Shown here: one piece after another, positions 1-64,000 of the stretch
How the letters are laid out: the number at the start of each line of letters is the position of its first letter
How positions within the stretch are numbered: the first letter of the stretch is position 1
Origin: Gimesia benthica
GTDB lineage: Bacteria; Planctomycetota; Planctomycetia; Planctomycetales; Planctomycetaceae
NCBI RefSeq assembly: GCF_009720525.1
Contig: NZ_CP043930.1
Coordinates: 4,682,501 to 4,746,500 of the forward strand
Direction of reading: 5' to 3'
DNA length: 64,000 bases
The notes under the pieces: model-generated
The model's database searches: none
Told to the model about the DNA's origin: nothing
What the model saw: the letters and a program-made list of their open reading frames with translations, nothing else
Made by a program: the position numbers and the translations under genes

Positions 1-593
1 CCGAAACCTTTCAGACCGGATGAAGTTACGCCTGCAGAAGTCTTGGCTCCAGAACGTACGAGGAACCAGCTGGATGCGTAGTTCGTTCCGTAACCATCTT
101 CCAGAAGTTTAGCAACCTGTAAGATACGGGCAGGGGTACCTTCTGTACCGGAAGTCCAGGTCGCACAGACACCATCACTCAGACGTGACAGTGGAGCAGA
201 GTCTTTGTTACTGGTGTTGGCCACACCGATCATGTCGTTCAGTTTTTCTGAACCGAGCAGAGTCGATGAAGGGCACAGCATCTTCTGAGGAAGACCGGCA
301 CCACTGTTGACCATGTCAGCCACCCAGCCCCAGGTGTCAGGGCATCCGTCACGACGGAAGTCGTAAGCACCGGTGCAGTAGCGACCGCTGGGGTCAGTTG
401 ATGCGAAGGCGTGCATGGAAAGACCAAACTGACGCAGGTTGCTCTTACACTGTGAAGAGCGGGCAGATTCGCGGGCTGCAAAAACAGCTGGGATCAGCAG
501 GGCAGCCAGCAGAGCGATGATCGAGATCACCACCAGAAGTTCGATCAGGGTAAAACCTGAGCGTTTCAGATTACGAGCACGTGATTTTTTCAT
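1..593 (-). CDS. DUF1559 prepilin-like secreted protein, partial
   Basis: The reading frame starts at ATG 593 (AGGA about six bases upstream) and runs off the left edge, so only the first 197 residues are present. The N-terminus is a type IV pilin/pseudopilin leader: a short basic stretch, then the [21 protein letters not shown] cleavage and hydrophobic helix (about residues 14-34). It is followed by the [20 protein letters not shown] segment that typifies planctomycete DUF1559 proteins. The remainder resembles the secreted DUF1559 domain, rich in Ser, Thr, Gly and Asp. The family is hugely expanded in planctomycetes and its role is not established; export through a pseudopilin-like route is inferred. 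The C-terminal H-X9-DG motif, if present, lies outside the window. Confidence 0.93.
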
Positions 594-1325
594 TACAGTT
601 CCTGTTAGTTTAAAAAGTTTGACAGTGACGCGAACAAATGAAGGCTAGTACGATTTACTTTTTACTTTTTTAAGAAACAGGTCATCCCCCATCACTCTGG
701 CAATTGATGATGATCGAATATGATCTGCCCCCCTTGAACTCTCTTCTTTTCTTTTTACTCTCTTCGCTTCTGGTTGAATTCAACTCGGACTCGTGTGCAG
801 AAATTTGCGGTGCCGGCTGCAAATCTCAGTTGGGAGTACAGTATCGAGATAATGTGAAGATCTTTCTCCCTGACATGTTAAGTAGAGATGAATAATGTGT
901 GGCAGAATGAGACAAAACGGGCCTAGTGTTAAGGTTTGTTAAATATACGGACAGGTTTTGAAGGGGATCTTCATAAAAAGTGATCCGATTCCAACCGACT
1001 CTTTCAGGCAAAACTTGAATTCTCCCCTGCTGACTTCGTATAATGAACGACAAGATCTGCCAGGGAAAACTCCCACCTTGCCTGGCGCCTAAGTCACCTG
1101 CTCAAATGACTTTAGATGAAGTCGTGAGCTACCCCACTTTGGGTAAAGTGGCGGACCGGTATTCACTCGTGTCTGTGTTGAGACTCGAGAATCCTTCCCG
1201 TGCAGCAAAAAATTCCGGTTGGCAATGGTTGTGACCAGGTCTTTCCTGCTTAAAAAACTTTGCCACCCGGTTGACTGCTCACAGCGTCGGTTCTCGACTC
1301 AGAAAGAACGACCGAAAGCAGGATT
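594..1325. other. Long divergent intergenic region
   Basis: This 732-base spacer separates the divergent DUF1559 and DUF1549/1553 genes. It holds only short ORFs with no recognisable domains or convincing ribosome sites. The part next to the DUF1559 start is A/T-rich and would be its leader. A sigma-70-like promoter facing right is visible at 1015-1044. No RNA gene or repeat was recognised. Confidence 0.6.
1015..1044 (+). promoter_or_regulatory. Putative sigma-70-type promoter
   Basis: TTGAAT (1015-1020) and a perfect TATAAT (1039-1044) are separated by 18 bases. It points towards the gene starting at 1326 and would give a leader of about 275 nucleotides. Pattern match only; no start-site evidence. 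Confidence 0.35.
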
Positions 1326-4300
1326 ATGGTCAAACAAACGTGCTCACTGTTCCTACTGTCTTGCCTGATGCTGACAGTCTCTCTTGGAAATTCCGCCTTT
1401 GCAGAATCAGGGGCAGCGCCTGCGGACCTTGATTTCGCTTCCGATATTCGTCCGCTGTTATCCGACGCCTGTTTTGCCTGTCACGGTCCGGATGATGAAC
1501 ACCGTGAAGCCGATTTCCGCATGGATCTCAAAGAAGGACTCTTCGGCAAAGCGGGAGAGCACGCATTGATTGTTCCCGGCAAACCGGAAGAGAGTCTGAT
1601 CTATCAGCGCATGACCGCCGAGGATGAAAGTCTGCGGATGCCTCCTGCCGACTCGGGTAAAAAACTCTCTAAGGCAGACATCGAAAAAATCCGTCAATGG
1701 ATCGCCGCCGGCGCTCCCTGGGCTTCACACTGGGCCTTTCAGCCACCAGTAAAACCACCCGTTCCCCAGGTGAAACAACAGTCGCTGGTGCAGAATCCGA
1801 TAGATGCATTCGTCCTGGAAAAACTTGAACAGCGACGCCTCACGTTTTCCGAACCAGCAGACCGCATCACGCGTCTGCGTCGTTTGAGTCTCGATCTGAT
1901 CGGCCTGCCTCCTACCATTGAAGAGGTCGATCAATTCGTCAACGATCCGAGCCCTTTAGCCTGGCAGAAACAGGTGACACGTTTGCTCGCGTCTCCCCAC
2001 TATGGCGAACGCTGGGGTCGTCTCTGGCTCGATGCAGCCCGCTATGCCGACTCGAACGGTTATGAAAAAGATGCGCCCCGGAATGTCTGGCTCTATCGAG
2101 ACTGGGTGATTGATGCCTTCAACGAAAACAAACCTTACGATCAGTTCATTACCGAACAGATCGCCGGTGACCTGCTGCCCCAGGCGACACAGGATCAAAA
2201 AGTCGCCACCGGTTTCATGCGGAACTCCATGCTCAACGAAGAAGGGGGCATCGATCCCGAAGAGTTTCGCATGGCGGCCATGTTCGACCGCATGGATACG
2301 ATCGGCAAAAGTATTCTGGGGCTGACCCTGCAGTGCGGACAATGTCACACGCACAAATACGATCCACTGACGCAGGAGAATTATTACCAGATCTTCGCCT
2401 GCATCAACAACTCCTACGAAGCCAGCATTCGCGGCTATACGGATGAAGAACAGAAGCAGCGCACTAAACTGTTTCACAAGATCCATGCGATTGAAGAACA
2501 GCTGAAAGCACAGAAGCCAGACTGGGCCACAGAGATGGCTGCCTGGGAACAAAGTGTCAAGCAGAACCAGCCCCAGTGGCACGTTATGAAGCTCACGAAC
2601 ATCGACAGCAACTCGCAGCGTTACTTCGAACAACCCGATCATTCCCAGCTGGCACAGGGCTATGCACCGTCCCGCTTCACTTCGAATTTTGAAGCGACCG
2701 TCGATGCGTCCCAGATCAAGGCCCTGCGGCTGGAACTCTTGAATCATCCCAACCTGCCCGCAGGCGGACCTGGCCGCTCGACCGAGGGTTTGTGTGCTCT
2801 CACCGACATCAAACTCAGTGTCGAAAATCCTCAGGATGCAAAACAGAAAGCCAACATCAAATTCGTAAAAGCCTCGGCAGACTTTGCGAATGAGCGACAA
2901 CAGCTTCAGAATCCCTATGCAGACAAAAAAGGAGAGCGCGGGTTTACCGGCCCGGTGGAGTATGCCATCGATGGTGACAACTCAACCGCCTGGGGCATTG
3001 ATGGGGGCCCGGGGCGCATGAATCAGCCCCATGAAGCAGTCTTCAATGCTGAAAAACCATTTGGCTATGCGGCAGGAACGAAGCTGAAGATCAGCCTGGT
3101 CCAGATGCACGGCGGGTGGAACAGCGATGATAACCAGACCATGAACCTGGGACGTTTTCGCATCTCGTATACGACAGATGAGAACGCCGCCGCCGATCAA
3201 GTTCCCGATCGCGTTCGTGAACTGCTGACGATCTCCGCTGATCAACGCACACCGCAACAGCAGGCCGAAATATTCAGCTACTGGCGGACGCTCGTCCCGG
3301 AGTGGAAAACGCAGAACGAACAGATCGCCGCCCTCTGGAAACAGCACCCTAAAGGGACGACACAGCTCGTCTACCAGGAACGACCGGCACCGCGCGAAAC
3401 ACATCTGCTCGAACGTGGTGACTTCCTCAAGCAGAAACAGGTGGTCGATCCCGGTGTTCCCGACTTTCTGAATACACTGCCACAAGGGACGGAAGTCAAT
3501 CGACTGACCTTCGCCCGCTGGCTCGTAGATCGAAAGTCCCCCACGACCGCGCGGGCCATCGTCAACCGCGTCTGGCAGGCGTACTTCGGTCAAGGCATTG
3601 TTACCACCAGTGAAGACCTCGGTTCCCAAGGGGCAGCGCCGACGCACCGCAAGTTACTGGACTGGCTGTCCGTCTGGTTTATGGATGAAGGTTGGGATCT
3701 GAAAAAACTGCATACACTGATTGTCACCTCCAACACTTATCAGCAGTCGTCCCGCGTTACTCCGGCACTCCTGGAGCAGGATCCCTACAACCGACTCCTG
3801 GCCCGCGGTCCCCGCTATCGCGTCGATGCGGAGATCGTACGCGACATCGCCCTCAAGGCCAGCGGTCTGCTCAATTCCGAAATTGGCGGCCCCTCTGTCC
3901 ATCCCCCCGCGCCAGCCTTTCTGTTCGAAAAGCCGGCCAGCTACGGTCCCAAAACCTGGCATGTCGATCAGGATGACGATCGCTATCGCCGGGCCATTTA
4001 TACCTTCCGTTTCCGTTCTGTCCCCTATCCCATGCTGCAGGCCTTTGATGCGCCGAACGGCGATATCGCGACGGTTAAACGCAACCGTTCCAATACACCA
4101 CTCCAGGCACTGACCACGCTCAATGAAACACTGTTCATGGAATGTGCCACGGGTCTCGCGGAAACCACTCTGGCTGCTAAGGGCGCCTCCGATGCAGAGC
4201 GAATCGAAACTGCTTTCCGCCGCTGTGTCTCCCGGTATCCTTTACAGGCAGAAGTTCAACTGCTGACTCGCTTCCTGCAGAAACAACGCGACTATTTCGC

Positions 4301-4433
4301 AGCGCATCCGGAAGAGGTTAAGCAGATCACAACCACCAATAACAGCCCGGAACCTGCCACCGCCGAACTGGCCGCCTGGGTCGCACTTTCGCGTATCCTG
4401 CTCAACATGGACGAAACGATTACCAAAGAATAA
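1326..4433 (+). CDS. Secreted DUF1549/DUF1553 protein with cytochrome-c-like CxxCH motif
   Basis: A 1,035-residue protein with an N-terminal signal peptide (about residues 1-26). A PSCyt1-type planctomycete cytochrome c domain follows, with heme-binding motif CFACH at residues 49-53. Next comes DUF1549 (about 150-380), including the GERWGRLWLDAARYADSNG block and a second CxxCH (CGQCH, about 337-341) before the HKYDPLTQ block. A middle region looks like a carbohydrate-binding/discoidin-type insert. DUF1553 (about 700-980) lies at the C-terminus and ends in the RVLLNMDE-like tail seen here as RILLNMDETITKE. These proteins are typical of planctomycetes and are nearly always paired with a DUF1501 protein, as here (next gene, 54 bases on). 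Function is unproven; a role in extracytoplasmic polysaccharide degradation has been proposed for the family. Confidence 0.93.
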   Translation: MVKQTCSLFLLSCLMLTVSLGNSAFAESGAAPADLDFASDIRPLLSDACFACHGPDDEHREADFRMDLKEGLFGKAGEHALIVPGKPEESLIYQRMTAEDESLRMPPADSGKKLSKADIEKIRQWIAAGAPWASHWAFQPPVKPPVPQVKQQSLVQNPIDAFVLEKLEQRRLTFSEPADRITRLRRLSLDLIGLPPTIEEVDQFVNDPSPLAWQKQVTRLLASPHYGERWGRLWLDAARYADSNGYEKDAPRNVWLYRDWVIDAFNENKPYDQFITEQIAGDLLPQATQDQKVATGFMRNSMLNEEGGIDPEEFRMAAMFDRMDTIGKSILGLTLQCGQCHTHKYDPLTQENYYQIFACINNSYEASIRGYTDEEQKQRTKLFHKIHAIEEQLKAQKPDWATEMAAWEQSVKQNQPQWHVMKLTNIDSNSQRYFEQPDHSQLAQGYAPSRFTSNFEATVDASQIKALRLELLNHPNLPAGGPGRSTEGLCALTDIKLSVENPQDAKQKANIKFVKASADFANERQQLQNPYADKKGERGFTGPVEYAIDGDNSTAWGIDGGPGRMNQPHEAVFNAEKPFGYAAGTKLKISLVQMHGGWNSDDNQTMNLGRFRISYTTDENAAADQVPDRVRELLTISADQRTPQQQAEIFSYWRTLVPEWKTQNEQIAALWKQHPKGTTQLVYQERPAPRETHLLERGDFLKQKQVVDPGVPDFLNTLPQGTEVNRLTFARWLVDRKSPTTARAIVNRVWQAYFGQGIVTTSEDLGSQGAAPTHRKLLDWLSVWFMDEGWDLKKLHTLIVTSNTYQQSSRVTPALLEQDPYNRLLARGPRYRVDAEIVRDIALKASGLLNSEIGGPSVHPPAPAFLFEKPASYGPKTWHVDQDDDRYRRAIYTFRFRSVPYPMLQAFDAPNGDIATVKRNRSNTPLQALTTLNETLFMECATGLAETTLAAKGASDAERIETAFRRCVSRYPLQAEVQLLTRFLQKQRDYFAAHPEEVKQITTTNNSPEPATAELAAWVALSRILLNMDETITKE

Positions 4434-4487
4434 CAGAGGGAAGTGACCGGTGTTTCCGTCTCTTCCTGACCTCAACAGGTTATCATC

Positions 4488-5921
4488 ATGAATCAAATAC
4501 AACATCACGCACATCCGATCGCCAGACGCTGGTTTCTACAGCAATGCGGCGTCGGCGTTGGAGCGATCGCTACCGCACAACTGCTCCAGGAATCTGGTGA
4601 CCTGCTGGCGAATTCCACGTCTGCACCGCAGGACCCGCTGGCACCTCGTGAGCCCCACCATTCGCCCAAAGCGAAGAACATCATCTTTCTGTTCATGGGA
4701 GGCGGACCCAGTCATCTGGAACTCTTCGACGATAAACCGGTGCTGAGTAAATTCGATGGCAAACTGCCGCCTGAAGAACTGCTCAAAGGTTATCGGGCCG
4801 CGTTTATCAATCCAAACTCGAAGTTCCTGGGGCCGAAGTTCAAATTCAAAAAGCATGGAGAATGCGGTGCGGAACTCTCCGAGATCCTGCCCCATCTGGC
4901 GGATGTCGTCGATGACATCGCCATCGTGAAAAGTATGAAGACCGATGCTTTCAATCACGCCCCCGCGCAGATTCAGGCACTAACCGGTTCTCAGCTCTTT
5001 GGTAAGCCAAGCCTCGGCGCCTGGACGCTCTACGGGCTGGGCAGCGAGTCAAAAAATCTGCCTGGCTTCGTGGTCTTCAGTTCCGGCAATAAAGGCCCCA
5101 GTGGGGGGAGTTCCTGCTGGGGCAGCGGATTCCTGCCCACAACGCATCAGGGAGTCATGTTCCGTGGCGGACAGGAACCGGTGCTCTACCTGAAAAATCC
5201 TCCCGGGGTTTCCAGTGAACTCCAGCGCGATTCGCTCGATACACTCAAAGCCTTGAATCAGCGTCATCTGGAGCAGGTGGGTGATCCCGAGATTGCCACC
5301 CGCATCAATTCCTTTGAAATGGCGTACCGTATGCAGGCCAGCGCACCGGATGTGATGGATCTTTCGCAGGAAACCAAATCAACGCTGGAATTGTATGGTG
5401 CAGAACCGGGGCAGACCTCGTTCGCCAATAACTGTCTGCTGGCCCGTCGACTGGTGGAACGGGGTGTTCGCTGCGTGCAGCTCTTCCATGAATCATGGGA
5501 TCAGCATGGCGGCCTGGTAGGCGGACTCAAGAGTAACTGTGCCGCCACCGATCAGGCATCCGCAGCACTCATCAAAGACCTCAAACAGCGGGGATTGCTC
5601 GAAGACACCCTCGTTGTCTGGGGCGGCGAATTCGGACGGACGCCGATGGTGCAGGGGGGCAATGATGGTCGCGATCATCATCCCAACGCCTTTACCATGT
5701 GGCTCGCCGGCGGCGGAATTAAAGGGGGGACGACCATCGGTCGTTCAGATGATTTCGGCTTCAATGTGATCGAAGATGAAGTTCCCGTTTACGATCTGCA
5801 CGCCACGATCCTGCATCTGCTGGGCCTGGATCCGCATCAGCTATCCTTCCGTTTCCAGGGACTCGATCAGAAACTGATCGGCGTGAACCCCGCGAAGCTC
5901 GTGACAAAAATCCTGGCTTAA
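4488..5921 (+). CDS. Tat-exported DUF1501 protein
   Basis: A 477-residue DUF1501 family protein. The N-terminus carries a twin-arginine signal (ARRWFLQQ, about residues 13-20) followed by a hydrophobic stretch, so it should be folded in the cytoplasm and then exported by Tat. The mature part belongs to the alkaline-phosphatase/sulfatase-like superfamily; the blocks FLFMGGGPSHLELFD, VVWGGEFGRTP and GRDHHPNAF supply the presumed metal ligands. It lies 54 bases after the DUF1549/1553 gene and is probably co-transcribed with it. The next gene is convergent and a strong bidirectional terminator separates them. A second paralogous pair occurs at 50.3-54.9 kb. Enzymatic activity is inferred from fold only. 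Confidence 0.93.
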   Translation: MNQIQHHAHPIARRWFLQQCGVGVGAIATAQLLQESGDLLANSTSAPQDPLAPREPHHSPKAKNIIFLFMGGGPSHLELFDDKPVLSKFDGKLPPEELLKGYRAAFINPNSKFLGPKFKFKKHGECGAELSEILPHLADVVDDIAIVKSMKTDAFNHAPAQIQALTGSQLFGKPSLGAWTLYGLGSESKNLPGFVVFSSGNKGPSGGSSCWGSGFLPTTHQGVMFRGGQEPVLYLKNPPGVSSELQRDSLDTLKALNQRHLEQVGDPEIATRINSFEMAYRMQASAPDVMDLSQETKSTLELYGAEPGQTSFANNCLLARRLVERGVRCVQLFHESWDQHGGLVGGLKSNCAATDQASAALIKDLKQRGLLEDTLVVWGGEFGRTPMVQGGNDGRDHHPNAFTMWLAGGGIKGGTTIGRSDDFGFNVIEDEVPVYDLHATILHLLGLDPHQLSFRFQGLDQKLIGVNPAKLVTKILA

Positions 5922-5940
5922 CAGTTTGTAGCAGTATCAA

Positions 5941-5984
5941 AAAAAAACAAACCCCTGGTGTCGATCCACCAGGGGTTTTGTCTT
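5941..5984. terminator. Bidirectional rho-independent terminator
   Basis: A 9-bp GC-rich stem, CCCCTGGTG (5952-5960) with CACCAGGGG (5967-5975) and a six-base loop, is flanked by an A-rich run on the left and TTTT on the right. It can end transcription from both sides, between two convergent genes (4488-5921 and 6005-6949). Confidence 0.85.
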
Positions 5985-6004
5985 TGGTTTTAAACTGCTT
6001 CGCG

Positions 6005-6949
6005 TTACGCGGCAATTTCCTGCTCGTAATAACGCATCGGCTCGTTGTTCAGACGATTCAGGTAGCCGTTGGTCTGCTGGTCGAACAGACGCTGCAAGCC
6101 GTCATCCAGCATCGGCATCGAGATGCTCAGAGCCCGACGGATTTTGCGGGTGTGCAGAGAAGTTTCTCCGTTGGCAAAACCGGTAGCCCGTTCATTCATC
6201 ACGGTAGCCCGGGGCAGCAGGGGAACAGTCAGTTCGAATTGCTTGGCCAGACGCTGGACGAATTCCAGCGGACTGATGCGTTCGCCACCAGCCACATGGA
6301 ATGTACCTGTCAGACGTTCCTGGTAAGCGTGTTCGATAATCGCGGCCAGGTCGGTGGCCAGCAGAGGAGTGCCGTGCCGATAGCAGTCGAGGTCGGAATA
6401 ACTTCCGTCCTGCAGAGACTGTACCAGCTGCTCAACCTGTCCTGTACCGTAGGCGGCGGGAGTCCAGCCGAATACGTTTGTGCGGATAATCAATGTATTG
6501 TTGCAGAGACTGACTTCACGTTCGATGGCCCGTACCAGTTCGGCTTCGGGGCTTTCGCACATGCCCTGGCAGTCCTCTTCGTGGAACATCCAGGGGCCGG
6601 TGAAGACGGCGTCTGACGAGATATGTGTGAATCGGGCGGAGTGCAGTTCCGCGGCACTGACCCAGTTACGTGCTGCCAGCACGGGGTCTTTGGTGGAAAA
6701 CTTCGCAGGGTCAACCGACCAGGAAGAATTCGCTGCGACTCCACAATAGACAACCCAGTCGGGACGAACCACGGACATCCAGTGCTGTGTCGTTTCGACA
6801 TCATCTTCCTGGTAAGTGTGTGTTTCGCATCCCTGCAGGGAAACTGGTGTAGCTGAAGTTAATCCGACAACCCGATATCGACTGGATAAGCAGGTTGCTA
6901 TATTTGCTCCGGCAACCGTATCAAGTCCAATAACCAGAACTGTTTCCAC
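6005..6949 (-). CDS. RmlD-like extended SDR, apparently without catalytic Tyr/Lys
   Basis: A 314-residue protein with an N-terminal Rossmann fold: VLVIGLDTVAGANIATCL matches the GxxGxxG-type nucleotide site in relaxed form. It has the extended-SDR/RmlD layout: VVYCGV, THISSDAVFTG (normally THISTDYVFDG), IIRTNVFGW, and a C-terminal GTFHVAGGERISPLEFVQRL block. dTDP-4-dehydrorhamnose reductase and related sugar-nucleotide epimerases share this plan. Where the YxxxK pair is expected, just after the EEDCQG loop, the sequence reads SPEAELVRAIERE, with neither Tyr nor Lys. It may therefore be a non-catalytic, NAD-binding or regulatory SDR, or use another mechanism. It stands alone between a terminator and a long intergenic region. 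Confidence 0.8.
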   Translation of the reverse strand: METVLVIGLDTVAGANIATCLSSRYRVVGLTSATPVSLQGCETHTYQEDDVETTQHWMSVVRPDWVVYCGVAANSSWSVDPAKFSTKDPVLAARNWVSAAELHSARFTHISSDAVFTGPWMFHEEDCQGMCESPEAELVRAIEREVSLCNNTLIIRTNVFGWTPAAYGTGQVEQLVQSLQDGSYSDLDCYRHGTPLLATDLAAIIEHAYQERLTGTFHVAGGERISPLEFVQRLAKQFELTVPLLPRATVMNERATGFANGETSLHTRKIRRALSISMPMLDDGLQRLFDQQTNGYLNRLNNEPMRYYEQEIAA

Positions 6950-7593
6950 GCCGCGCCTCCATGCTTAGACGTTGTTGTATTTCTGTCAGTAAACTCTAAA
7001 TCATATCTGCTTTTCAATTTCAAATCTCTCTCAACTCATTGAGAGGGACCCATCATATAGATGATGGTGAAACTCAAAAGTCCGTCTCGCCCGTCAATCC
7101 ATTTGACTCGCGAGAGGCGGATTATAGAGGGCACTCCCGATTTTCACCAACCCCAATTTGAGAGAGAATTTTTGCGACCGAATTCTCCCCTGATCAGCCC
7201 GGGGCAGAATGCGACTTGCATCAATCATTGCTGAATCATTTCCTTATCAGGAGCCGTCTGTTCCCGCTCTGAAATGACCTGAATTCAGTGGGTCTTATAT
7301 GAGAAAACGAAAATATTTTTTTAAAAAGGATCTGAAATCAGAAAAAAGATTAAAGGTTTTTGGTTTGAGCGCTTTCTTTCGTATTGACCTCATTTTCAAA
7401 AAGCAATATCTTCCCGCCTCACATTCGTGATCACTGCGCCTGGTTCACAGGTTGATCACACACCTCCCACACTGATTCCCATCAATCGATTTCAGATTGC
7501 ACTTCGTTTTTGTCAAAGTCGTGTTTCATTCACTCTCAAAATGAAACGCAGCGCGACACCATATTCGTTCTTACATATAAAGACTGTTTAATC
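6950..7593. other. Long intergenic region with hairpin and promoter
   Basis: This 644-base region separates divergent genes. Near the SDR start it holds a perfect inverted repeat, CTCTCAA (7028-7034) and TTGAGAG (7039-7045) with a four-base loop; it could be an operator or a leader hairpin. A promoter-like pair lies at 7384-7412. The rest is A/T-rich with no recognised gene. Confidence 0.5.
7384..7412 (+). promoter_or_regulatory. Putative sigma-70-type promoter
   Basis: TTGACC (7384-7389), 17 bases, then TATCTT (7407-7412), upstream of the gene starting at 7594. Five of six -35 positions match the consensus and the -10 is weaker. Pattern match only. Confidence 0.35.
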
Positions 7594-8604
7594 ATGTCTG
7601 TTTCGCGTCAACTACCGGATTACCCGATATTGCTGTCAGGAGTAGCTGCTCCTGTCGTGAAGGGTTTGCGCGAAATGGGACTGCCTGTCACAGAGCTGCA
7701 TGATGACCTGGCCCAACTCTCAGGCTATCAGTCATCCAGCTGGAATCTGTTGCTGGTGGGGTCACAAAAAGCTTTCAACGTCCGAGATCGACAGTTGCTC
7801 TCTCACTGTCGGATTCCGTTGATTGACCTCGCGGAATTCACCAGTAAACAGGCGCAGGCACGCACCCGGGACGAAATGCATCAGAAATCGTCACACGGAA
7901 TCGAACAATTCAATGCTGCATTTGTCATCCGACTCAAAGACCGGTTACAACAGACCGGCGGCGTCTGGATCCGACTCAGCGATTATCCATATCCCTTCCA
8001 GGGAGTCATCTGCTACGGTGAATCCGATCTGGGACGGGACTTCCTTGAATACACAAATGTGATGAGCCCCCTGCCGGTGACCCTCGATCACCTGCATCTG
8101 AATGCAGAAGCAGGCTGGTTGAACCGGGCGAACGAAGAATCGGCCCGCAAACTTCGCGTGGAACTGGTCAGCAGCTACCGTCAGGGACTGCCGGTCTCGC
8201 TGACCTCAATCGAATCGCAGAATCAACTCAAGACATTATTTGAAAACATCAATCTGGACCGCAAACAGATGCCGCTGGTCTGGGTGACTTCACTGACCAC
8301 GTTTTTCCGCTGGTGGAACCTGCGTCGCGAACTCTCCGTGAGTATCAACCGCCGGAACACCTCCTGGGAAACGATTATCTCAGGTCAGTTTGAAGGCTTT
8401 CACCCCGGTCTGCAGATCTGGAAAGGGCGCCACTCCGCAACCGTGGCACTTTCGCGGGGCGTGAATGAAATCAGAGACGAACTACTCGCACTGGCGATGA
8501 ATCAGGAACGTCATCCCGGTGGTTTTACAGCGCATTGGGCCGGCTCAAAGTCGAGCATACTCCCTCTGGGCTGGAATCGATCGGCGGCATCGGCTGCCTC
8601 TTAA
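7594..8604 (+). CDS. Hypothetical protein of about 336 residues
   Basis: No family was recognised. ATG 7594 (MSVSRQLPDYPILL) is preferred over an in-frame TTG 28 codons upstream because the extra residues are low-complexity and polar. The protein is soluble-looking, with no signal peptide or membrane helix. The first 80 residues alternate hydrophobic strands and helices (ILLSGVAAPVVKGL, SSSWNLLLVGS), resembling an alpha/beta nucleotide- or phosphate-binding fold. The middle is rich in Tyr, Pro and Asp (IRLSDYPYPFQGVICYGESD), and a conserved-looking Trp-rich segment (TTFFRWWNLRRELSVSI) lies near residue 245. The gene is followed 85 bases later by a small lipoprotein gene in the same direction. 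No function is assigned. Confidence 0.75.
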   Translation: MSVSRQLPDYPILLSGVAAPVVKGLREMGLPVTELHDDLAQLSGYQSSSWNLLLVGSQKAFNVRDRQLLSHCRIPLIDLAEFTSKQAQARTRDEMHQKSSHGIEQFNAAFVIRLKDRLQQTGGVWIRLSDYPYPFQGVICYGESDLGRDFLEYTNVMSPLPVTLDHLHLNAEAGWLNRANEESARKLRVELVSSYRQGLPVSLTSIESQNQLKTLFENINLDRKQMPLVWVTSLTTFFRWWNLRRELSVSINRRNTSWETIISGQFEGFHPGLQIWKGRHSATVALSRGVNEIRDELLALAMNQERHPGGFTAHWAGSKSSILPLGWNRSAASAAS

Positions 8605-8689
8605 GCGTAAGAACTATTCCACATCAAAGAATGATTATCAGCGATTGAATTTTTCAGTCGCTCCATTGTTGAAGAAAAGGATTGAACTC

Positions 8690-8989
8690 ATGAAACGTTT
8701 CGGAATTACAATGCTGGGTATCGCATTGATCGCTCTGACAACAGGATGCCAGTGTGGACGTTACGGCAACTGCGGCAGCTGTAACTACGGTCCTTCCATG
8801 GCACCAGTCATGCCCTTTGGTGGCGGTGGATGCTCAACCGGTAACTGTGGTGTCGGTGCTCCGACTTACGCACCTCAGGGAGCCTACAACACCTACGATA
8901 CTTATCAGTCCACAGCAGCTGCTCCTGTCATCCAGGGATCAGTACCAGCTACCGCTTCTGCTCCACTTGACCCGCTGCCCATGTATTAA
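8690..8989 (+). CDS. Small Cys/Gly/Tyr-rich lipoprotein
   Basis: A 99-residue protein starting at ATG 8690, with AAAAGGA a short distance upstream. Residues 1-20 form a lipoprotein signal peptide: basic MKR, a hydrophobic core and the lipobox LTTGC with Cys20 as the acylation site. The mature part has a cluster of Cys (20, 22, 28, 31, 48, 53) in Gly/Asn/Tyr-rich surroundings, then a Tyr/Thr/Ala-rich tail ending in LDPLPMY. It is too short for an enzyme. Membrane-anchored or cell-envelope location is inferred; the Cys cluster could form disulphides or bind metal. No named family recognised. Confidence 0.75.
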   Translation: MKRFGITMLGIALIALTTGCQCGRYGNCGSCNYGPSMAPVMPFGGGGCSTGNCGVGAPTYAPQGAYNTYDTYQSTAAAPVIQGSVPATASAPLDPLPMY

Positions 8990-9016
8990 GATGCATGTGA
9001 TAGCGGCTGTGCAGTG

Positions 9017-9127
9017 GCGTCTGGTCGTCTCGGCCTGAGACGGGTCGACAGGCACGACAACACGTTCGTGGCCTGCGCCGCGGCTGACCAGACGCTGGAA
9101 AAAACGCGAACAATGCCATTGTTCGCG
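9017..9127 (+). ncRNA. Candidate structured RNA (three-way junction plus hairpin)
   Basis: An outer 10-bp stem, GCGTCTGGTC (9017-9026) with GACCAGACGC (9086-9095), encloses two further hairpins. One is GTCTC (9027-9031) with GAGAC (9037-9041). The other is CAGG-CACGA (9049-9057) with TCGTG-G-CCTG (9066-9075), which has one bulged G. A separate 11-bp palindrome, CGCGAACAATG (9105-9115) with CATTGTTCGCG (9117-9127), follows an A6 run. On the minus strand that last hairpin is followed by TTTTTT and would be a good terminator. The element lies between a lipoprotein gene and def. It may be a small RNA, a leader element of def/fmt or a 3' structure of the lipoprotein mRNA; strand is uncertain. Confidence 0.35.
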
Positions 9128-9275
9128 GGGATAAGGATTGTATCTCCCGTTCGGCCTTGCTATACAGTTAGTTATGTATATGGCGTCCCTCCCTGCGCGC
9201 TCTTCGCAGAGACTGGAGCACCGTCATCGACTGATTTCTGAACTGTGTATCATACCCCGCCGGGTACATCAAATT

Positions 9276-9866
9276 ATGGCTGCGTTGCAAATCGTCAATT
9301 ATCCCCATCCCGCCCTCCGCTGGAAATCCAAACCCATTAAAAGCATCACGCCTGAACTGCGCGATATCGTCAAAACGATGTTCGAGCTCATGTATCAGGC
9401 ACGGGGCATCGGACTGGCAGCCAACCAGGTTGCACTTCCGTATCGATTGTTTGTGATCAACCTGACTTCCGATCCCGGCGAAAAAGAGGAAGAGTTTGTC
9501 TTCATCAACCCGGAAATTACCAAACGCAAAGGGACGGCCGAAGGGGAAGAAGGCTGCCTGAGTCTCCCCCAGCTTTACGGCGACGTCAAACGATCCGAAG
9601 AAATTACCGTGGAAGCTTACGATCTCAACGGACAGCTGTTTGAGATCACGCTCGACGATCTGGCAGCCCGCGCCGTACAGCATGAATACGATCACATCGA
9701 AGGCGTCATGTTTACGGATCGCATGGTTGAAGCCAAAAAGGCTGAACTGGAAGCCCAGATCGCCGACTTCGAAGCCCAGTTCCGTCATCAGCAGGATCGA
9801 GGCGAAATTGCTTCGGATGAAGAACTTCGCAAACAACTGGCCCAGCTCGAACTGGAACTGGATTAA
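9276..9866 (+). CDS. def: Peptide deformylase
   Basis: Removes the N-formyl group from new polypeptides using a metal ion, in the cytoplasm. All three family motifs are present: GIGLAANQV (residues 44-52), EGCLSLP (92-98, metal-ligand Cys) and HEYDH (136-140, two metal-ligand His and catalytic Glu). ATG 9276 is chosen because the protein then starts MAALQIVNYPHPAL, as is usual; the longer in-frame start adds 46 unrelated residues. The protein is 196 residues, slightly long, with a charged, Gln/Glu-rich C-terminal helix (about 150-196). fmt follows 115 bases later, the classical def-fmt pairing that links formylation and deformylation. Confidence 0.96.
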   Translation: MAALQIVNYPHPALRWKSKPIKSITPELRDIVKTMFELMYQARGIGLAANQVALPYRLFVINLTSDPGEKEEEFVFINPEITKRKGTAEGEEGCLSLPQLYGDVKRSEEITVEAYDLNGQLFEITLDDLAARAVQHEYDHIEGVMFTDRMVEAKKAELEAQIADFEAQFRHQQDRGEIASDEELRKQLAQLELELD

Positions 9867-9981
9867 CACAGCCCCTCAACCGCAGCGAGATACTGTTTTC
9901 GCCCGGCTCCCTGTCTTTGATGCCAGTCGGCGCAGCATGGCGAGTGCAGACTGAGGCTGACTCATCAGGAGGAGATTTCCC

Positions 9982-10974
9982 GTGCCTTTAAAAGTAGTCA
10001 TGATGGGGACCGGCACCTTCGCGATTCCCGCGTTTCAGGCGCTCATTGATTCCGAGCATGAGGTTCTGGCCCTGTATACACAGCCCGATCGGACCGGTCG
10101 CGGACATCACCGCCACAAAAACCCGATGAAAGAGCTCGCCCTGGAACACGAGATCCCTGTCTTCCAGCCGCCGAAAATCAATACCGCGGAAGCGCTCGAA
10201 GAACTCGACCAGTTACAGGCGGACGTGTACCTCGTCGCCGCGTACGGACAGATCCTCTCCCAGAAACTGCTCGATATGCCCCGCTGTGGTGCCTTTAATC
10301 TGCACGCGTCCCTGCTGCCAAAATATCGCGGCGCCGCCCCGATTCTCTACGCGATCCAGAACGGCGAGACCCGTAGCGGCGTCTCGGTCTTCCGAATTGA
10401 ACGCGCCCTCGACTCCGGCCCGATCGCCGGCATGGTCGAAACCGAAATCGGTCCCAAGGAAACAACGGGACAGCTGCAGGATCGACTCGCCGACCTCGCC
10501 GCACCGCTGGCCATGCAGTTGCTTACCGATATTGAAGCCGGCACTCTCGTCGAAACGCCACAAAACCACGAGGAAGCCACCTTCGCCCCCACGCTGGACA
10601 AGCAGGTCGGCGCGATTGACTGGAACCAGACCGCCGAACAGATTTCCTGGCACGTCCGGGCCATGCAACCCTGGCCCAGCCCGTTCTCCTTCCTTCAGCA
10701 TCCGGGGCAGGATCCCCTGCGTCTGCAGATTCTGGACGTCGACCCGCTCACTCCGGAAGATCTGGAAGCCCTCGAACCGCAAGTCGATCCCCAACAGGCC
10801 GCTCCCGGAACGGTTGTCTTCGCCGATAACAAACGAGTTGTCGTCAGTACAGGATCGGGGCTGCTGCAGCTCAACCAGATCCAGCCGCAAGGTAAGCGGG
10901 CCATGCAGGTTAAAGAATATCTCTGCGGTCGGAAAATCCATCCGGGGGACATTTTCGGTACTCCCGCCACTTAG
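9982..10974 (+). CDS. fmt: Methionyl-tRNA formyltransferase
   Basis: Transfers a formyl group from 10-formyltetrahydrofolate to methionyl-tRNA(fMet) for translation initiation. The start is GTG 9982, with AGGAGGA ending nine bases upstream. The N-terminal formyltransferase domain (about residues 1-190) carries the NLHASLLPKYRGAAPI block, with catalytic Asn/His and the SLLPKYRG loop. The C-terminal OB-like tRNA-binding domain (about 205-325) starts at DWNQTAEQISWHVRAMQPWP. Length of 330 is slightly above the usual 315. It follows def in the same direction. Confidence 0.96.
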   Translation: MPLKVVMMGTGTFAIPAFQALIDSEHEVLALYTQPDRTGRGHHRHKNPMKELALEHEIPVFQPPKINTAEALEELDQLQADVYLVAAYGQILSQKLLDMPRCGAFNLHASLLPKYRGAAPILYAIQNGETRSGVSVFRIERALDSGPIAGMVETEIGPKETTGQLQDRLADLAAPLAMQLLTDIEAGTLVETPQNHEEATFAPTLDKQVGAIDWNQTAEQISWHVRAMQPWPSPFSFLQHPGQDPLRLQILDVDPLTPEDLEALEPQVDPQQAAPGTVVFADNKRVVVSTGSGLLQLNQIQPQGKRAMQVKEYLCGRKIHPGDIFGTPAT

Positions 10975-11103
10975 GGTGGTCTTATGTATCGTCATTGCGA
11001 CTGAATCCTCAGGTTCACTCTTGCCGCATTTGCCGGTTTCTGAGATGATCCCGCCCCTGATCAGCAGGCGAACCTGGATTTAACACACAAGGAAGTGAGT
11101 GAG

Positions 11104-11433
11104 ATGCGCCGAATCGTAGCCGCTTTGATTTTCATGATGATCGGAGCGGGTGGCATGTATGCCGCATTTGAATATCACATCGTACAGTCAAAGGAAGGCT
11201 GGCACCTGGTCCCCAAGTCACAGGCCGGACTCCACGATACTTACGCTGACATCAGAAAATGGCAGGCGACCACCTGGAAAGACCATCCCCGGCTGGCCCA
11301 GTCACTGATTGATGATGGAAAAGGGAACCTCATTATTCAGTCCGCATCGAATGGATTCTTCGACGGTCTGTTTCCCGGTACGGATAAGCAGCGCTCTGCC
11401 GCCAATCCGGAATCCTCCCAGAAACGTTTATAA
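11104..11433 (+). CDS. Small membrane-anchored hypothetical protein
   Basis: A 109-residue protein with one N-terminal membrane helix (IVAALIFMMIGAGGMYAAF, about residues 3-21) and a soluble remainder. ATG 11104 is preferred over GTG 11095 because AAGGAAG (11089-11095) then sits at a normal distance. The mature part contains a Trp/His-containing segment (WQATTWKDHPRLAQSLID) and ends in a polar tail. No domain recognised. It lies between fmt and a secreted HExxH protein gene, all in the same direction. Confidence 0.75.
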   Translation: MRRIVAALIFMMIGAGGMYAAFEYHIVQSKEGWHLVPKSQAGLHDTYADIRKWQATTWKDHPRLAQSLIDDGKGNLIIQSASNGFFDGLFPGTDKQRSAANPESSQKRL

Positions 11434-11486
11434 CTGCGACTTACTGACAGATACTATCCCCGCTTACTGAGACCCGACTGCTCACC

Positions 11487-12359
11487 GTGAAAACCGAATT
11501 ACCCGTCAGCCCGGATCAGACTCCCCACCGGAAGTCATGGCCCGCATTCAAAGCCCTCGCTCTGAATGTCTGTCTGACACTTTGTCTGTTCTCAGCCCAG
11601 GGCTGCCGGACCGCAGCGAAAAATCAGGCCGTCCATCTGCCCGCACGACACAGCGTCAGTGCCGAACAGCTGATCGTGCTCAGCGATTTCAAACTGGGGC
11701 AGGAACATCCTCTGTTTCAGGATCTGATCCAGCTGCGGGAAGATGTTGCCGCCACCCTGAATATTCCCTTGAACAGCGAGCAGGTCACCGTCTACCTCTT
11801 TTCCAATCAGGAAGAGTATCGCAACTATCTCGATCTGACTTACCCGGGGCTGCCTCCGCGTCGCGCTTACTTTGTGGGTACTCCCAAAGAGCTCGCCGTC
11901 TACACCTTCTGGGGTGACCGCATCCAGGAAGATCTCCGCCACGAATTTACACACGGACTCCTGCACGCCAGCCTGAAGACCGTTCCGCTCTGGCTCGACG
12001 AAGGTCTCGCGGAATACTTCGAAGTCGCCGGCAATACCCCCGGACAGATCAATCGCGATCACGCGTCCCGACTCACCGCCGCCCTCAACAACGGCTGGAA
12101 GCCCGATATGAAACGCCTGGAACAGCTCGAGAAGGTCTCGCAGATGCAACGCGTCGATTACCAGGAAGCCTGGGCCTGGACGCATTTCATGCTGAACAGC
12201 ACGCCCGAAGCCCGGGATGCACTGCTCGCATATCTCTCGGAACTGAAGACCAACGAATCTCCCGAGGTCCTCAGTGCCCGGCTGCCTCGCGACATTCCCG
12301 GCGTCGAAGATCGCTTCGTGAATTATGTCGCTTCGCTGAACACTTTTCCCAGCCGGTAA
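11487..12359 (+). CDS. Lipoprotein with gluzincin-type HExxH metallopeptidase site
   Basis: A 290-residue protein starting at GTG 11487. The leader ends in a lipobox-like LFSAQGC (Cys40), so it is probably anchored in a membrane. The zinc-peptidase signature HEFTH (152-156) is followed 18 residues later by DEGLAEYFE (171-179), whose Glu would be the third ligand. This is the arrangement of MA-clan (gluzincin) peptidases such as the DUF1570/peptidase-MA-like group found in planctomycetes. Upstream, a region like VTVYLFSNQEEYRNYL matches the N-terminal part of that group. Substrate unknown; a cell-envelope peptidase is inferred. Confidence 0.8.
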   Translation: MKTELPVSPDQTPHRKSWPAFKALALNVCLTLCLFSAQGCRTAAKNQAVHLPARHSVSAEQLIVLSDFKLGQEHPLFQDLIQLREDVAATLNIPLNSEQVTVYLFSNQEEYRNYLDLTYPGLPPRRAYFVGTPKELAVYTFWGDRIQEDLRHEFTHGLLHASLKTVPLWLDEGLAEYFEVAGNTPGQINRDHASRLTAALNNGWKPDMKRLEQLEKVSQMQRVDYQEAWAWTHFMLNSTPEARDALLAYLSELKTNESPEVLSARLPRDIPGVEDRFVNYVASLNTFPSR

Positions 12360-12498
12360 GGTCGGAAACCTCCGATTCCTGCCTCTGCGCCTGAGTTTCC
12401 CGTCTCCCTGACTTGGGTGCCCGCAGCACATCAGCTAAGATGAAGCCAGCGATCGTATCCTGTGATCAACCCCGACCGCTCAACCCTCCTCTGATGAG

Positions 12499-13371
12499 AT
12501 GAATTCAATGCTGGCCCGACTGCGCCTGTTACTCGAACTGATTCGCTTCAGCCATACTATCTTTGCCCTCCCGTTCGCACTGCTCTCCGCAGTACTGGCC
12601 TGGCGCGGTCAGACCGTTCGCTGGCAGGAACTGGTGGGGATTCTGCTCTGCATGCTGTTTGCCCGATCGGCAGCCATGGCCTTCAATCGACTGGTCGACC
12701 GCGATATCGACGCGGAAAATCCGCGAACCGCAGGGCGACACATCCCGGCAGGACTCATCAGTGTCCGCGCGGTAACCATCTTCACCCTGCTGACTTCACT
12801 GGCCTTTATCGCTTCGACACTCCTGTTTTTACCCAATCGCTGGCCCCTCTACCTCTCGGTGCCGGTGCTCTTGTTTCTGCTGGGCTATTCTTACGCCAAA
12901 CGCTTCACCATCTGGTGCCATTACTGGCTCTCGACAGCCCTCATGCTCTCACCCCTGGCCGCCTGGATCGCCATTCGCGGGTCGCTCTCGCTGGAACCCA
13001 TTCTGCTCGGAGCGGTCGTCTTCTTCTGGGTCGGCGGTTTCGATATTATCTATGCGTGTCAGGATGTCCATTTTGATCAGGACAAGCGGCTTTCCAGTAT
13101 CCCCTCCCGCTGGGGTATCAAAAAAGCCCTGCGTTTCGCGATGTTCAGTCACCTCATGACCATCGTCTGCCTGTTCAGCCTCTGGTATGTCGCCGCGTTG
13201 GGCATCCCCTTTCTGATCGCCGTCCTCGCGGTCGCGGGACTGCTGATCTATGAACACCTGCTGGTCAATCCGGATGACCTGGGACGCGTGAATCTGGCCT
13301 TTTTCCACGTGAACGCCGTGATCAGTATTGGTTTGTTCTTTGTGGGATTGATCGATGTCTGGCTCGCATAA
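12499..13371 (+). CDS. mqnP: UbiA-family prenyltransferase, probably menaquinone pathway (MqnP-like)
   Basis: An integral membrane prenyltransferase of 290 residues with about eight hydrophobic helices. The two Mg-prenyl-diphosphate motifs of the UbiA family are clear: NRLVDRDIDAENPRTAGRHI (about residues 55-74) and DVHFDQDKRL (about 190-199). UbiA-type enzymes attach a polyprenyl chain to an aromatic ring. Here the next gene, 102 bases downstream, encodes aminofutalosine synthase, so the likely substrate is the naphthoate intermediate of the futalosine menaquinone route, hence the MqnP assignment. ATG 12499 is used; ATG 12508 in the same frame is an alternative. The ubi name would be equally valid by sequence alone. 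Confidence 0.85.
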   Translation: MNSMLARLRLLLELIRFSHTIFALPFALLSAVLAWRGQTVRWQELVGILLCMLFARSAAMAFNRLVDRDIDAENPRTAGRHIPAGLISVRAVTIFTLLTSLAFIASTLLFLPNRWPLYLSVPVLLFLLGYSYAKRFTIWCHYWLSTALMLSPLAAWIAIRGSLSLEPILLGAVVFFWVGGFDIIYACQDVHFDQDKRLSSIPSRWGIKKALRFAMFSHLMTIVCLFSLWYVAALGIPFLIAVLAVAGLLIYEHLLVNPDDLGRVNLAFFHVNAVISIGLFFVGLIDVWLA

Positions 13372-13472
13372 GCCAGCCTGAAACGTCATAATGAAGAAGT
13401 CCTGCTGCGCGGTCGGCAGGTCTGTCTAAACACCATTATTCTGATACGCGAAACGAATCAACAGACAGTCTG

Positions 13473-14617
13473 ATGAATCTGAATCAAAACGAACAGGAAC
13501 AGCTCGCAACCATCACCCGCAAAGTCGAAACCGGCGAGCGGATCACCTTCGACGAAGGTGTTTTTCTGGACGAGAAAGTCGATATCCTGACGCTAGGCGG
13601 CCTGGCCAATCAGGTCCGTGAACGCAAGAACGGGAACTTCGCGTTCTACAACACGAACATCCACCTGAACCCGACGAACGTCTGTGTTTATCGCTGTAAG
13701 TTCTGCGCCTTCCGGGCCGACCTCAAATCAGAACGCGGCTACACCTTCACCGAAGACATGATTCGCGAACGTGTTCAGGAAGCACGCGTCAGCGGCGCCA
13801 CGGAAATCCACGTCGTCGGCGGGCTGCATCACCAGAAAAATTCGACTGGTACCTCGACGTCGTCAGCACCATTCACGACGAATATCCCGAGCTGCACATC
13901 AAGGCCTGGACGCCCGTGGAAATCAACTGGTTCAGCTTCATGACCAAAAAGCCGACCCGCTGGGTGCTCGAACAGATGATGGAAGCCGGCCTGGGCAGCA
14001 TGCCCGGCGGTGGTGCTGAAATCTTCCATCCCGAAGTCCGCGAAAAAATCTGCGAACACAAAGCCGACGCGCAGAGCTGGATCGACATCCACCGCGAAGC
14101 TCACAACCTCGGACTGCGGAGTAACGCCACCATTCTCTACGGCCACTACGAAGAGGCCAAACACCGCGTCGACCATCTCTGTCGTCTGCGGGAACTGCAG
14201 GATGAGACCGGCGGATTCCAGACGTTTATCCCGCTGGCCTTCCATCCGGAAAACACCGGGATGTCAGAAATTCCCAAAGCATCCGGACTCACCGACCTCA
14301 AGATGATCGCACTCTCGCGGATCATGCTCGATAACTTCGATCACATTAAAGCCTACTGGATCATGCTCGGCGAAAAGACCGCACAGACCGCCCTCAGCTT
14401 TGGTGCCGACGACCTGGACGGAACCGTGGTTCACGAACTGATCTATCACGATGCCGGAGCCAAAACGCCGGAAGGGCTGACCGTCGAAATGCTGCATCGC
14501 CTGATCAAGGAAGCAGGCCGCATCCCCGTCGAACGCGATACCCTGTATCGGCACATTGTCCGCGACGGTGCTTCCTGGAGCATCGGGGAACCGATTCTGG
14601 CCTCCTCCGTTTCCTGA
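13473..14617 (+). CDS. mqnE: Aminofutalosine synthase MqnE, interrupted by a one-base frameshift
   Basis: A radical-SAM enzyme that joins 3-[(1-carboxyvinyl)oxy]benzoate to SAM, the second step of the futalosine menaquinone pathway. The N-terminal frame (from ATG 13473) carries the 4Fe-4S motif CVYRCKFC (Cys71, 75, 78) and VVGGLHHQ. It then degrades into Ser/Thr-rich nonsense and ends at 13943. The rest of the protein continues in another frame (KFDWYLDVVSTIHDEYPEL onwards) to 14617, with the expected MPGGGAEIF, HPENTG and GEKTAQTALSFGADDLDGT blocks. Both parts join perfectly if the A5 run at 13836-13840 is A6. So the gene is either disrupted, read through by slippage, or contains a sequencing error. 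All other parts are intact, and the mqnP neighbour supports the assignment. Confidence 0.9.
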
Positions 14618-14647
14618 TCAGCAACCTGAAACAAGAAAGGCGAATTC

Positions 14648-15064
14648 ATGTCCGATGTTGACCCCACAGAATGTGTGCAGGTTCAGGCCTTCGATCACAT
14701 CACTCTTGTGGTCAAAGATCTGGAAGCCGCGCGTAAGTTTTACGTCGATTTCCTGGGTATGGACCAGGTGCCCCGGCCCGCGTTTTCCTTCGAAGGCCAC
14801 TGGTACCAGATCGGCGGACAGCAGATTCACCTCATCCTGGAACACGATCAGTCTGGCGCAGCCGGCCAGGCCGATGTCGAACCGAACACCCGCACACACC
14901 ATTTCGCCTTTCAGGTGCAGAATGCGAATCAGGCCTACGCACAGGCGCTCCAGCAGGGAATTCCCATTGTTTCGCCTCCCAAACCCAGGCCCGATGGAGC
15001 TACTCAGACCTTCGTCAACGATCCGGACGGACACATTATTGAGCTCTGCTCGCTCGGATCCTGA
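14648..15064 (+). CDS. VOC/glyoxalase-family protein
   Basis: A 138-residue single-domain vicinal-oxygen-chelate protein, in two beta-alpha-beta-beta-beta halves. The first begins FDHITLVVKDLEAARKFYVD; the second begins HHFAFQVQNANQAYAQAL and ends with the metal-ligand stretch NDPDGHIIEL. Presumed metal ligands are His in FDHIT, His/Glu in the IHLILEH strand, His in HHFAF and Glu in HIIEL. Substrate cannot be told from sequence (glyoxalase, dioxygenase or resistance proteins share the fold). It begins 30 bases after mqnE with AAGAAAGG upstream and may be co-transcribed. Confidence 0.9.
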   Translation: MSDVDPTECVQVQAFDHITLVVKDLEAARKFYVDFLGMDQVPRPAFSFEGHWYQIGGQQIHLILEHDQSGAAGQADVEPNTRTHHFAFQVQNANQAYAQALQQGIPIVSPPKPRPDGATQTFVNDPDGHIIELCSLGS

Positions 15065-15299
15065 AGCCTCGGCAGGTGTCGGCTGGCACTGTTATAACGG
15101 TTTTTCAGGTCTCGCAGATCGCAGCGGGGCAGGGTTCAACGACGCGAGGAATCAGTTCTCAGAATCGACTGGAAATTCCACCAGAGGATAAGGTATACTT
15201 GGAACGAGAGTGCTCATCGAAGCTCATTTCAATCAGACGAGTACAAGACATCCATTAAGCAGACAGCTTTGACAGAGGTAGAGAGAGACGAGGATCTTA

Positions 15300-15488
15300 A
15301 TGTCAGATGCACCCAAAAAAATGATCATGGGCTCGATGGCCGCTTCAGGAATCGTGGCGGCCCTCGCACTGGCTGATATCGCGATAGGCGTCCCCTTTCG
15401 CGGCAGCATGATGATGGACATCATGTTCCTGGTCTCCGCCGGCCTGGTACTCTTCCTCTGCTGGGATGCCTGGAAAGACCTTCGTTAA
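15300..15488 (+). CDS. Small two-helix membrane protein
   Basis: A 62-residue protein at ATG 15300 with GAGGAT upstream. Two hydrophobic helices (about residues 11-30 and 38-56) are joined by a short polar loop, and the tail is DAWKDLR. The regular hydrophobic pattern and good ribosome site support a real gene. No family recognised. It is the last gene before a palindrome-rich non-coding stretch. Confidence 0.65.
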   Translation: MSDAPKKMIMGSMAASGIVAALALADIAIGVPFRGSMMMDIMFLVSAGLVLFLCWDAWKDLR

Positions 15489-15516
15489 TCCCCGGTCATT
15501 TTCTGATACCGGCTGC

Positions 15517-15759
15517 CACAGTTGGCTCGACCAACTGTGCTCGCACAATGCTACTTCCAACCAGGAATCACGGGTAAGCCCGAATGCAATTCGGGCCGAG
15601 CGAAACGAGCAGGAAACTGACAGAGCAAGATTCCGAACGCTCCCGCAAAATTACGTTTTCTATAGGACCGGGTGGTCCCGGATGCAATCCGGGATTGCCG
15701 CAGGCAACAAGAGGTCCCAGAGCAATCGCTCGATCCAGAACCAGCACACCAACTGTGCT
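15517..15759. repeat. Cluster of four palindromes, REP/MITE-like
   Basis: Two similar hairpins lie in the middle: GCCCGAAT-GCA-ATTCGGGC (15578-15596) and TCCCGGAT-GCA-ATCCGGGA (15676-15694). Both are preceded by CGGGT. The one internal difference in the stem is compensated on the other arm (A-T versus G-C). The outer ends are CACAGTTGG-CTCGA-CCAACTGTG (15517-15539) and AGCACA-CCAAC-TGTGCT (15743-15759), which share CCAACTGTGCTC as a direct repeat. The block lies between two convergent genes and codes for nothing recognisable. It resembles a mobile REP/REPIN-type or MITE-like element; no transposase is nearby. Confidence 0.55.
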
Positions 15760-15772
15760 CAAGCGACGACCG

Positions 15773-17788
15773 CTAACCCTCGTCGCGCAGATCCAGCTTC
15801 GTCTCCGCATCAAACTCTTCCGCAGATGCTTCCGTTTCCTCATCTGCTTCGAGCGTCGCTTCTTCCTCAGCCGCTGCCTGCAGAGCCGTCGCCTTCAACG
15901 TGCCTTCGATACCCGTCAGGTCGGTCAACTGTTGCAGCAGGTCACGAATAATCTGTTCCGCCTGAACTTTCTCCTGCAACCACAGTTCCCGTTTCTGACC
16001 CCAGGCCGCATCGCGTGTTGCCAGCTGCTCTGCTTCAAACCGCAGCTGCTCACTCCGCAGACGTAACTGCTCATCCCGCTCGGCAATCCATTCGGACAAG
16101 GCCTGTCGTTCCTGGCGGAATTCATCTCGGTGTCGATGAAACAGTTCCTGCGAATGATCCAGTTCCTGCCGCTCCACCGACAGTGATTCGCGTAATTGCC
16201 GGTAATGTGAAGCCAGCGCATCACGGGCCTTCTCCAGTCGCAGGCGAGCCGCTTCCTCACCTTCCGCCTGGGTCAGCTGCGCCCAGCCCTCTTCGAGCGC
16301 CAACCGCATTTCGAGCGTACCGCGATGTGTCTCTTCGACTTCCGCCCGCAGGGTGTCCAGCCGCTCGCGTCGACGTTCCAGGTTCTCTGCATGCAGAGCC
16401 AGCATGTCGTGCTGACGGCGAAGTTCCGCCTTTTGCGACTCGCGTTCCTTGTGCCAGGCTTCGTACTCGTCGGTCATCCGCTGTTTCTGGTTCGTCTCAT
16501 ACCGTTCGACGGAGCGTCGTAGTTCGGTATGCAGCGCCCGTTCCTTACTCAGCGACTGCTCGCGCTGCTGCAGTAAATCGCGGAAGCGGTCCAGCTGTTT
16601 CATCCGCAACAGGTGAATGCGTTCATTCTGCTCGTGTTGCTGCTGCTGGATCTGTTGCTGACGCTGGAATTCATGCTGTTCTTTTTCGACCTGGGTCCGC
16701 AGTCGCAGCAGGTGGTTTTCCTGGAACTTGATTCGGTTCTCGATCAGCGTCCGTTTCTGGTCAAACTGATCCTCCCGGGAACCGTACTCGCGCTCCAGGT
16801 CCTCGCGCTGAATGGACAGCTGGTGTTCGATCTCTTCCGAACGGATGACGAAGTCCCGTTCGCGTGTGGCCAGCGCCTCTTCCTCGGCGTGACGCTTCGA
16901 TTCCCAGTCCGCCTGGCGGGTTTTCAGTTCCAGTTCGAATTTTTCCCGGCGGGATTCGAGTTCCGCTTCGACCTTGCGAATCGTCTCTTCGTGCAGTTCG
17001 CGTTCCCGCTTCAGATGATTCAACTCGGTCTGCCGCACGCCCCGCCATTCGTCCTGATCGTGTTCCAGTTCGCGCCTTTGTTCGGTCAGGGTTTCCAGGA
17101 CTTCCTCGCGAATCCGGTTCCGTTCGTTGATCAGATCCAGACGCTGGCGCTCCAGGGATTCCCGCTGTTCTGCAAATTCCATCAGGATCAGGTCACGCAT
17201 TTCGCTGCGTTCCTGTTCAATCCGATCCTGGGCTTCGAAGACTTTTTCCTGTTCGTGCTGAACCGTTTTCGCCAGCTTCTCGCACTCGACTGCTTTGCGG
17301 ATCAGCTCGGTTTCTTTATCCCGAATACTGGCTTCCCGCTCGTCGTATTGCTCTTCGATCTGCGAGACCCACATGCGAATCTTACGACGTTCGTTATCGA
17401 TTTCACCCAGCTGACTGTTGAGCGTCTGTTCTCGTCGACTGATTTCGGCGAACTGGGTTTTCAGGTAGTTTGCAATTTCACCCGCCTGGGTCAGCAGCTC
17501 TGCGCCGGTCAGTGAGGTTCCCGATTCACTGGCGCCCTGGCTCTGTGTCTCGCCCGCACCCGCAGCATGGGAGAGGCTTGCTTCCAGCGCAGCCTGTTTC
17601 TCTGCACTGAAACTGGAGTCAGCTTCCGAGGTGAGTTCGGAATTGCGATGCGGAACGTCCAGGCGACGCTGGATTCCGTCAGGGCCGGGCAGGGGATGAG
17701 ATTCTTCAGGTTCCGGCGCAGGAGGCTTGAAACCCGCAAAAGGCGGGGAAGTCTGAGATTTCTGATCCGGGCTGGTTTCTTCGCTCAT
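15773..17788 (-). CDS. Long coiled-coil protein
   Basis: A 671-residue protein starting at ATG 17788 (AAAGGA upstream; an in-frame start 25 codons earlier is less likely). Residues 1-100 are Pro/Ser/Glu-rich and disordered-looking, starting MSEETSPDQKSQTSPPFAGF. About residues 110-620 form an almost continuous coiled coil with very high Glu, Gln and Arg (for example EQQREELEHDQDEWRGVRQ-like heptads). The C-terminus is a short acidic, Ala/Glu-rich tail. No signal peptide, membrane helix or enzymatic domain is visible. A structural or scaffold role is inferred only from the architecture. trxA lies upstream on the same strand, but the trxA terminator separates them. Confidence 0.85.
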   Translation of the reverse strand: MSEETSPDQKSQTSPPFAGFKPPAPEPEESHPLPGPDGIQRRLDVPHRNSELTSEADSSFSAEKQAALEASLSHAAGAGETQSQGASESGTSLTGAELLTQAGEIANYLKTQFAEISRREQTLNSQLGEIDNERRKIRMWVSQIEEQYDEREASIRDKETELIRKAVECEKLAKTVQHEQEKVFEAQDRIEQERSEMRDLILMEFAEQRESLERQRLDLINERNRIREEVLETLTEQRRELEHDQDEWRGVRQTELNHLKRERELHEETIRKVEAELESRREKFELELKTRQADWESKRHAEEEALATRERDFVIRSEEIEHQLSIQREDLEREYGSREDQFDQKRTLIENRIKFQENHLLRLRTQVEKEQHEFQRQQQIQQQQHEQNERIHLLRMKQLDRFRDLLQQREQSLSKERALHTELRRSVERYETNQKQRMTDEYEAWHKERESQKAELRRQHDMLALHAENLERRRERLDTLRAEVEETHRGTLEMRLALEEGWAQLTQAEGEEAARLRLEKARDALASHYRQLRESLSVERQELDHSQELFHRHRDEFRQERQALSEWIAERDEQLRLRSEQLRFEAEQLATRDAAWGQKRELWLQEKVQAEQIIRDLLQQLTDLTGIEGTLKATALQAAAEEEATLEADEETEASAEEFDAETKLDLRDEG

Positions 17789-17905
17789 ACCGGGATTCCT
17801 TTCCCTGAGAAGCGTCTGACTGTTGCTCCCGTGTGAAACTGATGCTGTGAAATCCCTTTCCACTATGCATTCAGTTCGACCGGGAACGCTCGTCGGTTCA
17901 ACGAC

Positions 17906-17946
17906 AAAAAGGGCAGAAAGGGAGGATCAGCTCCTCCTCTCTGCCC
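17906..17946 (-). terminator. Rho-independent terminator of trxA
   Basis: Read on the minus strand: a long stem made by 17932-17946 and 17911-17925 (GGGCAGA outer arm, GAGGA inner arm) is followed by TTTTT (17910-17906). It sits 33 bases beyond the trxA stop codon. Confidence 0.85.
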
Positions 17947-17979
17947 ACATGAGTTCAATAACCACTCAACACACTGTGG

Positions 17980-18306
17980 TTACAGCTGGCTGTCCAGTGA
18001 TGCTGCGAAACGTTCTTTGGGAGTCACACCCACAAACGTTTCAACCACTTGACCACCTTTATAAAGTTTTACGGTCGGGATGGCGCTGATGCTGCTTGCG
18101 GAAGCAATACCGGGGTTTTCATCGGTATTCAGCTTTCCAACTCGCACACGGCCTGAGTAGTCGCTGGCAATTTCTTCGATAGTTGGCATCATCATTTTGC
18201 AGGGACCACACCAGGGCGCCCAGAAGTCGACTAATACAGGTTCAGATGCTTCCAACACTTCAGACTGGAAGTTGGCATCAGTAAATTCCAATACGTTTTC
18301 CGCCAT
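17980..18306 (-). CDS. trxA: Thioredoxin
   Basis: A 108-residue cytoplasmic thiol-disulphide reductase of standard length. The active site WCGPC is at residues 32-36 in the canonical LVDFWAPWCGPCKM context. The cis-Pro motif (SISAIPTVKLYKGG) and the final VGVTPKERFAASL helix are also present. The start ATG 18306 has GGAGAC upstream. It should receive electrons from thioredoxin reductase, which is not in this window. It has its own terminator immediately downstream, so it is probably monocistronic. Confidence 0.98.
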   Translation of the reverse strand: MAENVLEFTDANFQSEVLEASEPVLVDFWAPWCGPCKMMMPTIEEIASDYSGRVRVGKLNTDENPGIASASSISAIPTVKLYKGGQVVETFVGVTPKERFAASLDSQL

Positions 18307-18800
18307 TACTGGTTGTCTCCGTTACTATTTGGATTCGGTTGGTACTTTAAAAAAAGCAGATAATATCAGTATGACCTTAGGTCCCTTGATCCTGAATTAA
18401 CAGGGGGTCGACGCCAGGTGAGTTACTCCCACAATCCAGTGGAAGGTTTCAGGCAATCTCAGGTCACTCCAGGTCTGATAAGACTTTACCCTGCAATGAC
18501 ATCACTGGTACACTCAAGGATCGGATTGATCCTCAAGAATCACAGCAGAAAACCCCGGTTGCGCTCAGTCAAATTCTAGGGAATTATAGAGATACTCTGT
18601 TTTGTGTCAATGCTCTCTCTGAGGCGTAAAAGACCAAAAACTCTTATCAAATAAGGGATTACGCCACGCATTACCACTCGGCTGTGAAATAATTTAAGCT
18701 CGACAAATTGCCCCTGGGACGACAAAATAGGGCTCACAGGCAATTGCCATAATACTGTTATATTAAAGAACTTATTGAAGTGAAACCCTGGGAGCAAAAT
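18307..18800. other. Divergent intergenic region between trxA and a signal-peptide protein
   Basis: A 494-base region holding the upstream sequences of two divergent genes. It is A/T-rich close to both starts. No clear -35/-10 pair, RNA gene or repeat was recognised. Confidence 0.4.
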
Positions 18801-19751
18801 ATGCTGTCTTCTCGCCGAATCCGGACGCTCGTCGGACTGGTCAGTCTACTGGCCCCGCTGACACTCCTGGCGGATGAAAAAAACGGCGAAGATCCCTTCA
18901 AACCGTTTCCGGAGCAATTGCAGCCTTCCCTGTTCAACGAAGTCGAAGACAAAGCCCTGGGCGGCGTGCTGGATGACGAGGAGACACTCTACTACTACGT
19001 CCTCAATCACCTCCAGGAAACCAGTCTTCAGGATCAGAAGCAGGCCGCGGAATTCAATCTGCAGAACCGCCGCTCAGAACTGAAAACGTTCCGCGAGCAC
19101 CCCGAGCTCAAGCTCCCCCTCTTTCCCGATATCTTCAAAAATATGAAACGCTGGAAAGGGCGGCTGGTCACACTGACAGGTCGTGTCCGCAAGCTGGTAC
19201 ATTATCCAGCTTCTGAAGATAACAAGTTCGGCATTAAGACACTCTACGAAGCCTGGATGTTTACCGACGATTCGCAGCAGAATCCCGTCGTGGTCATCTG
19301 CACCGAAGTCCCCCCGGCTCTGAAAAACGGACTTCCGGAAGGGACCGATGTGATCGATCATGTCACCGTCACCGGTTATGTTTTCAAAATGTACCTCTAC
19401 TCAGCCCAGGATACCTCGCGCATCGCACCGCTGATTCTGGCACAACGACTCGAATGGACGCCCCCCAAAACCGATGAAACGGGCGGGCAACTCTTCGTCG
19501 TGATTCTGGGAACGACGTTCATCCTGCTGATCGCAGGCGTCGGGATTACGATGTGGCGAAATAATCAGCGGGATAAAGAGTTTCGCGAGAAACGACTGAA
19601 AACCAGCCAGGGGGAAGTCAGCTTCGACCAGCTTTCCTCCGGGACCACATCTGCGGAGACAACGCCCCAGATCAAACCACCGGCGAACGAAACCGGATCC
19701 GCGCGCGATTCAAAATCAGACTCGTCGCCCCCCGATTCGCCACGGTCCTGA
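18801..19751 (+). CDS. Exported membrane-anchored hypothetical protein
   Basis: A 316-residue protein from ATG 18801 (GGGAG upstream; GTG 18780 is an alternative). It has a signal peptide (about 1-24), a periplasmic-type domain (about 25-235) with a tract rich in Tyr and Leu (LYYYVLNHLQETSL), and beta-rich segments (GRLVTLTGRVRKLVHYP, DHVTVTGYVFKMYLY). These segments look like an OB-type fold. A membrane helix follows near residues 240-260 (FVVILGTTFILLIAGVGITMW), then a disordered Ser/Pro/Thr-rich cytoplasmic tail. No named family recognised. purN lies 43 bases downstream in the same direction. Confidence 0.8.
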   Translation: MLSSRRIRTLVGLVSLLAPLTLLADEKNGEDPFKPFPEQLQPSLFNEVEDKALGGVLDDEETLYYYVLNHLQETSLQDQKQAAEFNLQNRRSELKTFREHPELKLPLFPDIFKNMKRWKGRLVTLTGRVRKLVHYPASEDNKFGIKTLYEAWMFTDDSQQNPVVVICTEVPPALKNGLPEGTDVIDHVTVTGYVFKMYLYSAQDTSRIAPLILAQRLEWTPPKTDETGGQLFVVILGTTFILLIAGVGITMWRNNQRDKEFREKRLKTSQGEVSFDQLSSGTTSAETTPQIKPPANETGSARDSKSDSSPPDSPRS

Positions 19752-19794
19752 AAACTTACACTGACAACATTTCAACAGCACGAAAACGGAATTG

Positions 19795-20433
19795 ATGACT
19801 TCACCTGTTCTGAACCGTCCCCTGAAACTGGCCGTCCTGATTTCCGGTGGCGGCACCACACTGACCAACTTCCTCGCACAGAAAGCCGCCGGCCAGCTCG
19901 ATATTGAGGTTCCCCTGGTGATTGCCAGTCGCCCCGGTTGTGGCGGGATTGCTAAAGCAGAAGCCGCGGGCCTCAACTGCGAAGTCATCGCCCGTCGTGA
20001 TTTTGAGAACATCGAAGCCTTCAGTCACGCGATCTTTGAACGGTGTCGCGCCTGCGAAGTCGATCTGGTGACGCTCGCCGGTTTTCTTTCGCTGATTCAC
20101 ATCCCCGAGGATTTTCTGTACCGCGTAATGAATATCCATCCCGCGCTGATTCCCTCTTTCTGCGGGCATGGCTATTACGGCCACAAAGTGCATGAAGCCG
20201 TCGTTTCACGCGGCGTAAAGGTCAGCGGTTGTACGGTGCACTTTGCCGACAACGAATACGACCACGGTCCCATCATCGCCCAATCCGCAGTCCCCGTGAA
20301 AGGGACCGACTCGCCCGATGATGTCGCCGCCCGGGTCTTTGAAGCCGAATGCGAACTCTATCCCGAAGTGCTGCGTCTCTACGCTGCCGGAAAAATCAAA
20401 GTCGTCGAGCGTCGTACCGTCATCGCAGATTAA
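19795..20433 (+). CDS. purN: Phosphoribosylglycinamide formyltransferase
   Basis: Transfers formyl from 10-formyltetrahydrofolate to GAR in purine biosynthesis. The N-terminal nucleotide site is LAVLISGGGTTLTNFL. The catalytic Asn/His lie in MNIHPALIPSF, the loop is GHGYYGHKVHEAV, and the catalytic Asp is in the VHFADNEYDHGPII block. ATG 19795 is used; an adjacent in-frame TTG one codon earlier would only add a Met. The length of 212 is normal. Its stop overlaps that of the convergent multicopper oxidase gene by a few bases. Confidence 0.95.
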   Translation: MTSPVLNRPLKLAVLISGGGTTLTNFLAQKAAGQLDIEVPLVIASRPGCGGIAKAEAAGLNCEVIARRDFENIEAFSHAIFERCRACEVDLVTLAGFLSLIHIPEDFLYRVMNIHPALIPSFCGHGYYGHKVHEAVVSRGVKVSGCTVHFADNEYDHGPIIAQSAVPVKGTDSPDDVAARVFEAECELYPEVLRLYAAGKIKVVERRTVIAD

Positions 20434-21791
20434 AGCGACTGACTCCCCGGCGGGGGACCTTTGGGTGTGCTCGAGAAGGGCGGAATGGGCTCATGGGTGT
20501 GCATGACCTTGTCGTACAGATCCGGGGGCAGCACCCGCATGACGGTAAACAGACCGTGCACGCCATGATACCAACCCTCTCGCATGCCTTGTGTCTCGCG
20601 TCTACTGGTCAGTTTGTGAATGTCTTCCTTCGTCAGTTTTGCACTCGACATCATCTGCGGAAAGCCGGGAACAATTTCTTCCGCGTCTTTCCACTTCTCG
20701 CGCACAATCGGTCCGACCTGGGTCACCATATGGTTCATCATGTGATGGAACATGTGGCAGTGCAGCACCCAATCCCCCGGGTTATTGGCAATGAACTCGA
20801 CATCCCGTGACTGGGCCACGCCAACAATCACGGTGTTTCCGGGAATCCATGCCGACTCCGGAATGCGGCCCCCCTCCGTTCCCGTCACCCAGAACGTGTG
20901 CCCGTGCAGGTGCATCGGATGCTGGTGCAGCGTACTGAAATTCAGGAAACGGATTCGTATCCGCTCGCCCAGTTTGCAGACCAGTGGCGTCGTATAAGGA
21001 CCGCAGCGGCCATTGATGGTCAGGAAGTTCCAATCCATCGAAGTCGTGTTGGGAATGCTGGCGTTCGGCATCATGGAGAACTGCTGTGTCATCAATACGA
21101 AATCCCGATCCACAACCGGTTCGTATGCCACCTTGGGGTGAATGATGAAGGGCACTACCATTCCGATCGCCTCCTGCATTGCAACGTGCGGATGCAGAAA
21201 ATAACTCCCTTCCTGGTGCACGTCGTACTCATACACGAACGTCTGCCCGGGTTTGACGAGGGGCTGTGTGACAGCAGGGATCCCGTCCATGTAGATCGGC
21301 AGTTCCAGCCCGTGTGAGTGCAGCGTCGTGGCTTCGGGGAGATCGTTTTTGAACACAATCCGCACCCGCTCTCCCTGGTACATTTCCAGAGCGGGTCCAG
21401 GAAACTCCCCGTTGTAACCGTAGGCATCCATCCAGATCCCCGGCAGGACTTCGCGACGGACGGGCATCGCGTGCAGATGAAACTCGCGAACCCCATCGAT
21501 GACTTTACCGCTGGTGGTCTTCAGGTCCGGTGCGATAATTCCTACGGGAGGCTCGCCGGTCTTCCCCAGGCCCGGCACCAGTTTGCCCCGGTCAGTCGCG
21601 CTGCCAATCGGACCACCCAGCCCCGGATGCAGGCGGGGGTAACCATCATTACTCTGATCCGCATTCTGCTGTTCAGTCGTCGCGAATGAGTCGTTCTGCT
21701 GGCCCAGTACCGAACGGGTCGCGAACAGACCTGCGGTCGCTGCCGCACCCTGTGCCAGAAAATTTCTGCGATCGTGGGGAGTTGTCATCAT
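20430..21791 (-). CDS. Tat-exported multicopper oxidase
   Basis: A copper-dependent oxidase of about 453 residues. ATG 21791 (or 21788) puts the twin-arginine signal DRRNFLAQGAAATAGLF near the N-terminus; a GTG at 21830 is also in frame. All four copper-ligand groups are visible: LHSHG, LHPHV, HQHPMHLHGH and HCHMFHHMMNHM. The last contains the type-1 Cys. Family members oxidise Cu(I), phenols or metals in the periplasm, or act as nitrite reductase-like enzymes; the substrate is not evident. The TolC-like gene starts upstream on the same strand and ends 62 bases before it. A copper-detoxification pair is inferred. Confidence 0.88.
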   Translation of the reverse strand: MMTTPHDRRNFLAQGAAATAGLFATRSVLGQQNDSFATTEQQNADQSNDGYPRLHPGLGGPIGSATDRGKLVPGLGKTGEPPVGIIAPDLKTTSGKVIDGVREFHLHAMPVRREVLPGIWMDAYGYNGEFPGPALEMYQGERVRIVFKNDLPEATTLHSHGLELPIYMDGIPAVTQPLVKPGQTFVYEYDVHQEGSYFLHPHVAMQEAIGMVVPFIIHPKVAYEPVVDRDFVLMTQQFSMMPNASIPNTTSMDWNFLTINGRCGPYTTPLVCKLGERIRIRFLNFSTLHQHPMHLHGHTFWVTGTEGGRIPESAWIPGNTVIVGVAQSRDVEFIANNPGDWVLHCHMFHHMMNHMVTQVGPIVREKWKDAEEIVPGFPQMMSSAKLTKEDIHKLTSRRETQGMREGWYHGVHGLFTVMRVLPPDLYDKVMHTHEPIPPFSSTPKGPPPGSQSL

Positions 21792-21853
21792 TCCTCTTTC
21801 ATCAGGCCGGCTCGCCTGGTTTTGATTCACTTTAACTGATGGTTCCGTTCGCT

Positions 21854-23359
21854 TTAGCGGGGCTTAGGCACCGCGTCGATGTGTCCGCCACCCATGGGGG
21901 CCGGCGGTATGTTCAGTCCACCCGTCAACAGCATTCCGCGAATCGCTACTTCCGTTTCCTGGTTCTGTAACTGGCTGCGGATGTAATCCTGCTGCAGATT
22001 CAAATACATCTTCTGCGCCATCAGCACGTCCATCCAGGGAGCCCGTCGTTTGTAATAACTGTCATGGGTGACTTCGTAGGCCTCTTTAGCCTTAGGCAAC
22101 ATACCATCCCGGTAAGCTTCCACATGCTGACGGGAGGTCCGGTAATCGCGATAAGTGTGCGAAAGTCGGCTCATCAGCGAGAGTTCTAACCGCTTCACAT
22201 TGGCCCGCGACTGATTCAGGTCGGCCAACGCCTGGTCCACCGTCCCCTGGTTCCGGTCAAAGATCGGGATCGGCAGCCCGACCGACACGCCCGCCACCGA
22301 GTTGTCCGTTTCATAGTTGTGACCAAAGTCTACATTCAACAGGACATTCGGAATCGGCTGGACCTTTTCCCGTTCTACGGTGATCTCATCATGCTGCACC
22401 CGTTCCCAGGCAGCCACAATCTCCGGGCTGCTTTCCAGCAGTTGATTGAGCACCATATTCCAGTCCAGCAGTTCGCTCTGCGGTTCCAGCGAACCAACCA
22501 GGGTCGTGCATGCGAGTTCGGGGACACCCACCATCGCTACCAGCTTACGCCATTCCTGCTCCAGATCGTTCTCTGCAGTCTGCAGGTTGAGACGCGCCTT
22601 TTGCAGATCCACCTCGGCCCGGAGTAGTCCCGCCTGATTGGTCTGTCCCAGGTTGAACATCTCTTTGTGGGTCTGCAGGTTATCTTCCGCATTCGCCAGC
22701 AACTGCTTCTGTACCGCCAGTAACTGCTGCGCTGCGAGGGTCCGGTAGTAATGGATCTGCACATCGTTGAGTACCCGCGTGCATTGTGCCTGCAGGTTCG
22801 TTTCAGCGATACACATCTGCTGCGTCCACTTGGCGCGACTCAGCTTCAGCTTGCCACCGGTCACGATCTCCTGTGAGACAAACCCACCCTGCAACTCGCC
22901 GGGGGTGCCTTCGATGCCGATCTGGTCCGCTTTATAACCCATCACCGGATTTGGCTTCAGGCCGGCCTGATAGGCGGCACCCCGAGCAGCATCCACCTGA
23001 GCCTGGGCTTGAATCAGGGTCGGGTTGTGTGCCTGGGCCAGTGCTTCGAGTTCCGCGAGAGAACAGGAATTCGCGGGGAACGCTGTCGTGTGAGCGGGTT
23101 TGGGGGGCAGGGGGGCAGCGATCTCAGAGAGCGGCAGCTCCACCGGTTCTTCATGAGCCACCAGTTTTGTCTCAGCAGCCTGCTGCGTTTCTGGTGCGGG
23201 GGAGGTCTCTTCTTCGTCCAGGGAAAGTGTGTACGACGCCTCCTGTTTTTCAGCCGCGGGAGTTTCAGACTTCCGGGCCAGATAGGAGGCGGGACCTGCA
23301 GCGCAACCGTAGAGCGTGCACGTGAGCAGTGAAACGGCTATCGAAGATTTGACTTTCAC
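21854..23359 (-). CDS. TolC/CzcC-type outer-membrane efflux lipoprotein
   Basis: A 501-residue outer-membrane factor. The start is GTG 23359, with AGGGAGGA six bases upstream, which places a lipoprotein leader (VKSSIAVSLLTCTLYGC) at the N-terminus. About residues 20-90 are low-complexity Glu/Ala/Pro-rich. The rest has two repeated OEP domains with long helices (for example AELEALAQAHNPTLIQAQAQV and the RDGMLPKAKEAYEVTHDSY block), which would form the periplasmic tunnel. No RND pump or membrane-fusion gene is adjacent; only the multicopper oxidase follows. Metal export is inferred from that partner. Confidence 0.88.
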   Translation of the reverse strand: MKVKSSIAVSLLTCTLYGCAAGPASYLARKSETPAAEKQEASYTLSLDEEETSPAPETQQAAETKLVAHEEPVELPLSEIAAPLPPKPAHTTAFPANSCSLAELEALAQAHNPTLIQAQAQVDAARGAAYQAGLKPNPVMGYKADQIGIEGTPGELQGGFVSQEIVTGGKLKLSRAKWTQQMCIAETNLQAQCTRVLNDVQIHYYRTLAAQQLLAVQKQLLANAEDNLQTHKEMFNLGQTNQAGLLRAEVDLQKARLNLQTAENDLEQEWRKLVAMVGVPELACTTLVGSLEPQSELLDWNMVLNQLLESSPEIVAAWERVQHDEITVEREKVQPIPNVLLNVDFGHNYETDNSVAGVSVGLPIPIFDRNQGTVDQALADLNQSRANVKRLELSLMSRLSHTYRDYRTSRQHVEAYRDGMLPKAKEAYEVTHDSYYKRRAPWMDVLMAQKMYLNLQQDYIRSQLQNQETEVAIRGMLLTGGLNIPPAPMGGGHIDAVPKPR

Positions 23360-23853
23360 TCCGGTCCTCCCTGAATCCTGTTTCCACGCGATCCTCGCGC
23401 AGCCTTCCATGGGAGGTGATCGACGTGAGCAGGGGGCTGAGTGATCACCAATTACTGAAACAGACAGCAAATGTGCAGATCAGAATCGTTGAAACCGGGG
23501 AACCGCTAGAACTGACAGAACCCGTCCCACTGGCAGTGACCGGTATCCAGGGTGAAGAAACAGAGAATTCAGGCCCTGAAATGTCTCCAAAAAGCGACCC
23601 AAGTCCCGGTTCTGATGTAAGTTTGGGACATAGACTTCCGTCAAACCAGGTAAGCAGGCGGGACTTTAGCGAATTCCGCTCTCAGATGAATATTTGCTTT
23701 AGGAAAGATGAAGTCTCTGGGAAATATCAAAACAACTGACAGTTTTTGATTGAAAGTGAAATATATTGAGTGTATTTTGAAGATAAAGATTGAAAGAAAG
23801 CGCTACGAGAGGCATATTCTTTAGGGAAATAGATCGTCTCAGGAGGAGTTTGT
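23360..23853. other. Upstream region of the microcompartment operon
   Basis: A 494-base divergent spacer. The left half is mixed composition with a 107-codon open frame that shows no domain and is not considered a gene. The right half, from about 23690, is strongly A/T-rich and contains the operon promoter with repeated GATTGAAAG sites. The DeoR ribosome site AGGAGGAG lies at about 23840. Confidence 0.6.
23748..23796 (+). promoter_or_regulatory. Promoter with two GATTGAAAG repeats (putative DeoR operator)
   Basis: TTGAAA (23750-23755), 17 bases, then TATTTT (23773-23778) form a promoter. The 9-base direct repeat GATTGAAAG occurs twice: overlapping the -35 (23748-23756) and just past the predicted start (23788-23796). 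The copies are 40 bases apart, about four helical turns. This placement suits a repressor-controlled promoter for the DeoR gene and the microcompartment operon. Inference only. Confidence 0.45.
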
Positions 23854-24615
23854 ATGTCAATGTTACTTGACGAAAGACGGGAAAGCATCCTAAAGATTGT
23901 CGAAAACAAGGGGTTTGTCTCCCTTGTGGATTTGATGGATTCTGTCGGTGCCTCGGAATCTACGATTCGGAGGGATTTGGAGTATCTTGACGGAATCGGT
24001 CAGATTCGTCGCACTCGTGGTGGCGCTGCTTACGTGGGAGAGTCATTAGCCACTTTTGAAGATCGGTCTTTTATGTCGTCCAGGCAAAAAAGGCTGGTAG
24101 CACAGGCTGTGGCAGATCTGATTGCTCCCGGAGAGGCTGTGCTGATGGATGGAGGCACAACCACTCTCGAAGTCGCTCGTCAACTGGCGGGCAAAGAACT
24201 ACAGGTCGTCACCAATTCACTGCCGATCGCCAATCTGCTGGTCAACCAGCCCAAGGTCGATCTGATGTTGATCGGAGGCTTCCTGTTTCCCAAAACCGGC
24301 GTCGCGTTGGGGAAGACTGCTGTGGAATCGCTGAAAAGCGTTCATGTGCGTCGCCTCATTATCAGCGTTGGCGGAATCACTGAAGATGGGCTGTACAACA
24401 GCAACATGTTACTGGTGGAAACGGAGCAGCAGATGTTTGCCGCTGCAGAAGAAGTGATCGTGGTGACTGACAGTACCAAATTCGGGCATTCGGCTCTGGC
24501 CTACCTCTGCCCGCTGGCGGACGTCGATCACATCGTCGTGGACGACGGGATCACGGAAGAGTGGCAGCAGGTACTCCGCGATGCCGGCATCAAACTCACG
24601 ATTGTCGAAACCTGA
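23854..24615 (+). CDS. DeoR-family transcriptional regulator of the microcompartment operon
   Basis: A 253-residue sugar-pathway repressor type. An N-terminal winged helix-turn-helix (about residues 6-60; [20 protein letters not shown] is the recognition region) is followed by a DeoR C-terminal effector domain. That domain has the nucleophile/phosphosugar loop [13 protein letters not shown] and the later [17 protein letters not shown] block. DeoR proteins usually sense a phosphorylated intermediate. It is the first gene, 50 bases before pduL, and probably co-transcribed, so autoregulation at the GATTGAAAG sites is plausible. The start ATG 23854 has an excellent AGGAGGAG. Fuculose- or rhamnulose-phosphate as effector would fit the pathway. 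Confidence 0.9.
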
Positions 24616-24665
24616 CAATTCTGAATCGATCATCGAGACCATACAATAAATTGAGATCAGATATT

Positions 24666-25376
24666 ATGACACAACTGAAAAATTCCATCTCTCGCTCGCA
24701 GGTAGAACAACTGGTTCGTCAGGCTTTATCTCAACAACTCCCGGGCACATCAGCTCCGGGACTGCAGACGGCCCCGAACCCCCTGGTTGTGAATATCTCA
24801 GCACGACACGTGCATCTCTCTCAGGAACACCTGGAAGTCCTGTTCGGTAAAGGTGCTGAACTCGAAGTCCAGAAAGACCTCTACCAGGATGGCTACTTCG
24901 CCGCCACTCAGACCGTGGCGATTGTCGGCCCCCGCCGCCGGATGATTCCCAACGTTCGCGTTCTGGGACCTTGCCGTGGCGATACTCAGGTCGAACTGGC
25001 CTACACCGATTCGATCTCTCTCGGACTGGATCTGCCAGTCCGCATCAGTGGCGACATCAAAGGCACACCCGGTTGTGTGCTGATGGGACCCCAGGGAGTC
25101 GTCGAACTCGATTTCGGCGTGATCCGGGCTGCCCGTCACGTCCACATGTCACCAGCTGACTGTGCTTACTACGGTTGTGCCAACGGCGACAGCCTGCACC
25201 TGCGGGTCGATTCCCCCGGCTGCACCACGGTCCTCGAAGATGTGGTCGTACGCGAAAACCCGGACGTCAAACTGGAAGTCCACATCGATACCGACGAAGG
25301 CAACGCCGTCGACCTCGATCATGCGACTTCGGTCAAACTCTTCGTCCCGGAATCCTGTAAATGCAAACACAGCTGA
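24666..25376 (+). CDS. pduL: PduL-type phosphotransacylase with N-terminal encapsulation peptide
   Basis: A 236-residue acyl-CoA:phosphate acyltransferase, expected to convert lactyl-CoA (or propionyl-CoA) to the acyl phosphate inside the organelle and release CoA. Residues 6-24 form an amphipathic helix ([19 protein letters not shown]) separated by a linker from the catalytic part, typical of a cargo-targeting peptide. Two homologous beta-barrel domains carry metal-binding His: [15 protein letters not shown] near residue 40 and [12 protein letters not shown] near residue 157. ATG 24666 is used. Acetate kinase, two genes further on, would use its product. Confidence 0.93.
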
Positions 25377-25432
25377 TCCTCAACAGATCAGCCACCGGTG
25401 CGTCACGCGGATGCATCGCTTAATTCCTGTTG

Positions 25433-25453
25433 CGGATCCGGGTGCCGGGTCCG
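25433..25453 (+). other. Intercistronic hairpin before the first shell gene
   Basis: CGGATCCGG (25433-25441) and CCGGGTCCG (25445-25453) pair with a three-base loop and one G-U. It lies in the 127-base gap between pduL and the first hexamer gene, 50 bases before the start. T7 follows only about 17 bases later, so an mRNA-stability or processing element is more likely than a terminator. Confidence 0.35.
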
Positions 25454-25503
25454 TAGAAATCACGAACTGTTTTTTTACTGTCTCTAACAAGGAGAACTGA
25501 CTC

Positions 25504-25803
25504 ATGGCGAAAGCAATGGAAGCCCTGGGAATGGTGGAAACAAAAGGGCTGATCAGCCTGATTGAAGCCGCCGATGCAATGCTCAAAGCAGCCAACGTAC
25601 AGATGATTGGCTGGGAAAAAGTAGGTAGCGGTCTGGTAACCGGTTTTGTTGTCGGTGATGTCGCTGCTGTCAAAGCTGCTGTCGACGCCGGTGCCGCTGC
25701 TGCCAGCAAAGTTGGCGAAGTTGTCAGCGTACAGGTCATTCCTCGTCCGCACGAAGAACTGGCTAGCGTACTGCCCAGCAAGACTGCCGCTGCTAAGAAA
25801 TAA
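25504..25803 (+). CDS. pvmD: BMC-H hexameric shell protein
   Basis: A 99-residue single BMC (Pfam 00936-type) domain forming hexameric shell tiles. It begins [27 protein letters not shown] and contains the characteristic [18 protein letters not shown] helix and the VIPRPHEEL motif. The C-terminus is a Lys/Ala tail. The start ATG 25504 has AAGGAGA just upstream, a strong site in keeping with abundant shell protein. A second, similar hexamer gene follows 136 bases later. The symbol follows, from memory, the order used for the Planctopirus limnophila locus. Confidence 0.93.
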
Positions 25804-25939
25804 TAACGGGTTCTGAACTTTGACAGCTGAAGTCCCTGAATCTGAACGCTTTGAGGATGAACATAACCAGTTGACGTTCAACTGGTATGAAGCAACACAG
25901 GATTCAGCTCAACCCATTACATTGAAAGAGAAAAACATA

Positions 25940-26209
25940 ATGAGTTCTGAAGCAATTGGTCTGATTGAAACAAAAGGTCTGGTCGCTCAAATCGAAGCTT
26001 CCGACGCCATGCTGAAAGCTGCCAACGTGACTCTGGTTGACCAGATTCAGATTGGTGGTGCCTACATTACCACCGTGATCCAGGGTGATATCGGATCGGT
26101 TCGTGCTGCTGTTGACGCTGGTGCTGCTGCCGCTTCTCAAATCGGAGAACTGGTTGGTGCACACGTAATCGCACGCCCCTCCGAAAGCCTGATGTCACAC
26201 TTTATGTAA
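25940..26209 (+). CDS. pvmE: BMC-H hexameric shell protein, second copy
   Basis: An 89-residue BMC domain ([27 protein letters not shown], then [21 protein letters not shown] and HVIARPSE), close to the preceding shell protein but shorter at the C-terminus. ATG 25940 is chosen since the match to BMC begins there; the frame is open for 40 codons upstream, but that part has no similarity to a shell protein. Its pore-loop region (QIQIGGAYITT) differs from the first copy ([11 protein letters not shown]), so the two may form tiles with different pores. Confidence 0.93.
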   Translation: MSSEAIGLIETKGLVAQIEASDAMLKAANVTLVDQIQIGGAYITTVIQGDIGSVRAAVDAGAAAASQIGELVGAHVIARPSESLMSHFM

Positions 26210-26305
26210 GAGACGTACTGTTGGTTCTTCCCGAAGTTCGCTGTTGAACAGAGGGAAAAGGGAAGTCGAAACACCAGTCCTCAAGTCACAGAATGGATTC
26301 CTGCA

Positions 26306-27496
26306 ATGAAAGTACTAGTTGCCAATTTAGGTTCTACCAGTTTCAAATATCGCCTGTTTGATATGCCCGCAGAAGTGCAGCTCGCACGCGGGGGCATCGA
26401 TCGGATCGGCGGCGAACAGTCGCACTGCTTCGTTGAAATTGGTGAGCATCGGGAAGAGCACGAACAGAACGTGCCCGACCATGCAGCCGCCGTCAACCTG
26501 TGTCTGTCTCAGTTGACCAACTCCGAATGGGGTTGTCTCGAGTCAGCCGACGAAGTTGCCGGCATTGGTTTCAAAGCGGTCTTTGCCGGAAACATGAGTG
26601 GCGTACGCCTGGTAGAAGAAACCCTGCTGACCAAAATGGAGGCCCTGTCCGACATCGCGCCGGCTCACAATCCTCCGTATGCCCGGGCTATGCGACAACT
26701 GCGTCAGGCGTTCCCTGAAATCCCGCTGGTTGCCGCACTCGAAACCGCCTTCCATGAAACCATCGCGCCGGAAAATCGTACCTACGCCATCCCGTTCCAA
26801 TGGGACGAAGAGTACGAAGTCAAACGCTGGGGGTTCCATGGTGCCAGTCACCGGTATATCGGCTCACGTATGGCCGAACTCACCGGTAAAGACGATCTGA
26901 AGGTGATTTCCTGCCACCTGGGAGGCAGCAGCTCTCTCTGTGCCATGCACGGAGGTGTCTCTAAAGCCAACAGTCTGGGTATGAGCCCTCAGACAGGATT
27001 GCCCCACAATAACCGTGTGGGTGATTTTGATCCGTTTGCTCTGCCGGTTCTGCAGAAGGCCACCGGAAAATCTCTGGAGGAACTTCTGGAAGACCTGTCG
27101 AGTAAGGGTGGTCTTTTGGGAATGAGCGGATTGAGTGGCGACTGTCGCGATCTGGAAGAAGCGGCCGCCAACGGACACGAGCGGGCCCAACTGGCCCTGG
27201 GCGTGTTCCACTCAGCCATCCGGCATTACCTGGGAGGTTACATGACGGTTCTGGGCGGCGTGGATGCGATTGTTTTCACGGGTGGAATCGGTGAGAACAG
27301 TGTCAGCCTGCGAGAAAAGGTCTGCAGCAACCTGGAATGGGCGGGAATTCGACTGGATCCGGAACGCAATCAGAATGCGTCCGAGGAATCACAGATCCAG
27401 GCGGACGACAGCAACGTGCAGATCTGGGTCGTGCCTACCAATGAGGAGATTGTCGTAGCACGGCAGACAGTAGAAACCATCGAAGGGCGTGCGTAA
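26306..27496 (+). CDS. ackA: Acetate/propionate-type kinase of the microcompartment
   Basis: A 396-residue ASKHA-fold kinase that should make ATP from an acyl phosphate. The family blocks are visible: [20 protein letters not shown] at the N-terminus, [13 protein letters not shown] in the middle, [14 protein letters not shown] (phosphate loop) and FTGGIGENS near the C-terminus. Length is normal. Position after the shell genes suggests it converts PduL product (lactyl-phosphate or acetyl-phosphate) to the free acid. No encapsulation helix is evident, so it may act outside the shell. The ribosome site is weak. Confidence 0.92.
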
Positions 27497-27547
27497 CGCC
27501 CCGAGAATAGAAGTATCCTTTCACGGGATTAAACAGGAGTTGGTTCG

Positions 27548-27859
27548 ATGTTTGTAGGACGTATCACCGGAAGCGTCGTTTCGTCTCAGAAAGTCGATGC
27601 GATGGTCGGTCAGAAACTGTTGATTGTCGAACCGTTGCGCGTCAATGAAAAAGACCAGAGTGATCTGACTCCCACAGGACGGTCGTTTATCGTCGTCGAT
27701 ACCGTAGGGGCAGGGCAGGGTGAGGTCGTGCTGTGTGTGCAGGGGTCGTCAGCCCGCTTCACACCGGAAACCAAAAAACTGCCCATCGATGCAGCCATCA
27801 TCGGCATCGTCGATCAGGTTCACATTGGCAACCGGGAGATTTTTAACTCGAAGGACTGA
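27548..27859 (+). CDS. pvmH: BMC-P pentameric vertex protein
   Basis: A 103-residue EutN/CcmL-family protein (Pfam 03319-type) that caps shell vertices as pentamers. It has the FVGRITGSVVSS N-terminal strand, LLIVEPLRVN, and the VVDTVGAGQGEVVLCVQGSSAR core, then IDAAIIGIVDQV. CAGGAG precedes ATG 27548. It is the first of three vertex proteins in this locus; the other two are at 29942 and 30966. The symbol follows the P. limnophila order from memory. Confidence 0.93.
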   Translation: MFVGRITGSVVSSQKVDAMVGQKLLIVEPLRVNEKDQSDLTPTGRSFIVVDTVGAGQGEVVLCVQGSSARFTPETKKLPIDAAIIGIVDQVHIGNREIFNSKD

Positions 27860-27885
27860 AGTTCGTTCTGAACCGGAATCAAATC

Positions 27886-28407
27886 ATGACCAGACAGTTA
27901 CCACAGGCAACGCCAGAGCAGAGACACCGGACGATGTTCATCATCTGGTTTGCCCTGATCATGGGTGTGGTAACCTTCGGAGTGGTCGTGGTCGGAATCC
28001 TGGGAAAGGACGAAGCACCCGGCGACGATCTGCCGCTCCTGACATATGTGGGACTGGGTGCTACAGCGGTCATGCTGGTATTACGCACCTTTGTGCCGGA
28101 TCTGGTAGGACGCAACATGTTCAACCAGGCCATGGAGAGAATTAAAACAGAGAATATTCAGGACGAAGACGAGGTTCTGGCATCCTACGATCAGATTTTC
28201 ATGACTCGGCTGATTGTGGGACTGGCCTTACTGGAAGGAGCGGCGATGCTCAATCTGGTGGCCTACATGACAGAGAGCCAGGTACTTTCGCTTGTGGCTG
28301 TCGGCATATTGCTGCTGGTCATGATTGCTTCAGTACCGACCAAATCAAAACTGGAAGCATGGATTCGCAACCAGATGGAAAACTATAACCTGGAAAACCA
28401 AAACTGA
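27886..28407 (+). CDS. Membrane protein inside the microcompartment operon
   Basis: A 173-residue protein with four likely membrane helices (about residues 17-40, 50-68, 105-125 and 132-150). A short charged region between helices 2 and 3 reads NQAMERIKTENIQDEDEVL, and the tail is amphipathic (SKLEAWIRNQMENYNLENQ). No transporter family recognised. It starts 26 bases after the vertex-protein gene and is followed 70 bases later by the aldehyde dehydrogenase, so it is very likely part of the operon. Microcompartment loci rarely hold such proteins; it may be a permease, a membrane anchor for the organelle or an unrelated regulator. Confidence 0.8.
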   Translation: MTRQLPQATPEQRHRTMFIIWFALIMGVVTFGVVVVGILGKDEAPGDDLPLLTYVGLGATAVMLVLRTFVPDLVGRNMFNQAMERIKTENIQDEDEVLASYDQIFMTRLIVGLALLEGAAMLNLVAYMTESQVLSLVAVGILLLVMIASVPTKSKLEAWIRNQMENYNLENQN

Positions 28408-28477
28408 AATAAAACAGACTGAGTCCGCTACAGGAAACACTCGCTTTCACAGCCGGCGACTCGGGGAGAGATAGATT

Positions 28478-29902
28478 ATGCAGGCGACAGAAGAAGCCAT
28501 TCGCAGTGTCGTTCAGGAAGTGTTATCGCAGCTCAATAACCGGGGTGGCTATGGTTCCGCACCCGCGGGCGGCGATGGCGACTGGGGCGTGTTCAACAGC
28601 GTCGACCAGGCGGTAGCCGCTGCCACCGCAGGTCAGCAGCAGTTGCTCAAGGCCACTCTGGAAGACCGGGCCAAGGCACTCGAAATCGTGCGGCAGATCT
28701 GTGATACCCAGGCGGAAGAACTGGGCCGCATGGAACTCGAAGAGACCAAAATCGGTCGCCTCGATCACAAAATCGAAAAACTGCATCTGATCAAAAGCAT
28801 TCCCGGCATGGAATTCCTCAAGACTGAAGCTGTCTCCGGGGACAACGGGATCAGCCTCACCGAATACGCCCCCTTCGGCGTCATCGGTGCCATCACTCCG
28901 GTAACACACTCCCTGCCGACTCTGGCCTGTAACTTCATCAACATGGTCGCCGCCGGCAACACGCTGGTCGTCAACCCGCACCCCAGCGGAGCGAAAATCG
29001 CCTGCGAAGGAGTGCGTCGCTTCAACCAGGCCATCTACCAGGCGACTGGCCTGCAGAACCTGGTGACCATCGTCGGCAACCCGACCCTGGAAACCGCAGA
29101 CGAAATCTTCAATCACCGCAGTATTCCGCTGCTCGTTGTGACCGGGGGACCGGGTGTAGCCCGTGCTGCTCTGGCCGCTAAGAAGCGGGCTATCGTCGCC
29201 GGACCGGGGAATCCTCCCGTAGTCGTCGATGAAACCGCCGATCTCGACAACGCTGCCAAATCGATCATTATCGGGGCGGCCTACGATAACAACCTGCTCT
29301 GCATCGGCGAAAAAGAAGTCTTCGCCGTCGAAAGTATCTTTGACCAGCTGATGTCAGCCATGGGACGTCATGGCGGATTCCAGCTGAACGCTCAGCAGGT
29401 CGCACAACTCACATCGCTGGCCTTCGCTCCTCCCAAAGAACCGGGCGGACACGCTGTACTCAACCGCGACATGATCGGCAAAGACGCCGCTGTGCTCGCC
29501 GGAATGATCGGTGTTAACGTGCCAGCAGGAACTCAGTTACTTTACGGCGAAACCGATACGAACAACCCCTTCGTGCCTGAAGAGCAGATGATGCCCTTCG
29601 TGCCTTTCGTTCGCTGTCGCAACGCCGATCACGGAATCGAGCTGGCCAAAGAATTCGAACACGGATTCCGGCACACCAGCATGATTCACTCACGCAACAT
29701 TGAAACCATTACCAAAATGGGTCGCGTCATGGACACCACTCTGTTTGTGCAGAATGGTCCCTGTGGAGCAGCCTTGGGCAACGGTGGTGAAGGCTATGGT
29801 TCCTTCAGTATCGCGACACCCACCGGGGAAGGGGTCACCAACCCGCTGACCTTCACCCGCTTCCGTCGTTCCACCACCGTCGGACATTTACGAGTTATCT
29901 AA
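28478..29902 (+). CDS. pduP: CoA-acylating aldehyde dehydrogenase of the microcompartment
   Basis: A 474-residue PduP/EutE-type enzyme that should oxidise lactaldehyde (or propionaldehyde) to the acyl-CoA with NAD. The N-terminal helix [19 protein letters not shown], followed by a Gly/Ala-rich linker, is a typical encapsulation peptide. The catalytic Cys is Cys275 in [14 protein letters not shown]; the NAD-site blocks [12 protein letters not shown] and [13 protein letters not shown] precede it. Start ATG 28478. Product acyl-CoA is the substrate of PduL encoded earlier in the operon. Confidence 0.93.
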
Positions 29903-29941
29903 GTCACGTTTCGCGGATCACCGCTTCAGGATTGAAATCAT

Positions 29942-30226
29942 ATGTTGACAGGCAGAGTCATCGGACGGGCAACCGCCACTGCAAAGCATCCCAGTCTGGC
30001 AGGCTGGCGACTGCTGCTCGTCCAGACACTGGATATTGATGGCAACGCTGATGGATTTCCTGAACTGGTCATCGATCAACTCGGGTGCGGCAAACACGAT
30101 CTGGTGCTGTTGACATCAGACGGGGCTGCCGTCCGGGACATGGTGGGGGTCGACAATACTCCCATCCGCTGGGCCACCATGGGTGTGCTCGATGAAGATC
30201 AGGTGTCTCCGGGGAAAAAGAAATAA
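29942..30226 (+). CDS. pvmK: BMC-P pentameric vertex protein
   Basis: A 94-residue EutN/CcmL-family protein: LTGRVIGRATATAKHPSLAGW start, then LLLVQTLD and a VIDQLGCGKHDLVLLTSDGAAVR core. It has a Lys-rich C-terminus. The start ATG 29942 lies after AGGATTGAAATCAT. It begins 39 bases after the aldehyde dehydrogenase and its end is four bases from the next gene, showing tight operon packing. Confidence 0.92.
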   Translation: MLTGRVIGRATATAKHPSLAGWRLLLVQTLDIDGNADGFPELVIDQLGCGKHDLVLLTSDGAAVRDMVGVDNTPIRWATMGVLDEDQVSPGKKK

Positions 30227-30230
30227 ACCA

Positions 30231-30919
30231 ATGCAGATTTCTGAAGAACTGGTCAATCAGGTCGTTGCCGATGTCTTGTCGACCCTCTCCCGTCAGGGAC
30301 AGGTCACACAGGCAGCAGGCAGCGGTATGACCCCGGTCAGGAACAGTTCCTCAGTCATCCTGTCAGAGAAAGTCATCACGGCCGACCTGCTCGCAGAGAA
30401 AGCCAAAGGACAGACCGTCATCGGCGTCACCGCAGGGGCCATTCTGACCCCTTCGGCTAAAGATTATCTGCGGGAATACAAAGTCGAGATCCAGCGTGCA
30501 ACAGCCGCTGCTTGCACAAAAGCGAAGCAGGGGGGACCTGGCGGGCGATTGTTCTTAATCGGGCTGGCGTGGTGGAACAGGCTCTGACGAATATCGAACA
30601 GCAGACCGGCGCAAGCTGGTCACAGGAACTGGCAGGTTCTCTGGACGAAGCGGTCCAGGGGGCGGTCAGCAGTTTATGTCGTGCCGATGCTACAGGCGTG
30701 GTCCTGTTTGTCTCGGCAGCAGAGAAAGCAGCCTGCCTGGCGAATCGGAATCAGAAAATCTGTGCCGCCGCCATCCAGGATGTGAATCACCTGCGAACGG
30801 TTGTGTCGCAAATGAGTCCAAACCTCGTTTGTATCAACCCGGACCAGAAATCGTTTATTGAATTGAGAAACCTGATGAAGGCCTTTGTCTCCGCCGGCAC
30901 TCCGCATCCGGAAGTCTAA
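30231..30919 (+). CDS. RpiB-like microcompartment protein with encapsulation helix, broken by a frameshift
   Basis: The frame from ATG 30231 begins with an amphipathic helix (QISEELVNQVVADVLSTLSR) and a short linker, like other cargo-targeting peptides. It continues through ITADLLAEKAKGQTVIGVTAGAI and YLREYKVEI, then becomes nonsense and stops at 30587. The downstream frame (about 30530-30919; EAGGTWRAIVLNRAGVVEQAL onwards) reads into VVLFVSAAEKAACLANRN and QKICAAAIQDVNHLR, resembling a degenerate RpiB/LacAB sugar-phosphate-isomerase half. One extra G in the G6 run at 30530-30535 joins both into about 229 residues. So it is a frameshifted or mis-sequenced cargo protein. In P. limnophila a protein of similar position is of unknown function. 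Confidence 0.75.
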
Positions 30920-30965
30920 GCGGGCTGCAAAGTCGAATTCAGGGAACAACACAGGGAACCAGATT

Positions 30966-31247
30966 ATGAAAATCGCAGAAGTCATCGGCAAAGTGACACT
31001 GTCACGCAAGCATCCGAGTCTGGACGGCGCGCGGTGGATTATCGGGATTCCCTTGAAGAGCGACGAACTGAACACAAACAAGAAAAAGAAAACGGAACCG
31101 TTTGTGATCTACGATGAGTTGGGTGCTTCACCTGGCAGCCTGATTGCTGTCAGTGAAGGAGCGGAAGCAGCAGCTCCCTTTAATCCTGATACCAAACCGA
31201 TCGACGCCTATGTGTCGGCCATCCTGGATCAGGTTGAAGTTTACTAA
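30966..31247 (+). CDS. pvmM: BMC-P pentameric vertex protein, third copy
   Basis: A 93-residue EutN/CcmL-family protein starting at ATG 30966: KIAEVIGKVTLSRKHPSLDG, then RWIIGIPL, FVIYDELGASPGSLIAVSEGAEAA and IDAYVSAILDQVEV. A 15-residue Lys-rich loop (LNTNKKKKTEP) between strands is longer than in the other two vertex proteins. It lies between the RpiB-like gene and the aldolase. Three distinct vertex proteins are usual in planctomycete microcompartments. Confidence 0.92.
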   Translation: MKIAEVIGKVTLSRKHPSLDGARWIIGIPLKSDELNTNKKKKTEPFVIYDELGASPGSLIAVSEGAEAAAPFNPDTKPIDAYVSAILDQVEVY

Positions 31248-31306
31248 TGACCAGTCACACAAACTGAAAACACATACTTTTTAAATTTACGTTGGGAGTC
31301 AAAACC

Positions 31307-32197
31307 ATGTCGAGTCAATGGAACAGTGGAATTCACGACCGGAAACTGAAAGAAGAGATCTGCGAAATCGGACGTCGCGTCTACAACAAAGGCTTCGCGG
31401 CTGCCAACGACGGTAACATCTCGATTCGCGTCGGCGAAAACGAAGTACTCTGCTCACCCACGATGATCTGCAAAGGTTTCATGAATCCCGAAGACATCTG
31501 TGCGGTTGACCTGGATGGCAACCAGATCGCCGGTACCCGCAAGCGTACCAGCGAAATCCTGTTGCACCTTTCGATCATGAAAGAACGTCCCGACGTCAAA
31601 GCCGTCGTGCACTGTCACCCGCCTCACGCGACTGCCTTCGCTGTTGCCCGCGAGCCGATCCCACAGTGTGTGCTGCCCGAAGTCGAAGTCTTCATGGGCG
31701 AAGTACCTATGGCTCCTTACGAAACACCGGGCGGACAGAAATTTGCCGACACCGTACTGCCTTTCCTCAAAGGAGGCACCAACACGATCATCCTGACCGG
31801 CCATGGTACCGTCAGCTTCGGTAAGTCTCTGGAAGACGCTTACTGGAAAACCGAAATCCTGGATGCGTACTGTAAAATTCTGCTGCTCTCCAAGCAGCTC
31901 GGACGCATCAACTACTTTACGGAAAACGAAACCCGCGAACTGCTCGACCTGAAGCAGAAGCTCGGTTTCGATGATCCCCGTTTCCACGTTGAAGACTGTG
32001 ATCTCTGTGGCAACAGCGCCTTCCGGGAAGGTTATACCGAAGGTCTACCGCAGCAGAAAGCGTTTGAGCCAGCTCCCAGTTACCCGGGATACCTGCAGAA
32101 ACCATCGACCCAGCCCGCAGCAGCACCTGCCGGCGGCAACTCAGATCAGCTGATCAAAGCGATCACCGATCAGGTCATGTCAGCCCTGGGACAGTAA
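31307..32197 (+). CDS. pvmN: Class II aldolase (fuculose-/rhamnulose-phosphate type) with C-terminal encapsulation peptide
   Basis: A 296-residue zinc aldolase that should split L-fuculose-1-phosphate or L-rhamnulose-1-phosphate into DHAP and L-lactaldehyde. The family blocks are GFAAANDGNISIRVG, the metal-ligand VVHCHPPHATAFA and GHGTVSFG. The domain ends near residue 225, then comes a Pro/Ala/Gly-rich linker and the terminal helix DQLIKAITDQVMSALGQ, a clear cargo-targeting peptide. ATG 31307 (GGGAG upstream) is used in place of the in-frame TTG 31292. In planctomycetes this aldolase is the signature enzyme of the locus. Confidence 0.93.
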   Translation: MSSQWNSGIHDRKLKEEICEIGRRVYNKGFAAANDGNISIRVGENEVLCSPTMICKGFMNPEDICAVDLDGNQIAGTRKRTSEILLHLSIMKERPDVKAVVHCHPPHATAFAVAREPIPQCVLPEVEVFMGEVPMAPYETPGGQKFADTVLPFLKGGTNTIILTGHGTVSFGKSLEDAYWKTEILDAYCKILLLSKQLGRINYFTENETRELLDLKQKLGFDDPRFHVEDCDLCGNSAFREGYTEGLPQQKAFEPAPSYPGYLQKPSTQPAAAPAGGNSDQLIKAITDQVMSALGQ

Positions 32198-32229
32198 TCC
32201 CGGGCAGTCGTCTCGGGTAAATCACCTGG

Positions 32230-32241
32230 GCAAACGTTTGC
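32230..32241. promoter_or_regulatory. LacI-family-type palindromic operator
   Basis: GCAAACGTTTGC is a perfect 12-base palindrome with the central CG and AAA/TTT arms of LacI/GalR/PurR-family operators. It lies in the 90-base gap between the aldolase and dehydrogenase genes, 46 bases before ATG 32288. A second regulatory input within the operon is inferred; no LacI-family gene is in the window. Confidence 0.4.
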
Positions 32242-32287
32242 AGAATTACTCACAGCTCACTTCGTCATAAATAGAAAAGATTTGATC

Positions 32288-33214
32288 ATGAATGTCAGTA
32301 TTATCGGTGGTGGGGGACTCGTCGGTTCCTGTGCTGCCTTTGCATTACAGGCCGGAGGCATTGTCCGGGAAATCGCTCTGGTAGACGTCAATCAGGAACT
32401 GGTCGAAGGCCAGGCCCTGGACCTGCTGCACGGCAGCTCTCTGACCGCAGATCAGAAGATTTATGCGGGGGGCACCGAACTGGTGAAAGACAGCGATGTG
32501 ATCGTCATCACCGCCGGTCTGCGTCGTAAGCCCGATGAAAGCCGCCTGGATCTGATCAACCGCAACGTTGAACTCTTCAAAAACATTCTGGCTGACGTCA
32601 AACGCGTCGGTACCAAACCCGGGGCGATTGTCTTCGTCGTTTCCAACCCGGTCGACGTGCTGACCTACCTGGCCATGAAAGAACTCGGATTGCCGCCTCA
32701 ACAGGTCATCGGTCTGGGGACCGTTCTCGATACCACCCGGCTTCGCAGCATGCTGGCAGCCCGTCTGGATGTCCCTCCGACACAGGTTTCCACCCTGATT
32801 CTCGGCGAGCACGGTGACAGCATGGTTCCCGTCTGGTCAGCTGCTCAGGTCGGCGGACTCCCTCTGGATAAGTTCCCAGGTGTGAATGCTAGTCTGATTG
32901 CCGAAGTCGAAAAGAAAACTCGTGGCAGCGGAGCTGAAGTCATCAAGAAAAAGGGCGGAGCTGGTTTCGCTGTCGGCGTGAGTATCGCCGATGTCGTGCA
33001 CTGTATTGCCCTCGATCAGCGTCGCATTCTGCCGGTTTCATCTCTGCAGGATGGTGCCTTCGGTCTGCGGGATGTCTGTATTTCGGTTCCGACCGTCATG
33101 GGACGCACCGGCGTCATGCAGCACCTGGAAATCGAACTCTGGCCCAAAGAACAGCTGGCTCTGACTCAGTCCGGCCGGGTTCTGCGGGAAACCGTCGACA
33201 AAGTCCTCGGCTGA
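32288..33214 (+). CDS. NAD-dependent lactate/malate-type dehydrogenase of the microcompartment
   Basis: A 308-residue LDH/MDH-family enzyme. The N-terminal Rossmann motif is IIGGGGLVGSCAAFAL. The substrate loop AGLRRKPDESRLDL is closer to malate than lactate dehydrogenases, and the catalytic His lies in GEHGDSMVPVW. ATG 32288 is used; TTG 32282 is in frame. In the proposed pathway it recycles NADH by reducing an aldehyde or oxoacid, for example lactaldehyde to propanediol or pyruvate to lactate; the exact substrate is not shown by sequence. No clear encapsulation helix is visible. A LacI-type palindrome lies just upstream. Confidence 0.9.
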   Translation: MNVSIIGGGGLVGSCAAFALQAGGIVREIALVDVNQELVEGQALDLLHGSSLTADQKIYAGGTELVKDSDVIVITAGLRRKPDESRLDLINRNVELFKNILADVKRVGTKPGAIVFVVSNPVDVLTYLAMKELGLPPQQVIGLGTVLDTTRLRSMLAARLDVPPTQVSTLILGEHGDSMVPVWSAAQVGGLPLDKFPGVNASLIAEVEKKTRGSGAEVIKKKGGAGFAVGVSIADVVHCIALDQRRILPVSSLQDGAFGLRDVCISVPTVMGRTGVMQHLEIELWPKEQLALTQSGRVLRETVDKVLG

Positions 33215-33287
33215 TTCTCAGCCGGGTGACCACCTGAAGTGTTATATGCGTTCTGCTTTTGCGTTTTGTTTTTGAAATGATTGTGTG

Positions 33288-34505
33288 ATGGAAAAATCTC
33301 TCGACAGGAAGCTTCAGTCAATTCACGCTGACCCCAGCGGCTCGAAAGAGTTTATCATTGCTGATGCCAAAGACGCCGACATGGCCTTCGGCATCGGTGC
33401 CCCTGGACTCTCTCCGGAACGGCACGACCAGGAACTCAAATACAAAACGCTGGCAGAATACCGTCAGCAGATTCGCGAAGTCATCAAGCAGGAAGTGGTC
33501 GACATCGTCCTGATGTCTGCCAGCACCAGCGAAAAACTGACGATCGACGAGCGTCTGTTCGACAACTCACCGATCACACCCGCCGCCCGGGCGAATGACA
33601 CGACCGACGTGCACGTTCCCCGCGGAGGTAAACTGCATCTGCCGCCGGCCAAGCCATTCCGGTCGGCCAGCCTGGATCACATCCAGTGTGGACATCTCGA
33701 TTGTAAGCCTGAAGAACGCGCCTACGGTGCTGACTTGGGTCTTTACTCAGTAACCTTTAATAACAATCTCGAAGAAGACCTCGCGACCCTTGAACGCTAC
33801 AAGGAATTTCGCGAAGAAGCCGAACGCAAGAAGTTCCGCCACTTCCTGGAGATTTTCGATCCGAACATCAGTAACGCGGTCGCCGCAGATCTGGCCCCCG
33901 GTTTCATCAACGACCTGATCGCCCGGACTCTGGCTGGCGTCGCTTCGCCGGGACGCCCCGTCTTTCTGAAGATGGTCTACCACGGTCCGCGGGCCATGGA
34001 AGAACTGGTTGCCTATGATCCGCACCTCGTTGTCGGTATTCTCGGCGGTTCAGCAGGGACCACGCTTGATGCCTTCCAGCTGATCTACGATGCCCGGAAA
34101 TACGGAGCCCGTGTCGCCCTCTTTGGTCGCAAGATCAACCAGGCCGAACATCAGCTCGCCTTCATTCAGTTTCTGCGTTACCTGGTCGAAGACAAAATCC
34201 AACCCGCAGATGCCGTCAAAGCCTATCACGGCGTTCTGCAGGAACTGGGCATTAAACCGCACCGCGATCTCGAAACCGATCTGACTTACCAGACCGCCGT
34301 GATGAGCTATGGCGGTGAAGACGGCAAAACCTTCAGCTTTCCGGAGAAGAAAGCAGGTGGCAAGCCAGCGACCCCATCCGCAGAGAAACCAGCGGCTACA
34401 CCCGCAGCAGGGAAGACTCCGGAAGCTCCGAATTTCGCAGCCATGAGTTCCGCAGAAAAGCTGGCCTATCATCAGGCACGCCTGAACCGCATGTTCGGTA
34501 ACTAA
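33288..34505 (+). CDS. Unknown 405-residue protein with possible C-terminal targeting helix
   Basis: ATG 33288 is preferred over the overlapping GTG 33285. The protein has a TIM-barrel-like middle (about residues 130-340; RHFLEIFDPNIS, PVFLKMVYHGPRAMEEL, VVGILGGSAGTTLDAFQLIY, GARVALFGRKINQAEHQ). It may belong to an aldolase-like fold, but no family was recognised with confidence. About residues 350-385 are a Pro/Ala/Lys-rich linker, and the last 18 residues (SAEKLAYHQARLNRMFG) form an amphipathic helix, which is the usual layout of an encapsulated cargo. It ends the operon, 30 bases before a strong terminator. A role with fucose/rhamnose intermediates is inferred only from position. Confidence 0.8.
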   Translation: MEKSLDRKLQSIHADPSGSKEFIIADAKDADMAFGIGAPGLSPERHDQELKYKTLAEYRQQIREVIKQEVVDIVLMSASTSEKLTIDERLFDNSPITPAARANDTTDVHVPRGGKLHLPPAKPFRSASLDHIQCGHLDCKPEERAYGADLGLYSVTFNNNLEEDLATLERYKEFREEAERKKFRHFLEIFDPNISNAVAADLAPGFINDLIARTLAGVASPGRPVFLKMVYHGPRAMEELVAYDPHLVVGILGGSAGTTLDAFQLIYDARKYGARVALFGRKINQAEHQLAFIQFLRYLVEDKIQPADAVKAYHGVLQELGIKPHRDLETDLTYQTAVMSYGGEDGKTFSFPEKKAGGKPATPSAEKPAATPAAGKTPEAPNFAAMSSAEKLAYHQARLNRMFGN

Positions 34506-34534
34506 CTTCCGGACGCAGTCTGTTGAGACATCAG

Positions 34535-34582
34535 AGCAGGCGGCTTAGAATACACGCAGGTATTCAGCCGCCTGCTTTTTTA
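34535..34582 (+). terminator. Rho-independent terminator of the microcompartment operon
   Basis: AGCAGGCGGC (34535-34544) pairs with GCCGCCTGCT (34567-34576), and GAATAC (34548-34553) with GTATTC (34560-34565) extends the hairpin. TTTTTT follows. It lies 30 bases after the last operon gene and just before the next gene. Confidence 0.9.
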
Positions 34583-34619
34583 TTTCAGACAGTATTCAGT
34601 CAACACAAGGTCCAGTCGC

Positions 34620-36758
34620 TTGAGTCGTTCCCCCCAGAAGAAAGCCGAACCCGCCCCCTCTGCGGAAACAAAACCGCTCGGCACACCCCTGTTTGCCGGC
34701 ATCATTCTGATTATGGCCGTCGCACTGACGTGGGTCTTCTGGAGCGGTCTCTGGTCGGGTGGGGGCCTGATTGGTGGCGACCTCTATACTTATTTCTTCC
34801 CGCAGAAAACCTTCTTCGCAGAACGCCTGCAGGCCGGCGAATTCCCGCTCTGGAATTCTTACATCGGTCATGGTTTTCCCCTCGTTGCGGAAAGCCAGAC
34901 CGGCGCCTTTTATCCGTTCAACTATTTCGCCTACCGCTTTCTGCCCGTGAATACCGCTTATAACTTCGTACAGCTTCTGCATTACATCCTCGCCTTTGTC
35001 TTCACGGCTCTGTATGTCAGGCGGATTGGTTATTCGATCGCAGCAGCACTCTTCGCGGGGCTGGTCTACACCTACGGCTGGTTTCCCTCAAGGATCTGCC
35101 TGGAATGGGCCATCATCGGCGGGGCCTGGCTCCCGTTGACGCTCTGGTGTGTGGAATCATTCTTCCAGACCCGCTACTGGCGGTACCCGATTCTGCTCTG
35201 CTTCGCACTCAGTATGCAGATCCTGCCCGGCCACTTTAACCTGGCCTTCATCACTCAGCTGATGCTGCTGGTTTATATTCCCGCCCGCATCTGGTTCAGT
35301 CGTGATGAAACCACAGACGCACTCAAACCCTACCGCAGACGCACGGTCATCCTGCTGCTGCTGGCCTTTGTTTCAACCTACGCACTGTCGGCAGTTCAAC
35401 TGGCGCCGACCTGGGAACTCAAACAGCACAGTCAGCGGGCCGAGGTAGGCGAACGTTCGCATAAGCCCGGCTATGGTCATATTCCCGTCTGGTACCTGTC
35501 GCAAATCGTCGCTCCCTGGGCCTGGTATCCCTATGAAGTCAATCTTGATGCAGGGCTGGCTCCCGGTTCGGAAGCCACGAATCAGGTAGAAGCACATCTC
35601 TACTTCGGGATTGCCGCACTGCTGCTGTTGATTTACGGAACATTTTCCGGAGCCTGGACACGTGACCGACGGCTGATCTTACTGGCAATCATCGGTTTTC
35701 TGGCGCTCCTCTATACGCCCGGCTGGTTAATGCCGATCACCAGACACATCCCCGGCTTCAGTTTCTTTACCGGACCCGGACGGTATGGCATCGTCACGAC
35801 ATTCGCGGTTGCAGTGATCGCGGGCGTTTGTCTGGAGCGTCTCATCTCGAACTGGAAACCCGCGATTCAGATTGGTGTGGTGACGTTAGTCTGCCTGTTT
35901 ACCACGGCGGATTTCTGGGTCGTCAGCCGCTACGTGACCTATGCCACGATCATCCCGAATCCACCGATTAACAATGTCGATAAGAGTGCACTGCGGGAGA
36001 TTACCAGCAAGTACGGTCAGCCGGTGCGGTTGTTTGCCCCGGGCGCAAACCTGCCGACCTTGATCGGCGTGGCATCCACGCCCGTCTATCTGGGCATCGG
36101 CCCCGAGCAGTATTTCGACCCCGCGGTGGCCATGCCGGACCCGCTGCCTTTTAAAGAACCAGCCACGCCGGAACAGATTGAATGGCTGAGAAAAGCAGGG
36201 GTGACACACATCCTGAGTCAGCATCCGCTGGACCTGAGTCGCTGGCCGGTCAAACCGGTGTGGAGTGACTTCGATGCCGTGATCAATCCCGCCTGGGGCC
36301 GCTTCGATGAACCGGTCTACTTCTATGAACTCGAAGGTTCCCGTGGTCGTGTTGCCTGGTCACATCCCGTGGCTGATCAGCAGGCAGAGATTAAGTCCTA
36401 CCGGGCAAATGAAATTGTCATTGAGGCAGAGACGCCGGAAGAAGATACGCTGATCCTGACCGATCTCTTGTATCCCGGCTGGTCGGTCTACGTGGATGGT
36501 CAGCCTGCAGAAGCGGAACTGGTGGATGGCATGTACCGGGGCGTGAAGCTTCCCGCGGGGCAGCATGAAGTGATCTGGGCGTACCAGTCAGGCTGGTTTC
36601 TGATTGGTGGGATCATCAGTTGTATCACGCTGCTGGTGATCATGACGATCGCCCATTTTCGGTTCTGGCACCCGCTGTTATTTCAGATGAAAAATCGGGG
36701 GAGGCAGATTCCTCCTGCTGAGCAGACCGGAGTAGAAACGCCTACGACGAAGAAATGA
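34620..36758 (+). CDS. YfhO-family polytopic membrane protein
   Basis: A 712-residue membrane protein of the YfhO/GT-C-like group, with about twelve membrane helices. After a short charged N-terminus the first helix is about residues 22-45. The loop GGDLYTYFFPQKTFFAERL is characteristic of the family's acidic first periplasmic loop. The C-terminal domain carries the YfhO signature: LLYPGWSVYVDGQPAEAELV, then YRGVKLPAGQHEVIWAYQ. GT-C members transfer sugars from lipid carriers; YfhO in Firmicutes acts in glycosylating teichoic acid. Start codon is TTG 34620, with AAGG somewhat far upstream; no other start precedes the first helix. It overlaps the convergent FHA gene by 17 bases. Confidence 0.88.
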   Translation: MSRSPQKKAEPAPSAETKPLGTPLFAGIILIMAVALTWVFWSGLWSGGGLIGGDLYTYFFPQKTFFAERLQAGEFPLWNSYIGHGFPLVAESQTGAFYPFNYFAYRFLPVNTAYNFVQLLHYILAFVFTALYVRRIGYSIAAALFAGLVYTYGWFPSRICLEWAIIGGAWLPLTLWCVESFFQTRYWRYPILLCFALSMQILPGHFNLAFITQLMLLVYIPARIWFSRDETTDALKPYRRRTVILLLLAFVSTYALSAVQLAPTWELKQHSQRAEVGERSHKPGYGHIPVWYLSQIVAPWAWYPYEVNLDAGLAPGSEATNQVEAHLYFGIAALLLLIYGTFSGAWTRDRRLILLAIIGFLALLYTPGWLMPITRHIPGFSFFTGPGRYGIVTTFAVAVIAGVCLERLISNWKPAIQIGVVTLVCLFTTADFWVVSRYVTYATIIPNPPINNVDKSALREITSKYGQPVRLFAPGANLPTLIGVASTPVYLGIGPEQYFDPAVAMPDPLPFKEPATPEQIEWLRKAGVTHILSQHPLDLSRWPVKPVWSDFDAVINPAWGRFDEPVYFYELEGSRGRVAWSHPVADQQAEIKSYRANEIVIEAETPEEDTLILTDLLYPGWSVYVDGQPAEAELVDGMYRGVKLPAGQHEVIWAYQSGWFLIGGIISCITLLVIMTIAHFRFWHPLLFQMKNRGRQIPPAEQTGVETPTTKK

Positions 36759-37308
36759 ACTCGACGTTCGAGCCGTGTCCCTCAAAGCTGTCCGAGTAAT
36801 TGCCTTCTTCATCTTCATCATCAGCGTCCAGCTCGTGGCTGTCCAGATTCTCGTTCGCTTTCACGTTCTGGCCGCTTTCGGAAATCGCGACGGGGAACTG
36901 CTGAGAGATGTCGATGTCTTTCCCAGGCTTTTTGAAGTGCTGTACAGAAGGAGCCTTGGTCGGGGAGTCGTCGGAACTGAGGGTATTCTCCTTCGGTTCC
37001 TGCTTCTTCTTGTCGTCCGCACCGATGTTTTCCAGGTGGTAAGCGACGTTACCGATCTTGATTTCGTCGTGCAGCTTCAGCCGAACTTCTGAATCAATGC
37101 GGGTTCCGTTGACGTAAACCCCGTTCATACTGCCCAGATCTCGGATCACCGGGCGATCATTGACAATCGCCAGGCAGCAGTGTTTGCGGGAAATCTTTGG
37201 GCTGTCGTTAATGACGATATCGCAGTCCGGATGCCGTCCAACAAGAATGATCGCCTTATCTAACACAATGGGGCGACCCTGGTTCACGGGGACTAAACAG
37301 ACTGCCAT
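36742..37308 (-). CDS. FHA-domain protein
   Basis: A 188-residue protein whose first about 95 residues are a forkhead-associated domain that binds phosphothreonine peptides. The ligand-contacting residues are present: GRHPDCDI (24-31), SRKH (40-43) and NGVYVNGTR (62-70). The rest is a low-complexity Lys/Glu/Ser region ending in an acidic stretch (DADDEDEEGNYSD). ATG 37308 is used (GGAGT seven bases upstream) although the frame opens six codons earlier. It is probably a cytoplasmic partner of Ser/Thr-kinase signalling, which is abundant in planctomycetes. No kinase is adjacent. Confidence 0.9.
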   Translation of the reverse strand: MAVCLVPVNQGRPIVLDKAIILVGRHPDCDIVINDSPKISRKHCCLAIVNDRPVIRDLGSMNGVYVNGTRIDSEVRLKLHDEIKIGNVAYHLENIGADDKKKQEPKENTLSSDDSPTKAPSVQHFKKPGKDIDISQQFPVAISESGQNVKANENLDSHELDADDEDEEGNYSDSFEGHGSNVEFISSS

Positions 37309-37676
37309 AAATGACTCCAAATACAAACGTAGCTTACTTCTAATGAATCTTAATTATACGGCTGGCCCTGAACTAAGTAAAAGAAAAAAGTCATCGCTCA
37401 AACAAGAGGGGACGATTTCTGTCCCACGACCCGCATATTTTATATGCGAGCCGGTTTTGTTAATTCTTTATAAATATCGACCATTTATAGATATGCACAC
37501 GATGTTGACCACCAGTTTCTCTCTGAAATCGGTGAGATCACCCGAAAAAATCTTTTCACTAATTCCCACACTCGACGTGGACACTGTGTCTTACAATTGA
37601 TACCAGCGGTATAACCGTACCGGTGTATACGCTTTTGTGTAGGTGCGAGGAAATGTTAATACCGCGGGCGTGTTGG
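37309..37676. other. A/T-rich intergenic region with palindrome
   Basis: A 368-base region between the FHA gene and the LRR gene stop. It is A/T-rich and holds a perfect 7-base palindrome, CGCATAT-TTT-ATATGCG (37432-37448), 124 bases upstream of the FHA start, which could be an operator or a leader hairpin. No gene or RNA recognised. Confidence 0.45.
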
Positions 37677-40600
37677 TTATTCTTCGGTTTTGAGTTTAAT
37701 GTGACAGTTAGGTAGCGCCTGACTGAATTCTGTGAGTTGCGAATTCGAAACCACCAGATGAGTCAGAGACAGGTTTCTCAAATGCTGCAATGCTTTTAAA
37801 GAATCGAGCGACGCCTCCGTCACTTTACTCTGGTTGAGTTCGAGCTGATTCAACCGTGGCAGAGTCAGCTTAACCAGATCGGTAATTCCTTTATCTGAGA
37901 TTTGCGTATGATTCAATTTCAGAATTTGCAGGTTTACCATCCCCTCTAATTCCTGGATCCCCGAATCAGTAATACGGCTCCCGGTCAAATCGAGCTCAGA
38001 CAGGTATTTTAGATTTTTGATACGTTTGAGTTTCGCATCGTCGAACTCAGGCCAGTGAATACCCAACTCTCTCAACTCTTTGAGTGCCGAGATCCGTATC
38101 AGACAACTGTCGAGCACTTGTGCTTTATCTGTTCGGTCATCAACGGTGAAGATACCTTTGACGGGATTCCGAAAATACACGGAACCAATTGCCTGGTGAT
38201 TCCCCAGTTTGATTAAGCTGACATCAGCGCCCGCTTCTTTCAGTTCCTGCACAATGTTTTGCAGAGTCGATGCGACAGGTGTTGTGTATTCAATCTGGCA
38301 TTTTGGCAAGAGACGCTGAAAGTTCTTAACTCCCTGTTCCGTGACATGCGTGTCATTCAATTTAAGTCGATACAATCCCCGCAGCGTTTCCAGATCTTTG
38401 AGCCCTCTGTCGGAGATGTAGGTGGATTCCAGTGATAACATCCCCAGCGAGTTCATCTTCCTCAAAAGCTGTGTTCCGCCGTCTGTAATGGTTGTTCCAT
38501 TGAGAATTAATGTCCGTAGCCGCGGTAGAGTGATCAGATCTTGCAGTCCCTGATCGGCCACGCGAGTCCCTTCCAGGATCAGACCTCTGAGGTTTTTGAG
38601 GGAAGCAAGATGTACCATGCCGTCGCTGTAAATCCGGTTCTGGCTCAGATTGAGTCCTTTGAGATTTGTGAGGCCTGAAAGATGTTTGAGGCCGTGTTCT
38701 GTAATCTGATTGCCACTCAGGACCAGTGTTTCCAGTTGAGTCATGTCCTTAAGCTCTACCAGTTGCTCATTAGTGATGCCCGCATTCTGAATCTGCAGCA
38801 GATTCAGTTTTTTGAGCTGGGCTACCTGTTTCAATCCCTCTGCAGTCAGCTTACCAGCATTAATTCGTAGAGTTCTCAGTTCAGGAACATGCTGAAGTTC
38901 TTTGAGGCCCAGATCGGTCAAATTGTTATCGGAAATTTCCAGCTCTTCTAACGTCTTAAGCCCCTTTAACAGTTTCAGACGTTCATTGATGGGAGGCAAT
39001 TCGGTTTGGTTTCCCAGTCGAGGATAGAACCGGATCGTAAGCTGCTCTGTCCCATCATCTCGTAGTCGGCGAACACGATAAGCACCCGCTGCTTTCAGTT
39101 TGGCGAGTATCGCTTCAATGTCAGAATCCAGGGGCGGTGATACCTGTATCTGACAGTCCGGGAATTCCTGCTTAAGTGTTTCCAGTCCGGTTTTTGTAAT
39201 GCGCGTGCCATGTAAGTTGAGATCTGTCGGTTTGATAACTTTATTCTTGAAATGGAGCACGCCTGCATCTGTCACCTGAGTGCCGTAAAGATCCAAACTG
39301 CGTAAGTGAAAGAGGGAACTGAGAGTTTTGAGTCCCGAATCATCAATGGCTGTCTCTCTTAGCCCTAACTTATAAAGCTGCGTGAGTGATTTCAGGGGAT
39401 CGAGACCCGCGCTTGTGATCTTCGTGTGATTCAGATTCAGTGTCTTCAATGCTTTCAGTTTTGAAATATGAATCATCCCGACATCTGTCACCAGTGTCTT
39501 TGTAAGATTCAATGAGCTGAGATTTGTCAGATTGGCGAGAGGTGGCAGGGCAGCATCGTCGAGTTGGGTATAATCGAGATTCAGGTATGTCAATTTTGTC
39601 AGCGGTGCGAGATGGGAGACCCCGGTACTTGTGATTTTCGTTTTTGTGAGGGAGATGCTTTGTAACTGGTGTAATTCACTAACTGTTTTTAATCCGTCAT
39701 CATTGAGTGGAGTGAGGGATAAATCCAATGTCTTAAGTTTTGACAGTGGCTTCAATTCATTCAGGGTAGATCCGGTAATTCCTGTGCTGTAAAGCTTCAG
39801 TGTCTCCAGGCTTGATAGTGTTTTTAAATGTATCAGGCCTTTATCTGTGATCCGAGTTCCTCCCAGGTTCAGTGATTTGAGTTGAGGCAGTTTGTTTAGC
39901 GAAACCAGTCCCAGGTCGGTGATGCCCGTACGATTGAGATCCAGACTTTGGAGATTCTTTAAATCACTCAGGTGCGATACACCTTTGTCAGTAATCGCAG
40001 TGCCTGATAACTGTAACTGTTCCAGTTCTGATAAAACGGAAAGATATTCCACGCCCTTGTCGGTAATATTCGTTTGATTAAAAGTAACGACTTTCAAACG
40101 GGGAATCATTTTTAATTGTCGGAGCTGCTCGTCAGTGATCCGATTTCCAAAAAATCGGATCGAGGTAAAATACTCCGAAGTGTATTTTCCATTCTTATAC
40201 TCCCTTTGATTCTGAATGTGCGCTCCCAATGCCTTGAGGGCGGCAATTTCTGCTTGCCCCTGCATGGAAACGTCAGTGCTTCCGCCAGTTTCAACTTTAC
40301 ATTTCGGCAATGCGGCCTTGATTTGCTTAATGCCAGCAGAGGTGACTCCGGTATTGATTAAATATAATTTCTGCAAATGCTTGAGGCCCAGGATGTGTTT
40401 CAGCCCGGCGTCGGTAACTGCTGTTCTCGACAGATTTAATTCTGTTAAGCGGGAAAGCCCTGTTAAATGTGACAGGCCTTCGTTTGTGATGGGAGACTGC
40501 ATGAGGGTCAGCGAGGTCAACCCCGTCAGATCTTTTAAGTTTGACAGACCCTGGTCACTGACATTGGTCTGATTCAACGTCAGTGATTTCAACCCAGACA

Positions 40601-41453
40601 GACCTTTCAGGCAGGAAAGGCTGGCGTCGTTGATTTGAGGACCACTCAGACTGATTGTCGACAATATCCGGTGCGCGTTCGCATCTCGATATCGTACAAA
40701 TCCTTTTAACTGTTTCACCTCCTCAGCCACTTTGAGATGCGCAGGCAGGATCGGTCGGTCAAATGAAATTTTGCAATCCGGGATCTGCGCCTGAAGCCTC
40801 TCAACAGCAGTACTACTGACTTGAGTGAGCTTTAAATCCAGGTACTTCAGCTTCTTCAGACCTGACAAATGAGCCAGGCCGGCATCACTGACTTTGGTCT
40901 CATAGAGGTTCAGCGAGCTTAGTTCTTTTAAATCTTTCAGATGGATCAGTCCTGCATCTGTTACTTTGGTCGAGACCAGCCACAAACTCTGCAGTTGCTT
41001 TAATTCCTGCATGTGTTTGAGGGCCTCATCACTCAGCTCGGCATTACGAATGTAGAGGTGTTTTAATGCCGGGAACTGTTTGAGATGCACCAACTCAGCA
41101 TCTTTCAGAGGGCAGCGTACCAGGTGTAGTTTTTGCAGCTGATTGAAATTCTGCAGATGTTTTAAACCTGCTCCAGACAGCTGGGCACCATAAAAAGCCA
41201 GATCCTGCATCTGGTTAAAATCTTTTAGATAGACGAGGCCGGTATCATCGATTTTTGAATTGGCAAAGAAGATGGACTTGATGTCGAGTTGGGCATCATC
41301 TTTCTGGAATTTAATATCCCCACGAAACTGCTTGATAATGGCAATCGCCTGTTCTCGGCTGATAGTAGCGTCATCCGCTGCCTCCACCAAAGAGGCGATC
41401 AGGGCCATTACACACAGGCTGAATAGCAATATAGTCCGTGAGAAGATTTGCAT
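37677..41453 (-). CDS. Giant secreted leucine-rich-repeat protein in five blocks
   Basis: A protein of about 1,258 residues from ATG 41453 (TTG 41486 is in frame, 11 codons earlier). A signal peptide ends near AASLVEA-type LIASLVEAADD. It is made of more than 40 repeats of about 24 residues (L..L.L..T.ITD.GL..L..L), the RNI/cysteine-containing planctomycete LRR type. The repeats fall into five blocks, each closed by a Pro-Cys cap: IPDCKI, LPKCKV, FPDCQI, LPKCQI and LPNCHI (about residues 235, 393, 775, 1060 and 1258 counted from the TTG). After each of the first four, a linker with a predicted helix such as AEIAALKALGAHI or LQNIVQELKEAGADV starts a new block. It is visibly richer in A and T than its neighbours. 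It probably binds protein or peptide ligands; function unknown. Confidence 0.88.
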   Translation of the reverse strand: MQIFSRTILLFSLCVMALIASLVEAADDATISREQAIAIIKQFRGDIKFQKDDAQLDIKSIFFANSKIDDTGLVYLKDFNQMQDLAFYGAQLSGAGLKHLQNFNQLQKLHLVRCPLKDAELVHLKQFPALKHLYIRNAELSDEALKHMQELKQLQSLWLVSTKVTDAGLIHLKDLKELSSLNLYETKVSDAGLAHLSGLKKLKYLDLKLTQVSSTAVERLQAQIPDCKISFDRPILPAHLKVAEEVKQLKGFVRYRDANAHRILSTISLSGPQINDASLSCLKGLSGLKSLTLNQTNVSDQGLSNLKDLTGLTSLTLMQSPITNEGLSHLTGLSRLTELNLSRTAVTDAGLKHILGLKHLQKLYLINTGVTSAGIKQIKAALPKCKVETGGSTDVSMQGQAEIAALKALGAHIQNQREYKNGKYTSEYFTSIRFFGNRITDEQLRQLKMIPRLKVVTFNQTNITDKGVEYLSVLSELEQLQLSGTAITDKGVSHLSDLKNLQSLDLNRTGITDLGLVSLNKLPQLKSLNLGGTRITDKGLIHLKTLSSLETLKLYSTGITGSTLNELKPLSKLKTLDLSLTPLNDDGLKTVSELHQLQSISLTKTKITSTGVSHLAPLTKLTYLNLDYTQLDDAALPPLANLTNLSSLNLTKTLVTDVGMIHISKLKALKTLNLNHTKITSAGLDPLKSLTQLYKLGLRETAIDDSGLKTLSSLFHLRSLDLYGTQVTDAGVLHFKNKVIKPTDLNLHGTRITKTGLETLKQEFPDCQIQVSPPLDSDIEAILAKLKAAGAYRVRRLRDDGTEQLTIRFYPRLGNQTELPPINERLKLLKGLKTLEELEISDNNLTDLGLKELQHVPELRTLRINAGKLTAEGLKQVAQLKKLNLLQIQNAGITNEQLVELKDMTQLETLVLSGNQITEHGLKHLSGLTNLKGLNLSQNRIYSDGMVHLASLKNLRGLILEGTRVADQGLQDLITLPRLRTLILNGTTITDGGTQLLRKMNSLGMLSLESTYISDRGLKDLETLRGLYRLKLNDTHVTEQGVKNFQRLLPKCQIEYTTPVASTLQNIVQELKEAGADVSLIKLGNHQAIGSVYFRNPVKGIFTVDDRTDKAQVLDSCLIRISALKELRELGIHWPEFDDAKLKRIKNLKYLSELDLTGSRITDSGIQELEGMVNLQILKLNHTQISDKGITDLVKLTLPRLNQLELNQSKVTEASLDSLKALQHLRNLSLTHLVVSNSQLTEFSQALPNCHIKLKTEE

Positions 41454-41574
41454 ACCACTGAGCTTTCGAAGTGCTGACAGATTCAACAGGAGTGATGGTT
41501 CAAGATTGCACGCATGGATACAACTATAACCCTGTGCGCAGCAGGAAGCAAATGGGAGAATCTCTACTCTGCTA

Positions 41575-42885
41575 TCACAGCAGTTGACGGGCTTTGATGT
41601 CCAGGTAGCGGCTGATGAGATTGACCGACAGATTCTCCGGCAGCGTGTCCAGAATCAGCAGGCCTGATTTCTGTAGCGCGGCGATCTGTGTGGTCTGGGT
41701 AGCCACAATGTCTGCGGCTGCGGCGATCTGGAAGGCTTCGCGGTCTGTTTCCGGAATCGCGTTCATCCGCTCCTGCAGGGGAACGTTCCGCAGGAACGCG
41801 GAGAGCACCAGATGGGGCCAGCGCATCATCCGCAGGGCATCGCTCAAATGCGAGAGATGCACTTCGTCCAGCGCGTGTGTGAGTACAACGACCAGCGAGC
41901 GTTTACGGTAACGCAACTGGAGCTGTTCCGACATCAGTCGGTAGTCTGAGGCCTCGTAGACCGGATCCAGATCATAAACCTGGCGGATCAGTTTCTGAAT
42001 CGAACCGGCACCGCGCACCGGGGGAACCCACCGCTCGACCTTGTTCGAACAGGCCATCAACGAGACTGTGTCTCCCTGCCGGAGTGCCACGTAACTGAGC
42101 AGGATCGCCGCGTTCAACGCCCGGTCGAAGTGAGTCACGCCTTCGTCGGCATTACACATCGAACGACCGCAGTCGAGCAGAAAGATGATATTCTGATTCT
42201 TCTCCACCACGTACTCGCGACTGATCAGCTCCTGGTGCCGGGAGGTTGCTTTCCAGTCAATGCTGCGAAATTCGTCGCCGCGACGATACTCGCGCAGGCG
42301 ATCGAACTCAGTCCCGCGTCCCCGCAGGCGGGACATCTTGATGCCGGTTTCTGCCAGTCGGTTCCGGCGGGCCATCAGCTCCACGCCATGTACTGCTTTA
42401 ATATCCGGATAGATGCGGACCACCTGGTGAATGTCCCGCTCATCGTAAAGCGTCCACAGGCCGAGCCGGCTTTTCATCTGCAGAAAGACGCGACGGAACC
42501 GGTTTTTGCCCCGGTGATGCGGTTCAACATGATAAATACTGTACTGGTGCTTGTTCGGAAACAGTTCGATGTCGAAAGGCAGATCGGTATAGTGGCACGG
42601 CATCGGCGGTTCGTCGTGCACGTGAATCTTGAGCGGCACCGAACCACGGTTCGTAAACCAGAGTTTGACGTTGTTCGGGGTACCGACGCTCAGGACTTCA
42701 TTCACATCCCGATTGACTTCAATCGCCAGCAGCGAAGGGGTAACCACCAGATCGACCAGCGACAGCAGAAACACACCCAGGCAGACCAGAATTCCCAGCT
42801 GTCCCGCTTCGGGCCAGACCGTTCCCAGCGCAAAGGGAACCATCGCGGCAGCGAACAGAAACAGCAGGGAGAGACGGGGCATCAT
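41575..42885 (-). CDS. DUF58 protein (MoxR partner)
   Basis: A 436-residue protein with two N-terminal membrane helices (about residues 3-22 and 26-48) and a DUF58 domain. The signature GTEFDRLREYRRGDEFRSIDW (near residue 195, cut here for length) is followed by a vWA-like part with a MIDAS-type start, FLLDCGRSM. It is encoded directly after a MoxR ATPase, with ATGA overlap between the MoxR stop and this start, so the two are translated together. MoxR-DUF58 pairs are thought to work as chaperones that mature other complexes; the client here is unknown. Confidence 0.9.
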   Translation of the reverse strand: MMPRLSLLFLFAAAMVPFALGTVWPEAGQLGILVCLGVFLLSLVDLVVTPSLLAIEVNRDVNEVLSVGTPNNVKLWFTNRGSVPLKIHVHDEPPMPCHYTDLPFDIELFPNKHQYSIYHVEPHHRGKNRFRRVFLQMKSRLGLWTLYDERDIHQVVRIYPDIKAVHGVELMARRNRLAETGIKMSRLRGRGTEFDRLREYRRGDEFRSIDWKATSRHQELISREYVVEKNQNIIFLLDCGRSMCNADEGVTHFDRALNAAILLSYVALRQGDTVSLMACSNKVERWVPPVRGAGSIQKLIRQVYDLDPVYEASDYRLMSEQLQLRYRKRSLVVVLTHALDEVHLSHLSDALRMMRWPHLVLSAFLRNVPLQERMNAIPETDREAFQIAAAADIVATQTTQIAALQKSGLLILDTLPENLSVNLISRYLDIKARQLL

Positions 42886-43841
42886 TGGCGGGGCGCCTCA
42901 ACACTTTCCAGGATTTCTCGGATTACATCGTCCACGTTCACGCCTTCAATCTCGGCTTCCGGATGCAGGCGGATGCGATGACGCAGCACTGGCAGAGCCA
43001 GTTCCTTCACGTCATCGGGAACAACGAAGTCGCGGCCCTGGCAGGCAGCCATCACCCGCGAACCGATCAACAGGTTCACGCTGGCACGTGGACTGGCACC
43101 GACTTCAATGGTGTGCCAGCCCCGGGTGCGGGAGACAATCGAAGTGATGTAATTGATGATCGAGGGCTCCACGATGATTTCAGTGGCCCGTCTCTGAATT
43201 TCCAGAATTGTTTCCGTATTCAGAACCGGCTCGATACCGAAGGTTCCCAGATCGCGATTGTCTTTACCGGCCGCGTACAGGTCGAGGATCGCGTTTTCCT
43301 GGTCCTGTGTTGGATAGTCGACCAGCAGTTTGAACATGAATCGGTCCAGCTGCGCCTCGGGCAGCGGATAGGTTCCTTCCTGCTCCAGCGGGTTCTGGGT
43401 GGCAATCGTCAGGAACGGACGCTCCAGTGGATAGGTTTTACCATCCACCGAAACCTGGCGCTCCTGCATCGCTTCCAGCAGTGCCGACTGTGTTTTCGCC
43501 GGGGCGCGGTTGACTTCATCCGCGAGCAGCAGGTTGGTAAACAGGGGGCCTTCATTGAACGTGAAAACCTTTTCGTGCATGTCATACACGGTATGCCCGG
43601 TGATGTCGGAGGGCATCAGGTCGGGGGTGAACTGAATTCGTCGGAACCTGCTGGAGAGAACGTGGCTGAGGGTATTGACCAGCAAGGTCTTACCCAGGCC
43701 GGGAACCCCTTCGATCAGCACATTTCCCTCGCAGAACAGGGCGATCAGCACCCCTTCTACCAGATCTTCCTGACCCATGAGAACTTTTCCCACCTCTGTC
43801 AGTGAGCGCTGATAGTAATCTTCAATCTGAGAAACTTCCAT
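42882..43841 (-). CDS. MoxR-family AAA+ ATPase
   Basis: A 319-residue ATPase from ATG 43841 (the frame is open 16 codons more). Walker A is GVPGLGKT (45-52), Walker B is LLLADEVNRAPAKTQSALLE, sensor 1 is ATQNPLEQEGTYPLPEAQLD, and the C-terminal lid contains GASPRASVNLL. It acts as a chaperone-like motor, usually hexameric, in the cytoplasm. The stop overlaps the start of the DUF58 gene (ATGA), so the products are probably made in equal amounts. Confidence 0.95.
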   Translation of the reverse strand: MEVSQIEDYYQRSLTEVGKVLMGQEDLVEGVLIALFCEGNVLIEGVPGLGKTLLVNTLSHVLSSRFRRIQFTPDLMPSDITGHTVYDMHEKVFTFNEGPLFTNLLLADEVNRAPAKTQSALLEAMQERQVSVDGKTYPLERPFLTIATQNPLEQEGTYPLPEAQLDRFMFKLLVDYPTQDQENAILDLYAAGKDNRDLGTFGIEPVLNTETILEIQRRATEIIVEPSIINYITSIVSRTRGWHTIEVGASPRASVNLLIGSRVMAACQGRDFVVPDDVKELALPVLRHRIRLHPEAEIEGVNVDDVIREILESVEAPRQ

Positions 43842-44020
43842 GAATGACCTGTCACCCCGATTATCTGTCTGAAGTAAGTGGAATCCCAAGTGGTCGAAAA
43901 TCGACGAGCCGGAACTTATGTTCCCTGTGGGCCTATTCTAAATCGAATCGCGCACCAATTTCGAGTATACCGCGCGAGAACTCGCAGGAATTTACAAATT
44001 GTCCTTGAATGTCCAGACGT

Positions 44021-44053
44021 AAAAAAAGGCCTCCATACCGCTGGAGGCCTTTT
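44021..44053. terminator. Bidirectional terminator after fliA
   Basis: AAGGCCTCCA (44026-44035) pairs with TGGAGGCCTT (44042-44051) around a six-base loop. It has A7 on the left and TTTT on the right, so it works in both directions. It ends fliA on the minus strand, 28 bases beyond its stop. Confidence 0.88.
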
Positions 44054-44080
44054 GTGTCTTAGAGGAGTAAGACAAATGTA

Positions 44081-44857
<777 letters not shown>

Positions 44858-44934
44858 TTACTCCTCCGTGATCAACTTACAGTCGTTTCAAATAGGCACG
44901 ATATAAAATGAATGACTGCGGTTACTTTATATTC

Positions 44935-45207
44935 TTATTCAGGATTTGTTTTCCATTTTTCAAAACTCGCCCGTACTGATTCTTCAACCAGACGGGAGGC
45001 AACTTCACCGAACACCAGGCCAAGACCAAAAAATATGACTGCAGCTATGAGTGCGGATTGTGTCGCTCCAAGGAAATCAGTATGGGAAATGATCCCTCGT
45101 ACTGATTCAGTCGCAAAAGCGATCAGCGATAATCGAAATGCATAATGCAGGGCCACAGAATATTCCCGGATAGAGTTCGAAAAACGTCGGGATGAAACTC
45201 TCTTCAC
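44935..45207 (-). CDS. Small membrane protein before fliA
   Basis: A 90-residue protein, starting GTG 45207 because no ATG is available; the ribosome site is weak. It has two hydrophobic helices (about residues 20-36 and 47-67, ATQSALIAAVIFFGLGLVFG), with basic ends, and a charged C-terminal helix (EESVRASFEKWKTN). It lies 77 bases before fliA on the same strand and directly downstream of a sigma-28-like promoter, which suggests a flagellar role. No family recognised. Confidence 0.6.
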   Translation of the reverse strand: MKRVSSRRFSNSIREYSVALHYAFRLSLIAFATESVRGIISHTDFLGATQSALIAAVIFFGLGLVFGEVASRLVEESVRASFEKWKTNPE

Positions 45208-45521
45208 TTTCAGGAGAGAACTTCACACCTCTGTCTTTTAATATCGGTGTCCTGCCTTAGAAAATTTAACCTTTCTCCTACAATTTGATTAATCGTTAAA
45301 ACCTAACATTTCAGACCGTTCCCGGTGCGTAACGCGATCGCTGAGTTCAGGCCCTAAGTTTGGGTTTGAACACTGGTTGGATAACGCAGTAACAGACCAG
45401 CGTCTGCACGCACGCGAATGGAATCAATTGTCAGGGGTTACAAATTAGACGTGACCTGAAGTCCAGGAAAGAACGGGAATGAGAGAGTATGTTCCCGGTG
45501 TTTCCATCCTGATTTTCAAGT
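45208..45521. other. Intergenic region within the flagellar group
   Basis: A 314-base gap between the flhG stop and the small membrane protein start. It contains a sigma-28-like promoter (45241-45268) and otherwise no recognised feature. Confidence 0.5.
45241..45268 (-). promoter_or_regulatory. Sigma-28 (FliA)-like promoter
   Basis: Read on the minus strand: TAAATTTT (45268-45261), 12 bases, then ACCGATAT (45248-45241). The FliA consensus is TAAAGTTT, 11 bases, GCCGATAA, so seven of eight and six of eight positions match with one extra spacer base. The predicted start is about 28 bases before the GTG at 45207. It could make fliA expression self-reinforcing. Confidence 0.4.
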
Positions 45522-46502
45522 TTATGCGGCTTCACCCAGCAGACGCTGCCAAAGTCGCGGAAAGTAAGACTCTTGTTTGTTTTGTTCTTTTGTTTTACGC
45601 ACATCGATCACATGCCGGGCCAGGCGGAAAATCGCCTCGGCAGCCGGGCTCTGCGGATGACTGAGCACCAGCGGATCCCGATCGTAGACCGACTGAACGA
45701 CCTGCAAATCATGGGGGATCTGCCCTGCCTGAGTCAGACCGGTGTGCAAAAACAGTTCGGTAGTTTTTTGGAGTTGCTGAAATACTTTGTCGCCCTGGTC
45801 GAGAGACGTGCATTGATTGACCAGGGCCTGGATTTCCAGTGATTGAATTGTTGAGAGGGACTTGATCGTCGCATAAGCATCCGCAATCGCCGTTGGTTCG
45901 GGAGTCGTCACGATCAATACATCGTCTGCAGATGTGACGAACTGGCGGATACTGCGATGGATGCCGGTACCGTTATCCAGAATCAGATAATCGTGGGTCG
46001 CTTCCAGTTCCTGCATCTGACCCAGTACATCGCGGCGAACAGCTTCCGAGCAGTCCGCGAGATCAGTCAGGCCGCTGGCGCCGGTAATTACGTTAATGCC
46101 CAGCGGTCCTTCCAGTTGAATTTCCTTGAGTGATCGGGCACCACTCACCACATGCGAGAGATTCCAGTAACCGTTCAGTCGACAGAGTAAGTCGATGTTA
46201 CCTAACGCGAGATTGATATCCATCAGGCAGACCGAAGCGCCGGTTCTGGCCAGGGCCAGTGCCAGGTTCAGTGAGATCACCGATTTCCCCACACCCCCTT
46301 TACCACTGCAGACCGCCAGGGTGCGACAGCGTGTCGATTTCGATTTTTCGATCACACCCGGCTGACGCTGCTCCATCAGTCCACGCAGCACCTTCGCCTG
46401 ATCGCCGTGAGACGAAGCGGCATGGTTCTCTGGCGATGCTGCAGACAGTCCGGAATGCAGATCGGCGTGTTCGAAATTAAATTCGTTGACAGCGGATGCC
46501 AT
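45522..46502 (-). CDS. flhG: FlhG-type MinD-like ATPase
   Basis: A 326-residue ParA/MinD-family protein that controls flagellar number and placement. The deviant Walker A motif is CSGKGGVGKS (65-74) and the second Lys-loop is VCLMDINLALGNIDLL. The activator-like N-terminus (about 1-55) contains HGDQAKVLRGLMEQRQPGVIE, which resembles the DQA motif that stimulates FlhF GTPase activity. It follows flhF on the same strand, the usual flhF-flhG order. The C-terminal amphipathic helix (ESYFPRLWQRLLGEA) would bind the membrane. Confidence 0.92.
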   Translation of the reverse strand: MASAVNEFNFEHADLHSGLSAASPENHAASSHGDQAKVLRGLMEQRQPGVIEKSKSTRCRTLAVCSGKGGVGKSVISLNLALALARTGASVCLMDINLALGNIDLLCRLNGYWNLSHVVSGARSLKEIQLEGPLGINVITGASGLTDLADCSEAVRRDVLGQMQELEATHDYLILDNGTGIHRSIRQFVTSADDVLIVTTPEPTAIADAYATIKSLSTIQSLEIQALVNQCTSLDQGDKVFQQLQKTTELFLHTGLTQAGQIPHDLQVVQSVYDRDPLVLSHPQSPAAEAIFRLARHVIDVRKTKEQNKQESYFPRLWQRLLGEAA

Positions 46503-46574
46503 CGGTTGACCCTGTTGATTGTGGAAACGTGAAAGGTTGTGAAATGAATGGGAGGTAAGATTAGTTGAAGCAGA

Positions 46575-47930
46575 CTAACTTAGTTTGTCTTCGCCCAGAA
46601 CCAGGCGTGAAATCCGGGCGGCATTCGCCGGTTCAATATCGTCGGGGACATCCTGTCCCGTAGTCAGATACTGAATCGGCAGTTTTACTTTCTGACTTAG
46701 AGTCAGCAGACTGCCCATGACGGGGGCTTCGTCCAGTTTGGTCAATATCATTGACGTTGGACGGGCGACTTTGAATCGTTCGGCAATCGCTTCGAGAGTG
46801 CGAACACTGGAAGTCATGCTCATCACCAGGGCGATTTCATCGATGGCAATATCGCGGAACAGGCTTTCCAGTTCCTGAATTTTCAGATCATCGCTCGGGC
46901 TGCGACCCGCGGTGTCGATCAGGACCAGGTCCAGTCCGACCATTTCGTCGAGTGCCATCTGCATTTCCCGTGGCGTGCTTACGACTTTCATGGGCAGGTC
47001 GATGATTTCCGCATAGGTTCGCAACTGTTCGACCGCGGCAATCCGGTAAGTGTCGACAGTGATCAGCCCCATTTTAATGTTATCACGCAGACGGAAGTTT
47101 GCAGCCAGCTTGGCGATCGTAGTTGTTTTACCGACGCCAGTGGGCCCAACCAGGGCCACCACTTTGCGTTGACCAGGTACCGGACGAATCGGGGAAGCAC
47201 AGTCCAGTTGTGCTTCAATCAATGCCGCCAGCAGAGACTGGCTGGCCTGGGTATCTTTGAGTTGTTCGGGAGTAGCATGCTCTTTGAGACGGCTGACGAG
47301 GTCGTGAGCAATGGTTTCGTCTACTTCAGCGTCAATCAGATCCGTGTAAATGTGAAACAGTTCTGGGGGAACATCGGTGACGCGTTGTGAGCGGGTGCGG
47401 CGATCCAGTGATTCCAGCATTTCCTGGATGGCATTCAGCTTTTCTGCAAATTCCTCAGTGGGATCGTAGGCCGGCTGAGAAGTATGGCTCGGTCGGGGAC
47501 GGGAATCCTGCAGACGCTGTTCAAGACGATTGTGAACTGGCGGTCTGTTGTCTTCCTCGACTCTTCTTTCGAGAGCAGGTGTTTGTTGGATCGGTGCGGG
47601 GCGACGTTCGGAGGGCAACTCACGAGACGGTGGTTCAGAGTAGGCAACTGATTCGTTGCGGGCACCCGCCGGTTGAAGATTGGAAGCACGATGTTGTAAC
47701 GGGGAACTGGCGGGGCGTCTGTTATTCTGCACGGCGGCAGGTGTGCGGACTTTGATACCCAGACCTGCCGTGATTTCAAATTCTTCTCTGGTGCGGGTCC
47801 AGGGCAGGAGTCCTCTGCGGCCCGGCACCTGTTTTGTCTGCAGGATCACAGCATCGCTGCCCATTTCTTCGCGAACCAGCTTCAATGCTTCCTGCATTGA
47901 AGCGGCTTTAAAAGTGCGAACATCTGACAT
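46575..47930 (-). CDS. flhF: FlhF, SRP-type GTPase for flagellar placement
   Basis: A 451-residue GTPase. The N-terminal B domain (about 1-160) is basic and disordered, with Arg/Pro/Ser runs. The N domain (about 165-245) precedes the NG GTPase: P-loop GPTGVGKTTT (262-271), DTYRIAAVEQL, DTAGRSPSD and TKLDEA, as in the Ffh/FtsY/FlhF group. FlhF marks the pole or assembly site and recruits FliF. It lies downstream of flhA and upstream of flhG. The gaps on both sides are short (72 and 98 bases), so one operon is likely. Confidence 0.93.
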   Translation of the reverse strand: MSDVRTFKAASMQEALKLVREEMGSDAVILQTKQVPGRRGLLPWTRTREEFEITAGLGIKVRTPAAVQNNRRPASSPLQHRASNLQPAGARNESVAYSEPPSRELPSERRPAPIQQTPALERRVEEDNRPPVHNRLEQRLQDSRPRPSHTSQPAYDPTEEFAEKLNAIQEMLESLDRRTRSQRVTDVPPELFHIYTDLIDAEVDETIAHDLVSRLKEHATPEQLKDTQASQSLLAALIEAQLDCASPIRPVPGQRKVVALVGPTGVGKTTTIAKLAANFRLRDNIKMGLITVDTYRIAAVEQLRTYAEIIDLPMKVVSTPREMQMALDEMVGLDLVLIDTAGRSPSDDLKIQELESLFRDIAIDEIALVMSMTSSVRTLEAIAERFKVARPTSMILTKLDEAPVMGSLLTLSQKVKLPIQYLTTGQDVPDDIEPANAARISRLVLGEDKLS

Positions 47931-48028
47931 GGTTTTCAGTTCCTGTTTGGTTATTTACGTTTGATCTCGGTGGATCGTATTTGATTCAATTAAGTGTCGT
48001 GTTTGACTGCCGTTAATCGTGTTTATCT

Positions 48029-50155
48029 CTACGCTGCCCCCGCAACCGCATTCGATTTCAGACGGTCTGCTGAAACCTGTCCGATTGCTTCCACATCGGT
48101 GTCACGGGTGATTTCATTCAGACTTAACACGACCAGTCGTGGTAATAACGGGGATGTAATCTGTTTCAGGCCGGCGCGGATCTGGGGATTACAGAGCACG
48201 ATCGGGTGTCCGCCCAAGGCAACCAGCGGTTCTACCTGATCGGCAATCGCCTGGGTGATGATTTCACCCGTCCGCGGTGCCAGCTTGATTGCCAGTCCAT
48301 GCTCGTTGTAATCAATGCCCGACATCAGCACATCTTCCAGTTCCGGATCGAGCGTCACGACCCGCAACAGACGATTGCTGTCGCGATACTGCTGGCAGAT
48401 GGAACGGGCCAGTCCATTACGCACATATTCGGTGAGCAACATCGGCTCTTTAGTTCGGTCTGCATAGTCGCCCAGCGTCTGCAGGATGGTTTCCAGGTCG
48501 CGAATTGGTACCCGTTCGCGGAGCAGATTGGAGAGCACATGCTGGACTTGAGAAATTTTGAGGACATCGGGAATCAGTTCTTCCACAACCTTGGGAGACG
48601 ATTCCTTCAGGTTTTCAACCAGTCCGTGAACCTGTTCCCGGGTGAGCAACTCGCTGCTGTGTTCGCGGACGACTTCGGTCAGGTGAGTAATCGCAACGGC
48701 CGAGGGTTCGACGACATTAAAGCCCATCAGCTCAGCACGTTCTTTCTGGCCCAGTTCAATCCACTTGGCGGGACGTCCGAAGGCCGGCTCGATGGTGTCG
48801 ATCCCCGGGATGTCGCCGTTCGTGGCTCCCGTGTCGATCGCGAGGAGACCATCGGGATAGATCGTTCCCCAGGCCACAGCGACGTCGCGAATCTTGATCT
48901 GGTAATCGCGTTGTCCCAGGCGAATGTTGTCGCGAATCCGAACCTTGGGAAGAATGATTCCCAGTTCCTGGGCAATTTTGTGTCGGATGCGGGTCACACG
49001 ATCCAGCAGATCGCCGCCGGTTGCCGGGTCGGCCAGTCTCAACAGTCCGACACCCAGTTCCAGTTCGAGAGGATCGACAAACAGGTGATCTTCCGGTTTG
49101 GGTTCAGCAGGCTGTTGTTGCTGTTCCTGCTGTTGTGTTTCCGCTTTCTGTTTTTGTACTGCGGTAGCCTGCTGGCCTTTGCGTCGCATCATCCCGGTAA
49201 CCGCACAACCGATGGCCAGAGCCAGCATCGGGCCGGCGGGCAGTCCTGTGAACGCCAGAGCGAACAGGAAGGTTGAAGCGAGGAACAGGGCTTCCGGATG
49301 CCCGGAAAACTGTTTGACGACGTCCCGGGGGAGGTTACTGTCGACTGAAGTTCGGGTAACGATCAAACCAGCTGCGAGAGAGATCAAAAAGCCCGGCACC
49401 TGGGTCACCAGACCATCGCCGATAGTCAGGGTGGTAAACACGGTTGCTGCTTTCGACAGCTCCATGCCGTGGTCTACCATACCCACATACAGACCGCCGA
49501 CAACGTTGATCAGCGTGATGATGATACTGGCAATCGAGTCACCACGGACAAACTTACTGGCACCGTCCATTGAACCGTAGAAGTCAGCCTGTTCGGTGAT
49601 TTCCTGGCGACGGGTTTTCGCTTCTTCCGAGGAGATCAACCCGGCATTCAGGTCGGCATCAATGGCCATCTGCTTACCCGGCATACTGTCGAGTGAGAAC
49701 CGGGCGGCTACTTCACTGATACGGGTAGCACCCTTGGTGATCACCATAAACTGAATCGTGACCAGGATCACGAAGATAATCAGACCCACAACCAGATGAC
49801 CGCCTGCCACGAACTGACCAAAGGCTTCAATCACGCCACCTGCCGCTGCGGTACCATCATCGGCTCCGCGGGTTAAGATCAGACGGGTGGTCGCTACGTT
49901 CAACACCAGCCGCGCCAGTGTGGTACCCAGCAGGATCGCCGGGAACACGCTGAATTCCAGCGGGCGTGTGACGTAAATCGTGGTCATCAAAATCACTACG
50001 GAAACAGTGATATTGCATGACAAGAGCAGGTCCATCATCATCGGAGGCAAAGGCGCAATGATCACCAGGACTGAACTCACTATGACTAGTGGGAAGATCA
50101 GACCCGAATTGCGCATTATCGCTCCGGATAGACCGGTCTTAGACTCCGGTGGCAT
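48029..50155 (-). CDS. flhA: Flagellar export protein FlhA
   Basis: A 708-residue inner-membrane component of the flagellar type III export gate. The N-terminal half has about eight membrane helices. Family blocks include EFSVFPAILLGTTLARLVLN, VVGLIIFVILVTIQFMVIT, RFSLDSMPGKQMAIDADLNAGL and the KFVRGDSIA region; the C-terminal half is the cytoplasmic cargo-binding domain. The start ATG 50155 has GCGGAGGC immediately before it. It begins the run flhA-flhF-flhG on the minus strand. About 10 residues precede the usual N-terminus. No other export component is in the window. Confidence 0.95.
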   Translation of the reverse strand: MPPESKTGLSGAIMRNSGLIFPLVIVSSVLVIIAPLPPMMMDLLLSCNITVSVVILMTTIYVTRPLEFSVFPAILLGTTLARLVLNVATTRLILTRGADDGTAAAGGVIEAFGQFVAGGHLVVGLIIFVILVTIQFMVITKGATRISEVAARFSLDSMPGKQMAIDADLNAGLISSEEAKTRRQEITEQADFYGSMDGASKFVRGDSIASIIITLINVVGGLYVGMVDHGMELSKAATVFTTLTIGDGLVTQVPGFLISLAAGLIVTRTSVDSNLPRDVVKQFSGHPEALFLASTFLFALAFTGLPAGPMLALAIGCAVTGMMRRKGQQATAVQKQKAETQQQEQQQQPAEPKPEDHLFVDPLELELGVGLLRLADPATGGDLLDRVTRIRHKIAQELGIILPKVRIRDNIRLGQRDYQIKIRDVAVAWGTIYPDGLLAIDTGATNGDIPGIDTIEPAFGRPAKWIELGQKERAELMGFNVVEPSAVAITHLTEVVREHSSELLTREQVHGLVENLKESSPKVVEELIPDVLKISQVQHVLSNLLRERVPIRDLETILQTLGDYADRTKEPMLLTEYVRNGLARSICQQYRDSNRLLRVVTLDPELEDVLMSGIDYNEHGLAIKLAPRTGEIITQAIADQVEPLVALGGHPIVLCNPQIRAGLKQITSPLLPRLVVLSLNEITRDTDVEAIGQVSADRLKSNAVAGAA

Positions 50156-50347
50156 CCATGCCTCCGCATTCGTTGGGGTTAGGGTTGGTTTTTAATTGTC
50201 AGAACGACAGATTTAGTGTGATGTGAACTATTAAGTTTTTGAGATGGATGAGAGAGAGGCGAGTGATAATGGAAACTCAAAAATCTGTCCAGAGGATTTC
50301 TTCATATTTCGCTCAAGTTTTTTTCAGACCGGGCCGACAGCCCTGTT

Positions 50348-51775
50348 TCAGGCCAGCATTTTCTCAACCACATGCGCTTCTTCCACGCCCGTTAAACGGA
50401 AATCGAGACCCTGGTAAAAATAGGAAAGCTCATGGTGATCGATGCCGAGAAGGTGTAGCACCGTCGCATGGAAGTCGCGTACATGAATCGTGTCTTCGAC
50501 AGAATAGTAGCCTAGCTCGTCAGTCTCTCCTATTGTGACACCCGGCTTGGATCCACCCCCGGCGACCCAGATGGAAAACGCATCGATATGATGATCGCGA
50601 CCAATCAGATCACGGGGCTCACCTTGTGGAGTCCGCCCAAATTCACCCCCCCAGATGACCAGCGTGTCATCCAGCAGCCCCCGTTGTTTGAGGTCTTTCA
50701 CGAGTGCAGCCGACGCCTGATCGGTTTCCAGACAGCGGGCATCCAGCGATTCTTCCAGGTCGGTTCCCTTATTTCCATGATGATCCCAGTCCGTATGATA
50801 GAGCTGCACGAAGCGAGATCCTTTTTCCACTAACCGCCGTGCCAGTAGACAGTTACGGGCAAATGAAGGTTTCGCGGGATCGACGCCGTACAGATCGAGT
50901 GTCTCTTTCGTCTCGCCCGAGAGATCCATCAATTCAGGGGCGCTGGACTGCATGCGGTAAGCCATTTCATAGGCAGAGATACGGGTGGCGATTTCCGGAT
51001 CGCGCGTCTTCTCCAGTCGAAGCGAGTTCAATTGATTTACCGTATCAATGAATTCCGACTGTCTCTCAGAATTGATCCCGGACGGACTGGAGAGATTCAA
51101 TATCGGATCTGCTCCGTTCAGGAAGGGGACTCCCTGGTACGTGGTCGGCAGAAAACCACTGCCCCACAGGGGCGCTCCACCACGTGGTCCCCGCGGGCCG
51201 GATTGCAGCACGACGAAGCCGGGCAGATTCTGTGACTCGCTGCCAATTCCGTAAGTTACCCAGGCACCCATGCTGGGACGACCAAACTGTTGTGTCCCGG
51301 TATTCATGAAGAGTTTGGCCGGACCATGGTTAAAGACGTCTGTCTTCATACTCTTCAGCACGGTGATGTCGTCCGCGACCTCAGCCAGGTGTGGAACAAC
51401 TTCCGAGAGTTCCATGCCCGATTCGCCGTGCTTCTTGAATTTCCGTCGCGTGCCCAGCAGCTTGGCGTCTTTTTTCAGAAACGCAAACTGCTTGCCCTCC
51501 ACATACGATTCGGGGATGACCTTGCCTTCCAGTTCCTGCAGCTTCGGTTTGAAATCAAACATCTCCAGCTGACTGGGGCCACCCGCCATAAACATGTAAA
51601 TCACATTCTTGGCTTTGGGCGGATGATGGGTACCATTCAACTTGCCGGTGCCGGCCTGTGCGCGTTGTTCCGACTGCATCAGAGAAGCCAGACCGATGGC
51701 CCCGGCACCCATCGCGCAATTCTCGAAAAAGTGACGTCGTGTCTGATCGCGTAACATCAGGTCATCGAAATTCAT
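50348..51775 (-). CDS. Tat-exported DUF1501 protein, second copy
   Basis: A 475-residue DUF1501 protein with a twin-arginine signal (RDQTRRHFFENC, near residue 13) and the usual blocks: YMFMAGGPSQLEMFD, VIWGGEFGRTP and IGRDHHIDAFS. It is similar in length and layout to the copy at 4488, but the sequence differs throughout, so duplication is old. It follows the DUF1549/1553 gene by 57 bases on the same strand, repeating the pair order of the first locus. Probably an exported metal-dependent hydrolase; not proven. Confidence 0.93.
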   Translation of the reverse strand: MNFDDLMLRDQTRRHFFENCAMGAGAIGLASLMQSEQRAQAGTGKLNGTHHPPKAKNVIYMFMAGGPSQLEMFDFKPKLQELEGKVIPESYVEGKQFAFLKKDAKLLGTRRKFKKHGESGMELSEVVPHLAEVADDITVLKSMKTDVFNHGPAKLFMNTGTQQFGRPSMGAWVTYGIGSESQNLPGFVVLQSGPRGPRGGAPLWGSGFLPTTYQGVPFLNGADPILNLSSPSGINSERQSEFIDTVNQLNSLRLEKTRDPEIATRISAYEMAYRMQSSAPELMDLSGETKETLDLYGVDPAKPSFARNCLLARRLVEKGSRFVQLYHTDWDHHGNKGTDLEESLDARCLETDQASAALVKDLKQRGLLDDTLVIWGGEFGRTPQGEPRDLIGRDHHIDAFSIWVAGGGSKPGVTIGETDELGYYSVEDTIHVRDFHATVLHLLGIDHHELSYFYQGLDFRLTGVEEAHVVEKMLA

Positions 51776-51832
51776 CTGATTCTCCCGGTCCGCCGGTCAG
51801 GTCATGCTGCCGGCATCCGTTTGAGGGGGAAA

Positions 51833-54800
51833 CTATTCCCTGGTAATAAATTCATCCAGATTCATCAACACGCGGGCGACCGCCGTCCAGCTCGCCGCTT
51901 CGATCACATCAATCTGTTTGGGTAAATCGTCAGCCGCGACCTGGGCCGCTGCCTCTGGTGACTGTTTAAACTGAGCACGCTGTTCCTGCAGATAGCCGGT
52001 CATCACTTCCAGCTCCCGATCAGAGGGGGCACGGGACAGGCAGATTTCAAACGCGGCGCGGATGCGACCTTCATCGTAGGGAGGACCTTCCTGCAGGATG
52101 CGGAGCGCAAACCCTTGAGTCAGTTCGAACAGCGAATGATCATTGGCCAGTGTGAGTGCCTGGAGGGGCGTATTGGAACGCACTCGTCGCGTACACGTGG
52201 TATTACTGTTTGGTGCATCGAAGGTCGGCAGCATCGGATACGGACTCGACCGCCAGAAATACGTATACATGCCCCGCCGATAGCGGTCTTCGTTCTGCTC
52301 TTCCGGCCAGCTCTTCTTATTCTGTGTGAGCACGTAAATCCCCTCTGGCTGGGGCGGATAGACACTCGGCCCGCCGATCTTACGACTTAACAGACCACTG
52401 CTGGCCAGAAACAGATCACGAATCGACTCCGCTTCCATCCGGAAACGGTTCTGTCGAGATAACAGCAGATTCCGCGGATCTTTTTCCTGATGATTCGGGT
52501 TAAAGTCAGATGCCTGCCGATAGGTCGCAGAAGTCACAATCAGTTTATGAAATTGTTTCACATCCCAGTCAAGCCGCATGAATTCCGAAGCCAGCCAGTC
52601 CAGCAGTTCCGGATGCGTGGGATCTGAACCCTGTGTCCCGAAGTCGTTTTCGGTTTCCACAATGCCCCTGCCGAAGAACCGTTGCCAGTATCGGTTCACC
52701 GTCACACGCGCCGTCAACGGTTGCTCCTTGCTGGTCAGCCACCGGGCGAGGTCCAGTCGCGTCGGACGGGAAACCTCTTCAGGCAGAGCAGGCAACACTG
52801 CGGGGACACCTGGACTGACCTTCGCACCCGGATCCAGAAAATTCCCTCGTAGCAGAATGAAGGTTTCCCGCGGCTTGGGCAGTTCCCGCATGATCATGGT
52901 GGTCACGATCGCTTTGTTGACTTTGGTCTGTGCCGCCTTCTGTTTAGTCAGCCGCTGATTCAGAGCCAGCCATTGCGAATCCGACTGGTGAAAGGCCTCT
53001 TCCACGGTCGTTTTCTGTTTCGCGTCCCATTTGTCCTCTGGCTGTTTCAGGATCGCCAGAATTTCGGGTTTGATGTTTAAGACTTCCGGGGCCACCGTGG
53101 TGGCCGCCAGTCGGAAGCGACCGACATTGTATTTTGCATTCCGTGTATGCGTCAGGGTCACCCGCAGTTTGACCGGCTGTTTGGCTTCGATCGGTTCTTT
53201 GAGCTTGAGTATCGCCCGCCGGTCGACGTTCATACTCCCCTTGCCGGTATTAATGGCCCAGCCGGTTTTGAGATCTCCGTCTACCAGGTTACTGGCGGGG
53301 AATTTATCCTGTGAATGATCGGCGGTTGCCTGGATCAGCTTGACCGGCTGAAATTCAGACCAGCCTGCTTCGGTCTGCTCTGCCATTTCCACGGTCACTT
53401 CGTCCAGCACAAAGTTTCCGTTCCCGGCCCAGCCCGGCCCCTTGCGAGGCAGACTCTCGTGAGTCAGTACTTCCAGCCGCAGGCCGGAGGTCTCTTGTGG
53501 GATCGCCGCGGTTTCGACGACATACGTATCAAAGGCAGGAATCTTACCTCCTGCCAATAGCGAATGGTCTTCAAGAACGGTGAGCGTGGCTCCATTCATG
53601 GATTGGATCGATCCCGGTGCGAGAACGCTCCACTGCTGCTCTGACTGTTTCAGGTCCTGCTGCAGACGTTCTTTCCAGCCAGCGAACTTCGGTGCCAGTG
53701 CTTGTTTGCGTTCTTCCAGCTGTTTGGTGAGTTTCGCGATTTCCTGCTTCAACTCTCTCTGTTCGGTCTGCTGTTGCTCAGTAGGCAATGGCAGTGTGGG
53801 GGGCGCGCTGTTGATGTCTGCGGTGCTGTTAAAGATGGCATACAGCTGGTAGAAGTCCCGCTGGGTAATGGGATCATACTTGTGTTTGTGGCATTGGGCA
53901 CAACCCACCGTCAGTCCGAGGAAGGCCGCTCCCGTGGTATTCACACGATCCACCACTGCTTCCACGCGAAATTGTTCCGGGTTGGTGCCCCCTTCCTGAT
54001 TGATGAGGGTATTGCGATGAAAGCCGGTCGCGATCAGCTGCTCGGTCGTCGGTTTGGGGAGCAGGTCGCCCGCCAGTTGTTCGGTAACAAATTGATCGAA
54101 GGGCATGTTCTCATTAATCGCATCGATGACCCAGTCCCGGTACTTCCAGATCGAACGAGGACCATCAATGGTGAAGCCGTTGGAATCGGCGTAGCGGGCT
54201 ACATCCAGCCAGTGCCGGGCCCAGCGTTCCCCGTAATGCGGTGAGGCGAGCAGGCGATCCACCAGACGCTCGTATGCACCAGGCTTCGTATCAGCCAGGA
54301 ATTCCTGTACCTGTTCCACCGACGGAGGCAGTCCCGTCAGATCCAGACTCAGGCGACGGATGAGTGTCGTTCGATCCGCCTCGGGGGACGGCTTGAGTTG
54401 TTGTGTCTCCAGGCGATGCAGAATAAACGCATCAATCGGGTTCCTTACCCAGCCTTTCGCTTTGACTTGTGGAGGCTCGGGCCGCTCAATCGGCTGGAAC
54501 GACCAGTGATCTGTTGAAGCATCAACGGTCTGCAGATTTTGTTCGCTGGCAGGGATGGCACCCCCGGCATCAATCCAGCGGCCGATCAGTTCAATCTCAG
54601 AAGGTTTGAGTGGCGGCAGATCGTGGGGCATCCGTGGGATTTTACCCTCCCCTTTCAGACTCAGATACAACAGGCTTTCATCCCGTTTACCGGGAACAAC
54701 CGCTGGTCCACGATCGCCTCCTTTGATCAGGTTGGCACCGTAGTCCACGCGTAAGCCGGATTCCTCTGCCCCCTGAGAGTGGCAGTCATAGCAGTGCTGC

Positions 54801-54925
54801 TTGAGCAACGGTCGGATCTGTTTTTCAAAATCGACCTGAGACGCCTGGTCTGCAGCGGGAGCCGTCTGTACTGCGATCAGCAGGATACAGGCAGCGGTGG
54901 TCACAACTCCTGACAAATTCCGCAT
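51833..54925 (-). CDS. Secreted DUF1549/DUF1553 protein with CxxCH motif, second copy
   Basis: About 1,030 residues from ATG 54925 (a frame 26 codons longer is open, but this start gives a proper signal peptide, RNLSGVVTTAACILLIAVQ). The cytochrome-like motif CYDCH lies near residue 45 in LKQHCYDCHSQGAEES. DUF1549 follows, with GERWARHWLDVARYADSNG and a second CxxCH, CAQCHKHKYDPIT. The middle contains a probable carbohydrate-binding region. DUF1553 lies at the C-terminus and ends VARVLMNLDEFITRE. Paired with the DUF1501 gene downstream. See the first copy for likely role. Confidence 0.93.
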   Translation of the reverse strand: MRNLSGVVTTAACILLIAVQTAPAADQASQVDFEKQIRPLLKQHCYDCHSQGAEESGLRVDYGANLIKGGDRGPAVVPGKRDESLLYLSLKGEGKIPRMPHDLPPLKPSEIELIGRWIDAGGAIPASEQNLQTVDASTDHWSFQPIERPEPPQVKAKGWVRNPIDAFILHRLETQQLKPSPEADRTTLIRRLSLDLTGLPPSVEQVQEFLADTKPGAYERLVDRLLASPHYGERWARHWLDVARYADSNGFTIDGPRSIWKYRDWVIDAINENMPFDQFVTEQLAGDLLPKPTTEQLIATGFHRNTLINQEGGTNPEQFRVEAVVDRVNTTGAAFLGLTVGCAQCHKHKYDPITQRDFYQLYAIFNSTADINSAPPTLPLPTEQQQTEQRELKQEIAKLTKQLEERKQALAPKFAGWKERLQQDLKQSEQQWSVLAPGSIQSMNGATLTVLEDHSLLAGGKIPAFDTYVVETAAIPQETSGLRLEVLTHESLPRKGPGWAGNGNFVLDEVTVEMAEQTEAGWSEFQPVKLIQATADHSQDKFPASNLVDGDLKTGWAINTGKGSMNVDRRAILKLKEPIEAKQPVKLRVTLTHTRNAKYNVGRFRLAATTVAPEVLNIKPEILAILKQPEDKWDAKQKTTVEEAFHQSDSQWLALNQRLTKQKAAQTKVNKAIVTTMIMRELPKPRETFILLRGNFLDPGAKVSPGVPAVLPALPEEVSRPTRLDLARWLTSKEQPLTARVTVNRYWQRFFGRGIVETENDFGTQGSDPTHPELLDWLASEFMRLDWDVKQFHKLIVTSATYRQASDFNPNHQEKDPRNLLLSRQNRFRMEAESIRDLFLASSGLLSRKIGGPSVYPPQPEGIYVLTQNKKSWPEEQNEDRYRRGMYTYFWRSSPYPMLPTFDAPNSNTTCTRRVRSNTPLQALTLANDHSLFELTQGFALRILQEGPPYDEGRIRAAFEICLSRAPSDRELEVMTGYLQEQRAQFKQSPEAAAQVAADDLPKQIDVIEAASWTAVARVLMNLDEFITRE

Positions 54926-55158
54926 GAAAGAACCTGATACAAAAAATGAGCCTGATTTTCGCGAGCCGGGAGTAACATCAGAACAACGCGGATGACGAGG
55001 CAAAAATCTGGTCTGCTGGAGAAGCGGGGAAGGTCGCCCGATCGTAAAGTATCTTAAATATCAGATTACCAGCGGAATTACCGAAATGCAAGTTTTTGTC
55101 AAATGCTCAGTGGAAATCAGGGTTTATTGTGCCCGAAATGCCCGGCAGCAGGAGAGCT

Positions 55159-55995
55159 CTATTCACCTTCCAGCCGTAGTGCCGTAATCCGCACTGGCTG
55201 TTTGTCTGCCATGAAACAGAGATAGCACTCTTTCCCGGATTGAGTCGCTGGCTGGGCGCATGTGAGGATCCGCCGCCGACCAATGCTGATCACAAACCGG
55301 TTTCCGGTTCCCACCAGCCGCACAGGCACGCTGCCGGGTTGAGACTGTTGGAGATCCACCTTAACACTTTTGAGCTCGGTTTTCGTCTTCTGTCCGGTAG
55401 CAGTGACTGTGACTCCGGTATTCTGAAAATGGATCTGGCTGGCGACCAGGACCCGGTCCGGCTGCGCGGGATCCCGTGTCAGCAACTGCAGTTCAAAATC
55501 GGGGAACGCCTGTTTGACATCGACGCGAAAACTGACGCTGATCTTTTTGTAAGGACGGATAAACGTCGCGATACAGAACTGGTCCGCCGGCGACTCCATC
55601 CCGTCATCGGTAAATTTCCAGCCTGAGTTTTTCCAGAGCAGACGATAGAACGGATTCTGCCAACTGGTCGAGTCGAGCTCTCCCTGTTTTACCGTCTCCT
55701 CATCAGGCAGCAATGGCTGGCGATGCGCGGTCTGCGTCAGTACGGTCTCCGCTGAGGGTGTCACGGGCTCCTCAGTCGGAGTCGTTTTTTCTTCAGCCTC
55801 TTCCTCTGTCGAATCCTCTGCGGTCAACTCTGGTTCCACCGTCTGCTTCGCTAGGGTGGTCTGTTCGGGCAGCTGATGTCGACTTTGTATGCGATAAATG
55901 AACAGCCCGGAAACCAGCACGATGCACAGAAACAGGATCAGGCCCGGTTTGACGCGTCTGGTTTTGGGGGGTGTTGACTCAAGATCCTCATGCAT
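55159..55995 (-). CDS. Membrane-anchored protein with jellyroll-like domain
   Basis: A 278-residue protein. A short basic N-terminus leads to one membrane helix (about residues 17-36, LILFLCIVLVSGLFIY). An acidic Thr/Glu/Pro-rich linker (about 45-90) follows. The extracytoplasmic domain (about 105-278) is beta-rich (SFRVDVKQAFPDFELQLLTR, RFVISIGRRRILTC) and resembles a concanavalin/jellyroll fold. No named family is assigned. It starts only three bases after the methyltransferase stop, so it is the last gene of a three-gene operon. Confidence 0.78.
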   Translation of the reverse strand: MHEDLESTPPKTRRVKPGLILFLCIVLVSGLFIYRIQSRHQLPEQTTLAKQTVEPELTAEDSTEEEAEEKTTPTEEPVTPSAETVLTQTAHRQPLLPDEETVKQGELDSTSWQNPFYRLLWKNSGWKFTDDGMESPADQFCIATFIRPYKKISVSFRVDVKQAFPDFELQLLTRDPAQPDRVLVASQIHFQNTGVTVTATGQKTKTELKSVKVDLQQSQPGSVPVRLVGTGNRFVISIGRRRILTCAQPATQSGKECYLCFMADKQPVRITALRLEGE

Positions 55996-55998
55996 AAC

Positions 55999-57243
55999 TT
56001 ATCCGGCACTGTCTTTCACAGCAGACTGACACAGTTGCTTAAAGTGATCTCCCAGCGAGCGTTCCAGTGCAAAGGCAGGAATCCCGAACTGGGTTTTTAA
56101 TGATTCATACTCCTCCACCGCCTGTTGGAGATCGGAGTCTGTCAGGGGAGCAGTACGTTTGACCGCTTTGATGAGCAGGTTTTTGGGAGTGTGTTGTGTA
56201 TCGATAAACTCGATGACCTGTGTGCGATATCCACAGATCTCCAGCACCTGTGAACGGAGTGCATCCGTCAGCAGAGCCGCTGTCTTTTCTTTGAGAATCC
56301 CGTGTTTGAGCAGACCCTCTGCAGACTGACTTGTGATCTGCTGGTAAATTTCATTCTGGCAGCAGGGAACCGCGAGGATCACACTCGCATCTGCCTGTAT
56401 GGCAGCAGCCAGGGCAGCATCGGTGGCGGTATCGCAGGCATGTAAGGAGATGGAGAGATCGCAGTGGCCCTGCTCATTCTGAAAGGCAGCGATGTCACCC
56501 GTTTTAAAAGAGAGCCCCTGACAATCCAGGTTCTCGGCAATCTGCTGGCAGTGTTCGACCACCGATCGCTTCAGGTCGAGTCCCGTGATGTTCACATCAC
56601 GCTGCAGGATCGAGGTGAAAAAATGATGGGTGGCAAACGTGAGATAACTTTTACCACAGCCAAAGTCTGTGATCTGGAGTGTGCCGTCTTCAGGCAGCGC
56701 AGCAACGATATCGTTGATGAACTCAAGATAGCGGTTGATCTGGCGAAACTTGCGGTACTGTGCTGCCTTCACTTTTCCATTGCGCGACATCACCCCGATC
56801 TCTTCCAGGAAGGGACAATGCACGCCCTCCGGGATCAGGTACTGTTTCGCGCGGTTGTGAGACGTCACCTGCTCGGGTTGCGCTTTGGTCGGAGCGTGCT
56901 TCTTCAACTGCACAGACCCCTTGTTCGTTTTCTGTAGGTGATAGTCTGCCTCATTCGTAAACAGATAACCTTCCAGAAACAGATCTTCCCACAGTTGCTC
57001 CACTCGTTGAATCGTCTCTCCGGGCAGCAGGTTTTCGTGAACTTCCTGCTGTCCCCGTGTGAACGAGAGTTGATAATGCTGCTTATCTCGAATCAGCACC
57101 GGTCTGATCGAAACCTTCCGCCGGGCTGCCGCCTTTTTTTTGATCGGCTTGCTCAATACCATTTGAATACAGTTTCCCTCCTGTAATGCTTCTTTTACCA
57201 GTGAAGGCAATCCCGATTCAGGATGTGAGGGTTGAGGATTCAT
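55999..57243 (-). CDS. SAM-dependent methyltransferase (Methyltransf_32-like)
   Basis: A 414-residue protein. Residues 1-185 are an uncharacterised N-terminal region with a basic patch (KPIKKKAAARRKVSIRP). The SAM-binding motif is ITDFGCGKSYLTF (191-203) in the class I methyltransferase domain, followed by acidic motif 2 (NITGLDLKRS) and the LAVPCCQNEIYQQ block. Cys-Cys in that motif matches the PF13679-type group, which includes tRNA methyltransferase-like proteins. RNA or protein substrate is unknown. Its start overlaps the end of the prepilin-peptidase-like gene by 26 bases, implying translational coupling. Confidence 0.82.
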   Translation of the reverse strand: MNPQPSHPESGLPSLVKEALQEGNCIQMVLSKPIKKKAAARRKVSIRPVLIRDKQHYQLSFTRGQQEVHENLLPGETIQRVEQLWEDLFLEGYLFTNEADYHLQKTNKGSVQLKKHAPTKAQPEQVTSHNRAKQYLIPEGVHCPFLEEIGVMSRNGKVKAAQYRKFRQINRYLEFINDIVAALPEDGTLQITDFGCGKSYLTFATHHFFTSILQRDVNITGLDLKRSVVEHCQQIAENLDCQGLSFKTGDIAAFQNEQGHCDLSISLHACDTATDAALAAAIQADASVILAVPCCQNEIYQQITSQSAEGLLKHGILKEKTAALLTDALRSQVLEICGYRTQVIEFIDTQHTPKNLLIKAVKRTAPLTDSDLQQAVEEYESLKTQFGIPAFALERSLGDHFKQLCQSAVKDSAG

Positions 57244-58372
57244 CGAATGGTATCTGATCCTGCGCTGAGTTGGTGTTTTCTCGGTTTCGATATGCAGCTT
57301 CAGAGAGGCCAGTCAGCAGCGGAATTGCCACGATCTGGCCACCGGTTACGAATAGATAAGTCAGGTAACCGGTTTGATTGGGCAGGATTGTCAAATATCC
57401 ACCCAGTAACAGTTGTAGCGTCAATGCGCCACAAAGAAAAGCCGCAGCCGGTAATTTGGCACAGAATGAGCCCCGCTTCCAGAAAACCAGTTGAACCAGA
57501 CAGAGGATCAAAGCAGACAGAAATCCTACGCTGACCACCTGCTGCCAGCCCAGGTAAACTCCAGTCAGAACCAGGAGCCAGAGCGTCCGCGGCGGGAACA
57601 GCGTCGGTTGCTCTTCCGGCTGAAACAGGTTCCGCCAGCAGAATAAGATTCCCACGATCACACCATACAGCAGTCCCCAGCTGACAGTCAGCACCGAACT
57701 GAGTTCAAAGCTGACATGTAGCGCGCCATGATAGCGCAACTCACTTAACATGATTTCCGTCGATGACAGGTTCGTCTGAACGGAAACCTGGGCAGGAACC
57801 GGATGCAGTTCTGGAATCAGGCACCCTGCAACGAGGCCAATCCCCAGGCACCAGAACAACAGGCGGCGGGGAATCAGCTGGCGGTCATATTGAATATAGG
57901 CCGCAGCCACGACGACGATAAACAGGTAACAGTAATAGACCGTCAGCGCGATCAGGTCCCAGGTCCGTCCTTCGAGAATCTGATAACCCCCTGAAAAGCG
58001 GTTCGGAGACCGGTAGGGCAGCAGAGCTCCTCCCGAGTGCACAATCGCGAGATAAAGCAGCAGGAAAACGACACCCACCAGGGCTTCCACAATCGGGTAA
58101 CGTGCCGGGATGGGAGCCTGGCAGTCGCGGCATTTACCTCGCAACAGCAACCAGCCCAGGATCGGCAGATTATCACGCGTGCGGATGGGGGTTTCACAAA
58201 AGGGGCAGCGGGACTTCGGTTTGGAAATGTTCAGCCCCAGCGGCATCCGGTAGATCACCACATTCAGAAAACTGCCGATAACGGAGCCCATTACAAAGCA
58301 CCAGACAGCAGTAAAAACCTCCAAAAGCCAGTAGGAGGGACTCCAACTCATCGCTGTCAACAGTGGTGTCAT
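57218..58372 (-). CDS. Prepilin-peptidase-like membrane protein lacking the GxGD motif
   Basis: A 384-residue A24/PilD-like protein with about eight membrane helices. The N-terminal domain is intact: GSVIGSFLNVVIYRMPLG, and zinc-binding CPFC (56-59) and CRDC (81-84). A first Asp of the peptidase is present in YIQYDRQLIPRR. The second catalytic Asp normally lies in a GxGDxK motif just before the G...GWQ helix; here the equivalent stretch reads FPPRTLWLLVLTGVYLGWQQ, with no GxGD. The protein may have lost protease activity or use another residue. It is first in an operon with the methyltransferase and a jellyroll-like protein. It is 100-130 residues longer than usual PilD. Confidence 0.82.
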   Translation of the reverse strand: MTPLLTAMSWSPSYWLLEVFTAVWCFVMGSVIGSFLNVVIYRMPLGLNISKPKSRCPFCETPIRTRDNLPILGWLLLRGKCRDCQAPIPARYPIVEALVGVVFLLLYLAIVHSGGALLPYRSPNRFSGGYQILEGRTWDLIALTVYYCYLFIVVVAAAYIQYDRQLIPRRLLFWCLGIGLVAGCLIPELHPVPAQVSVQTNLSSTEIMLSELRYHGALHVSFELSSVLTVSWGLLYGVIVGILFCWRNLFQPEEQPTLFPPRTLWLLVLTGVYLGWQQVVSVGFLSALILCLVQLVFWKRGSFCAKLPAAAFLCGALTLQLLLGGYLTILPNQTGYLTYLFVTGGQIVAIPLLTGLSEAAYRNRENTNSAQDQIPFDESSTLTS

Positions 58373-58985
58373 TATCTGTCTGTCTCTGGTTGCGCCCGTC
58401 AGCGGGCGATCCTGCCGGCAAACCAGGATGCAGCTGTCTCAAACAGGTGACAATCTGATCCCCGCTACCGGAATGCGGGACGGTTCTGGCTTGATTAAAA
58501 ATCGGGAGAAAATCATATTTTGCAGAATTCCCCCAGACCATCAGGACTGGAATAATCGTTGCAAAAAGTGAAAGTGGTTGATTCCCAACATCATAAAAAG
58601 ATCCCTGGCAAAAATACATACACCATCTTACGTAATTGATACTTCATTTTTTCGAAAGTCGAGCTGGACCGCGCTTTCTCAAAAACCCCGGTCAACAGAT
58701 CGAATTACATGAACCGATAATTCTTACATTCCGGTTTCCAAAAATCCGGGCCACTACTCCTTCGGATACGAATCAACTCTCTCTACTCACCTGAAATTCG
58801 TATCAGACTGAGTCTATGTATTGCAGTCAGACAGTTCCCATCGGGTTCTCGGGCGGACCTGAACTGTAGATTGCATCCTGCAAACAACTACGAATCCACC
58901 CAGAATCAGAACGGGAAACACACAGGCTCACTGTAGTTCCCGGAACATTCAGAATACATACAGAAGATTTGGAAAGCAGACGGAA
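58373..58985. other. Divergent intergenic region
   Basis: This 613-base region precedes divergent genes. On the left is a small GC hairpin (CGCCCG with CGGGCG around 58395-58410) in the leader of the prepilin-peptidase-like gene. The remainder is A/T-rich with no convincing promoter pair, RNA gene or repeat recognised by eye. Confidence 0.4.
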
Positions 58986-60509
58986 ATGAATTCAAGGCTG
59001 ACCCCCGACCTTTGGATGAAATGTTCAACTCTCATTGTTTTCGCCACCGTATTTCAACTGACCTGTAACCTGTGGGGTGATTCAGGTCCGCAACTGCTCG
59101 TACCCGATCTGGAGCAGGATCAGGGCGAAATCAGACAGGTGAACACTACTGACGCTGGCAATGAAGAACCGTTGGTCGCCCAGAAGCCGGAATTCAGTAT
59201 CGAAGCCCGCAAACCCGAACTGATTGCAGACGACGCCACTGACAAATCAGAAGCTGATAAAAAAACAAAGAAAGCTTCGGTACCCGAACCGAAACCTTTC
59301 CCGGGAATTGCCCAGGATTCCAAACCTTCGATGAAGAAACCCGAGCCTCCGCCGATTCCCGAAATTGTGGATCCCCTGGACAAGCTCGTCGATGAAGCCA
59401 TCGAAGTTTCACATCGTCGGATGCTCTCCACCGAAGTCCACACACCCTGGCAGATCGCTCACGGGATTCTGGCTCTCCGCTGGGAATACACACTGTATCA
59501 GAATAATGAAAAAGTAAGAGCTCTGGACTGGGTTGCCACTGGTCCCAGCTTCCGCGGTCGTCCCTGGTTCATCACTACCGAAAATGGCGCGAAGGGACAC
59601 CCCTTCACCGAACCTTACGCTTTTGAAGGTCACCCCAACCAGTTCCTGGCTTTCTATGGCATGGCCGGCGTGCCCCTCGATCATAAATTCAACACTGGCG
59701 AAAAGATCGTCACTATTGAAGACATGATCCGCAACGCCAAAGCAGAGGTGAATACCGACGAAGAAATCACCTGGACTCTGTGGGCATTCTCACGCTACCT
59801 ACCCTGGGATACCGAATGGGTCAGCGAGCGGAATGAAGAGTGGAGCATGGAGAAACTGGTTCGGGTTCAGATGCAGTCCGAACCGACTCGCTCTGCCTGC
59901 GGTGGAACTCACGGACTGTTCGCTCTGGCCAGTGCCGTCAACTGCTACTCCCGCGATCAGAAGCATCTGCGGGGTACCTGGCTGGAAGCCAGCATGCGGG
60001 TGCGTCAATACGTCGAATACGCCCGCTCTATGCAGAATCGTGACGGTTCATTCTCATCCAAATATTTCGAAGGTCCAGAATACGCCAGCGATGTCAACAA
60101 ACGTGTTTCCACCACCGGGCACACGCTGGAGTTCATCATGGAAGCCCTGCCGCAAAACCGGTTGAATGAACCATGGGTTCGCAGTGCCGTCTATCGTATC
60201 GCCACCGATCTGATTGAATACAAAAAACAGCCACTGGAACCAGGCGGAATGTACCACGCCATCGATTCGCTGGTCATCTACCGGGAACGCACTCGCCCCG
60301 AGTATGCCCAGTACCTTGAAGAACTGGCAAAGTCGAAAGAGTTCAAGGAACCTGTTGCCGCTGATCCGATCGTGGGCTACTCAGAACGCTTCCGTCAGCA
60401 GAACCCGGCCCAGCACCATCAGCAGCCACAGTATCAGCAGAACAATAATCAGTCCCGGGACTATTCCTCACAGGCCCGTCGTCGCGGACTCTTCTCTCGC
60501 TTCCGCTAA
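58986..60509 (+). CDS. Exported toroid-like hypothetical protein
   Basis: A 507-residue protein with an N-terminal hydrophobic signal (about residues 12-30). A Lys/Pro/Glu-rich linker spans about 40-125. A helical domain (about 130-450) contains QNRDGSFSSKYF, which resembles the QDGSW/QNxDGS motif of alpha/alpha toroid proteins such as terpene cyclases and prenyltransferases. Another block reads SACGGTHGLFALASAVNCY. The last 50 residues are Gln/Asn/His-rich and end RRRGLFSRFR. Function unknown; secreted or periplasmic location is inferred. ATG 58986 is used. Confidence 0.82.
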   Translation: MNSRLTPDLWMKCSTLIVFATVFQLTCNLWGDSGPQLLVPDLEQDQGEIRQVNTTDAGNEEPLVAQKPEFSIEARKPELIADDATDKSEADKKTKKASVPEPKPFPGIAQDSKPSMKKPEPPPIPEIVDPLDKLVDEAIEVSHRRMLSTEVHTPWQIAHGILALRWEYTLYQNNEKVRALDWVATGPSFRGRPWFITTENGAKGHPFTEPYAFEGHPNQFLAFYGMAGVPLDHKFNTGEKIVTIEDMIRNAKAEVNTDEEITWTLWAFSRYLPWDTEWVSERNEEWSMEKLVRVQMQSEPTRSACGGTHGLFALASAVNCYSRDQKHLRGTWLEASMRVRQYVEYARSMQNRDGSFSSKYFEGPEYASDVNKRVSTTGHTLEFIMEALPQNRLNEPWVRSAVYRIATDLIEYKKQPLEPGGMYHAIDSLVIYRERTRPEYAQYLEELAKSKEFKEPVAADPIVGYSERFRQQNPAQHHQQPQYQQNNNQSRDYSSQARRRGLFSRFR

Positions 60510-60522
60510 GCCGCTGCAGAAA

Positions 60523-60975
60523 CTAACCCGGCTGGTCAGGGGAATTGCCCTGGCCAGCCGCTGAGTCATCAGACTGTTTCATGTTCCGAATTGAGGGAAC
60601 CCAGGTCCGCTGTTCATCGACAGCTTCCCGAATGGATTCGAGTGTCGGCGGCTGATTACTCCCGTACTGCGTCTGGCTGTTTCGCTTGCGGGGACGGGGC
60701 GTATACTCGTAAGTATCGTTTTCTTCTTTCTTCCACCAGTGCCAGAGCTTAAGCGATTCCTGACGTGCTTCCGGTGGTTTGTCGCGCAGCAGCCACGATA
60801 ACAGCAGCAGGACGGTAATAACACCGATGGCAATCATCATCGGCCTGCCCGGCGGTTCGCCACTGGTGACGACCACGAACACACAGGCGAACAATCCACC
60901 CATGAGTGTGAAAACTGTCGCCAGCCAGGCTGCTGCCTGATCTCCTGAACCACGAGGGGAGCGACCTGCCGCCAT
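60523..60975 (-). CDS. Small two-helix membrane protein
   Basis: A 150-residue protein from ATG 60975 (GGGAG about nine bases upstream; a further in-frame ATG lies six codons earlier). It has two membrane helices (about residues 16-36 and 46-62) and a cytoplasmic Trp/Lys/Glu-rich region (LKLWHWWKKEENDTYEYTP). The rest is polar and ends in a disordered tail. The 3' end overlaps an inverted repeat that may be a terminator between this gene and the convergent one. No family recognised. Confidence 0.7.
   Translation of the reverse strand: MAAGRSPRGSGDQAAAWLATVFTLMGGLFACVFVVVTSGEPPGRPMMIAIGVITVLLLLSWLLRDKPPEARQESLKLWHWWKKEENDTYEYTPRPRKRNSQTQYGSNQPPTLESIREAVDEQRTWVPSIRNMKQSDDSAAGQGNSPDQPG
60529..60560. 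terminator. Possible terminator-like hairpin between convergent genes
   Basis: CGGCTGGTCAGGG (60529-60541) and CCCTGGCCAGCCG (60548-60560) pair with one G-U and a six-base loop. No T-run follows on either strand, so it could be a 3'-end stabiliser rather than a rho-independent terminator. Confidence 0.3.
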
Positions 60976-61103
60976 CGTTTCTTTCTCCCACATCCTGCAA
61001 CGTTACTATCTGAGCAATGAGTCAGAGACCCCCCTCGAGGTCGCTGACTCTCATATCAGCTTAACAGAAGAAGCTGCTGTGCCCAAATAAATTTCATTTC
61101 GGC

Positions 61104-63107
61104 TTACAGGAAAATATCCAGATAGAGGACGAAGATCATCAGCCCCAGCACAAAGATCATGCCGACGTAGGTTGCTGCAGCCAGAACCTGCTCGTTGGGA
61201 CGTTTGCGGGTGATTCCTTCCCAGCACAAAAAGACCATGTGCCCGCCATCCAGAACCGGGATCGGCAGGAAGTTCAGCACTGCCAGGTTGACGCTCAGAA
61301 AACCGAGGAACAGCAGCAGCTGCGAATAGCCGTCGTTTGAAACTTCATACGCCACCTTGGCGATGGTGACCGGGCCGCTCAGTTCCAGAGGAGACACGCG
61401 ACCGGTAAACAGGCTCCGCAGGGTAAGGTAAATGTCCTTTGCGGAATTCGTCGTGTATCGCACACCCATTCCCAGCGCCTGGCCCATACTCTGTGCCTGC
61501 TGGGTTTCCCGCAGCGTCTGCAGCTTGATACCCCGGACCGGCAGTGACCATTGCTGGCCTTCTTCCTGATTCGGATTGACCCAGGGAGTCAGCTTGGCCT
61601 GTTTGATTTGTCCTTTATGACTGTAAGTCAATTCAACGGGCCAGCCTGGTCGTACCTGCATTTCCCAGAATGCATTCGCCCAGTTCATGTTCTTGTCGTC
61701 AAACTCATAGCTGACTTCTTCCAGACCCTGCCATTCACTCAACGGTTCACCTTCCGGAGGCATGATTCTGATTTTTTTAATGTGGGCATCAGCTTCAATG
61801 CCTGCTTTGTGTGCCGGGCTGCCTTCTTCGACCTTGAGAGTGGTCGGAATCACGTGGAAGGCGATTCCCAGTGAGCCCACCGACAGGGGTGTATTGGAAA
61901 AAATTGGATGTTCCAGCCAGGCAGGATTGTCCAGAGGCACAACGTTCAGATTGACCTCAGCCGGTTGCGCTCCATCCTGGGCACGGCTCACGACAATCGG
62001 AACAGTCTCGCCGGCACGCGAAGAAAAATAATTGGGCAGACGTAGCGGATTGATCACCTTGCCGACATCCTGACCATCGATGTGAGTAATCTTATCACCG
62101 GCTTTCAAACCGGCACGATCTGCGGGTGAGCCTTTCTGAATCGACTCGATCGGCCCGATATCCATCCAGAGTCCCAGGGTGTGGAACGGGTTGTTACCGA
62201 CTGTGATCTCCACAACTTCAGACTCGGAAGCACCCTTGCGTGTCACGCCCGTTTTCAGTGTTTCGGAACTGCGGGCGGCAAACAGCCGTTGCAGCTGGGC
62301 ATAGTTTTCGACCGGTTTACCGTCGATAGTGACAAACGTGTCTCCCGGCTGGTAAGCGGGTTCCGCTTTTGAAGCAGCGGTTCCCTTTGCAGTGACGCTC
62401 ATGCCAGGATCTTCATAGACAGGAATCTGCAGACTCTGTGACTGCAGCAGACCAATCTGGGGACGGGTCCCCGTCCGGTCCGGCGTGATGTCCACTTCGA
62501 ACTTCTCTCCATTCGGGTGGATCCCTTCCATCTTGATATCACCATCGCTGAAGGCACTGCTGCGGATGATATCCATGAAGGAATTAGTTTTTTCACCGTT
62601 GATTTTCGTAATCACGTCACCCGGTTGAATCCCGGCTTCCCAGGCAGGCATGCCTGGAATGGCTGCACCGACCACGCAGGGAGTCGAAGCGACGCCGAGG
62701 CGAAACGCGAAGGCAAAGAACAGCATGCCGGTAATGATATTCATAATCACGCCGGCAGAGATGATGCCCATTCGCTGGTAAACTGGTTTGGCGGAATAGG
62801 AGCGCGGATCGAGGGCGATCTCCTCGCTCGTTAACTGGCTGGGGTCGACATCGTCCTGTCCCAGCATCTTCACGTAACCACCAAAGGGAATCCACGACAG
62901 CGCGTATTCGGTTTCCCCATGTTTAAAACTTTTGATGATCGGACCAAAGCCGATACTGAACCGCTCCACTTTCACATCACACCACTTGGCGACCGCGAAG
63001 TGGCCCAGTTCGTGAAAGAAAATGACCAGCCCCAGACCGATGGCCACCATGGCAATGTTGGTCACTTTGCCGAGTAAAGTTGCTCCAATTAACAGACTGG
63101 TCAACAT
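61104..63107 (-). CDS. rseP: RseP-type site-2 protease with several PDZ domains
   Basis: An intramembrane zinc metalloprotease of about 667 residues; ATG 63107 is used, and GTG 63116 is also in frame. Active-site HELGH lies at 32-36 in the first helix, and the partner Asp lies in [13 protein letters not shown] near the C-terminus. Between them are four PDZ-like units, seen from the strands [29 protein letters not shown] and AHIKKIRI. Typical RseP has two and is about 450 residues, so this is unusually long. It cleaves anti-sigma factors or signal-peptide remnants. Its start overlaps the end of dxr. Confidence 0.93.
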
Positions 63108-64000
63108 GACTTCCACCTTTTAATCTCCTCACGGGCCCAGTGATCCAGTTCAAACAGTTTATCCAGACTGGGGTGGGGTTCGTATTGATGTGATTTTAAT
63201 ACTTGTTCACAGGAGGTCGCGATATCACTGAAACGCAAATCACCCGTTAAAAAACGTTCTACGGCTGCTTCGTTAGCTGCATTCAGGACGGCACCGCATG
63301 TTCCCCCCTGCTCCGCGACTTCAATTCCCAGTCGCAAGGCGGGAAATGCTTCCAGATCAGGTGGCTCAAAGCTGAGTTCAAAAGCACGGCTCCAGTCCAT
63401 TGGAGGGTTCAGACCTTCCATCCTAACAGGATACGTAAGTGCGTACTGAATGGGAAGCCTCATATCGGGAGGCGAAAGCTGGGCAATTACAGATCCGTCC
63501 ACAAATTCCACCATCGAATGCACGATCGACTGGGGATGCACGACCACGCCGATCTGATCCACGGTCAGCTGAAACAGCCACTTGGCTTCAATCAGCTCCA
63601 GCGCTTTATTCATCATCGTGGCAGAATCGATGGTAATTTTCGGTCCCATGTCCCAGGTCGGATGTGCCAGGGCTTTCTCCGGGGTGACGTCTTCCAGATC
63701 CGCTGGGCTCGCTCCCCGAAACGGCCCGCCACTGGCGGTCAGGATGACCCGTTTCACTTCGGATGCAGATCCCGCTTGCAACGCCTGGTAGATGGCGCTG
63801 TGTTCACTGTCGACGGGCAGCAGGGTCGCCCCGCTCCGCTCTGCCAGATCCATAATTAGTGGCCCAGCAACGACTAACGTCTCTTTGTTCGCGATACCAA
63901 TCGTCTTGCCGGACTTAATCGCCGCCCAAGCACCCTTCAGTCCTGCCGCTCCGACAATGCCACAAATCACAGTGTCGATCTCATCTGCAGCAGCGACTCG
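63101..64000 (-). CDS. dxr: 1-deoxy-D-xylulose-5-phosphate reductoisomerase, partial
   Basis: Converts DXP to MEP, the first committed step of the MEP isoprenoid pathway. The first part of the gene lies beyond the right edge; about 299 residues are present. Clear blocks are [59 protein letters not shown] (metal and substrate binding) and [12 protein letters not shown]. The C-terminus is normal. It overlaps the next gene, rseP, by a few bases, and dxr-rseP neighbours are common in bacteria. Confidence 0.96.

What the first reader, a model, noticed from the sequence alone, without database searches (positions are those of the whole stretch)
33288..34505. Unrecognised barrel-like protein with a probable C-terminal encapsulation helix
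After a 35-residue Pro/Ala/Lys linker the protein ends in an amphipathic helix, the usual arrangement for microcompartment cargo. The middle looks like a TIM barrel but matches no family I can name. It is the last gene of the operon and could supply an unknown enzymatic step.
Basis: inference. Interest (0 to 1): 0.55.

Follow-up and report, generated by a model that had tools for sequence, protein, structure and literature searches.

The report
Tailed aldolase in a sugar-degrading organelle
The last gene of a planctomycete's fucose/rhamnose protein organelle appears to encode a sugar-splitting enzyme of an unnamed aldolase family, whose tail was probably added when the enzyme moved into the organelle.

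Summary
The gene is real: window 33288-34505, 405 aa, single copy, last gene of a PVM-type microcompartment (BMC) operon in a Gimesia-like genome. No Pfam family matches, but the fold is that of Schiff-base (class I) aldolases: ADH synthase Z 22.5, LsrF 21.9, archaeal FBP aldolase 21.2. K228 lies on β6 and is invariant in 102 of 102 relatives. All 55 distinct copies inside BMC operons carry a tail. In two phylum samples all 53 genomes with a tailed copy encode BMC-P shell protein. Tailless relatives are basal in the tree; in Verrucomicrobiota a ketohexokinase lies in 6 of 19 tailless stretches (about 0.09 expected). Tailed proteins fall in one clade with a few later losses. Best reading: a class I ketose-1-phosphate aldolase (products DHAP plus an aldehyde), once cytosolic and kinase-linked, recruited as a second aldolase into the organelle by gaining an unusual encapsulation tail. 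Activity, exact sugar and targeting are untested.

The parts
33288..34505 (+). gene X: tailed class I aldolase-like protein, 405 aa, stop included
33354..34244 (+). (β/α)8 barrel, residues 23 to about 319
   Evidence: DSSP on the AlphaFold model
33849..33851 (+). E188, end of β5, invariant in 102 of 102 homologues
33969..33971 (+). K228 on β6, candidate Schiff-base lysine, invariant in 102 of 102
   Evidence: (weak)
34044..34049 (+). G253-G254 after β7, likely phosphate-binding loop (role inferred)
34125..34130 (+). G280-R281 after β8, likely phosphate-binding loop (role inferred)
34299..34424 (+). disordered Pro/Ala/Lys linker, residues 338-379
34425..34502 (+). conserved tail with C-terminal helix (388-403), predicted encapsulation tail
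34556..34575 (+). terminator-like stem-loop followed by a T run (weak)
23854..24615 (+). DeoR-family regulator
24666..25376 (+). PduL-type phosphotransacylase (PF06130)
25504..25803 (+). BMC-H shell protein
25940..26209 (+). BMC-H shell protein
26306..27496 (+). acetate-kinase family protein
27548..27859 (+). BMC-P shell protein
28478..29902 (+). aldehyde dehydrogenase (PF00171) with an encapsulation-peptide-like N-terminal helix (by eye)
   Evidence: sequence
29942..30226 (+). BMC-P shell protein
30966..31247 (+). BMC-P shell protein
31307..32197 (+). class II aldolase (PF00596), PVM signature enzyme, with an encapsulation-peptide-like C-terminal helix (by eye)
   Evidence: sequence
32288..33214 (+). 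lactate/malate dehydrogenase family protein

Best explanation
X is a class I (Schiff-base, metal-independent) ketose-1-phosphate aldolase that works inside the PVM microcompartment beside the unrelated class II aldolase. K228 forms an imine with the ketose C2. The C3-C4 bond is cut, releasing an aldehyde (lactaldehyde from L-fuculose- or L-rhamnulose-1-phosphate; glyceraldehyde or glycolaldehyde from other ketose-1-phosphates) and leaving DHAP held at the β7/β8 loops. The aldehyde goes to the encapsulated aldehyde dehydrogenase, then PduL and the acid kinase. The C-terminal helix on its linker brings the enzyme into the shell. By descent it is a cytosolic aldolase linked to sugar kinases (ketohexokinase in Verrucomicrobiota) that gained the tail once, at the base of the BMC-associated clade. 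Shown by computation: fold, invariant residues, operon, tail/BMC association, kinase neighbours of relatives. Inferred: chemistry, substrate, targeting, direction of the tail change.
For: Fold: the best-ranked solved structures are class I aldolases. K228 lies in β6 (227-229); K228, E188, GG253-254 and GR280-281 are invariant in 102 of 102 and in 107 of 107 of an overlapping wider set. Operon: PVM set. Co-occurrence: in 393 Planctomycetota genomes X (E<1e-90) is in 62, BMC-P in 156, both in 60, Fisher 1.8e-25. In 288 Verrucomicrobiota genomes X is in 17, BMC-P in 48, both in 14, p 1e-9. Tail (at least 40 residues past residue 335): 55 of 55 distinct complete copies in BMC operons (54; L064 added by hand from positions). 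In the two phylum samples 53 genomes have a tailed copy, all with BMC-P; 25 have only tailless copies, 20 of them with BMC-P; one copy was cut off. Both X-bearing planctomycetes without BMC-P (G059, G293) have tailless copies. Tree: a 77-row clade (SH-aLRT 96) holds all tailed rows and 5 tailless ones; 4 tail changes at least. Kinase: ketohexokinase in 6 of 19 Verrucomicrobiota X stretches against about 0.085 expected, and next to the tailed copies of L031 and L029; it is in 15 of 17 X-bearing and 10 of 33 X-less Verrucomicrobiota, p 2e-4. A PfkB kinase directly follows X in 3 of 8 alphaproteobacterial stretches.
Against: No ketohexokinase passes the cut-off in 80 BMC-bearing planctomycetes, so the kinase link is not seen in the window's own lineage. 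L-rhamnose isomerase PF06134 does not track X: 9 of 50 X+ against 5 of 30 X-. The profile alignment that pairs K228 with LsrF K203 is weak (probability 0.6%, E 0.095), and an ungapped HMMER alignment puts it one residue off. By sequence the best PDB hits were two AI-designed TIM barrels (E 2e-6), LsrF only at E 0.36. Of 156 BMC-P genomes in the phylum 96 lack X, so X is not essential to such organelles. A class II aldolase is already in the operon. The tail/operon association is confounded by descent: the independent-pairs test has 3 pairs and cannot reach significance. One tailless copy (L150) lies about 9 kb from shell genes; counted as in-locus it would make 55 of 56.
Confidence: 0.66

Rival explanations
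1. X is a fructose-bisphosphate-type class I aldolase acting in the gluconeogenic direction, condensing the DHAP made by the PVM aldolase with glyceraldehyde-3-phosphate; the tail keeps it near the shell.
For: Archaeal FBP aldolase and LacD are close structural matches; DHAP is a product of the fucose pathway (PMC8857213, passages).
Against: Linkage of relatives to ketohexokinase points to ketose-1-phosphates, not bisphosphates; a strong X match is in only 62 of 393 Planctomycetota genomes, unlike a central glycolytic enzyme.
Confidence: 0.13
2. X is an LsrF- or ADH-synthase-like transferase of the same fold that makes or breaks another C-C bond, not a DHAP-releasing aldolase.
For: Best weak sequence hits are LsrF and ADH synthase; best structural match is ADH synthase.
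Against: Identified neighbours of relatives include sugar kinases and a xylose isomerase; AI-2 or aromatic-pathway genes were not searched for as such.
Confidence: 0.12
3. X is a cytosolic enzyme merely co-regulated with the BMC, and the tail serves oligomerisation or another protein contact.
For: The tail is unlike the hydrophobic terminal helices of the same operon and its amphipathicity does not beat shuffles; 33 distinct tailed copies lie outside BMC operons (L064 moved).
Against: All 53 genomes with a tailed copy in the two phylum samples have BMC-P; tailless forms of the same barrel exist, so the tail is not needed for the barrel.
Confidence: 0.15
4. X is a catalytically dead, scaffolding barrel.
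For: None found in the calls made.
Against: Invariant K228, E188 and β7/β8 loop residues and barrel dN/dS of 0.024.
Confidence: 0.03

Closest known systems
DhnA/LsrF/ADH-synthase class I aldolases (2QJI, 4P2V, 1OJX)
   Same: (β/α)8 barrel, lysine on β6, conserved loops after β7 and β8; Z 21.2-22.5 over 236-254 residues
   Different: 14-17% identity, far below NCBIfam cut-offs, no Pfam match, extra linker and tail
Sulfofructose-type phosphate aldolases (YihT 7AG7; 8TNF)
   Same: same fold, Z 20.6 and 20.8; ketose-1-phosphate substrates by name
   Different: 13-14% identity; sulfosugar genes were not looked for near X
PVM class II aldolase (PF00596), window 31307-32197
   Same: proposed reaction and location; C-terminal tail
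   Different: unrelated family and a different tail sequence
BMC encapsulation peptides (aldDH N-terminus, class II aldolase C-terminus of this operon)
   Same: short terminal helix on a linker; similar hydrophobic moment (0.38-0.45; the PduL N-terminus as cut scored 0.19)
   Different: tail here is net basic with an aromatic A-Y-x-x-x-R-L core and a conserved PDF..M lead-in

Membership tests
class I Schiff-base aldolase superfamily (DhnA/LsrF/LacD) | (β/α)8 barrel of this type | tested here: met
class I Schiff-base aldolase superfamily (DhnA/LsrF/LacD) | invariant lysine on β6 | tested here: met
   K228: and 102 of 102
class I Schiff-base aldolase superfamily (DhnA/LsrF/LacD) | that lysine equivalent to LsrF K203 by alignment (K203 as the catalytic lysine is recalled) | tested here: inconclusive
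   pairs them at E 0.095; one search is one residue off
class I Schiff-base aldolase superfamily (DhnA/LsrF/LacD) | imine-dependent aldol cleavage | not testable with these tools
   needs an enzyme assay
LsrF or ADH synthase (NCBIfam models) | score over curated cut-off | tested here: not met
   24.3 of 297 and 22.2 of 241 bits
Pfam DeoC/LacD aldolase family | Pfam match | tested here: not met
   0 families for X at E up to 10; no aldolase model among the 10 families listed for 36 members
PF00596 class II aldolase | Pfam match | tested here: not met
encapsulated BMC cargo | gene in a BMC operon | tested here: met
encapsulated BMC cargo | terminal helix on a flexible linker | tested here: met
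encapsulated BMC cargo | helix amphipathic beyond chance | tested here: inconclusive
   p about 0.09 for X; 7 of 91 family tails below 0.05
encapsulated BMC cargo | tail goes with shell genes | tested here: met
   confounded by descent
encapsulated BMC cargo | tail directs import | not testable with these tools
   needs a reporter fusion
ketose-1-phosphate aldolase | genomic link of the family to a ketose kinase | tested here: met
   in Verrucomicrobiota and a PfkB kinase of unknown specificity in 3 alphaproteobacterial stretches; not seen in planctomycetes
ketose-1-phosphate aldolase | activity | not testable with these tools
   needs an enzyme assay

The most novel reading that the evidence does not exclude
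The PVM organelle holds two evolutionarily unrelated aldolases (class II metal-dependent and class I Schiff-base), so that it splits a range of ketose-1-phosphates beyond fuculose- and rhamnulose-1-phosphate. The class I enzyme was captured from a ketohexokinase pathway by one tail gain, with an encapsulation tail of a type distinct from the hydrophobic peptides of its neighbours.
Probability: 0.35. Interest if true: 0.66.

Novelty: new variant of a known kind. Interest (0 to 1): 0.52.

Why it matters
It names a likely function for a gene that no Pfam family covers, found in 62 of 393 planctomycete and 17 of 288 verrucomicrobial genomes sampled. It gives a natural series (tailless, tailed in the organelle operon, tail lost again) for how an enzyme becomes organelle cargo. 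It also predicts that part of the PVM microcompartments hold a second, metal-independent aldolase, which can be tested with one purified protein.

Tried and rejected
X as a replacement for the class II aldolase: rejected, since every locus in which the tblastn runs found shell genes near X also showed the class II gene. Link to L-rhamnose isomerase PF06134: no association; other isomerase families were not tried. Ketohexokinase in planctomycetes: none over cut-off in 80 genomes, 5 weak partial matches. Stop-codon read-through into a tail in tailless copies: by eye, no tail motif within about 300 nt after the stop in any of three frames of L044, L098-L102 and L104-L107. L024, which looked odd, has the tail in another frame beside a run of N. 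Tail motif in other proteins: with a tail profile on six frames of the window and loci up to L107, 93 hits are X and 17 are not, the best of the latter at E 0.047; in the window only X. Recurrent neighbours of copies outside BMC operons: none seen in more than four loci, those four being close relatives. PDB by sequence: two AI-designed TIM barrels (E 2e-6) and LsrF (E 0.36) for X; the profile's best hit was an unrelated protein at E 0.22. In one search the 50 rows shown are filled by aldolase-type barrels; families not listed are not excluded.

Criteria and dropped rows. Strong X means E<1e-90; one search lists 73 of 393 genomes and 42 of 288 at E<=0.001, the remainder being weak partial matches. 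One of the 156 BMC-P genomes is below the family cut-off. Fragments L020, L021, L041, L042, L078, then L024, were dropped, and identical proteins L056, L063, L066 counted once. 'Tailed' means at least 40 residues past residue 335; L091, L103, L073 and L030 are tailed by this rule but match the tail profile weakly (E 0.0013 to 5e-7). L064 and the G-handle copies with short flanks were assigned to the operon group by hand from BMC-P positions on the same contig. Where shell genes lie in the fetched stretch the nearest is at most 4.0 kb from X, against about 9 kb for the tailless L150 on the opposite strand, which I count as outside. Trees left out further near-identical rows (90 rows, 107); their topologies differ in part (minimum 3 and 4 tail changes).

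Literature. The founding PVM paper (Erbilgin 2014) is not held; what I say of it comes from papers that cite it. Searches listed no paper that I could recognise, from titles and abstract starts, as describing a class I aldolase in PVM organelles; most hits were not opened. I saw passages of PMC8217296, PMC12078418, PMC4207490, PMC8857213 and PMC4918971. Supplements, which list locus contents, could not be read, so X may be shown there as a hypothetical protein.

Full report
What is there. The finding's frame is a real gene of 405 codons, last in an operon whose members were matched to Pfam: DeoR regulator, PduL, two BMC-H, acetate-kinase family, three BMC-P, aldehyde dehydrogenase, class II aldolase PF00596 and LDH-family dehydrogenase; two further genes of the operon have no Pfam match or are split (see noticed items). 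That is the PVM set of published catalogues, a microcompartment for L-fucose and L-rhamnose with the class II aldolase as signature enzyme (passages of PMC4207490 and PMC8217296). The genome is 8.03 Mb with one copy of X; the nearest relatives with a genus name are Gimesia MAGs.

Fold. An AlphaFold model on an alignment of 36 sequences (mean pLDDT 77.5, pTM 0.74) has eight strands at 23-28, 73-76, 97-101, 150-156, 184-190, 227-229, 249-252 and 276-279, a disordered linker at 338-379 and a helix at 388-403. The best-ranked solved structures are Schiff-base aldolases: ADH synthase Z 22.5 (rmsd 3.1 over 254), LsrF 21.9, archaeal FBP aldolase 21.2, LacD 20.9, sulfohexulose-1-phosphate aldolase 20.8, YihT 20.6; the larger FBP aldolases follow at 18.5-19.6. 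Sequence alone reaches them weakly (E 1.6e-5 to LsrF, far below its cut-off; no Pfam family; LsrF at E 0.36, behind two AI-designed barrels). K228 sits in β6, where this superfamily keeps its imine lysine (family knowledge), and is invariant in 102 of 102 complete relatives together with E188, G253, G254, G280 and R281. The residue equivalence to LsrF K203 is supported only weakly by sequence.

The tail. The linker is not conserved between lineages, whereas the tail largely is; in nine Gimesia-like copies dN/dS is 0.164 for the linker and 0.078 for the tail. The tail is net basic and aromatic, unlike the hydrophobic helices on the aldehyde dehydrogenase, the class II aldolase and the 30.2-kb protein of the same operon, though its moment is similar to theirs; none of this proves amphipathicity beyond chance. 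Among distinct complete copies, 55 of 55 in BMC operons have the tail; of 43 outside, 33 have it and 10 do not (with L064 moved to the operon group). Nineteen further Verrucomicrobiota copies, outside BMC operons, are all tailless; one of them, L150, lies about 9 kb from shell genes.

Who carries it. In 393 Planctomycetota genomes X is in 62 and BMC-P in 156, with 60 in common; 96 BMC-P genomes lack X. In 288 Verrucomicrobiota genomes the numbers are 17, 48 and 14. Over both samples the 53 genomes with a tailed copy (52 and 1) all have BMC-P; of 25 with only tailless copies (9 and 16) 20 do; one copy runs off its contig. So X is an accessory of these organelles: it rarely occurs without BMC genes in these two phyla, but many BMC-bearing genomes lack it.

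Where it came from. In a tree of 107 barrels without their tails, alphaproteobacterial copies and several tailless PVC copies are basal, then a tailless Verrucomicrobiota group, then one clade of 77 (SH-aLRT 96) with all tailed copies and 5 tailless ones; tail state changes at least 4 times. The simplest history is one gain at the base of that clade and a few later losses, all in copies outside BMC operons. The root is a midpoint, so direction is inferred. An earlier tree of 90 rows differs in part (minimum 3 changes), and its independent-pairs test had 3 pairs and could not reach significance.

Function. Relatives sit beside sugar kinases. Ketohexokinase lies on the same strand 0.01-2.1 kb downstream of X in 6 of 19 Verrucomicrobiota stretches, against about 0.085 expected, and upstream of the tailed copies of L031 (adjacent) and L029 (one gene between). 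It is in 15 of 17 X-bearing and 10 of 33 X-less genomes. In the family of Celeribacter (Rhodobacteraceae, recalled) strong X matches occur in 8 of 149 genomes, one carrying two copies. Of eight stretches fetched there, a PfkB kinase directly follows X in three, one of them next to xylA and xylB over their NCBIfam cut-offs and a xylF-like gene just under its own (L128); the Celeribacter locus itself has an FGGY kinase, and two stretches hold a relative of it. A kinase that phosphorylates a ketose at C1, then an aldolase, is the route ketose to ketose-1-phosphate to DHAP plus aldehyde (engineered for xylulose with rat ketohexokinase, PMC4918971 passages). In the PVM organelle the known ketose-1-phosphates are those of fucose and rhamnose, so the likeliest product is lactaldehyde; other sugars are open. 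No ketohexokinase was found in 80 planctomycetes, and RhaA gave no signal, so the exact substrate stays undecided.

Verdict. It is an unnamed branch of class I aldolases serving, on the best reading, as a second aldolase of a known organelle. Fold and association are well supported; substrate, activity and targeting are inferred.

Noticed in passing
window 30228-30919: A BMC-operon protein with an encapsulation-peptide-like N-terminal helix is split between two frames in the window, but is one continuous frame in the close relatives L132-L135 and in L002-L005 and L042. It could be a sequencing artefact or a real frameshift; the L003 copy has no Pfam family.
   Followed up: partly
L128 8849-17095: An alphaproteobacterial xylose locus with xylF-like, xylB, xylA, a tailless X and a PfkB kinase: possibly a natural xylulose-1-phosphate route.
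   Followed up: partly
genome G770 (L142, L147, L148, L149): One Verrucomicrobiota genome has four X copies, all tailless, with no shell gene found in the four fetched stretches.
   Followed up: partly
window 27886-28407: A small protein with hydrophobic stretches sits inside the BMC operon; no Pfam match, and tblastn found it in 6 of the 45 loci (L002-L005, L012, L042).
   Followed up: no
L139, L141, L143, L147: A DeoR-like regulator gene lies directly upstream of tailless X (22-28% to the window's DeoR).
   Followed up: no
Planctomycetota genomes with BMC-P but no strong X (96 of 156): Many BMC-bearing genomes lack X; what replaces it, if anything, and which BMC types they hold were not sought.
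   Followed up: no
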